Source: a virus
Strand: one strand, 5' to 3'
Virus record (IMG/VR): IMGVR_UViG_3300025694_000022
Location: 1 to 28,673 of that record
DNA length: 28,673 bases
The notes under the pieces: generated by a model
Told to the model about the DNA's origin: nothing
The model's input: only the letters and a program-made list of their open reading frames with translations
Databases searched by the model: none
Position numbers and translations under genes: made by a program
Shown: positions 1 to 28,673 of the stretch, piece by piece
How positions within the stretch are numbered: the first letter of the stretch is position 1
Layout: every line of letters begins with the position of its first letter

Positions 1-1
1 G

Positions 2-76
2 GCTGCAGTGTTTTCTTATGTTATAACACTGTCACCAGCAGGTAAAAAATTAGAGGAGTATATAGGTGGCAAATAA
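2..76 (+). CDS. C-terminal end of a gene entering from the left
   Basis: An open frame runs in from the left edge and stops with TAA at 74-76. The visible end reads AAVFSYVITLSPAGKKLEEY followed by IGGK. It overlaps the next gene's GTG start by 11 bases, the same close packing seen in the following genes, which is the main reason to believe it. Too little is visible to assign a function. Confidence 0.5.
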   Translation, partial: AAVFSYVITLSPAGKKLEEYIGGK

Positions 77-488
77 ACCATTAGATATTGGAGACGAAGC
101 AAGAGTACAGATGCCTATGAAGACGGTAGTCTCTCTGATTATAATCGTCGCCCTCGGCACTATGGGCTATTTCCAGATTATAGAACGTCTTAATATTGCA
201 GACACTCGTTTACAGTTAATGGAAAAAGATCTTGGAGAAAATACAGAGTTTAGAATTAAATGGCCACGTGGACAATTAGGTTCACTTCCAGCGGACTCGG
301 AGCAGTATATGTTAATCGAAGATCTATATAAACAGGTAGAAAAATTACAACAAAATATTGAAATGAATATGAGTAACAAATTAAAAATAGAATTTATGGA
401 AGGTCAGATATCAAAATTATTAGTAGATGTAGAAGAATTAAAAGATGCCAACAGAGAGATAGTATATAAAAATGGAACGAGTAACTAG
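66..488 (+). CDS. Membrane-anchored coiled-coil protein, possible inner-membrane spanin
   Basis: This is a 140-residue protein with a short cytoplasmic N-terminus and one hydrophobic segment at about residues 20-37. A long charged region follows, with a WPRG-x-LGSLPAD stretch near residue 66 and heptad-like helices at about 85-130. The GTG start at 66 is supported by GAGGAG at 53-58 and by the overlap with the upstream stop. An N-terminal anchor plus a periplasmic coiled coil is the layout of Rz-type i-spanins, but many phage accessory membrane proteins look the same. I recognise the type as common in marine phage contigs without a proven role. The gene real: confident; the spanin role: only inference. 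Confidence 0.85.
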   Translation: MANKPLDIGDEARVQMPMKTVVSLIIIVALGTMGYFQIIERLNIADTRLQLMEKDLGENTEFRIKWPRGQLGSLPADSEQYMLIEDLYKQVEKLQQNIEMNMSNKLKIEFMEGQISKLLVDVEELKDANREIVYKNGTSN

Positions 489-636
489 AAAAATTTTAGA
501 TTATCTTTATGAAATGAAACGAACTGTTACCAGACAACGTTTACACAAAGATTTAAAAAAAGAAGTTGAAACTGGCAAGCACGGTACACAAAAATACGTT
601 GTAAAAGAAGGACCCAACAAAGGTAAAATATTATGA
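472..636 (+). CDS. Small basic hypothetical protein (54 aa)
   Basis: ATG at 472 lies inside the end of the upstream gene (17-base overlap), and the TGA at 634-636 overlaps the next ATG at 633 as ATGA. The product is lysine- and arginine-rich (MERVTRKILDYLYEMKRTV at the N-terminus, ending KEGPNKGKIL). There is no signal or membrane segment and no motif I can name. Translational coupling on both sides is the evidence that it is expressed. Confidence 0.7.
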   Translation: MERVTRKILDYLYEMKRTVTRQRLHKDLKKEVETGKHGTQKYVVKEGPNKGKIL

Positions 637-845
637 TAGAGTCTGTGGTAGCCTTACTTATGTTTATTAATGGAAGTATTAGTGAAGCACGTATTCAAGA
701 ATCAATGGCTACGTGTTTACGTGGTAAGCGCCAGGCGGAAAGACAATATTCAGAAAGTGTATCTTATAAATGCTATACTGGTTCAGCGGAATTAGAGACA
801 AATATAGATGGATCTTTTTCAATTAAGAAGTTAATATTAGAATAA
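633..845 (+). CDS. Small probably secreted hypothetical protein (70 aa)
   Basis: The first 18 residues (MIESVVALLMFINGSISE) look like a short signal peptide. The rest is hydrophilic with two cysteines (the CLRG and YKCY stretches) that could pair outside the cytoplasm. It starts within an ATGA overlap and ends in TAATG overlapping the next gene. I recognise this as a recurrent small protein of marine phages with no known function. Confidence 0.75.
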   Translation: MIESVVALLMFINGSISEARIQESMATCLRGKRQAERQYSESVSYKCYTGSAELETNIDGSFSIKKLILE

Positions 846-979
846 TGAAAAAATGTAAAAAATGTGGAAAAGAATTCGAACCTAAAGACGAATTAGATAT
901 GTTTTGTAGTGACGAGTGTAAGCAAGAAGCACTAGCTGATCTTGACAGTGACAGCGATGAATGTTTAAGCTGTCAGTAA
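845..979 (+). CDS. Small zinc-ribbon-like protein (44 aa)
   Basis: The sequence begins MKKCKKCGKEFEP and has a Cys-x2-Cys pair at residues 4 and 7, then Cys-x3-Cys at 21 and 25, a four-cysteine arrangement expected to bind one zinc. The tail is acidic and Ser/Asp-rich. Start (TAATG) and stop (TAATG) are both coupled to neighbours. A zinc-binding nucleic-acid or protein adaptor is plausible; no specific function is supported. Confidence 0.7.
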   Translation: MKKCKKCGKEFEPKDELDMFCSDECKQEALADLDSDSDECLSCQ

Positions 980-1206
980 TGCTAAAAAATAAAAAATTCA
1001 CAATCAAAACAGAAGTAGTCAATGGTAAATGTCCAACGTGTGATGAGTTCACAACGATGGTAAATATCGATGTAATATTTTTTAGATGTATGAATTGTGG
1101 AGCAGATTTAGAACAACACATCAATGGTAAGATAACTTATCTACCGGTGATTACTACACCCAAAGGTGCTAAACCTTTTGTCAAAGAATGGTTAGATGAA
1201 GAGTAA
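979..1206 (+). CDS. Zinc-ribbon hypothetical protein (75 aa)
   Basis: Two CxxC knuckles are visible (GKCPTCDE and RCMNCGAD), a classic zinc ribbon, followed by an INGKITYLPVI stretch. I chose ATG 979, which overlaps the previous stop as TAATG like the other genes in this run, over the in-frame ATG at 961 that would add six residues. The family is familiar from cyanophages and pelagiphages, where it remains uncharacterised. Confidence 0.8.
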   Translation: MLKNKKFTIKTEVVNGKCPTCDEFTTMVNIDVIFFRCMNCGADLEQHINGKITYLPVITTPKGAKPFVKEWLDEE

Positions 1207-1340
1207 TGGCCAAGCAAAAATTTACCCATTTCGTACCAAGAGATAAGCCTAAGAAGCGTCGTGGCGTTCACACAAAATCATTAAACAAACACAAAAAATT
1301 ACAAAAAAAATTGACACGTTACAAAGGCCAAGGACGTTAG
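1206..1340 (+). CDS. Small very basic protein (44 aa)
   Basis: The product begins MAKQKFTHFVPRDKPKKRRG and continues Lys/Arg-rich to KGQGR. It is coupled to the previous stop by TAATG, and the next gene begins at the base after its stop. Its composition suggests nucleic-acid contact. The N-terminal FTHFVPRDKPKKR pattern recurs in marine podovirus-like genomes; function unknown. Confidence 0.75.
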   Translation: MAKQKFTHFVPRDKPKKRRGVHTKSLNKHKKLQKKLTRYKGQGR

Positions 1341-1580
1341 ATGAAATGGTTATTAGTAATTTACATATGCTCCGGCATTACCGGAGAGTGTAGAATCCCA
1401 CCAGAGTATCCAGCAGTAAAAAATAATTATTATGATTGTGTTCAAGATGGGTTGGGTGATGCTTATGAAATTTTATTTGGTAGTGAGAGTGTTTTTAATT
1501 CTGAAATGATAATCAACTCACAGTTGTATCCACAATATAAATGTTCTCCTGTTAAGGACGAAGGCAAAGTAGTTACTTAA
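1341..1580 (+). CDS. Small probably exported Cys-containing protein (79 aa)
   Basis: A hydrophobic N-terminus (MKWLLVIYICSGITG) resembles a signal peptide. The mature part carries cysteines in GECR, YDCV and YKCS. There is zero spacing after the preceding stop, so it belongs to the same transcript. It is the last gene of this run: a near-palindrome overlaps its stop and a hairpin and promoter follow. No function can be assigned. Confidence 0.75.
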   Translation: MKWLLVIYICSGITGECRIPPEYPAVKNNYYDCVQDGLGDAYEILFGSESVFNSEMIINSQLYPQYKCSPVKDEGKVVT

Positions 1581-1594
1581 GAATCATTCTAAAC
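1576..1594. promoter_or_regulatory. Imperfect palindrome, AGAAT-C-ATTCT core
   Basis: A perfect 11-base core, AGAATCATTCT (1580-1590), sits inside 9-base arms with seven of nine pairs. It overlaps the stop codon of the preceding gene. A better copy lies at 3929-3947 in the same relative position. It could be an operator (layout like the alphaproteobacterial Irr box) or part of a transcription end. Confidence 0.45.
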
Positions 1595-1601
1595 TGTCTG
1601 C

Positions 1602-1621
1602 TCGTCCCAAGAAAGGGACGA
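1602..1621 (+). terminator. Hairpin after the first gene run
   Basis: TCGTCCC pairs with GGGACGA (7 bp) around the loop AAGAAA. It lies in the gap between two transcripts, just upstream of a promoter. No T-tract follows directly, so intrinsic termination is uncertain. Confidence 0.35.
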
Positions 1622-1672
1622 ACAAACAAAAGGTGTGAGAAGAGATCTTTCTTTTATATTAAAATAAATTAT

Positions 1673-1700
1673 TTGACAAGCACTCATTTGTTGGTATAGA
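1673..1700 (+). promoter_or_regulatory. Sigma-70-like promoter for the 1736 gene run
   Basis: TTGACA (1673-1678), a 16-base spacer and TATAGA (1695-1700) lie about 35 bases before the ATG at 1736. AAAGGA provides a ribosome site just before that ATG. It would start the transcript running to 3934. Confidence 0.6.
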
Positions 1701-1735
1701 TTCCCATATATTAATACTAATCAGAGAAAGGAAAT

Positions 1736-1915
1736 ATGGCAGATCCCAGTAAATTTAAATCAGTATCCGTGCCGATCGATACTTACAAGAAGCTAAACTA
1801 TTTAGCTGATGGTAAATTTTTAGATGCACAACTTACAATTAGTAAAACAATTGAAGCACTAGCTAGTCGTGCTGCAAAAAAGTTAGGATATAAAAATGGA
1901 AAAACAAAAGATTAA
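1736..1915 (+). CDS. Ribbon-helix-helix-like small DNA-binding protein (59 aa)
   Basis: The N-terminal part KSVSVPIDTYKKLNYLAD has the strand-then-helix pattern of Arc/CopG-type ribbon-helix-helix proteins, and a second helix follows (TISKTIEALASRAAKKLGYK). The length fits that fold. It is the first gene behind the promoter at 1673-1700, has a good ribosome site and overlaps the next gene by 20 bases. A role as a repressor acting on its own promoter or on the palindromes nearby is plausible but unproven. Confidence 0.65.
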   Translation: MADPSKFKSVSVPIDTYKKLNYLADGKFLDAQLTISKTIEALASRAAKKLGYKNGKTKD

Positions 1916-2129
1916 GGTGATATGTGATCATTGCAAAGGCAATGGTTATTTAAGGGAGAGTAATGGTTCATATACAGAAGTACATCAATGCCCTACCTGC
2001 AACTCACAAGGTGAGGTAGTGGCAGAGTTGTACGAGCAATTAGTTAATGATGAAATTGTTAACAAGGATGCAACTGTTAAAACATTACAAGATTTATTAG
2101 TCGAAGTAGATAAGGCTAGACTACAATGA
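1896..2129 (+). CDS. DnaJ-type zinc-finger-like protein (77 aa)
   Basis: CDHCKGNGYL near residue 10 and CPTCNSQGE near residue 31 form the CxxCxGxG / CxxCxxxG knuckle pair of the DnaJ central zinc domain. The J domain is absent. The C-terminal 40 residues are a predicted acidic helix. It overlaps the RHH gene by 20 bases and the endonuclease gene by ATGA. Such free-standing knuckles are common in phages; function unknown. Confidence 0.7.
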   Translation: MEKQKIKVICDHCKGNGYLRESNGSYTEVHQCPTCNSQGEVVAELYEQLVNDEIVNKDATVKTLQDLLVEVDKARLQ

Positions 2130-2545
2130 ATCCAGAAGAGGCGGCATATATTGCAGGGCTCTTTGATGGTGAAGGTACTATCACTTACAAAAAATATTTT
2201 GAGCGTAAGAAAAAAGGTAACAAAGTTAATCGATATAATTGTTGGCGTATCTCTATGGAGGTTGCAATGACTGATAAATCTGTATTAATTTGGTTACACC
2301 AAACATTAGGAGTTGGAACTTTAACTTCTAAAAAAGTTAATGGTAAACGTGTAGACGGTACCCCTTATCTTAAACAATGGAGGTGGCGTTGTACGTTTAG
2401 GGATGCATACTATGTCTGTCTTTTGATATGGCCTTATGCACATACCAAGTTATCCAAGATCAACAAAATTTTAGAACACTATTATAATTTAAAACAAAAT
2501 AACATTGTTGACATAAGAGATTATAAGGAGAGTTTAGTTAAATGA
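2126..2545 (+). CDS. Free-standing LAGLIDADG homing endonuclease
   Basis: Residues 8-19 read YIAGLFDGEGTI, a clear LAGLIDADG motif with the metal-binding acidic residue at its end (E16). Only one motif is present in 139 residues, so the enzyme would act as a homodimer on a palindromic or pseudo-palindromic target. It is not inside an intron or intein: it is translationally coupled by ATGA at both ends, so it sits in the operon as an ordinary gene. The large aromatic and basic content (WRISMEVAM, WRWRCTFRD) fits a DNA-binding saddle. Such genes move themselves or neighbouring DNA by double-strand break repair. Confidence 0.85.
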   Translation: MNPEEAAYIAGLFDGEGTITYKKYFERKKKGNKVNRYNCWRISMEVAMTDKSVLIWLHQTLGVGTLTSKKVNGKRVDGTPYLKQWRWRCTFRDAYYVCLLIWPYAHTKLSKINKILEHYYNLKQNNIVDIRDYKESLVK

Positions 2546-2652
2546 TAAAAATTTTTTTTGTAATGTTAGTATTATTAACCGGGTGTGTTAAGGATTATGA
2601 TTTTAATCCCTATACCACTGTACTGAAACAATTATTAAATGATAAGAAATAA
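2542..2652 (+). CDS. Tiny lipoprotein (36 aa), possible outer-membrane spanin
   Basis: MIKIFFVMLVLLTGC is a lipoprotein signal peptide with lipobox L-T-G-C and Cys15 as the likely lipidated residue. Only 21 residues follow. ATG 2542 overlaps the endonuclease stop as ATGA, and the end overlaps the exonuclease start by 14 bases. Tiny lipoproteins in phages are often o-spanins (Rz1-like) that work with a membrane-anchored coiled-coil i-spanin; the gene at 66-488 would be the candidate partner. It lacks the proline-rich stretch of Rz1, so this is only a suggestion. Confidence 0.7.
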   Translation: MIKIFFVMLVLLTGCVKDYDFNPYTTVLKQLLNDKK

Positions 2653-3331
2653 TAAATTTATATACCCAAAGACGGTACGAGAAGCGATAGAAGGTAAACG
2701 TCATTATAATATTAATGATAAAGAAAAACTACCATCGGTGACTACGATATTGTCAGCGACTGAACCGGCCGAGAAGAAGGAAGGATTAAAAAGGTGGCGC
2801 GAGAAGATGGGAGAGGCAAATGCTGCGCGGATCGTGGATGAGAGTGCTGCTAGAGGCACCGCGATGCACAAGATTCTTGAGATGTATATATTAGATAAGG
2901 GTTATTTAGATGAGACCAACGTTGGAAAACAGGCCCATAATATGGCTGTAAGGGTCATAGAGCAGGGTCTATGCAATGTTCCGACATACTACGGCACAGA
3001 ATGTACTTTGTACTATCCTGGGCTGTATGCGGGGCAAACGGATCTTGTTGGGATACACAAGGGTACGGACGCTATAATAGATTTTAAACAAACGAACAAA
3101 CCGAAGCGCCGAGAGTGGATCGGGGATTACTGTCTTCAATTGGCGGCCTATGCAATGGCTCATAATTTTATCTATAAAACAGAAATTACCAAAGGTGTGG
3201 TGATGATGTGTAGTAAGGACAATTACTACCAGGAATTCGTTATTGAAGGTAAGGAATTCCAAAAATATAAACACGACTTTTTAAGGAGGGTGGATGAATA
3301 CTATAAACAAAGATCAAGCAATGTTGGATAA
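2639..3331 (+). CDS. PD-(D/E)XK exonuclease, RecB/MGME1-like
   Basis: The catalytic pattern is visible: GQTDLVG with D135, AIIDFKQT with D148-x-K150, and the downstream YCLQLAAYAMA helix (about 164-174) typical of RecB-family nucleases. The N-terminal LPSVTTILSATEP and the ARGTAMHKILEMY helix also match the MGME1 / PDDEXK_1 exonuclease family. The family degrades single-stranded DNA or trims DNA ends, so a role in replication, recombination or host-DNA breakdown is likely. It has 230 residues, usual for the family. It starts 14 bases inside the lipoprotein gene. Confidence 0.85.
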   Translation: MIRNNKFIYPKTVREAIEGKRHYNINDKEKLPSVTTILSATEPAEKKEGLKRWREKMGEANAARIVDESAARGTAMHKILEMYILDKGYLDETNVGKQAHNMAVRVIEQGLCNVPTYYGTECTLYYPGLYAGQTDLVGIHKGTDAIIDFKQTNKPKRREWIGDYCLQLAAYAMAHNFIYKTEITKGVVMMCSKDNYYQEFVIEGKEFQKYKHDFLRRVDEYYKQRSSNVG

Positions 3332-3473
3332 GATAGCAAATGCTTATTACAAAGCTGAAAGTAAAGAGATAAAAGAGATGTGGAAGGAAAAGTGGTATCA
3401 AGGTGTCAAAAATGTGGCAAGAAGATATCAAGAAATGTATCCAAAAATTACATATGATAGGTTAAACAAATGA
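3294..3473 (+). CDS. Small helical hypothetical protein (59 aa)
   Basis: ATG 3294 follows a strong AAGGAGGG ribosome site and overlaps the exonuclease gene by 38 bases; the stop overlaps the next ATG as ATGA. The product (MNTINKDQAMLDKIANAYY...) is a charged, amphipathic helix-rich protein without recognisable motif. The strong ribosome site is the best evidence for expression. Confidence 0.7.
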   Translation: MNTINKDQAMLDKIANAYYKAESKEIKEMWKEKWYQGVKNVARRYQEMYPKITYDRLNK

Positions 3474-3715
3474 GTTTAAGATTAAGAGATTTTCAACAGA
3501 TACTAGATAAGTTTAGTAATGGCAACAAAGGCACAGCTATATCAGATTGTTTTATCTATATGGAAAATGATCACGGCGGTCTTAATGAGATTGGTAAAAT
3601 AGAATTACAAGAAAGTAGATTAATAGGTAAGATAAACAGTTCTTCAGCTTGGCGTATAGTGTTGAAGAAGGATCCAAAGTACCTTCACTTACAATCTACC
3701 ACGTATAGTAAATGA
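3470..3715 (+). CDS. Hypothetical protein (81 aa)
   Basis: The protein begins MSLRLRDFQQILDKFSNGNKG and contains ISDCFIYMENDHGG and WRIVLKKDP stretches. It has no membrane segment. It is coupled by ATGA to the previous gene. I do not recognise a domain; an alpha/beta small protein is likely. Confidence 0.7.
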   Translation: MSLRLRDFQQILDKFSNGNKGTAISDCFIYMENDHGGLNEIGKIELQESRLIGKINSSSAWRIVLKKDPKYLHLQSTTYSK

Positions 3716-3763
3716 TTTCCTCGGGGAACGGGGTGGAAGCGAGAGTGGAAACCCTGTAAAATT
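3716..3763 (+). other. Short GC-rich leader before the 3764 gene
   Basis: This 48-base gap is much more G-rich than its surroundings: two GGGG runs and two GTGGAA repeats lie at 3722-3752. It can form a small TTCC-TCGG-GGAA hairpin and a GGGT/ACCC pairing. No usual ribosome site is next to the ATG at 3764. Confidence 0.35.
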
Positions 3764-3934
3764 ATGAAAAAAGTAGTAATACAAAGCAAAGATATATCAC
3801 CAAAGCAGTGGTCAAACTTTATTTTAGAGTTAAATCTAATAAAAAAGTCTTGGAAACCCTATGCAACATTAGATTTACAAGGCCCTGGTGTAAAAAAAAT
3901 AATAAAAATAGGCACAAAACCATACAAACTTTAG
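3764..3934 (+). CDS. Small hypothetical protein (56 aa)
   Basis: The product begins MKKVVIQSKDISPKQWSNFI and ends KIIKIGTKPYKL. The pattern SKDISPKQWSNFILELN...KSWKPYA is familiar to me from uncultured marine phages, which supports it as a real gene although it is short. It is the last gene of the left block; its stop codon lies inside the perfect palindrome at 3929-3947. No function is known. Confidence 0.7.
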   Translation: MKKVVIQSKDISPKQWSNFILELNLIKKSWKPYATLDLQGPGVKKIIKIGTKPYKL

Positions 3935-3947
3935 AATCATTCTAAAG
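3929..3947. promoter_or_regulatory. Perfect 19-base palindrome, Irr-box-like
   Basis: CTTTAGAATCATTCTAAAG is a perfect inverted repeat around a central C and contains the stop codon of the preceding gene. It agrees with the TTTAGAA-N3-TTCTAAA layout I recall for the iron-control element bound by Irr in alphaproteobacteria. It shares AGAATCATTCTAAA with the element at 1576-1594. An operator or a transcription-end hairpin are both possible. Confidence 0.5.
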
Positions 3948-4008
3948 TGTTCCGCACATAAGGGGAATTCTAGGGTAATTTTTTTTTTTAGTGATCACTT
4001 TTTATTGG

Positions 4009-4151
4009 TGGCACAGTGGCACAAAGTCCAAATTTGACCTATTATCGTTGGTATTATTGACTAATAGGTGTGCCAAAGGGTCGTTTTTTGGTGGCACAGT
4101 ATGGCACACTTGACAGTATTGTTGAATAGTAGACGATTTTGCTCTGGCACA
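4009..4151. repeat. Six TGGCACA heptamers, iteron-like
   Basis: Direct copies lie at 4009-4015, 4017-4023, 4092-4098, 4102-4108 and 4145-4151, with one inverted copy (TGTGCCA) at 4069-4075. Two pairs are spaced by 8 and 10 bases. The inverted copy directly abuts TAATAGGT (4062-4069), which pairs with ACCTATTA (4037-4044). This density is far above chance in AT-rich DNA and suggests a protein-binding array. Confidence 0.65.
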
Positions 4152-4172
4152 CCCCTAAAAGTATGGTTAGTA

Positions 4173-4189
4173 TATGCAGTGACTGCATA
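4173..4189. promoter_or_regulatory. 17-base perfect palindrome, candidate operator
   Basis: TATGCAGT-G-ACTGCATA is a perfect inverted repeat with a one-base centre, the size of a dimeric repressor site. It lies between the TGGCACA array and the 4308 gene. Confidence 0.55.
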
Positions 4190-4307
4190 GGTGTTAAATA
4201 AGCATTGGTATTGGCTGTTTATTTTTATGTACTCGGCGCGCGAAGGATTTTTTGGTTTTTGTAAAAACAAATTTGCCTAAAAATTCCCCTATAGTATAAG
4301 GATTGAT

Positions 4308-4598
4308 ATGAGAAAACTTAAAAAATCAAAATACAAATCTGTTGTTATTAAAAAGAAAAGATATTATTTCTACAAAATCACGTGGTTGGATATCACGGGG
4401 GACAGCGGGCACGCTGATTTACATTCAGCATTAGGATTTATGCCATCAGAGATGATAACTCACGCATATCTTTTAAACAAAGATAAAAAGAATATTAGAA
4501 CCTTTGCAAGTTATGAAGTGAATGATGAGTTATTTTCTGATAGGAATGTTTTTCCAAAAGGGTGTATAATACGTATGGAGAAAATAAATGAAAAATAA
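4308..4598 (+). CDS. Conserved marine-phage hypothetical protein (96 aa)
   Basis: A basic N-terminus (MRKLKKSKYKSVVIKKKRYY) precedes FYKITWLDITGDSGHADL, PSEMITHAYLL and FSDRNVFPKGCI. I recognise this pattern (YFYKI-W-DI-GDSGHA ... PSEMIT ... SDRNV-PKGCI) from uncultured marine phage genomes, where it has no known role. It follows an AAGGA ribosome site and is the first gene after the control region, so it is probably early-expressed. It overlaps the next gene by 11 bases. Confidence 0.8.
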   Translation: MRKLKKSKYKSVVIKKKRYYFYKITWLDITGDSGHADLHSALGFMPSEMITHAYLLNKDKKNIRTFASYEVNDELFSDRNVFPKGCIIRMEKINEK

Positions 4599-4806
4599 AA
4601 AATTTAGTTATGATGGTAGATCAAGACCTACCAATGATTTATATAAAGAAAATTTTAATAGGATTTTTAATCCCACATTGACAAAGAATATGCCTAATGT
4701 AAAATGGGATCAACTTCCACCAAGGAAAGGGCCAGACTCAAATGGAATACAAACCAGTTATAAACAAGTGGGCACTAGTAAAAAAGTTTCCAAGAAGATT
4801 ATATAG
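4588..4806 (+). CDS. Hypothetical protein (72 aa)
   Basis: The protein begins MKNKKFSYDGRSRPTNDLYK and is rich in Lys, Asn and Pro, with an IFNPTLTKNMPNVKWDQLPP stretch. It overlaps the upstream gene by 11 bases and ends just before the convergent small-terminase gene. Another frame across its 3' end (4742-4882) could encode a membrane peptide; the two may both be used, or a frameshift may join them. Confidence 0.6.
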   Translation: MKNKKFSYDGRSRPTNDLYKENFNRIFNPTLTKNMPNVKWDQLPPRKGPDSNGIQTSYKQVGTSKKVSKKII

Positions 4807-4882
4807 TAAAATTATTTCTGAATTGAATCACTATCAAGGTTTGATTCTATTACTGATTCTTTTATCTCTTCTTCTGGGGTAA
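4742..4882 (+). CDS. Possible small membrane protein overlapping two genes (46 aa)
   Basis: A second + frame reads MEYKPVINKWALVKKFPRRL followed by YSKIISELNHYQG and a hydrophobic tail GLILLLILLSLLLG, a plausible tail-anchored peptide. It overlaps the 4588-4806 gene in a different frame and lies antisense to the last 24 codons of the small terminase. An antisense of an acidic tail tends to look hydrophobic by chance, so this is tentative. No good ribosome site is present. Confidence 0.3.
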   Translation: MEYKPVINKWALVKKFPRRLYSKIISELNHYQGLILLLILLSLLLG

Positions 4883-5324
4883 TATTAATTAAAGTTTTGT
4901 GATCATCTAAAATTTGTTTCATTTTAGATTCTAATTCTTTCTCTGACATATTATCTAAATTTCCGGATAAGACTAACTTCTGATCCACATATAAACCACC
5001 CGCTTTACCTCTTGCAATCTCTGCGTTAATCGCAGCACTCCAGGCCCCTTTAGCTCGCGCATCTTCTCGCAGCTTTGCTAGTTCGCTAATGTGTTTTTCA
5101 AAATTAATCCCGTATTTTTCTTGTATCTCTGCTCGCAACTCACCGATATATTTAACAACCAATGGTGCAATTTTAGGATTTCGTAGCTCGCTCGCAGCCT
5201 GACGGGGTCTAGTCTTGTATCCTGCCTCATAAGCACACTCGCTCGGGCTCTTGCGCCCCTCGTTGTATACTAGTAATTCTGCGAACTTTTGCTGTCGTTC
5301 TGTTAAGTTTTTTGGTAATCCCAT
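4812..5324 (-). CDS. terS: Terminase small subunit
   Basis: The 170-residue product has the N-terminal helix-turn-helix of the Terminase_2 family: LTERQQKFAELLVYNEGRKS, the SECAYEAGYKT turn, then ARGK-AGG and a long acidic C-terminal tail. It recognises the packaging site and loads the large subunit on DNA. The tail is strongly acidic (TPEEEIKESVIESNLDSDS). It is encoded opposite to, and 6 kb from, the large subunit, which is unusual. No ribosome site is evident before the ATG at 5324; a possible - strand promoter (AATCAA 5356-5361 / CTTTTA 5333-5338 on the + strand, 17 apart) would give an almost leaderless message. Confidence 0.8.
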   Translation of the reverse strand: MGLPKNLTERQQKFAELLVYNEGRKSPSECAYEAGYKTRPRQAASELRNPKIAPLVVKYIGELRAEIQEKYGINFEKHISELAKLREDARAKGAWSAAINAEIARGKAGGLYVDQKLVLSGNLDNMSEKELESKMKQILDDHKTLINITPEEEIKESVIESNLDSDSIQK

Positions 5325-5328
5325 AAAC

Positions 5329-5357
5329 TTGACTTTTAGCGTAAATTACCGTATAAA
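5329..5357 (+). promoter_or_regulatory. Strong promoter-like sequence facing right, antisense to the minus operon
   Basis: TTGACT (5329-5334), 17 bases, TATAAA (5352-5357) match sigma-70 at five of six positions in each box. It points into the 3' end of the leftward operon and has no + strand gene after it. It overlaps a weaker - strand promoter for terS. Confidence 0.4.
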
Positions 5358-5393
5358 TCAACTGCATTAATAGTAAACCTTATGAGGGGTGGC

Positions 5394-5732
5394 TTACGAC
5401 CTACCTTGCTTTGCAATTGGTACTGATACTGACCCCTCTTTTACTTCATCAAATCTTCTTATTTGGCAATCATCATCTAAATAACACTCATCACTCCGCT
5501 CGCCCACCCATTGTATTATTTCTTTTGCAAAGTCGTCTGCAGTAAGTTCACCATTTAAAATACGAGCCATATCTTTTAGTAAGTCTTCTTTTTTTGTATA
5601 GTTTGGTTGACAGTAAATATCATAAAAACAATCACCTATTGTGTTGTAGTGAAATTTAAAACCATTGCTCGCTCGCTCGCTTGTTCTTTCTTTTTCTATT
5701 TCTGCAATCAACCTATCGGTTTGTTCTGTCAT
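5394..5732 (-). CDS. Hypothetical protein with TSERAS repeat tract (112 aa)
   Basis: The protein is acidic and soluble, with FHYNTIGDCFYDIYCQPN and ELTADDFAKEIIQWVGERSD stretches. The last suggests a host- or DNA-metabolism helper but matches no family I can name. Residues 17-22 (TSERAS) are encoded by the GCTC-type microsatellite at 5667-5685, which recurs in the 6412-6558 gene in the same frame. It starts inside the upstream gene by ATGA and is the last gene of the leftward operon. Confidence 0.7.
   Translation of the reverse strand: MTEQTDRLIAEIEKERTSERASNGFKFHYNTIGDCFYDIYCQPNYTKKEDLLKDMARILNGELTADDFAKEIIQWVGERSDECYLDDDCQIRRFDEVKEGSVSVPIAKQGRS
5667..5685. repeat. GCTC-type short repeat, copy 1
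   Basis: GCTCGCTCGCTCGCTTGTT lies inside a coding region (encodes TSERAS on the - strand). Related copies are at 6423-6445 and 8922-8936. Confidence 0.7.
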
Positions 5733-5971
5733 AAGTCCCCGTCCTCTATTTCTCTTTTGGTTGTGCTTGGGTCTAATGCAAGTTCTATTTTTTCTTTTAA
5801 GTCAGCGCTATCTTGAGCAACTAAATAAAATTTGTCATCAGTATCATCTATATTAGAATCTAACCACCTTATAACCATATCAATAATTGCCTCATACTTC
5901 TGCTTGCGCTCGTACTCCATAGCCCTATTCTTACTATCTCTAAAGTCGTGTCCTTCATCTCTTTGTGTCAT
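5729..5971 (-). CDS. Hypothetical protein (80 aa)
   Basis: The highly charged product begins MTQRDEGHDFRDSKNRAMEY and continues with EAIIDMVIRWLDSNIDDTDD. It is coupled at both ends (ATGA with the next gene, one-base overlap with the previous). It is probably a soluble helical protein; no family recognised. Confidence 0.7.
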   Translation of the reverse strand: MTQRDEGHDFRDSKNRAMEYERKQKYEAIIDMVIRWLDSNIDDTDDKFYLVAQDSADLKEKIELALDPSTTKREIEDGDL

Positions 5972-6219
5972 TAATATATCACTCCCAACTCTTTTAATAT
6001 TTTTGTTTGTTCATTAGTTAATTCTGTTTCCGAATAAACTGAAATAGCGTTCTGCATCCAATCATCCCAAAAACAATTTTCTTTTAACTCATCTTTTTTA
6101 GAGATACCCCAAAACTCTTTGCAATATCCCCATTCACTTTTTTTCTTATTAAAAAGCATATAGTCTATATGCTCATAATCTCCTATTACACATTTAAACT
6201 TTACTAAATAATTTTTCAT
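5971..6219 (-). CDS. Hypothetical protein (82 aa)
   Basis: The product MKNYLVKFKCVIGDYEHIDY then KKKSEWGYCKEFWGISKKDE is rich in aromatic residues and ends NEQTKILKELGVIY. It overlaps the upstream gene by ATGA and the downstream gene by one base. It has no signal peptide. The fold is probably a small alpha/beta domain; no function can be assigned. Confidence 0.7.
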   Translation of the reverse strand: MKNYLVKFKCVIGDYEHIDYMLFNKKKSEWGYCKEFWGISKKDELKENCFWDDWMQNAISVYSETELTNEQTKILKELGVIY

Positions 6220-6410
6220 TTTTTAAAGTATCCTATTTTTTCTAAATATTCATAAGCGTCATCCATAGTTGATCTAAAATGTTCAGTTCTATATTCGCTC
6301 GGCGTGTCCTCATCCGCTTGACAACACATACCCGCTAGATGATCCGATAATGTTTTAACTTTATTTTCTAAATCTTCTATTTGTTTTATGTTTTCTAGTC
6401 CTTCGTTCAT
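6216..6410 (-). CDS. Small helical protein (64 aa)
   Basis: An N-terminal heptad-rich helix (ENIKQIEDLENKVKTLSDHL) suggests a coiled coil, followed by an MCCQADEDTPSEYRT stretch and a second helix. It begins one base after the stop of the 6412-6558 gene. No family is recognised. Confidence 0.7.
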   Translation of the reverse strand: MNEGLENIKQIEDLENKVKTLSDHLAGMCCQADEDTPSEYRTEHFRSTMDDAYEYLEKIGYFKK

Positions 6411-6411
6411 A

Positions 6412-6558
6412 TTATCCCTTCTGCTCGCTCGCTCGCTCGCTTGTTAGTTTTTTTGATAGGGCGCTTGCGCTCGTACGCTCGCAATCTTGCGCCCCCTCCA
6501 GTTCTTTAGCAACGCGGGTTTTCTGTATCGCCCATTTATACAATATTTGATATTTCAT
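6412..6558 (-). CDS. Small basic protein filling the operon gap (48 aa)
   Basis: Start ATG at 6558 is 3 bases after the stop of the gp88-like gene, and the stop at 6412 is 1 base before the next gene's start, so it tiles the operon exactly. It begins MKYQILYKWAIQKTRVAKEL, and ends LTSERASEQKG, where TSERASE is encoded by a GCTC-type microsatellite. Without it the operon would have an unexplained 150-base hole. No function is suggested beyond a basic amphipathic helix. Confidence 0.6.
   Translation of the reverse strand: MKYQILYKWAIQKTRVAKELEGAQDCERTSASALSKKLTSERASEQKG
6423..6445. repeat. GCTC-type short repeat, copy 2
   Basis: Four and a half GCTC units followed by GCTTGTT. It is the longest of three copies and lies in the 3' end of the 48-residue gene. 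Confidence 0.7.
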
Positions 6559-6561
6559 ATA

Positions 6562-7263
6562 TTAAACATCTTGCACAAATCCCGTATTATCAAATCGCGC
6601 CTTACCTTTAGCATACAAGCCCGCGATTATGTTTTTAGGGTCTTTAAATCTTAAGTCAGTTTTATCAGCATTAAAGACTTTATGACCCATAAATTTTTTA
6701 GGTAATTTTTTATTTCTAAAAACTACCGCAACATTGCCCCCTAGTTTTAAAATTTCTTTAGCATCCGATTTATTGCTTGACCCTAATGAAAACGTTAAAT
6801 GATAATTTTTAGGAAATTTGCCCGCTATAAATTTTTTCATCCTTATCGGGTTTTTTGTGTAATCATACCATTGAGCCGTTGGGTATGTTTCAATCAAACC
6901 CATATTCTCAATCTTTAAATCACTCATTCCATTAATTCTAAATGCGGGCTTAAACCCTTTAATTTTACATCTATTAATATGGCGTTTAATTTCTTTATGT
7001 AATTGCGCCATAAATGTATGACGCTCTAAAAAATACCATCTTGTTTTATTGATACGGCCTAATTGCACACTATTCATTTGACCCCGCCCCGCTGTATTTA
7101 AACAAGTTAAGGCGCAATCATCCGCAAACGGGCAAACGTTAAACCCGCTTATTTTAGCGGGCGCAAAATATAATATTGCGGTCATCACTTTTTTAGATTG
7201 ACCCTTAACGGTTTTTGGGTTGTTATCTATATTTAATAATTTTTTTGATTTATATAATTTCAT
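6562..7263 (-). CDS. gp88/DUF7227-like protein with conserved cysteine trio
   Basis: The 233-residue protein shows the hallmarks I associate with the gp88-like/DUF7227 phage family: NPKTVKGQ near the start, NVCPFADDCALTCLNTAGRG (Cys44-x5-Cys50-x3-Cys54), FRINGMSDLK, QWYDYTK, NYHLTFSLG and GGNVAVVF. The alternating strand/helix order suggests a barrel-like fold; the cysteine trio could bind zinc or an iron-sulphur cluster. Function is unknown. I prefer ATG 7263, two bases after the upstream stop, over the TTG at 7284. Codons are richer in GGG, CCC and CGC than in the structural genes, which hints at separate origin. Confidence 0.75.
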   Translation of the reverse strand: MKLYKSKKLLNIDNNPKTVKGQSKKVMTAILYFAPAKISGFNVCPFADDCALTCLNTAGRGQMNSVQLGRINKTRWYFLERHTFMAQLHKEIKRHINRCKIKGFKPAFRINGMSDLKIENMGLIETYPTAQWYDYTKNPIRMKKFIAGKFPKNYHLTFSLGSSNKSDAKEILKLGGNVAVVFRNKKLPKKFMGHKVFNADKTDLRFKDPKNIIAGLYAKGKARFDNTGFVQDV

Positions 7264-7265
7264 AA

Positions 7266-7466
7266 CTATAAACAATCTTGACAATAACGGCCGTCAATAT
7301 TGCTTCTAAAATCCCCCCTTATATATTCCCCGCAACATCTACAATTTTGAAATATATCCCCTTTACTTGAATTGTCTTTTTTGGGTCTACCTTTAAAATT
7401 ATAATCTTGTAAATTACAATTATCAGCGCTAGGGCATTTGATTATTTTTTTATTTGACAAAGTCAT
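7266..7466 (-). CDS. Cys-rich zinc-binding small protein (66 aa)
   Basis: Cysteines occur in KCPSADNC, FQNCRCCGEYI and RYCQDCL, arranged as knuckles that could hold one or two zincs; a GRPKK stretch suggests DNA contact (AT-hook-like). It is the first gene of the leftward operon and lies two bases before the gp88-like gene. The promoter at 7474-7501 places transcription start at or next to its ATG, so the message may be leaderless. Confidence 0.7.
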   Translation of the reverse strand: MTLSNKKIIKCPSADNCNLQDYNFKGRPKKDNSSKGDIFQNCRCCGEYIRGDFRSNIDGRYCQDCL

Positions 7467-7473
7467 ATATTCT

Positions 7474-7501
7474 TATATATTCCCATATTAATTAATGTCA
7501 A
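7474..7501 (-). promoter_or_regulatory. Promoter of the leftward operon
   Basis: On the - strand TTGACA (7501-7496), 16 bases and TATATA (7479-7474) give a strong sigma-70 match ending 8 bases before the start codon at 7466. The spacer (TTAATTAATATGGGAA) resembles that of the 9306-9334 promoter. Confidence 0.6.
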
Positions 7502-7537
7502 TACTAAAAATAAATAAATATAACAATCGAGGTATAA

Positions 7538-8128
7538 ATGAGTAAATCGACATATCCGACTAAATATCAGTTGGAACATTTAAAAAAGCGTATCAATAAT
7601 GAAATTGACCCATTAATAGAACAAGCGCAATTAAGCGTTAAATCTATAATCGCTGATTATACTGAAAGCGCTGAATTAAAACTTGCTAAAAAAATAAAAG
7701 CGGACGTTGTAATAAAAGAACTTGAGGACGCTATCGCAAACCTTGAGATCAAACAACGTAAAGCCCAAACTTTTTTTGGTAAAATTAAAGATACTGAATT
7801 AAAAGAAAATCTAAATTATAAATTTAGACAATCGGATAATGACAGTTATTACTCGCGCGATAGGTACGGTAAAGGTATTCAACCCGAGGATTGCCGAGAA
7901 CAACTTAGAGAATGGGCTCAACATTTGGCGCAAAAACAAGCTGAAAGTACACCCGAGGGCAAAAAAGTTAAAGAACTTGAATTGTATAAACAAAGCGCGA
8001 TCAATTCAGTTTTTGAGTGTGGCGTACCCGAGCAATTAAACATTGTATTAGAGAAGGTTTTAAACGGTGTGGGCATTGTTTGGAATAAAACAAAGGCGCT
8101 ACAATTAGAAAATAAACAATACAACTAA
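7538..8128 (+). CDS. Coiled-coil hypothetical protein (196 aa)
   Basis: The protein is almost entirely helical and charged: EHLKKRINNEIDPLIEQAQL, ELKLAKKIKADVVIKELEDA and LRE WAQHLAQKQAE-type stretches. The arrangement suggests a long coiled coil with a central Tyr/Asp/Arg-rich insert (DNDSYYSRDRYGKG). It follows a GAGGT ribosome site and a divergent promoter region. It heads the three-gene + operon that ends in a nuclease. No known family is recognised. Confidence 0.75.
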   Translation: MSKSTYPTKYQLEHLKKRINNEIDPLIEQAQLSVKSIIADYTESAELKLAKKIKADVVIKELEDAIANLEIKQRKAQTFFGKIKDTELKENLNYKFRQSDNDSYYSRDRYGKGIQPEDCREQLREWAQHLAQKQAESTPEGKKVKELELYKQSAINSVFECGVPEQLNIVLEKVLNGVGIVWNKTKALQLENKQYN

Positions 8129-8142
8129 TAGGATATAATAAT

Positions 8143-8337
8143 ATGATATACTTAATATTAAAAGAGCGTCATTATGAGAGTATTGAAAACTCTTATGATA
8201 TAGTTGAAAGTAGCAATGATATTGACAAAATCAATGACAAATTGCGAGGTCATCAACTAATCAATGATAATAAAGATGTTAGTTATTCAATAGTAAGGTA
8301 TGAAAGCCCGCTATTATTAACAGAAGAAGTCGCATAA
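8143..8337 (+). CDS. Small acidic hypothetical protein (64 aa)
   Basis: The product MIYLILKERHYESIENSYDI has an N-terminal strand, then an Asp/Asn-rich helix (VESSNDIDKINDKLRG) and a second strand (SYSIVRYESPLLL), like short phage proteins of a ferredoxin-like or beta-alpha-beta shape. AGGA lies before the ATG. No function is known. Confidence 0.65.
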   Translation: MIYLILKERHYESIENSYDIVESSNDIDKINDKLRGHQLINDNKDVSYSIVRYESPLLLTEEVA

Positions 8338-8355
8338 ATATTGACTTCAATGGGG

Positions 8356-8381
8356 TCACCGTATATGCAAGTGTACGGTGA
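8356..8381 (+). promoter_or_regulatory. Hairpin covering the nuclease start codon
   Basis: TCACCGTA (8356-8363) pairs perfectly with TACGGTGA (8374-8381) around the loop TATGCAAGTG. The GTG start of the nuclease (8378-8380) lies in the 3' arm. A TTGACT box (8341-8346) and TATATG (8362-8367) overlap the element. This suggests translational or promoter control. Confidence 0.5.
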
Positions 8382-8761
8382 AACCCGAAAAAAAATTATA
8401 TCAAAATCTTAAAAAAAATACCCCTTTAATTCAACATACACGCCTTGAAACTTTCATAAATTTGGGCGTCCCCGATTGCTTAAGTTATAATGATTTATGC
8501 GGGTTTTTTATGATTGAGTTAAAAGTCAGTAAATCAAATAAAGTTAGATTTTCCCCTCATCAAATACTATTCCATACCCAAAAATCAAAGCGTAATTTTT
8601 TGTTAATTCATCACGCCCCGCCCCGCGTCCCCTCATCCATAAAACTTTATGAGAGTAAATCTATTCAAGATTTAATTAAGGGTATAGATCAAGCCGTTCC
8701 CCTAGCCGTTGATGATTGGGCGCTCATACAAAATAAATTAATCGGAATTAAAAACAACTAA
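8378..8761 (+). CDS. VRR-NUC-like PD-(D/E)XK nuclease
   Basis: The motif order GVPD (D33), MIELKVSK (E47-x-K49) and VRFSPHQILFH (Q62) is that of the VRR-NUC / Holliday-junction-resolvase-like nuclease family. At 127 residues it is a single compact nuclease domain. Such proteins cut branched or damaged DNA in phage recombination and packaging. The only start is GTG 8378, inside a hairpin and without a normal ribosome site, so expression is probably controlled. The gene is followed at once by the GC-rich repeat gap. Confidence 0.75.
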   Translation: MKPEKKLYQNLKKNTPLIQHTRLETFINLGVPDCLSYNDLCGFFMIELKVSKSNKVRFSPHQILFHTQKSKRNFLLIHHAPPRVPSSIKLYESKSIQDLIKGIDQAVPLAVDDWALIQNKLIGIKNN

Positions 8762-8771
8762 CCGCGCGCCC

Positions 8772-8793
8772 CGACCCGCGCCCCGTCGGGTCG
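8772..8793. terminator. GC hairpin after the nuclease gene
   Basis: CGACCCG (8772-8778) pairs with CGGGTCG (8787-8793), loop CGCCCCGT. It is 10 bases after the stop but lacks a T-tract, so it may be a structural or attenuating hairpin. Confidence 0.4.
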
Positions 8794-8795
8794 CG

Positions 8796-8808
8796 TGTCA
8801 ATGCGACA
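8796..8808. repeat. TGTC-N5-GACA palindrome A1
   Basis: TGTCAATGCGACA, a TGTCR-N3-YGACA type element in gap 1. Confidence 0.5.
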
Positions 8809-8831
8809 TAACCGCGCACCGCTAGATATTG

Positions 8832-8844
8832 TGTCAATGTGACA
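8832..8844. repeat. TGTC-N5-GACA palindrome A2
   Basis: TGTCAATGTGACA, a perfect inverted repeat around ATG, preceded by ATATTG like two related sites in the other gaps. Confidence 0.5.
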
Positions 8845-8853
8845 TAATGACGC

Positions 8854-8870
8854 TGCGACAATATGTCACA
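8854..8870. repeat. TGCGACA/TGTCACA near-palindrome A3
   Basis: TGCGACAATATGTCACA differs by one pair from a perfect repeat and matches the perfect copy at 11036-11052. It lies 4 bases before repeat copy A. Confidence 0.5.
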
Positions 8871-8874
8871 CCCT

Positions 8875-8897
8875 GCTCGCGACCTTCGGGCCCACCC
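8875..8897 (+). repeat. GC-rich dispersed repeat, copy A
   Basis: GCTCG-C-GACCTTC-GGGCCCACCC, followed by a further ACCC. It is one of five same-oriented copies with fixed spacing (GCTCGY-N7-GGGCCCACCC). Confidence 0.75.
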
Positions 8898-8921
8898 ACC
8901 CTCCCCCCCCATAGCTTGAAG

Positions 8922-8936
8922 GCTCGCTCGCTTGTT
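8922..8936. repeat. GCTC-type short repeat, copy 3
   Basis: GCTCGCTCGCTTGTT, non-coding here, same orientation as the two copies inside the leftward operon. Confidence 0.65.
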
Positions 8937-8966
8937 ATTATTTTTTATTTAAAATTAAGGAGATAA

Positions 8967-8992
8967 AAAAAGGGCCCTTGCGGGCCCTTTTT
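8967..8992 (-). terminator. Bidirectional intrinsic terminator
   Basis: AAAAAGGGCCC (8967-8977) pairs with GGGCCCTTTTT (8982-8992), loop TTGC. It sits 5 bases past the stop of the - strand gene 8997-9299 and, with T- and A-tracts on both sides, should also stop rightward transcription. Confidence 0.85.
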
Positions 8993-8996
8993 AAAA

Positions 8997-9299
8997 TTAA
9001 TCGTAATAACCTTGCGGTACGATTGGCGGATCATCCGAGTAACGCTCTTCCTGTTTCCAGTAATCACGCTCCATTTGACGCTCTTCCCACGACATAGCCA
9101 ATGGATTCTCTTCTGGACAGTCAGTAGGATAAGCAACAAAATTATTGCAAGATATGAAATTCTTACCCGCGTTCCGCAACTCTCGAGCCATTTTAATAGC
9201 ACGAGTTTTATTTTTGGCCTCGAAGTCCATCGAGCAACGAGTAGCCAAATACCCGTGATCTCGTGTCCACACTCGACCAATAACTGTAAAAGTTTTCAT
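8997..9299 (-). CDS. Single-gene accessory module, hypothetical (100 aa)
   Basis: The product MKTFTVIGRVWTRDHGYLAT has an N-terminal strand-rich part, a helix (KNKTRAIKMARELRNAGKNF) and an acidic, Tyr-rich tail (EERYSDDPPIVPQGYYD). It has its own promoter (9306-9334) and terminator (8967-8992) and is bordered by GC-rich repeat gaps, so it is a self-contained cassette. No family is recognised; codon use is somewhat more GC-rich than the structural genes. Confidence 0.75.
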   Translation of the reverse strand: MKTFTVIGRVWTRDHGYLATRCSMDFEAKNKTRAIKMARELRNAGKNFISCNNFVAYPTDCPEENPLAMSWEERQMERDYWKQEERYSDDPPIVPQGYYD

Positions 9300-9305
9300 A
9301 ACAAT

Positions 9306-9334
9306 AGATTATCCCATAAGTTAATTAATCTCAA
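9306..9334 (-). promoter_or_regulatory. Promoter of the 8997-9299 gene
   Basis: On the - strand TTGAGA (9334-9329), then TTAATTAACTTATGGGA and TAATCT (9311-9306). It shares TTGASATTAATTAA and ATGGGA with the 7474-7501 promoter. The start codon is only 6 bases past the -10 box, so a near-leaderless message is predicted. Confidence 0.5.
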
Positions 9335-9339
9335 TCTAT

Positions 9340-9355
9340 ATATAGTGGTGCGACA
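9340..9355 (+). repeat. ATATAGTGGTGCGACA repeat, copy 1
   Basis: A 16-base identical match to 11027-11042. It precedes a GC-rich repeat copy in both gaps. Confidence 0.65.
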
Positions 9356-9406
9356 TTATGGCCCGCGGTTCTATATCTTGTGTCAAGGCGCAAATTGTCG
9401 CATCCT

Positions 9407-9429
9407 GCTCGTAACCTTGGGGCCCACCC
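9407..9429 (+). repeat. GC-rich dispersed repeat, copy B
   Basis: GCTCG-T-AACCTTG-GGGCCCACCC, followed by ACCCT as in copy A. Confidence 0.75.
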
Positions 9430-9445
9430 ACCCTATATAAAATTG

Positions 9446-9468
9446 GCTCGTGACCTACGGGCCCACCC
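9446..9468 (+). repeat. GC-rich dispersed repeat, copy C
   Basis: GCTCG-T-GACCTAC-GGGCCCACCC, 16 bases after copy B and 28 bases before the terminator at 9497. Confidence 0.75.
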
Positions 9469-9496
9469 TCCCCAGGAATTTTTAAAAAAAGAAAAT

Positions 9497-9523
9497 CCCC
9501 GCTCCGATTATCTCGGAGCGGGG
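9497..9523 (-). terminator. Intrinsic terminator of the 9532-10867 operon
   Basis: CCCCGCTCCGA (9497-9507) pairs with TCGGAGCGGGG (9513-9523) over 11 bases, loop TTATC. On the - strand it is followed by ATTTTCTTTTTTT. It lies 8 bases past the stop of the DUF2958 gene. Confidence 0.9.
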
Positions 9524-9531
9524 TTGGTTGT

Positions 9532-9828
9532 TTATGATTGTAGTTCGTCAAATGTCTTGGGCGTAAACCATCGGTCACGCTCAATCCCAAGACCCATACT
9601 AACTTTGATGTTGCTTAACTCATCAAGGTTAACATATCCCAACTCGGGAAACCCTAGATCACACAAGCCAAACGCCGTGTTTGTTTCGGGGTCAAGTTCG
9701 GACAGATACCAAGTGCCGTTGCCCGTTGGATTGAATAGCTTTACAACAGCTTTAAAATCCTTCGTGCCGTCTTGCTCCTGGTGGTTTTTAATCATCTTGT
9801 TTTTTTGTGCTTTTGTTAGTAGTTGCAT
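9532..9828 (-). CDS. DUF2958-family protein
   Basis: The pattern QLLTKAQKNKMIKN, then VVKLFNPTGNGTWYLSELDP, NTAFGLCDLGFPELGYVNLDEL and IERDRWF is the DUF2958 signature, here at full length (98 residues). The family is common on plasmids, conjugative elements and phages and has no proven biochemical role. It is last in the five-gene leftward module and directly followed by a strong terminator. Its presence supports the idea that this module moves between mobile elements. Confidence 0.85.
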   Translation of the reverse strand: MQLLTKAQKNKMIKNHQEQDGTKDFKAVVKLFNPTGNGTWYLSELDPETNTAFGLCDLGFPELGYVNLDELSNIKVSMGLGIERDRWFTPKTFDELQS

Positions 9829-10028
9829 TACTTCTCCTGGTTAAGTTTCTCAATCTCGTCAAATGCTAATTCTCTGACATCGTCCATAGTCATTTGATTG
9901 CTTAAACCGATTGAGTGTATTTTATTATTAGATTTATTCTCTAATAATAAATTCCATTTTCTAGTTCCGATGTCGTCACTGTATGACGTCTCACAGCTGA
10001 ACCAATAACCTTGATAACTATTTTTCAT
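9828..10028 (-). CDS. Hypothetical protein (66 aa)
   Basis: The product MKNSYQGYWFSCETSYSDDI then RKWNLLLENKSNNKIHSIGL shows a small beta-rich N-terminal half and a C-terminal helix (VRELAFDEIEKLNQEK). It is coupled by one-base overlaps on both sides within the module. No family is recognised. Confidence 0.7.
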   Translation of the reverse strand: MKNSYQGYWFSCETSYSDDIGTRKWNLLLENKSNNKIHSIGLSNQMTMDDVRELAFDEIEKLNQEK

Positions 10029-10201
10029 TATATCTCCTCTGATTTGGTTGAGAAAGTATATCCCAACTGTTTTATTAATTTAATATCAACCTCTAACAAA
10101 GTTTTATTTCCTGTCAGTGCTGTTAATATTTTCGCCTTATTGCAAACGGGGTAGACACGCTCTACCCCGTACACATTCTTTTTTTCTACGATTAAATTCA
10201 T
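10028..10201 (-). CDS. Hypothetical protein (57 aa)
   Basis: ATG 10201 is chosen because it lies one base after the upstream stop; an in-frame TTG at 10219 would add six residues. The product MNLIVEKKNVYGVERVYPVC has KAKILTALTGNKTLLEVDI and a final IKLIKQLGYTFSTK. A short strand-plus-helix protein is expected; no function can be assigned. Confidence 0.65.
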   Translation of the reverse strand: MNLIVEKKNVYGVERVYPVCNKAKILTALTGNKTLLEVDIKLIKQLGYTFSTKSEEI

Positions 10202-10202
10202 A

Positions 10203-10484
10203 CTAATGACCTGTTCCAATCATTCGCTTTGTAGACTCATAAGCATAATTTAAACGCTTACACATTTTCTGTGCATCTTGTAATTTTTCATAACTTAAAA
10301 TTACAGTCCCTTCATTAACATCGTGAAGAAAATTCATTCCGCCTTCTAGTCTTAAATCGGAACCGTGCGCGATGTTGTAAGTCGTAGACTCTGGATAAGT
10401 TGGATTATTATATTCAACTACAATGAACATATTATCCACATCACCCAAAGCCGTCAGATTGTTATTTAATGTTTGTCTGTACAT
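10203..10484 (-). CDS. Hypothetical protein (93 aa)
   Basis: The product MYRQTLNNNLTALGDVDNMF begins strand-rich (IVVEYNNPTYPES) and ends with an amphipathic helix (SYEKLQDAQKMCKRLNYAYE). A GAGAG ribosome site precedes it. It sits between the protease-like gene and a short gene in the same module. No family recognised. Confidence 0.7.
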   Translation of the reverse strand: MYRQTLNNNLTALGDVDNMFIVVEYNNPTYPESTTYNIAHGSDLRLEGGMNFLHDVNEGTVILSYEKLQDAQKMCKRLNYAYESTKRMIGTGH

Positions 10485-10498
10485 ATTTTCTCTCCTCT

Positions 10499-10867
10499 TT
10501 AGTTAATGTATTGTTTAAGTTTATCTAAACAATCTTTTTTATTAAGTAGCTTTCCAAGTGCTGAACTCATCAGCGGACATTTTTCATCGTGTCCGAAACC
10601 TGTCACAGCGTGAACGATTTCGTGGAATACTACATTCCTCAAAGCGTCTTCACCCATATTGATAGCATCATCTGTAATCCAGATTTTATTATCTTTAAGT
10701 AATGCAACGCCTAAAAGATTTTTTTTTCTTGGCTCACCAATTCTAACTTCTATTCTTGGTAAGTTCACACCAGAGTTCTTAACCTCATAAATAAGATTAA
10801 TAACTTTTCTTCTCAATGCATAAGTATTCTTATTCATATCAAAGTTTTTTATTTTTTTTGTTTTCAT
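10499..10867 (-). CDS. SprT-like putative zinc metalloprotease
   Basis: The active-site pattern FHEIVHAVTGFGHDEKC (H82, E83, H86, and H93 further on) is an HExxH zinc motif with an additional His, as in SprT-like and related small metalloproteases. The N-terminal half has strand pairs (RIEVRIGEP, GVALLKDNKIWI). At 122 residues it is short but can hold the minimal domain. It is the first gene of the leftward module, with AAGG before the ATG. A role in processing phage or host proteins is possible; the substrate is unknown. Confidence 0.7.
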   Translation of the reverse strand: MKTKKIKNFDMNKNTYALRRKVINLIYEVKNSGVNLPRIEVRIGEPRKKNLLGVALLKDNKIWITDDAINMGEDALRNVVFHEIVHAVTGFGHDEKCPLMSSALGKLLNKKDCLDKLKQYIN

Positions 10868-10933
10868 AAGTAGACCTTATAACTTGCCCTTACAAAGGTA
10901 AAGAAATAATTCCCATAAAAACCCATAATGATC

Positions 10934-10974
10934 AGTGTTGCATCTTTACTACATAGTGTTGCATCTTTACTACA
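10934..10974 (+). repeat. 20-base tandem duplication
   Basis: agtgttgcatctttactaca occurs at 10934-10953 and again at 10955-10974, separated by one T. The AGTGTTGCATC start resembles the AGTGGTGCGACA element at 9344 and 11031. Confidence 0.85.
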
Positions 10975-11000
10975 TTCCGAAATTGCATACCTACATCTTG

Positions 11001-11013
11001 TGTCGATGCGACA
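11001..11013. repeat. TGTC-N5-GACA palindrome D1
   Basis: TGTCGATGCGACA is a perfect inverted repeat around ATG, preceded by ATCTTG as in gap 2. Confidence 0.5.
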
Positions 11014-11026
11014 TCTTCGCTACTAC

Positions 11027-11042
11027 ATATAGTGGTGCGACA
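11027..11042 (+). repeat. ATATAGTGGTGCGACA repeat, copy 2
   Basis: Identical over 16 bases to 9340-9355. Confidence 0.65.
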
Positions 11043-11052
11043 ATTTGTCGCA
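11036..11052. repeat. Perfect 17-base palindrome D2
   Basis: TGCGACAA-T-TTGTCGCA is a perfect inverted repeat, lying 3 bases before repeat copy D. The one-pair variant at 8854-8870 lies equally close to copy A. Confidence 0.6.
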
Positions 11053-11055
11053 GTT

Positions 11056-11078
11056 GCTCGTGAATCAAGGGCCCACCC
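11056..11078 (+). repeat. GC-rich dispersed repeat, copy D
   Basis: GCTCG-T-GAATCAA-GGGCCCACCC followed by ACCC. Confidence 0.75.
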
Positions 11079-11102
11079 ACCCATAGGGGTCCCCGATCAA
11101 TT

Positions 11103-11121
11103 GTCAATATGACATATTGAC
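11103..11121. repeat. Perfect 19-base palindrome E1
   Basis: GTCAATATG-A-CATATTGAC is a perfect inverted repeat lying 22 bases before copy E. Confidence 0.6.
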
Positions 11122-11143
11122 GCACCCCCCACACCCCTTTTTG

Positions 11144-11166
11144 GCTCGCGTATCGAGGGCCCACCC
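11144..11166 (+). repeat. GC-rich dispersed repeat, copy E
   Basis: GCTCG-C-GTATCGA-GGGCCCACCC followed by TAATACC, the most divergent tail of the five. Confidence 0.75.
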
Positions 11167-11289
11167 TAATACCAAGATTTAGACTTATACTTGCGCTAAA
11201 TAGAAAATGGCAATAGAATAGAGGGGGTACCCCTAAAAAAACAAAAACTGGTACAAAACAGAAGTGAAAAAAATTCTGCAAAAATTTTT

Positions 11290-12753
11290 ATGAAACAAGA
11301 AGTAATAGATAAACTACCACCTGACGCCAAAAAACAATTCCTTAAATACGCAATAAAACTTTCTGAAAAGAAAACTAAATCAAAAGTCCACGATGACTTC
11401 TTAACTTTTGTCAAACACGTGTGGCCTGAATTTATTGAAGGTAAGCATCACAAAAAAATTGCTGACAAATTTAATAAGCTTGCAAACGGTGAGATCAAAA
11501 GACTAATTATTAATATGCCACCAAGGCATACTAAATCAGAGTTCGCGTCCTATCTTCTACCCTCTTGGATGGTAGGACGTAGACCTAATCTAAAAATAAT
11601 ACAGACGACCCACACAACGGAACTCGCGATCCGCTTTGGTCGAAAAGCTAAAACCTTAATGGACTCCGAGGAATACAAACAAGTATTCCAGACAAGATTA
11701 CGAGAGGACAGTCAAGCCGCGGGTAAATGGGAAACCGAACAGGGCGGTGAATATTATGCAGCCGGTGTTGGATCTGCGATCACGGGCCGTGGAGCGGACT
11801 TATTGATTATCGATGATCCTCACTCGGAACAAGATGCATTGAATATGTCTTCAATGGAAAGAGCTTATGAATGGTATACATCTGGTCCACGACAACGTTT
11901 ACAGCCTGGTGGATCAATCGTTGTTGTAATGACAAGATGGAATATGAAAGATCTAACAGGAATGTTATTAAAATCTCAAAAAGAATTAAAATCAGATAAG
12001 TGGCACCTTATTGAATTTCCAGCAATACTACCATCAGGTAAACCTGTATGGCCAGAGTATTGGAAACTTCCTGAACTAGAATCTGTTAAAGCCAGTTTAA
12101 GTGTTGGTAAGTGGAACGCACAGTGGATGCAAAACCCAACATCTGAAGAAGGTAGTTTAATTAAACGAGAATGGTGGAAGGTTTGGGATAAACCTTACAT
12201 CCCGCCGCTCGATCATATTATTCAAAGTTATGATACAGCCTTTCTTAAAAAAGAATCCGCCGATTATTCTGCTATTACCACCTGGGGAGTCTTTTATCCA
12301 AACGAAGATAGCCCTGCTAATCTAATATTACTCGATGCATTCAAAGAACGATTAGAATTTCCAGAGCTAAAAAAAGAAGCTTATGAGCAATATAAATACT
12401 GGAATCCAGAAACGGTGATCGTGGAGGCTAAAGCTTCAGGATTACCTCTCACTTATGAGTTGCGAAAAATGGGGATTCCTGTTATAAATTTCACTCCCTC
12501 AAAAGGTAATGATAAACACGCGAGGGTAAACGCTGTAGCTCCACTCTTTGAGAGTGGCCAAATTTGGGCGCCGGACGAAAAGTTCGCAGAAGAGGTTATA
12601 GAAGAATGTGCATCATTTCCTTATGGAGATCACGATGATTTGGTGGACAGTACGACACAAGCAATAATGCGTTTTAGACAAGGAGGGTTCGTGGCGCATC
12701 CAGAAGATTACAAAGAGGATTCATTACCTCAAGTTGAAAGAACGTATTATTAA
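11290..12753 (+). CDS. terL: Terminase large subunit
   Basis: The 487-residue packaging motor has an N-terminal ATPase and a C-terminal RNase-H-like nuclease. Walker A is the variant MPPRHTKSEF (about residues 76-85), Walker B is LLIIDDPH (about 171-178), followed by MTRWN. Nuclease acids are D315 (IIQSYDTAF) and the HDDLVD cluster at about 448-453, with HARVNAVAPLFE before it. It cuts and pumps DNA through the portal. There is no convincing ribosome site before ATG 11290; the frame is open back to 11200 but lacks a start. It lies 6 kb from terS, on the other strand. Confidence 0.95.
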   Translation: MKQEVIDKLPPDAKKQFLKYAIKLSEKKTKSKVHDDFLTFVKHVWPEFIEGKHHKKIADKFNKLANGEIKRLIINMPPRHTKSEFASYLLPSWMVGRRPNLKIIQTTHTTELAIRFGRKAKTLMDSEEYKQVFQTRLREDSQAAGKWETEQGGEYYAAGVGSAITGRGADLLIIDDPHSEQDALNMSSMERAYEWYTSGPRQRLQPGGSIVVVMTRWNMKDLTGMLLKSQKELKSDKWHLIEFPAILPSGKPVWPEYWKLPELESVKASLSVGKWNAQWMQNPTSEEGSLIKREWWKVWDKPYIPPLDHIIQSYDTAFLKKESADYSAITTWGVFYPNEDSPANLILLDAFKERLEFPELKKEAYEQYKYWNPETVIVEAKASGLPLTYELRKMGIPVINFTPSKGNDKHARVNAVAPLFESGQIWAPDEKFAEEVIEECASFPYGDHDDLVDSTTQAIMRFRQGGFVAHPEDYKEDSLPQVERTYY

Positions 12754-12755
12754 TT

Positions 12756-14867
12756 ATGATTCAAGCAGCACCATTAGTTTTATCATTTGCAAGAGCAGTA
12801 CCGATGCTAAACAGACTTGTTGGAGCTGTAGGAATAACTGAATTAGGTGATCGTGTAAATAATTATATTCAAGAAAATCCAGACGAGTCTGCGAAAATTG
12901 TATCAATGATTATGCCTACTCAAGGTATTGCAAATGCACTTAAAAATAAATCTAGTGAAGATGTAGAAGAAGTTGAAGAAACAGAAGAAGTTACTACAGG
13001 CAGTGGAGTAGAAGAAAGAATTAGAGAGATTTTAAGAGAAGCAGGCGTTGAAGATGCGGATAATCAAGACCTAACAGATTTACCAAAAGATTTAGAAGCT
13101 AAAGTTATGTCAGGTATTGCAAAGTCTTCTACTGATAGAAAAAAAGATATGATAGAAGCTTCTGCTATTATAGGTTTAAGTGGACCTGGTAGAGAAAGAA
13201 AAAAAATGATTGATGACGTATCTGGTAGATATGATGAAGGTGGTGTTGAAGAAGTAACCAGACCAAAATATGAAGGATATAAAAAATTTATAAGAAGACG
13301 AAGAGCGGACGGCGGTGCGATAGGCATTGAAGTTTTATTCGAAGAAAAGAAACCAAGACAAGGATTATTTATGGGCGGACCGGCGTTAGAAGGACCGGCG
13401 TTAGGTATTTACAATTCTATGAAAGCGTATCAGTCTTTCACAGATCAAGAGATAGCAGATGCTATCAAACAAGCAGGGTATGAATTACCAACTGCAGATT
13501 CAGGGACAACACCACCAGGTTCAACACCAGGTAATAATCTAGGTTATCAAAGTGGTAATGAAGGACAAGGAGGAATAATGAATCTTGATCCATATAGCAA
13601 AGGACCTGCTTCTCCTGGAAATCAATCTAATACTTCTTCAAAGTATAGTGTTGCTGAAATAGAAAAAGGTATAGATATTTATGGAAACCCAATAGATGAA
13701 TCAATAACTAGTAAAGGTTTTATTGGAAGCGCTATGGATAAATTTTCTAGCCTCCCAGGAATTAAACAAGGAAAAAATTTAATTAATACTATAATGGATA
13801 ATACTTTAGTTGGTAGAATAGCTGCAATGAGAAATCCGTTAAATCCTAATGCATCAAATTATAATCCGAGTCTTCAAGGTCAAATAGATATGCTTGGAGG
13901 TATGACAGGTACAAAAATTAGTGGAACATATATAGATCCATATAACAAACAATTAGGTTTTACTGATAACCTTACAGGTCAACCAATGACTGGTAGAGAT
14001 CCTAATTCTGGTTTAGGAGTGTACGGACCCGGTTCAGTATTAGCTGGTCAAAATGTTGTATCAGGTTTTGGAACAAATGATTATGAGGATCAATTACAAG
14101 GTTACATTGATAAGATGTTGGATCGTAGAACCAAGGGAATATTAACAGAATTTCAAACTGCTAAATTAAAAGCAGCTGAAGCAGAATTAGAAAGAGCTAG
14201 AGAAAAAGCACAAGATAGAATTGATGAACTTAACAGACAAAAAATAGAAGCTAAAAAAGCAGGTGATGCTAAAAAAGCAAGAGACTTACAAATTGCAGCA
14301 GCAGCTAAAGCACAAGAGATATCAAACGCAGCAGCTACAGCACAACAAGAAGCTATCGAAAAAGATCAAGATAGAAGTAGAGATAGTGGACAAGCTGGTA
14401 GTGGCACAGGAGGTATAGGTGCAACATCGGGTTATGGATACAATCAAGGTAATGAATGTTTTGAACCAAATACTTTTATTCAAATGGCTAATGGTAGTGA
14501 GAAAAAAATTAAAGATATTCAATTGGGTGATGATACTAAAGGTGGAGAAGTTACAGGCGTGTTTAAATTTAAACCTTCTGGAGACGGTATTTACAGTTAC
14601 AGAGATGTTACCGTTGCAGGTAGCCACTTTGTTAAAGAAGATGGTAAATTTATTATGGTTAAAGACAGCCCACTTGCAGTCAAGATTGATAAGATACCAG
14701 TTGTTTACTCACTAGATACAACTGGCCGAAGAATCTTTATTAACGATATTGAATTCGCTGATTACAACGGTGATGGTGTTGCTAAAAACTTCCTAACGAA
14801 TGCTGGTGTAGATCTTACAGGTTTTGATACAGAGGTATTAAGACAAGTAGAAAATAGATTAATATAA
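12756..14867 (+). CDS. Large virion-type protein with C-terminal Hint domain
   Basis: This 703-residue protein has an N-terminal helical part (PLVLSFARAVPMLNRLVG), a GGAIGIEVLFEEKKPR motif at about 186-201, a Gly/Asn/Pro-rich middle, an Ala/Lys/Glu coiled coil (about 463-550) and, from Cys568, a Hint (hedgehog/intein) domain: NECFEPNTFIQMANGS, KIKDIQLGD, and a VTVAGSHFV block. The domain begins with the expected catalytic Cys but the end (DTEVLRQVENRLI) has no intein C-terminal His-Asn, so splicing is not expected; N-terminal cleavage or ligation to a nucleophile is possible. Position between terL and portal suggests an internal head or ejection protein. Confidence 0.75.
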   Translation: MIQAAPLVLSFARAVPMLNRLVGAVGITELGDRVNNYIQENPDESAKIVSMIMPTQGIANALKNKSSEDVEEVEETEEVTTGSGVEERIREILREAGVEDADNQDLTDLPKDLEAKVMSGIAKSSTDRKKDMIEASAIIGLSGPGRERKKMIDDVSGRYDEGGVEEVTRPKYEGYKKFIRRRRADGGAIGIEVLFEEKKPRQGLFMGGPALEGPALGIYNSMKAYQSFTDQEIADAIKQAGYELPTADSGTTPPGSTPGNNLGYQSGNEGQGGIMNLDPYSKGPASPGNQSNTSSKYSVAEIEKGIDIYGNPIDESITSKGFIGSAMDKFSSLPGIKQGKNLINTIMDNTLVGRIAAMRNPLNPNASNYNPSLQGQIDMLGGMTGTKISGTYIDPYNKQLGFTDNLTGQPMTGRDPNSGLGVYGPGSVLAGQNVVSGFGTNDYEDQLQGYIDKMLDRRTKGILTEFQTAKLKAAEAELERAREKAQDRIDELNRQKIEAKKAGDAKKARDLQIAAAAKAQEISNAAATAQQEAIEKDQDRSRDSGQAGSGTGGIGATSGYGYNQGNECFEPNTFIQMANGSEKKIKDIQLGDDTKGGEVTGVFKFKPSGDGIYSYRDVTVAGSHFVKEDGKFIMVKDSPLAVKIDKIPVVYSLDTTGRRIFINDIEFADYNGDGVAKNFLTNAGVDLTGFDTEVLRQVENRLI

Positions 14868-15043
14868 TGGAATTAAAATACAACGAAATAATTGGTGCAA
14901 TTGTAAAACCAGATGATACACCTGCTACACAAGCAGAAATATTAGAATGGGCTGCAGCAAACCCAATGCCAATAGAAGAACCAAAACAACAGAACACAGC
15001 ACTTCTAGAAGAAGTGATTGAAACATTTAACAAAAGAGGATAG
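14867..15043 (+). CDS. Small acidic protein before the portal (58 aa)
   Basis: ATG 14867 overlaps the previous stop as TAATG. The product MELKYNEIIGAIVKPDDTPA has an AEILEWAAANPMPIEEP stretch and a final helix. It lies 9 bases before the portal gene. It has no recognised motif; a packaging or portal-assembly helper is only a guess from location. Confidence 0.65.
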   Translation: MELKYNEIIGAIVKPDDTPATQAEILEWAAANPMPIEEPKQQNTALLEEVIETFNKRG

Positions 15044-15052
15044 ATTAACAAA

Positions 15053-17578
15053 ATGGCTGAAATAGACAAACCATTACCGAATACAAAAACAACCATTGAA
15101 GTTCCAGGTGAAGTAGAAATTCAAGAGGCAATCAAAGAAAACGTAGAAGAAGTTGAAACTAAAGGTGGACCTGTTGAAATAGAAATGACTGAAGAAGGTG
15201 GGGCAGAAGTTTCTTTTGACCCTAAAGCTGCAAGTCCTGAAGGCGGTGAAGACCATTTTGAAAACCTAGCAGAATTTTTAGGAGAAGAAATTTTAGATCC
15301 ATTGGGTTCAAAACTATTTGACCAATACAACGAGTACAAAGAATCTCGTGGAGATTGGGAAGAAACTTATAGAAACGGTTTAGATCTTTTAGGATTTAAG
15401 TATGAAAGACGAACAGAACCTTTTAGAGGAGCTAGTGGTGTAAACCATCCTGTTCTTGCTGAAGCGGTTACACAATTTCAAGCACAAGCTTACAAAGAAT
15501 TATTACCATCAGACGGCCCGGTTAGAACTCAAGTTATGGGTGATGCAAGTGTGGCTAAAGAAGAACAAGGTAAACGTGTTAAAGATTTTATGAATTATCA
15601 AATTATGGATCAGATGAAAGAATATGAACCAGAGTTTGACCAAATGTTATTTTATTTACCTCTATCCGGATCTACCTTTAAGAAAGTTTATTATGACGAT
15701 CTTTTAGGTAGAGCGGTTTCTAAATTTGTACCTGCAGAAGATTTAATTGTACCTTATTCTGCAAACAGTTTAGATGATGCAGAGGCAGTAATTCACGTTA
15801 TAAAAATGTCAGAGAATGAATTAAGAAAACAACAAGTCGCTGGATTTTATAGAGATATAGAATTAGGTTCTCCTCCTGTTACACAAAATCAACTACAAGA
15901 TAAAAAATTAGAACTTGAGGGAATTCAAAAAGATGGTCAAGAAGATCAATACACACTTTATGAAATTCATACTAATTTAGATTTAGAAGGTTATGAAGAT
16001 TTAGATGCCGGTGAAGAACCAACAGGAATTAAATTACCTTACGTTGTAACTTTATCTGAAGCAGGTCATAAAGTTTTATCTATTAGAAGAAACTATGCAT
16101 CCGAAGATCCATTAAAGAAAAAAATAAATTACTTTGTACAATTTAAATTTTTACCAGGAACTGGTTTCTATGGTTTCGGTTTAATTCATATGATTGGTGG
16201 TTTAACTAGAACTGCAACAGCAGCTTTAAGACAATTACTAGATGCAGGAACTTTAGCAAACTTACCAGCAGGATTTAAATCTCGTGGTATTAGAGTTAGA
16301 GATGATGCACAACCATTACAACCTGGTGAGTTTAGAGACGTCGACGCTCCGGGAGGCAATATCAAAGATCAGTTTATGACTTTACCTTTTAAAGGACCCG
16401 ACCAAACATTACTTTCATTAATGGGTGTTGTGGTGTCAGCAGGTCAACGATTCGCGAGCATCGCAGATTCACAAGTGGGTGATATGAACCAAGCCGCTGC
16501 AGTTGGTACAACTGTTGCATTATTGGAACGTGGATCGCGGGTAATGTCAGCGATACATAAAAGATTGTATGTTGGACTTAAACAAGAATTTAAATTATTA
16601 GCAGAAGTATTTAAAAGTTATTTACCACCTGTTTATCCTTATGATGTACCTGGTGCATCTAGAGAAATTAAGGTTCAAGACTTTGATGATAGAGTAGATA
16701 TATTACCTGTAGCAGATCCAAACATCTTCTCACAGACGCAAAGAATATCGTTAGCTCAATCTCAATTACAACTGGCGCAATCGAATCCTCGAATACATAA
16801 TCTGTATCAAGCATATAGATCTATGTATGACGCGCTGGGGGTAAAAAATGTTAATGCAATTCTACCACCACCTGCAGCACCAATGCCGATGGATCCTGCG
16901 TTAGAACATATTATGGCAATGAGTATGAAACCATATCAAGCGTTTCCTGGTCAAGACCACAAAGCTCACATCGATGCGCATTTAAACTTTATGAGATTAA
17001 ATCAAACACAAAATAATCCTGGTGCAATGGCTGCTTTACAAAAAAATATACTAGAGCACATTAGTTTAATGGCACAAGAACAAGTTCAACTAGAATTTGT
17101 TGAAGAATTACAAGAAGTACAAATGATTCAACAACAAATGCAAGCAGCAGGTGCTGCAAATCCTGCAATGGCGCAAGGTATGATGCAAAATCCACAAGTA
17201 ATGCAGGCACAACAACGTCTACAACAGATTACAAACCAAATTGAATCTAGAAAAGCGAAGTTAATTGCAGAAATGCAGGAAGATTTTGCTAAAGAAGAAG
17301 AAAAAATTATGGGTGAGTATGGTGGAGACCCATTACTACGACTAAAAGGTAGAGAAATGGATCTTCGAGCGCAAGATAATCAAAGAAAAGAAGAAGAAGG
17401 TGAAGAAAGATTAAATCTTGACAAGATGAAAGCTCTTATGAACCAAGAAAATCAAGAAGCGAAGCTTGAACAAGAAGCAGATCTTGCTGGATTGCGTGCA
17501 GGCGTGTCATTAGCTAAACAATCAATGGCAGACCAAAGCAAAATTCACGATTTTGGTAGAAACTTCGGAAAAAAATAG
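15053..17578 (+). CDS. Portal protein
   Basis: The 841-residue protein carries features I recognise from large podovirus-type portals of marine phages: an acidic N-terminus, FLGEEILDPLGSKLFDQYNE, a DWEETYRNGLDLLGF stretch, RTEPFRGASGVNHPVLAEAV with FQAQAYKELLPS, LPLSGSTFKKVYYDDLLGR, FKSRGIRVRDDAQPLQPGEF, GTTVALLERGSRVMSAIHKR, and a long Gln/Met/Glu-rich helical barrel C-terminus (about 640-830). Twelve copies would form the DNA channel of the head vertex. It lies in the conserved order after the large terminase. Confidence 0.9.
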   Translation: MAEIDKPLPNTKTTIEVPGEVEIQEAIKENVEEVETKGGPVEIEMTEEGGAEVSFDPKAASPEGGEDHFENLAEFLGEEILDPLGSKLFDQYNEYKESRGDWEETYRNGLDLLGFKYERRTEPFRGASGVNHPVLAEAVTQFQAQAYKELLPSDGPVRTQVMGDASVAKEEQGKRVKDFMNYQIMDQMKEYEPEFDQMLFYLPLSGSTFKKVYYDDLLGRAVSKFVPAEDLIVPYSANSLDDAEAVIHVIKMSENELRKQQVAGFYRDIELGSPPVTQNQLQDKKLELEGIQKDGQEDQYTLYEIHTNLDLEGYEDLDAGEEPTGIKLPYVVTLSEAGHKVLSIRRNYASEDPLKKKINYFVQFKFLPGTGFYGFGLIHMIGGLTRTATAALRQLLDAGTLANLPAGFKSRGIRVRDDAQPLQPGEFRDVDAPGGNIKDQFMTLPFKGPDQTLLSLMGVVVSAGQRFASIADSQVGDMNQAAAVGTTVALLERGSRVMSAIHKRLYVGLKQEFKLLAEVFKSYLPPVYPYDVPGASREIKVQDFDDRVDILPVADPNIFSQTQRISLAQSQLQLAQSNPRIHNLYQAYRSMYDALGVKNVNAILPPPAAPMPMDPALEHIMAMSMKPYQAFPGQDHKAHIDAHLNFMRLNQTQNNPGAMAALQKNILEHISLMAQEQVQLEFVEELQEVQMIQQQMQAAGAANPAMAQGMMQNPQVMQAQQRLQQITNQIESRKAKLIAEMQEDFAKEEEKIMGEYGGDPLLRLKGREMDLRAQDNQRKEEEGEERLNLDKMKALMNQENQEAKLEQEADLAGLRAGVSLAKQSMADQSKIHDFGRNFGKK

Positions 17579-17604
17579 ATATAAACCCAATTAAGGAGAA
17601 AACT

Positions 17605-17796
17605 ATGGTTAAAAAAACAAACAAAGGTCGAGACAATGTAAAAATTGTTCCTGAACTTGGTGCAAACTCTAAAGGTGAGCAACAAGGTGGGATTCCTGTG
17701 GAAATGACTGACCCGTTTACATCACAAACGGTTGACGTTAGAGGCACAAAGAGAATGAGACCTGACAAAAAACCTGTAAAAGCAACTTGGTACTAG
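17605..17796 (+). CDS. Small basic hypothetical protein (63 aa)
   Basis: The product MVKKTNKGRDNVKIVPELGA is followed by GGIPVEMTDPFTSQTVDVRG and KRMRPDKKPVKATWY. It is preceded by AAGGAGA. The TDPFTSQTVDVRGTKRM stretch recurs in marine phages next to the portal. It looks like a small strand-rich protein; no role is known. Confidence 0.75.
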   Translation: MVKKTNKGRDNVKIVPELGANSKGEQQGGIPVEMTDPFTSQTVDVRGTKRMRPDKKPVKATWY

Positions 17797-17797
17797 T

Positions 17798-18184
17798 ATG
17801 TGGTTATCGGCAATTAAATTAGCCGTCTCTGCTGGTAGTAAAATTTATGCTAACAAGCAGAAGGCAAAAGTCGCGATGTCTGATGCTCAACTGTTGCACG
17901 CAGAACGACAGGCTCGAGGTGAGGAAGCTTACCAAGGCAAGTTGTTAGAGGCACGTCAAAATGATTACAAGGACGAGTTCGTTTTGTTAATTTTGTCGGC
18001 GCCAATAATTGTGCTCGCGTGGGGAGTCTTCTCGGAGGATCCTGGCGCTCTCGATAAAGTGAAAACTTTCTTCGAACATTTCGCGGCACTGCCGACTTGG
18101 TTCAGTACCCTTTGGATTTTAGTCGTCGGATCAATTTTTGGAATTAAGGGTACACAGATCTTTAAAAACGGAGGAAAAAAATAA
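17798..18184 (+). CDS. Two-helix membrane protein, holin-like candidate (128 aa)
   Basis: The N-terminal half is an amphipathic, charged helix (AIKLAVSAGSKIYANKQKAK then QLLHAERQARGEEAYQ), followed by two membrane segments at about 61-79 (FVLLILSAPIIVLAWGVF) and 99-118 (WFSTLWILVVGSIFGIKG), with a Lys-rich end. It starts one base after the previous stop. Its small size with two membrane helices fits a holin or a virion-associated membrane protein. It is not in a lysis cassette, so the role is open. Confidence 0.7.
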   Translation: MWLSAIKLAVSAGSKIYANKQKAKVAMSDAQLLHAERQARGEEAYQGKLLEARQNDYKDEFVLLILSAPIIVLAWGVFSEDPGALDKVKTFFEHFAALPTWFSTLWILVVGSIFGIKGTQIFKNGGKK

Positions 18185-18510
18185 TGCCAAATAGAAGATT
18201 TAACACACAAGTCGCTAATCCAATGAAGGCTGGCGGCAGAGTAAAAAAAGCAATGGGCGGAATGTCTAACGCAAGAAAAGATATGATGTCTGGTTACTAC
18301 AAAGACGATATGGGTATGCAAGGCGGCGCTATGTATAAAAAAGGTGGTTCTGTTAAAAAGAAAAAACAGGGTTACAAAGATAGAAAAGATGAATCTATCG
18401 CAATGAGAATAAAAAAGAAAAGAACTAAAAAACAATTAAAAGATTCAAGAGATGAGTCTTATGGTAAGTTTGGTTCTAAAGCTAAAAAGTCTGGCAAAAT
18501 AAACAAGTAG
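18184..18510 (+). CDS. Very basic structural-type protein with KKGG motif (108 aa)
   Basis: It begins MPNRRFNTQVANPMKAGGRV then KKAMGGMSNARKDMM, and includes MYKKGGSVKKKKQG followed by a Lys/Arg-rich tail. The predicted charge is strongly positive and there is no membrane segment. TAATG couples it to the membrane-protein gene. The [KA]-x-GG-x-[VI] stretch recurs in the neighbouring proteins and in the Hint-domain protein. DNA condensation inside the head is a reasonable idea, unproven. Confidence 0.75.
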   Translation: MPNRRFNTQVANPMKAGGRVKKAMGGMSNARKDMMSGYYKDDMGMQGGAMYKKGGSVKKKKQGYKDRKDESIAMRIKKKRTKKQLKDSRDESYGKFGSKAKKSGKINK

Positions 18511-18513
18511 TTT

Positions 18514-18699
18514 ATGGCTCGACAAAAGTTCATACAGAAGGCAATTAAAAAGCCGGGAGCTTTACGTAAGTCTTTAGGAATAAAGAAAGGCGAAAAGATT
18601 CCAGCTTCTAAATTAAAAGCCGCTGCGAAGAAAAAAGGCAAACTAGGACAACGTGCTAGATTTGCTATGACTTTAAATAAATTAAGGAACAAAGCATAA
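18514..18699 (+). CDS. Very basic small protein (61 aa)
   Basis: The product MARQKFIQKAIKKPGALRKS then LGIKKGEKIPASKLKAAAKK is of the kind seen as short DNA-binding proteins: Lys-rich, few acidic residues, predicted helical. The pattern AIKKPGALRKSLGIKKGEKI-AS-L is common in marine phages and bacterial conserved proteins of unknown role. It lies three bases after the previous stop and overlaps the next ATG by TAATG. Confidence 0.8.
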   Translation: MARQKFIQKAIKKPGALRKSLGIKKGEKIPASKLKAAAKKKGKLGQRARFAMTLNKLRNKA

Positions 18700-18821
18700 T
18701 GAAAAAAATAGATGCAAAGAAGCAACCTGGTCTTGCTAAATTAAAAAAGAAAGCACCTCAAGTAGTCGCTAAAATGGGCTATATGAAAAAAGGTGGTAGA
18801 GTTAAAAAAAGGAAGAAGTAA
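18699..18821 (+). CDS. Very small basic protein with KKGG motif (40 aa)
   Basis: The product MKKIDAKKQPGLAKLKKKAP ends GYMKKGGRVKKRKK, matching the MYKKGGSVKKKK stretch two genes upstream. It is coupled by TAATG at both ends. It is probably a virion or DNA-binding peptide; no function shown. Confidence 0.7.
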   Translation: MKKIDAKKQPGLAKLKKKAPQVVAKMGYMKKGGRVKKRKK

Positions 18822-19018
18822 TGGCTAAACTATGTCCTGCAGGTAAAGCTGCCGCGAAAAAAAAGTTTGATGTTTATCCTAGTGCGTACGCTAATATTTG
18901 GGCATCCAAATATTGCAAAGGCAAAGTAGGTAGAACTAAAAAAGCTGATGGCGGTTTTATTGCAAGAGGATGTGGTAAGGTTATGTCTAATAGACGTAAA
19001 AAAACAAAAATGGTTTAA
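18821..19018 (+). CDS. Small Cys-containing basic protein, KLCP-GKAAAK family (65 aa)
   Basis: It begins MAKLCPAGKAAAKKKFDVYP, continues SAYANIWASKYCKGK and ends with ADGGFIARGCGKVMSNRRKK. Both halves are patterns I recognise widely in marine phages (KLCP-GKAAAK-KF-VYPSAYAN and RGCG-VM-NRRKKTK). Three cysteines could bind zinc or link. Function is unknown; a virion location is inferred from the neighbours. Confidence 0.85.
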   Translation: MAKLCPAGKAAAKKKFDVYPSAYANIWASKYCKGKVGRTKKADGGFIARGCGKVMSNRRKKTKMV

Positions 19019-19374
19019 TGAGTGGATTAAAAAAATGGTTGGACGAGAAATGGGTGGACATTGGAGCTCCGAAGAAGAACGGCAAGTATCAACCGTGCGG
19101 GAGATCGAAGGGAAGCAAAAGGAAATATCCAAAATGCGTTCCACTTGCAAAAGCCACACGAATGACAAGTGGGCAAAAGGCGAGTGCTGTCAGACGAAAA
19201 AGAGCAGTAAGTAACAAAGGACCTAAACCAACTAACGTTAAAACATTTGCTAAAGATGGTGGTATGATAGGGCAAGCACAAAGAACTTATAGAGGTAGCT
19301 ACATAGATGGTAGTTTAGGTGGAGTACAAGTTTCAAATCCAAGTTTAAAAAAATATTATAAAGGAATGTTGTAA
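19018..19374 (+). CDS. Basic protein, WVDIGAPKK/PKCVP family (118 aa)
   Basis: The pattern LKKWLDEKWVDIGAPKKNGK, then QPCGRSKGSKRKYPKCVPLA and MTSGQKASAVRRKRA is a well-conserved small domain of marine phages and some bacteria (I recall DUF5872-type, not certain). The C-terminus adds FAKDGGMIGQAQRTYRGSY, with the same DGG-x-IG stretch as neighbours. The protein is strongly basic. TAATG coupling on both sides places it in the structural operon. Confidence 0.85.
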   Translation: MSGLKKWLDEKWVDIGAPKKNGKYQPCGRSKGSKRKYPKCVPLAKATRMTSGQKASAVRRKRAVSNKGPKPTNVKTFAKDGGMIGQAQRTYRGSYIDGSLGGVQVSNPSLKKYYKGML

Positions 19375-19655
19375 TGCGAAAACAAGACAATATGCCTGCA
19401 AGAAACAAAAAGAACTTTAGACCTACAAAGTCTGGAGCAGGTATGACACGAGCCGGTGTCGCTGCCTACAGAAGAAAAAATCCCGGTTCTAAATTAAAAA
19501 CAGCTGTGACTGGTAAAGTTAAAAAAGGGTCCGCTGCCGCTAACAGGCGAAAATCATACTGCGCAAGAAGTGCAGGTCAAATGAAGAAATTTCCTAAAGC
19601 AGCAAGAGATCCTAATTCTAGACTACGTCAGGCTAGAAAAAGGTGGAAGTGCTAG
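19374..19655 (+). CDS. DUF6321-like basic protein (93 aa)
   Basis: The pattern GAGMTRAGVAAYRRKNPGSK, then KTAVTGKVKKGSAAANRRKS, YCARSAGQMKKF and DPNSRLRQARKRWKC is a family I recognise (DUF6321 by memory) that is shared between phages and bacteria. Nearly a third of residues are Lys or Arg. The ATG at 19374 overlaps the previous stop by TAATG; an internal ATG at 19392 is possible. The function is unknown; DNA binding is likely. Confidence 0.85.
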   Translation: MRKQDNMPARNKKNFRPTKSGAGMTRAGVAAYRRKNPGSKLKTAVTGKVKKGSAAANRRKSYCARSAGQMKKFPKAARDPNSRLRQARKRWKC

Positions 19656-19789
19656 ATCGATTTATTTATAACTGTTTTGCTAAACTTGATGATGCGGTTT
19701 CTTTTGTAGAAACAGGTGTTATAAAAATTACTGAATGGTGCTGGCATACAAGAGTTAAACTTTTAAAAAAGAAAAGGAAAAAGAGATGA
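19649..19789 (+). CDS. Small protein with GTG start (46 aa)
   Basis: GTG 19649 overlaps the previous stop by 7 bases, with AGGTGG just upstream. The product MLDRFIYNCFAKLDDAVSFV then ETGVIKITEWCWHTRVK ends in KKKRKKR. The stop overlaps the next ATG as ATGA, so the reading frame exactly fills the gap. A membrane-surface amphipathic helix with basic tail is likely. Function is unknown. Confidence 0.65.
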   Translation: MLDRFIYNCFAKLDDAVSFVETGVIKITEWCWHTRVKLLKKKRKKR

Positions 19790-19986
19790 GACAAATAATA
19801 CTTGAAGCATTAGAAGATAGATATAATGCACAAATTTCTGAAGCAGATGCAACTCTTAAAATTTATCTAGAACACAGTGTGGGTATTGGAGAACATCCAC
19901 AACATATTGATGAAGTGGATAAGTTAATTGAAAAGATTGCTAGTGCTGAAGAAAAATTAAAAACATTACAGGAGTTTAAATTATAA
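19786..19986 (+). CDS. Small coiled-coil protein (66 aa)
   Basis: The product MRQIILEALEDRYNAQISEA continues with a short loop (SVGIGEHPQHID) and a second helix ending KLKTLQEFKL. This helical hairpin pattern is common upstream of the co-chaperonin and scaffold genes in marine phages. It is coupled by ATGA and TAATG overlaps. It may be an assembly factor; not proven. Confidence 0.8.
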   Translation: MRQIILEALEDRYNAQISEADATLKIYLEHSVGIGEHPQHIDEVDKLIEKIASAEEKLKTLQEFKL

Positions 19987-20225
19987 TGGACGATTTAATA
20001 CTAATAGATAAACTTAAGAAAACACTTAATGCAACTCTACAACAAATTGGAGACAGTATGATTACTGGTGGGGTTGACAGTATGGAAAAATATAAGTATA
20101 TGCTAGGACAAGCACACGCTTACCAATTAACATTACAGGAAATCTCTAACCTGCTAGAACCAAAGGAGCAAAAAAATGAGCAAGGAAACGTTATCGACAT
20201 CGGACAAGGAAGTACCAAAAATTAA
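19986..20225 (+). CDS. Small helical protein (79 aa)
   Basis: The pattern MDDLILIDKLKKTLNATLQQ, then GDSMITGGVDSMEKYKYMLG and YQLTLQEISNLLEPKEQ is a marine-phage conserved helical protein. It overlaps the co-chaperonin gene by 50 bases in another frame, which suggests coupled expression. No biochemical role is known. Confidence 0.8.
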   Translation: MDDLILIDKLKKTLNATLQQIGDSMITGGVDSMEKYKYMLGQAHAYQLTLQEISNLLEPKEQKNEQGNVIDIGQGSTKN

Positions 20226-20643
20226 GTTAGGTCTTCAAGACAAATACGAAGCTGAAAAAAAAGAAGAGCCTCACGCAATAAGATTAGACGAAAAAAATAT
20301 TAAAGATGTAGAAGACCAGTTACCAGAACCGGTTGGATATAGAATTTTAGTTTTACCTTTTACACCAAAAGAAAAAACTAAAGGCGGAATTTTATTCTCT
20401 CAAGAACAATTAGATAAAGCTAGAATCGCAACTACTTGTGGTTATGTTTTAAAAATGGGAGATCTTGCATACGCTGACAAAGAAAAATTTGGTAAGCCGT
20501 GGTGCAAAGTAGGAGATTGGGTAATGTTTGCCAGATATGCTGGTTCACGTTTACCGATTGAAGGTGGAGAAGTGCGAATACTAAACGATGATGAAGTGTT
20601 AGGGACCATAGGTGATCCTGAATCAGTTCTTCATTACATTTAA
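20176..20643 (+). CDS. GroES-like co-chaperonin (Cpn10 family)
   Basis: From about residue 50 the pattern PVGYRILVLPFTPKEKTKGG, ILFSQEQLDKARIATTCGYV, KVGDWVMFARYAGSRL and EVRILNDDEVLGTIGDPE follows the Cpn10 fold (roof loop, central beta barrel, mobile loop). It has 155 residues, with an N-terminal charged extension beyond the usual near-100. It would cap host GroEL and help fold the capsid protein, as phage-encoded GroES proteins do. A ribosome site (AAAGGAG) precedes ATG 20176. Confidence 0.8.
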   Translation: MSKETLSTSDKEVPKIKLGLQDKYEAEKKEEPHAIRLDEKNIKDVEDQLPEPVGYRILVLPFTPKEKTKGGILFSQEQLDKARIATTCGYVLKMGDLAYADKEKFGKPWCKVGDWVMFARYAGSRLPIEGGEVRILNDDEVLGTIGDPESVLHYI

Positions 20644-20661
20644 CAACATAGGAAGGAAACT

Positions 20662-21642
20662 ATGCCAACAGAGAACGAAAATAAGAAACCTTCAGAAGAA
20701 TTAATTGACGTCGGCGAAACAGTCGGTGCTGAAATTGATTTAGACGATAAAGGTGAGCCAGAAAAAGTTGAAGCACCTGCTGAAGAAAAAATAGAAGTTG
20801 AAGAAGTATCTGGAGTCGACAAAACTTTTGAAAACGAAAGAGAAACTAAACTAGAAAAAAAAGCAGAACCTGATGAGTTAAAAGAATATAGTGAAGGCGT
20901 TCAAAAACGTATTGCTAAATTAACTCGTAAAATGCGTGAAGCTGAAAGGCAAAGAGAAGAAGCTATTGCCTTTGCAGAAGCAACCAATCAACAAAAAAGT
21001 GAACTAGAAGGAAGATTATCTAAACTAGATAAGTCTTACACTTCAGAGTTTGAATCAAGAGTAAAAACTAATATGGCAGCAGCCAAGTTAGCTTTAAAAA
21101 ATGCTATTGAATCTCAAAATGTTGAAGCTCAAATTGCAGCGCAGGAACAGATTGCAAATTTAACAATGGATGGGGCAAGACTAAATGCAATGAAAGTTGC
21201 TGAAGCGTCTAAACCAGAACCTGTTAAAAATGTAAATATTGCACCTCAAAGACCAACTCAAACAGCAGCTACTGATCCTAAAGCAGAGGAATGGGCAGCT
21301 AAAAATGCTTGGTTTGGTAATGATTCAGCAATGACTTACACGGCTTTTGACCTACATAAAACACTTGTAGAGCAAGAAGGCTATGATCCTAAATCTGACG
21401 AATATTATGCAGAAGTTGATAAAAGAATAAGACTTGAATTTCCGCATAAATTTGATAAGGTAGAAGATACTACTACAGAAAGAGTAAGACCTACTCAAAA
21501 TGTAGCTTCGGCTAAACGTTCAGCCTCAACCGGACGCAGAAAAACTGTAAAACTCACGCCTTCGCAGGTAGCAATTGCTAAAAGATTAGGTGTGCCGCTA
21601 GAAGATTATGCAAAACAATTAAAAATCACGGAAGGAGCATAA
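20662..21642 (+). CDS. Scaffolding protein
   Basis: This 326-residue protein is acidic at the N-terminus (about 1-75, Glu-rich), coiled coil in the middle (KRIAKLTRKMREAERQREEA to about 140), then an Ala/Glu/Gln helix and an AAKNAWFGNDSAMTYTAFDL segment. It ends with a basic SAKRSASTGRRKTVKLTPSQ tail. This order and its place before the capsid gene fit a phage scaffold; the basic tail would bind the capsid interior. It follows GGAAGG and lies two bases before the next gene. Confidence 0.85.
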   Translation: MPTENENKKPSEELIDVGETVGAEIDLDDKGEPEKVEAPAEEKIEVEEVSGVDKTFENERETKLEKKAEPDELKEYSEGVQKRIAKLTRKMREAERQREEAIAFAEATNQQKSELEGRLSKLDKSYTSEFESRVKTNMAAAKLALKNAIESQNVEAQIAAQEQIANLTMDGARLNAMKVAEASKPEPVKNVNIAPQRPTQTAATDPKAEEWAAKNAWFGNDSAMTYTAFDLHKTLVEQEGYDPKSDEYYAEVDKRIRLEFPHKFDKVEDTTTERVRPTQNVASAKRSASTGRRKTVKLTPSQVAIAKRLGVPLEDYAKQLKITEGA

Positions 21643-21643
21643 A

Positions 21644-22102
21644 ATGGAAAATGATAAAATAAAAACTTCTCGTGCGAGTCAAACTAGAGACAAAATTGAA
21701 TCTGTAAAAGTTTGGACTCCACCCAACTCACTTGATGCACCACCAGCGCCAACTGGATATAGACATCAATGGATACGTGCCGAAATACTCGGCGCATCAG
21801 ATGCTAAAAATATAGCATCGTCTTTAAGAGAAGGATGGGAATTGGTGAGAGCCGATCAATATCCAGACTCACAATATCCAGAGATGACTGAAGGCAGATA
21901 CGCTGGAGTTATTGGAGTGGGCGGCCTATTGCTGGCTAGGATACCAGAGGAGATTGCGCTTCAAATCGATGCTTATTATAAAAAGCAAAACGAGGCTAAA
22001 GAAGAAGCAGTAGAGAACAATCTTATGAAGGAACAGCACCCAAGTATGAAATTCAGTAATGAATCGAATACTCGTGTAACTTTTGGTGGTACAAAGAAAT
22101 AG
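21644..22102 (+). CDS. Conserved marine-phage protein before the capsid (152 aa)
   Basis: The pattern YRHQWIRAEILGASDAKNIA, SSLREGWELVRADQYPD, YAGVIGVGGLLLARIPEEIA and MKFSNESNTRVTFGG is one I recognise in marine phages between scaffold and capsid genes. It is cytoplasmic and mixed alpha/beta. It may assist head assembly; function is not established. Confidence 0.8.
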   Translation: MENDKIKTSRASQTRDKIESVKVWTPPNSLDAPPAPTGYRHQWIRAEILGASDAKNIASSLREGWELVRADQYPDSQYPEMTEGRYAGVIGVGGLLLARIPEEIALQIDAYYKKQNEAKEEAVENNLMKEQHPSMKFSNESNTRVTFGGTKK

Positions 22103-22145
22103 TCTTTTAACAATTTCTAAACCAACAAAATAAATTAATCCGTAT

Positions 22146-22161
22146 TGACTCATTTGAGTCA
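22146..22161. promoter_or_regulatory. 16-base perfect palindrome before the 22184 gene
   Basis: TGACTCA-TT-TGAGTCA is a perfect inverted repeat and overlaps a TTGACT (22145-22150) -35-like box. A CATAAT box lies at 22165-22170 but the spacing is only 14. An operator or an RNA hairpin near the ribosome site are both possible. Confidence 0.45.
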
Positions 22162-22183
22162 GTACATAATAAAGGAAACAACA

Positions 22184-22840
22184 ATGGCAGCAAACCAAAC
22201 AGAAGGTTTTGGATTTAGACAAGCCCCTACAGTAGGATCAACTCCTGCTACAGGCGGTCAAGCTGAATACAAAATCAAATCAGGTTTAGGTGTTGGGATT
22301 TTTCAAAACAATCCTGTTTCACATCAGCATACTGCAGGTGACGATGGGTATCTACAAGATACTACAGCGGGCACTATGGACGACGGTATTACTGGTGGAG
22401 CAGGTTGGTCAACTGGAACATCTAACATCCAACCAATTATAGGCGTGTTCAATGGAGCTTTTTATATAAATAGTTCTACAAGCAAACCTACTTTCGCAAA
22501 CCACGTTTTAGCTAGTACTACGTTCGGAACGGACTACAATACTGGTTCAAGCGACGGAATCGGTTTTGTTAACGACAACCCTATGCAAGAATATACTTGC
22601 AAAGCGGATGCAGCGGTAACACAAGCAAACCTTCTTTCAACATTCAATCCAAATGATGGAGCTACAACTGGAACTCAATACCAGGGACAGTCTACAGTAA
22701 AATTAGATATTACTGGAACAGCAGCTACATCAATGTTTAGAATTGTTAGAACGGCAAACGATCCGGCAAACAATGACAATACTGCGATTGACTCGAACGT
22801 AATAGTTCAAGTTTCTCCAGCGGCGTCTATTTCTAACTAA
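22184..22840 (+). CDS. Virion-type protein before the capsid, decoration candidate (218 aa)
   Basis: I chose ATG 22184, 5 bases after AAAGGAAA-like ribosome bases; the frame is open from 22145. The protein (MAANQTEGFGFRQAPTVGST) is Gly/Thr/Asn/Ala-rich with few charges, predicted beta: GVGIFQNNPVSHQHTAGDD, IIGVFNGAFYINSSTSKPTF and NPMQEYTCKADAAVTQANLL. Location just upstream of the capsid gene fits a head decoration or cement protein. No family name is recognised. Confidence 0.75.
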   Translation: MAANQTEGFGFRQAPTVGSTPATGGQAEYKIKSGLGVGIFQNNPVSHQHTAGDDGYLQDTTAGTMDDGITGGAGWSTGTSNIQPIIGVFNGAFYINSSTSKPTFANHVLASTTFGTDYNTGSSDGIGFVNDNPMQEYTCKADAAVTQANLLSTFNPNDGATTGTQYQGQSTVKLDITGTAATSMFRIVRTANDPANNDNTAIDSNVIVQVSPAASISN

Positions 22841-22855
22841 TAGGAGCAATTAACT

Positions 22856-23761
22856 ATGGCAATATCAAGAGCACAACTAGTTAAAGAACTAGAGCCAGGT
22901 CTAAATGCACTATTTGGACTTGAATATAAACAATACGGCGAGCAGTGGTCAGAAATTTTCGACACTGAATCATCAGACAGAGCTTTCGAAGAGGAAGTAA
23001 TGTTAGCTGGTTTCGCAAACGCAGCAGTTAAACCTGAAGGCCAAGGCGTTCAGTTTGACCAAGCGCAAGAAACTTTCACAGCTCGTTACACTAACGAAAC
23101 GATTGCTTTAGCATTCGCTATCACAGAAGAAGCTATTGAAGATAACTTGTATGACAGACTTGCGTCTAGATATACAAAAGCTTTAGCAAGATCTATGGCG
23201 TCTACTAAAAATATCAAAGGTGCAGCGGTACTTAACAATGCATTTGATGCAAACTTTGCTGGAGGGGACACTAAAGCACTTTGTGCTAATGACCACCCTA
23301 CATTAGCAGGTCAATTTTCAAATGAATTAACAACACCTGCTGAACTTAATGAAACTTCATTAGAACAGTCGTTGATTGACATCGCGGCTTTCACTGATGA
23401 AAGAGGCCTAAAAATTGCGGCGCAAGGAGTTAAATTAGTAATTCCTTCAGCTCTTCAATTTACTGCTGACAGACTTATGAATTCTGCTGGTAGAACAGGC
23501 ACTGCTGATAATGACATTAACGCAATCAGAAATATGGGAATGATCTCTGGTGGATATGTAGTAAATAACTACTTAACTGCTGCGAAGAAGTTCTTCATTA
23601 AAACTGATGTGCCTAATGGTCTTAAGCATTTCAATAGATCACCTATCAAAACTTCTATGGAAGGTGACTTTGATACAGGCAATGTTAGATACAAAGCTAG
23701 AGAAAGATACGTATTTGGATTTTCAGATCCAAGAGGCGTATTCGGATCAGACGCAACGTAA
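22856..23761 (+). CDS. Major capsid protein, HK97 fold
   Basis: The 301-residue product shows the pattern of Mu/T-type marine HK97-like capsids: YGEQWSEIFDTESSDRAFEE, FTARYTNETIALAFAITEEA, an ALARSMASTKNIKGAAVLNN spine region, LVIPSALQFTADRLM, MISGGYVVNNYLTAAKKFFI, FGFSDPRGVFGSDAT. No delta domain or N-terminal cleavage site is evident, in keeping with a separate scaffold. Its own ribosome site (AGGAG) and the strong terminator behind it fit high expression. The size is near the small end for the fold. Confidence 0.9.
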   Translation: MAISRAQLVKELEPGLNALFGLEYKQYGEQWSEIFDTESSDRAFEEEVMLAGFANAAVKPEGQGVQFDQAQETFTARYTNETIALAFAITEEAIEDNLYDRLASRYTKALARSMASTKNIKGAAVLNNAFDANFAGGDTKALCANDHPTLAGQFSNELTTPAELNETSLEQSLIDIAAFTDERGLKIAAQGVKLVIPSALQFTADRLMNSAGRTGTADNDINAIRNMGMISGGYVVNNYLTAAKKFFIKTDVPNGLKHFNRSPIKTSMEGDFDTGNVRYKARERYVFGFSDPRGVFGSDAT

Positions 23762-23773
23762 TCAATAAAATTT

Positions 23774-23802
23774 AGGGGCCGACACAATTCGGCCCCTTTT
23801 TT
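23774..23802 (+). terminator. Intrinsic terminator after the capsid gene
   Basis: AGGGGCCGA (23774-23782) pairs with TCGGCCCCT (23789-23797) over 9 bases, loop CACAAT, followed by six T (23797-23802). It lies 13 bases after the capsid stop codon. Partial read-through would reduce the following genes. Confidence 0.9.
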
Positions 23803-23818
23803 AAAATAGGGTGAGAAA

Positions 23819-24070
23819 ATGACTAAATTCCTAGTAAATATATGGGCGTACGATCGCCACGCAAAATTCCAAGTAGAAGCAGAAGATAATCCAATTTCTT
23901 TAGAACAGTCAATAGTTGACAAACTAGGGAAAAATGATATTATCTGGGAAACAACGGGAATGTTTTCTCCGTTAAATCGAATAACTTATGAGGAGGTTAT
24001 TGATGATACAAGACCTATACAAAGCAAAAAGGTCCTTGGAGTTGAAGTGGGAACAGGAGCACCTAGATAA
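23819..24070 (+). CDS. Hypothetical protein (83 aa)
   Basis: The product MTKFLVNIWAYDRHAKFQVE has IIWETTGMFSPLNRITYEEV and a short C-terminal region VLGVEVGTGAPR. It follows the capsid terminator, with GGGTGAG upstream. Its 3' end overlaps the next gene by 68 bases. It is probably a small alpha/beta protein; not recognised. Confidence 0.75.
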   Translation: MTKFLVNIWAYDRHAKFQVEAEDNPISLEQSIVDKLGKNDIIWETTGMFSPLNRITYEEVIDDTRPIQSKKVLGVEVGTGAPR

Positions 24071-24212
24071 TGGTAGGTACACTCTTGAAATGGTCAGAAT
24101 TGATGACAAAGTTAGAGAAGTCATTACAAAGATCAAGCTAGAAGAAGCAGCAATTGCCCATAGACAGAATACTGTCGAAGGAACAGCTCCACAAGTTTCT
24201 GTAGCTACTTAA
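24003..24212 (+). CDS. Small helical protein (69 aa)
   Basis: I chose ATG 24003, 7 bases after AGGAGG (23991-23996), over an upstream in-frame ATG at 23988. The product MIQDLYKAKRSLELKWEQEH continues MVRIDDKVREVITKIKLEEA and ends in a Val/Thr-rich tail. A coiled-coil helical hairpin is likely. No role is known. Confidence 0.75.
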   Translation: MIQDLYKAKRSLELKWEQEHLDNGRYTLEMVRIDDKVREVITKIKLEEAAIAHRQNTVEGTAPQVSVAT

Positions 24213-24375
24213 TCAAAAGCTACATCGCTGAAATGCATAAATACCTAGGGATCCCTTGCACTCTATAAAAAAATCATATATATTTTAGTTACTATACATT
24301 TAATAAACGATGAATGCTGACGCGTATAGTCGACAACCCTAGGGACAGTATTCAGATATCTAGGAGGATATTAAT
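24213..24375 (+). promoter_or_regulatory. Structured leader with long-range pairing before the 24376 gene
   Basis: This 163-base non-coding region has two CCTAGG sites able to pair at a distance (CCTAGGG 24244-24250 with CCCTAGG 24337-24343), a 7-base stem ACTATAC/GTATAGT (24291-24297 / 24324-24330), and palindromes ATGCAT, AGGGATCCCT, ACGCGT, GTCGAC and AGATATCT. A possible promoter is TTGCAC (24256-24261), 17 bases, TATATT (24279-24284), but its -35 matches poorly. AGGAGG (24362-24367) is 8 bases before the ATG. It resembles a conserved leader of marine phages in my memory, not checked. Confidence 0.5.
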
Positions 24376-24846
24376 ATGGCAAATACTACATTTTCGGGAC
24401 CGGTAAGAGCGGGAACGATTTCAAACACAACAGGTACAACACTTGGAACTAACATTGCTAATGTTGGACAAGTTTTAATGGCTCAATCAGTAAAAATTGA
24501 TATCATTGGTGCTTCACATCTTAATCAAGTATGTGCAGTAGTTCCATCAAACTCACAAATAGTTGACGTTATAGTTAATGTAACAACTGTAAATAATGAT
24601 ACTGGTGCAGCAACTGTTTCAGTAGGAACAGTAGCGGATGCAGATGCATTTATAGCTACACTTAATGTTAAAGCTTTAGCAACTACTCACGGTACTTTAG
24701 ATACAGAAGCAACTAATGTTGGTGCAACTGACATACAAGTTCTTGCTGATTTTACAGGTGCTAATGGAGATGGTACAACTGGTGCAGCTACAGTTACTGT
24801 TATGTACTTACAAAATAATTCTATTCAAGACGCAGTAGATTTATAA
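24376..24846 (+). CDS. Beta-rich virion protein, decoration-like (156 aa)
   Basis: The protein begins MANTTFSGPVRAGTISNTTG and is low in charge, rich in Thr, Val, Ala, Asn, with repeated strands (QIVDVIVNVTTVNNDTGAAT, VSVGTVADADAFIATLNVKA). A strong ribosome site (AGGAGG) and the long leader suggest high expression; the hairpin after it suggests separate control. A head decoration or cement protein is likely. No catalytic motif is present. Confidence 0.8.
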   Translation: MANTTFSGPVRAGTISNTTGTTLGTNIANVGQVLMAQSVKIDIIGASHLNQVCAVVPSNSQIVDVIVNVTTVNNDTGAATVSVGTVADADAFIATLNVKALATTHGTLDTEATNVGATDIQVLADFTGANGDGTTGAATVTVMYLQNNSIQDAVDL

Positions 24847-24857
24847 TAATTAATTAA

Positions 24858-24877
24858 GTGTGGGCTTCGGCCCACAC
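24858..24877 (+). terminator. UUCG-loop hairpin after the 24376 gene
   Basis: GTGTGGGC pairs with GCCCACAC over 8 bases around a TTCG tetraloop with a C-G closing pair, an extra-stable RNA hairpin. The following AATAATTTT is only a weak T-tract, so partial termination or an mRNA 3' stabiliser is likely. Confidence 0.7.
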
Positions 24878-24898
24878 AATAATTTTAAGGAGAAACAA

Positions 24899-25180
24899 AT
24901 GGCATCATATTCAAGTGACCAACAGGTAGCACACGCTACAGCAGACGCACAAATGGTTCCTCAAGGACAAAGAGCTAGAATAACAGGTATCCAAGCAGAG
25001 GGTGCTACAAGTTCTAGTATCATTTTTAAATCTGGTGGAGCAGCTGGAACTACAATCGCTACATTTAAATTTGGAGATGAGGGAATAGATTTTTATGTTC
25101 CAGGTTCTGGAATTTTATTTGACGATGGAATCTATTTAGATTTAACTGCAACACCTGGTGTTACTATAACATTTACGTAG
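24899..25180 (+). CDS. Small beta-rich virion protein (93 aa)
   Basis: I chose ATG 24899, after AAGGAGAAA, over the upstream in-frame ATG at 24860 inside the hairpin. The protein (MASYSSDQQVAHATADAQMV) has strands RARITGIQAEGATSSSIIF and TTIATFKFGDEGIDFYVPG and ends GVTITFT. A jelly-roll or immunoglobulin-like virion part is plausible. No family is recognised. Confidence 0.8.
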   Translation: MASYSSDQQVAHATADAQMVPQGQRARITGIQAEGATSSSIIFKSGGAAGTTIATFKFGDEGIDFYVPGSGILFDDGIYLDLTATPGVTITFT

Positions 25181-25189
25181 GATTAAATT

Positions 25190-26287
25190 GTGGCTACAAT
25201 AACTTACACAGTAACCGTAGCAACGGGAACTAATCAATACGGTACCGGTAATAAATTTTATATTAACGGAGAGGCTAATGTTGTCTTGTATTTACAAGAA
25301 GGCAATACTTATATCTTTGATCAATCTGATAGTTCAAATTTAACTCATCAACTAGCTTTTTCAACTACTGCAAATGGAACACACGCAACACCGGCCGGTG
25401 TTGCTTATACTACAGGCATAACTACAGCCGGAGTTCCTGGTAATGCAGGAGCAAGTGTAACTTTTAATGTTGCACCTGTTAGAACTACAGGCGCTCCACT
25501 ATTATTTTATTATTGTACTGCTCACAGCGGTATGGGTAATACTGCACAAACTATTTCACCTACTTCAGAAACTACAGAATTTAATCCACAAATAGACGAC
25601 ATTATAGAAGAAGCATTTGAGAGAACAGGTGTAAGAGGAACTAGAACAGGTTATCAATTAAGATCTGCAAGACGTTCTTTAAATATAATGTTTCAAGAAT
25701 GGGGTAATAGAGGTGTTCATTTATGGAAAGTAAAATTAGCTAAAGTTCCTTTAGTTGAAGGACAAGCAGAATATAGTTACGCATCTGATTCAGAAAATTT
25801 TCCAGAAGACATTAGTTCTGTTTTAGAAGCTTTTTATAGAAATAATTCTACTACAACAGATCCGCAAGATATTGCATTAACTCAAATTAGTAGATCACAA
25901 TATTCACAAACACCAAATAAACTAACTAAAGGTACACCTTCACAATATTACGTAGCTAGAAGATTAAATCCAAGTATATTTTTATATGCTACACCAAGTT
26001 CTAGTGTATCGAGTACAACTACACCAAGTAGTTTTCAATTTTGTTTTTATTATTTATCTAAAATTCAAGACGTTGGAGCATACAATAATACTTCTGATGT
26101 CGTAAATAGATTCTATCCTTGTATGATGTCTGGATTAGCTTATTATTTAAGTTTAAAATATTCACCAGACAGAAGTCAGGAATTAGAAAGAAGATATGAA
26201 AGTGAATTGTTAAGAGCACTTGATGCAGACAATCAAGGAACCTCTACTTTCATTTCACCACAAACATTTTATGGAGATGGAGTATAA
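25190..26287 (+). CDS. Cupredoxin-like domain fused to adaptor-type virion protein (365 aa)
   Basis: Residues about 20-120 resemble a cupredoxin: TYIFDQSDSSNLTHQLAF with His53, and FYYCTAHSGMGNT carrying Cys109-x2-His112-x2-Met115, the ligand loop of amicyanin- and pseudoazurin-type blue copper proteins. Such YYC-x-x-HSGMG domains are known on marine phage structural proteins. From about 130 a second domain begins (FNPQIDDIIEEAFERTGVRG, LRSARRSLNIMFQEWGNRGV, LARDRS-like FYPCMMSGLAYYLSLKY region), the type found in marine head-tail adaptors. GTG start at 25190. A copper site is inferred from motif only. Confidence 0.8.
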   Translation: MATITYTVTVATGTNQYGTGNKFYINGEANVVLYLQEGNTYIFDQSDSSNLTHQLAFSTTANGTHATPAGVAYTTGITTAGVPGNAGASVTFNVAPVRTTGAPLLFYYCTAHSGMGNTAQTISPTSETTEFNPQIDDIIEEAFERTGVRGTRTGYQLRSARRSLNIMFQEWGNRGVHLWKVKLAKVPLVEGQAEYSYASDSENFPEDISSVLEAFYRNNSTTTDPQDIALTQISRSQYSQTPNKLTKGTPSQYYVARRLNPSIFLYATPSSSVSSTTTPSSFQFCFYYLSKIQDVGAYNNTSDVVNRFYPCMMSGLAYYLSLKYSPDRSQELERRYESELLRALDADNQGTSTFISPQTFYGDGV

Positions 26288-26928
26288 TGGGTAAGTACGC
26301 ATCAGGTAAAAGATCATTAGCAATTTCTGATAGATCAGGAATGGCATTTCCATATACTGAAATGGTTAGAGAATGGAATGGATCTTTAGTTCACACTTCA
26401 GAGTTTGAAGCAAAGCAACCACAGCTTGAACCAAAACCAGTAGGAAGTGACCCCCAAGCTTTATTTAATCCAAGAACACAACCTGCATCCGTTCCAAGTT
26501 TAATACTTTTAGATAATAATCCTTTTGAAACTATTATTAATAGTGTTGATGGTAATACTTATATAAATGTTTATTCAGAAGATCATCAAAGAGTAGCTGG
26601 TTCAATTGTAAGATTTAGAGGACCACCAGAAGTAATTACTGCTGGACCAGGTGGTGATAGTGATGATACTGCAAATTTACAACAGTTTGCAAACATACCT
26701 ACATTTGCTGGCGTAAGTGATATTGATTCAGCAAACGGTTTTACAATTCAATTAGGACAAATAGATAAATATGGAATTGTTACTGGTAGTACCACTAATG
26801 ATGTGTTAACTAATCCTATAAATTATTTTTATTTTCAAAGTGCAGATAATGCTACTTTGCACGGAGTAAAAGGTGGTGGAGAAAATTGTTCAGCAGGACC
26901 AGTAACACTTGAGGTAGTAAACGGATAA
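26287..26928 (+). CDS. Virion protein, MGKYASGK family (213 aa)
   Basis: It begins MGKYASGKRSLAISDRSGMA then FPYTEMVREWNGSLVHTSEF and HPQLEP-like KQPQLEPKPVGSDPQALFNP, a pattern familiar from marine phages between the adaptor genes. The C-terminal part is beta-rich (FTIQLGQIDKYGIVTGSTT). It starts as its neighbour stops (one-base overlap). A connector or tail part is likely; exact role is unknown. Confidence 0.8.
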   Translation: MGKYASGKRSLAISDRSGMAFPYTEMVREWNGSLVHTSEFEAKQPQLEPKPVGSDPQALFNPRTQPASVPSLILLDNNPFETIINSVDGNTYINVYSEDHQRVAGSIVRFRGPPEVITAGPGGDSDDTANLQQFANIPTFAGVSDIDSANGFTIQLGQIDKYGIVTGSTTNDVLTNPINYFYFQSADNATLHGVKGGGENCSAGPVTLEVVNG

Positions 26929-27638
26929 TGGCATACACATTAGATAATTTAAGAACTGATATTAGAGGATATACAGAAGTAGATAATGGATCAACAACTC
27001 CAAAAGTTTTAACTGATTCTGTTTTAAATACAATTATTGTAAACGCAGAAAATTCTATTTACAGACAAATAGACACTGACCAAAGTGTATTTTATGCAAC
27101 CTCTCAAACCATTATAGGAAATAGATATGTAACAATTCCTGCTGATTTAAGATTTATTAGATACGCTCAACTTAAAGACAAAGCTGGAAATCAAGTATAT
27201 TTAGAACAAAGAGACACAAGTTTTATAGCCGAATATTATTCTACACCTGGAACTTCAGCTGTAGATATTCCTAAATACTATGCTAATTGGGATGAAGAAT
27301 TTTGGGTATTAGCTCCTACTCCTGATAAAAACTACGATATTACTTTGTGTTATGATAGAGAACCAGAAACTATTACAGACACTACAAGTAGTCCCGCTCC
27401 AGCCACAGTAGGTACTTATCTGTCAAACAAATATCAAGATTTACTTTTGTATGCTTGTCTGGTAAATACATATGCGTACTTGAAAGGCCCGCAGGATATG
27501 TTACAATACTACCAACAAGCTTTTAATCAAGCATTAGAATCGTACGCTATCGAGCAAATCGGTAATAGACGCAGAGACGAATATCAAGATGGTGAAGTTC
27601 GCGCTCAACTTAACGTTAAACCACCATCAAGTAATTAA
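26928..27638 (+). CDS. Head-tail adaptor, SU10-type candidate (236 aa)
   Basis: The pattern MAYTLDNLRTDIRGYTEVDN, VLNTIIVNAENSIYRQIDTD, RYVTIPADLRFIRYAQLKD, YWANWDE-like YYANWDEEFWVLAPTPDKNY and LYACLVNTYAYLKGPQDMLQ fits the adaptor family described for phage SU10 in my memory. It would sit between portal and tail. The C-terminal helix ends RRRDEYQDGEVRAQLN. It is coupled by a one-base overlap to the previous gene. Confidence 0.7.
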   Translation: MAYTLDNLRTDIRGYTEVDNGSTTPKVLTDSVLNTIIVNAENSIYRQIDTDQSVFYATSQTIIGNRYVTIPADLRFIRYAQLKDKAGNQVYLEQRDTSFIAEYYSTPGTSAVDIPKYYANWDEEFWVLAPTPDKNYDITLCYDREPETITDTTSSPAPATVGTYLSNKYQDLLLYACLVNTYAYLKGPQDMLQYYQQAFNQALESYAIEQIGNRRRDEYQDGEVRAQLNVKPPSSN

Positions 27639-27652
27639 GGAGATAAAAGAAT

Positions 27653-28096
27653 ATGGCAAATATAATACCAAATAGTTTTAGAGGTGCTCTATTCGAAGCT
27701 AATCATAATTTTAAAGCTTCGGGTGGAAACAACTTTAGCATATCTTTATATACAACTAATCCTTATTCAACAGCATCAACAGTTGCCTTGTTAGGAACAG
27801 GTAACGGTGAAGTAAGTACAGTTGGTACTAACTATTCTGTAAAAGCATTAACAAGACTTGGAGTTGCTTCTTCAACAGCAGTTGCTTCAGTTGACTTTGA
27901 TAATGTTAGTTATACTTCAGCATCTTTCACTGCAGCTTTTGCAGCGATTTACAATACAGATACAGTTGATGGGACAGCAAATAGATTAGTAGTGGTTTTA
28001 GATTTTGGTGGTAACAAGACAGCAACGAATGGTACTTTTACTATTACGTTTCCTGATCCTGCTACACCTGCTAATGCAATTATTAGTATGAGTTAA
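27653..28096 (+). CDS. Beta-rich tail/virion protein (147 aa)
   Basis: It begins MANIIPNSFRGALFEANHNF, then NFSISLYTTNPYSTASTVAL and ends FTITFPDPATPANAIISM. The family MANIIPNSFK-ALL ... LYTT is common in marine and lambda-like phages as a small virion protein with no assigned role. Strand-rich, low charge; AAGGAGA precedes the ATG. A tail or fibre-base protein is likely. Confidence 0.75.
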   Translation: MANIIPNSFRGALFEANHNFKASGGNNFSISLYTTNPYSTASTVALLGTGNGEVSTVGTNYSVKALTRLGVASSTAVASVDFDNVSYTSASFTAAFAAIYNTDTVDGTANRLVVVLDFGGNKTATNGTFTITFPDPATPANAIISMS

Positions 28097-28107
28097 GGAT
28101 AAAATTT

Positions 28108-28491
28108 ATGGCGTTGATAATAAACGACAGAGTAAAAGTAACAAGCACAACTACTGGTACAGGTGCAATGGCACTTGGAGCAGCAGTAACTGGTTTTGAA
28201 ACTTTTGCACAAGGAATAGGAAACAGCAATACGACTTACTATTGTATCTTTAATCAAGGTACAACAGAGTTTGAAGTTGGACTTGGAACATTAGATGGGT
28301 CAAGTGCAAACTTAACTAGAACTACAGTTATCTCCAGTTCTAATTCAGATGCAGCTGTTAACTTTACTAGTGGTACAAAAGATGTATTCTGTACTTTACC
28401 AGCAAGTAAATCGGTTTATCTGGACGCAACAGGTACACCAGTAGGAGCAGCTTCTGCAGGTTTTGCATTAGCAATGGCGGTTGCATTATAA
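28108..28491 (+). CDS. Beta-rich structural protein (127 aa)
   Basis: The pattern MALIINDRVKVTSTTTGTGA, TGFETFAQGIGNSNTTYYCI, TTEFEVGLGTLDGSSANLTR and AVNFTSGTKDVFCTLPASKS with VYLDA recurs as a domain in phage tail fibres and baseplate parts; here it is a separate protein. It is probably part of the host-contact apparatus. The ribosome site is AAGGATAA-like. Confidence 0.75.
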   Translation: MALIINDRVKVTSTTTGTGAMALGAAVTGFETFAQGIGNSNTTYYCIFNQGTTEFEVGLGTLDGSSANLTRTTVISSSNSDAAVNFTSGTKDVFCTLPASKSVYLDATGTPVGAASAGFALAMAVAL

Positions 28492-28504
28492 ATAGGAAAA
28501 AAAT

Positions 28505-28673
28505 ATGGCACAAAATTTTAGAAATAACTTACAAAGAAACGTTGGGACAGCTCCTGTTACTTTAATAACAGGTGGAGACTTTGATGCTGTTATTGGTATC
28601 AGAATCTGTAACACTAGCGCTTCTACTGTCTTGGCTAGTTGTCAGATTGTAAATGGAGGAAACGATCACTTTC
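28505..28673 (+). CDS. Start of a virion protein running off the right edge
   Basis: The visible part, 56 residues, reads MAQNFRNNLQRNVGTAPVTL then ITGGDFDAVIGIRICNTS. I recognise the MAQNFRNYLQRNVGT start from marine phages (small beta-rich virion protein). AGGA precedes the ATG. The end of the gene is outside the window. Confidence 0.75.
   Translation, partial: MAQNFRNNLQRNVGTAPVTLITGGDFDAVIGIRICNTSASTVLASCQIVNGGNDHF

Follow-up and report, generated by a model that had tools for sequence, protein, structure and literature searches.

A Heptad Array in a Gene-Free Region of a Marine Phage Genome

Six copies of the heptad TGGCACA are packed into a gene-free gap in the genome of a marine phage, and the question raised by this locus is what they are for. 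The window, by which we mean the whole 28,673-base virus record analyzed here, belongs to the Pelagibacter phage HTVC027P/023Pt group; its large terminase (TerL, at 11290) is 80% identical to that of phage 023Pt_psg01 and 77% identical to that of Pelagibacter phage HTVC027P. In the left part of the window, early genes (HNH and an MGME1-like exonuclease) are followed by the array, the gene p96, a 72-aa ORF, and the gene for the terminase small subunit (TerS), which lies 0.5 kb from the array gap and runs in the opposite direction. From comparison of sequences, we consider the ∼380-bp gene-free element at 3928−4305 most likely to be the iteron-type replication origin of this phage, a reading to which we give about even confidence. 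The features discussed below are these.

1736−1915, putative RHH protein gene; the RHH fold comes from a reading of the sequence, and a Pfam search gave no match
2639−3331, + strand, MGME1-like PD-(D/E)XK exonuclease gene; co-segregates most strictly with heptad type in family 1 (the family of the window)
3928−3948, palindrome ACTTTAGAATCATTCTAAAGT at the end of a 56-aa ORF; its core TTAGAAT-N-ATTCTAA recurs in many relatives
3935−4307, gene-free gap holding the array, between the 56-aa ORF and the p96 gene
3948−3954, − strand, degenerate outer inverted heptad TGTTCCG; relatives have TGTGCCA here, 61 bp before pair 1
3961−3988, − strand, left arm of the outer inverted repeat; outward consensus A/T tract-TTTGCC-AAAATTCCCC-TATAG, arms 79% alike
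4009−4015, + strand, first heptad of pair 1; exact match, conserved architecture
4017−4023, + strand, second heptad of pair 1 (spacing 8); exact match, conserved architecture
4037−4069, inverted repeat ACCTATTA ... TAATAGGT around the second motif; seen in the sequence
4048−4055, + strand, second motif TTGGTATT, between pair 1 and the inverted heptad; TTGRTAT recurs in array regions
4069−4075, − strand, inverted heptad (the + strand reads TGTGCCA); exact match, conserved architecture
4092−4098, + strand, first heptad of pair 2 (23 bp past the inverted copy); exact match, architecture
4102−4108, + strand, second heptad of pair 2 (spacing 10); exact match, architecture
4145−4151, + strand, single outer heptad, 43 bp past pair 2; exact match, architecture
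4173−4189, 17-base palindrome TATGCAGTGACTGCATA; unconserved
4230−4246, + strand, GC-rich block TACTCGGCGCGCGAAGG; recognizable in nearly all relatives, whatever their heptad
4263−4290, + strand, right arm of the outer inverted repeat; runs into CTATAG just before the p96 gene
4308−4598, + strand, p96, a 96-aa gene directly downstream of the element; context gene
4812−5324, − strand, TerS gene, neighbor of the element; does not track the heptad

The original prediction placed six TGGCACA heptads within 143 bases of gene-free sequence, and all are found there (direct copies starting at 4009, 4017, 4092, 4102, and 4145 and the inverted copy at 4069−4075), with the two pairs at the predicted 8- and 10-base spacing and the gap extending from 3935 to 4307. 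The inverted repeat ACCTATTA (4037−4044)/TAATAGGT (4062−4069) was also correctly located, TAATAGGT sharing T4069 with the inverted heptad. The 17-base palindrome does occur, but it is the least conserved part of the locus and is broken or absent in the relatives compared. The array lies where it was expected, but the conserved element is wider, about 3928−4305, with the outer arms and the GC block. No other heptad cluster in the window matches the array, which has 6 copies in 150 bp against a maximum of 3 in 100 whole-window dinucleotide resamples, and only three other copies of TGGCACA occur in the 28.7 kb, scattered within genes. An Rfam search returned no family match, its one hit being a sub-threshold chance match within a gene. 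RNA folding gave stable structures on both strands, which we regard as uninformative because TGTTWCA arrays have direct copies only.

As for the genes of the window, the exonuclease is homologous to mitochondrial MGME1 (E = 2e-8). p96 is confidently predicted to be a small all-beta protein (pLDDT 93), and a fold search with it returned no PDB match with E <0.1; relatives of p96 are present in many pelagiphages (HTVC025P, 026P, 021P, and 121P). Farther along, 6562−7284 encodes a Gene product 88 family protein (PF17338, E = 6e-41), which adjoins the terminase throughout the group and does not track the heptad, and 8378−8761 encodes an Hjc/VRR-like PD-(D/E)XK nuclease, whose C-terminal tail repeats L-x-ACGLKLEAC in relatives (L105, L255, and L256). 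The C-terminal stretch of a 703-aa ORF at 12756−14867, CFEPNTFIQMANGSEKKIKDIQLGD..., resembles a Hint/intein-type domain.

Geometry of the Array and Turnover of the Heptad

Conservation of the array and its spacing was among the checks proposed with the original prediction, and the layout proves to be nearly invariant. The relatives compared are loci that carry p96 or exonuclease relatives, most of them on metagenomic contigs, and they include 87 distinct TGGCACA arrays; a DNA-level similarity search against GenBank phages returned nothing useful. Across the 87 arrays, pair 1 has a spacing of 8 or 9, the inverted copy stands 58−60 bp from the start of pair 1, the distance from the inverted copy to pair 2 is 23 bp (51 arrays) or 14 bp (36 arrays), and pair 2 has a spacing of 9 or 10. 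A single copy follows 42−43 bp past pair 2 in 49 of 51 arrays, and an outer inverted copy precedes pair 1 by 61 bp in 65 of 67 relatives. Each phage genome has one array, at a consistent place; the corresponding element of HTVC027P is at 14.75−14.95 kb.

At this same locus, relatives carry about 20 other heptads, assigned by semiautomatic labeling that left 31 family-1 loci unlabeled. They include TGGCAAG, TGTCTCA, TGCTACA/TGCTTCA, TGGAACA, TGTAGAA, TGTGGAA, AAGTAGA, GGTGACC, and more; HTVC027P has TGTTACA/TGTTTCA, and HTVC023P follows the same plan with TAGGAAA at spacings of 8, 44, and 11. All copies have changed together, which points to a common reader since independent drift would not alter every copy.

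The outer arms span about 45 bp in relatives. The arms of any one locus are more alike than arms taken across loci (0 of 20,000 shuffles in a permutation test reached the observed mean), and thus the arms co-vary. Around its array, HTVC023P has arms that are quite different in sequence (27 nt, 78%); those of the freshwater phage DSL-LC04 are 36 nt long (83%), end in TATAG, and flank a GCGCGCGC block. A/T tracts are present at the element, and a GC block (TACTCGGCGCGCG...) stands after the array in relatives. Three tandem 33-nt repeats are seen at L107:12469−12567, between the TerS gene of HTVC023P and its p96 relative. The right arm in many relatives (L136, L106, and others) contains CTCACTATA, which we take to be a nine-base match to the T7 promoter core; the annotations of the relatives examined include no single-subunit RNA polymerase.

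Between pair 1 and the inverted copy lies the second motif. TTGRTAT occurs in 166 of 203 array regions, where 27 would be expected. A perfect IHF consensus occupies the place of this motif in 17 of the 20 TGTTWCA arrays of family 1 (0.6 expected); in a second family, described below, 8 of 17 arrays have one in the interval from the pair to the inverted copy (0.05 expected). None of the 87 TGGCACA arrays has a perfect IHF site, and the class to which the window belongs has TTGGTATT instead.

A Second, Distantly Related Phage Family

Scanning for the pattern of paired plus inverted TGGCACA returned mostly members of the HTVC027P/023Pt group, together with other phages in which the array lies upstream of the terminase. 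A search with the TerS of one such phage gathered a distantly related family (family 2), in which TerL is clearly shared with the pelagiphages, an SNF2-type helicase is shared as well, and PolA weakly so; no p96 or exonuclease homologue was detectable in it. Among the 65 family-2 loci with enough sequence, the heptad array is upstream of TerS in 45 and downstream in 9, the downstream arrays being CGAAGAA- or CCTCTTC-like repeats of another kind. The array sits at the early/late junction and usually has about 11 copies, of which the left half are inverted. The right half consists of a pair, an inverted copy about 60 bp on, and, after about 23−25 bp, more copies, a layout that appears close to that of the window. 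The heptads are TGGCACA, TGACACA, TGCTACA, TGCAACA, GCGCACA, TTACACA, GTACACA, and GTCACAC.

In the bacterial scan, about 6 of 31 hits are expected by chance, by our own estimate. Bacteroidetes and actinobacterial contigs (L485, L498, L510, L492, and L500) have pair-plus-inverted TGGCACA arrays beside primase- or RepA-like genes. In L489, L491, L502, L511, and L512 (Mesorhizobium and a Hyphomicrobiales MAG), small TGGCACA arrays recur in intergenic sequence, several of them next to a porin-like gene.

Heptad Type and the Early Genes

In family 1, heptad identity is predicted by the exonuclease (AUC 0.92), p96 (0.90), and the Hjc/VRR-like nuclease (0.94) and not by TerS (0.61) or TerL (0.57); the TerS value is 0.86 among non-TGGCACA loci alone. 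Between close pairs, defined by protein identity of at least 80%, a large heptad change (a difference of at least 3 bases) occurs in 0 of 807 pairs for the exonuclease, 27 of 1488 for p96, 6 of 322 for Hjc/VRR, 41 of 769 for TerS, and 60 of 257 for TerL, counts that are descriptive, as the pairs are nonindependent. The family-2 pairs with at least 80% identity and different heptads number 80 for TerS and 144 for TerL and 0 for PolA, for primase, and for most of the remaining early families, where the pairs are few. Two family-2 loci, L601 and L607, share 98.6% identity across 3 kb of HNH-TerS-TerL; their heptads differ, and their early/array sides are almost without similarity. In L604 and L606, the TerS proteins are 100% identical, and again the heptads differ. 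Such identity on the terminase side under different heptads, with none for the early genes, indicates that the heptad belongs to the early module, and the near-identity of TerS−TerL argues against terminase as the reader.

The search for an initiator or repressor that binds TGGCACA, which the original prediction had called for, identified none, and TerS, the putative RHH protein, and p96 are each argued against. TerS proteins that are identical or nearly so are found under different heptads, including two at 94% identity, one with TGTTACA and the other with TACTACC. The putative RHH protein is common to L185, L256, and L258, which carry TGGCACA, TTCTACA, and AGTTACA, respectively. A p96 that is 99% identical accompanies TGGCAAG in L194, and one that is 30% identical accompanies TGGCACA in L037. 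The Hjc/VRR-like nuclease was rejected despite its AUC, given its 6 close pairs with a large heptad change. For the exonuclease, there is no such pair, but the proposed specificity residues fail in L040. Its tracking could also reflect linkage because the gene adjoins the array in most family-1 genomes and because L126, at first sight an exception, is recombinant within the gene, with a breakpoint at about residue 143 at which the array type switches and an array-side part that matches its array type; in HTVC023P and DSL-LC04, the exonuclease is 13−16 kb from the array. We therefore treat the exonuclease only as a linked candidate reader. Among the genes that the two families share, none emerged as tracking the heptad.

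A Proposed Replication Origin and Its Alternatives

The element has two features of an iteron-type origin: several short repeats in ordered spacing within a noncoding region and, at the level of the module, a repeat type that co-segregates with the replication genes, the single-gene counts in family 2 being small. That the repeat type follows the early and replication genes and not the terminase, in two families, is what an origin or early control site would lead one to expect, and its adherence to the early module leads us to favor an origin over early transcription control or a packaging site. The prediction of an origin or master control region is partly supported by the conserved array and by the co-segregation with early genes, but it gains nothing from the GC skew proposed as a check: the turn near 4.7 kb is a flip in gene direction, and in three complete relatives the skew only follows the gene strand. 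The constant proximity of the element to TerS counts against an origin. In the mechanism that we infer, a sequence-specific protein of the early/replication module would bind both direct pairs as well as the inverted copies in their fixed geometry, the DNA would bend at the TTGRTAT that separates pair 1 from the inverted copy (several relatives have an IHF-type site there), the A/T tracts beside the outward-facing arms would open, and replication would start at the element. The iteron sequence would be swapped or rewritten in concert together with the early genes, with the geometry staying frozen.

The main rival, which fits much of the same evidence and which we judge rather unlikely, is control of early transcription, in which the heptads would be operators for an early-module regulator and the outward arms promoters that were originally divergent. 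Co-segregation with the early genes fits this reading equally well, the element stands between divergent gene blocks in family 2, DSL-LC04, and HTVC023P, and the arms face outward with TATAG ends, the right one stopping just before the p96 start codon. However, the arms are not reused as promoters might be: the arm motif is without a strong copy elsewhere in most genomes scanned and is therefore no general phage promoter. In 023Pt and G011, the best other match in the genome to the arm motif is the partner arm; this uniqueness is weaker in G008, a genome with broken reading frames, where other sites outscore the left arm. Moreover, the left arm is retained in the group of the window even though it points into genes running toward it. 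Omega-type ribbon-helix-helix operators are built of heptads bound in direct or inverted orientation, whereas the putative RHH regulator of this family (1736−1915) does not track the heptad.

A site for the initiation of packaging (pac or cosB-like) that terminase would read, composed of repeat, bend site, inverted repeat, and repeat with the GC block as the cut site, seems to us improbable, although the element is next to TerS or near it in all arrangements seen, among them the rearranged HTVC023P and DSL-LC04 and other phages with TGGCACA arrays. Its layout is like that of lambda cosB, which consists of R3, an IHF site, inverted R2, and R1 (PMC4669245), in having short repeats, one inverted copy, an IHF site between, and TerS nearby. 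The cosB repeat sequence of lambda-like phages varies between specificity groups (PMC4669245) and is matched by the TerS recognition helix, whereas here identical TerS proteins accompany different repeats, the repeat sequence is unmatched to a TerS recognition element, and the terminase identities given above (TerS 94 or 100%, TerS-TerL DNA 98.6%) span different heptads. SPP1/SF6 pac also has sets of direct repeats near the TerS gene (PMC4737164) but differs in geometry, arms, and the extreme heptad turnover seen here. Because the direct repeats of SF6 pac are not read as specific motifs by the isolated TerS DNA-binding domain (PMC4737164), the element may, by analogy, be a pac site whose repeats that domain leaves unread. 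Fixed cos ends at the element appear unlikely: about 250 of 296 family-1 loci extend at least 600 bp past the array, and contig ends show some excess near it without a sharp pile-up. The breakpoints of near-complete contigs differ, and these contigs wrap round, which suggests circular permutation. Very unlikely, in our estimate, is a selfish or structural element (a partition, incompatibility, or recombination site, for example) unrelated to the start of replication or transcription. Some bacterial TGGCACA arrays in plain intergenic Mesorhizobium sequence would suit it, as would the movement of the array as a cassette with its neighborhood, but roughly 6 of the bacterial hits would be expected by chance, and a single array per phage genome in a consistent place, its spacing preserved to single-base precision, points to an active nucleoprotein complex.

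Relation to Known Origins and Implications

The preferred reading, a replication origin, has counterparts in iteron-type theta origins (RepA_N/PLE and plasmids), which likewise have ordered short repeats in a noncoding region. In PLEs, satellites of the Vibrio cholerae phage ICP1, the origin co-varies with RepA, the two being exchanged as one module, and the iterons diversify, escaping an origin-directed nuclease (PMC7145576, PMC8263062). By analogy, PLE/ICP1 may serve as a precedent for heptad turnover, not as proof. The PLE iterons are ∼30-bp semipalindromes, whereas the units here are 7 bp long and form pairs plus inverted copies within outer arms.

The literature searched on HTVC023P/HTVC027P-type phages makes no mention of such an element, and replication initiation in this abundant pelagiphage group appears to be undescribed. 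As a tentative possibility, the element may represent a widespread class of phage origin, with frozen geometry and an iteron word (TG-NN-ACA-like) that turns over in concert and is exchanged with the early genes in at least two distant families, which would have its own initiator family and be driven by origin-directed attack or competition between co-infecting phages. Fixed geometry combined with free 7-bp words makes these loci a natural set of specificity variants in which the reader can be found by co-variation, and the heptad word is a marker for exchange of the early module. The turnover suggests strong pressure to change the word, for example, from origin-directed nucleases as in ICP1/PLE (PMC8263062).
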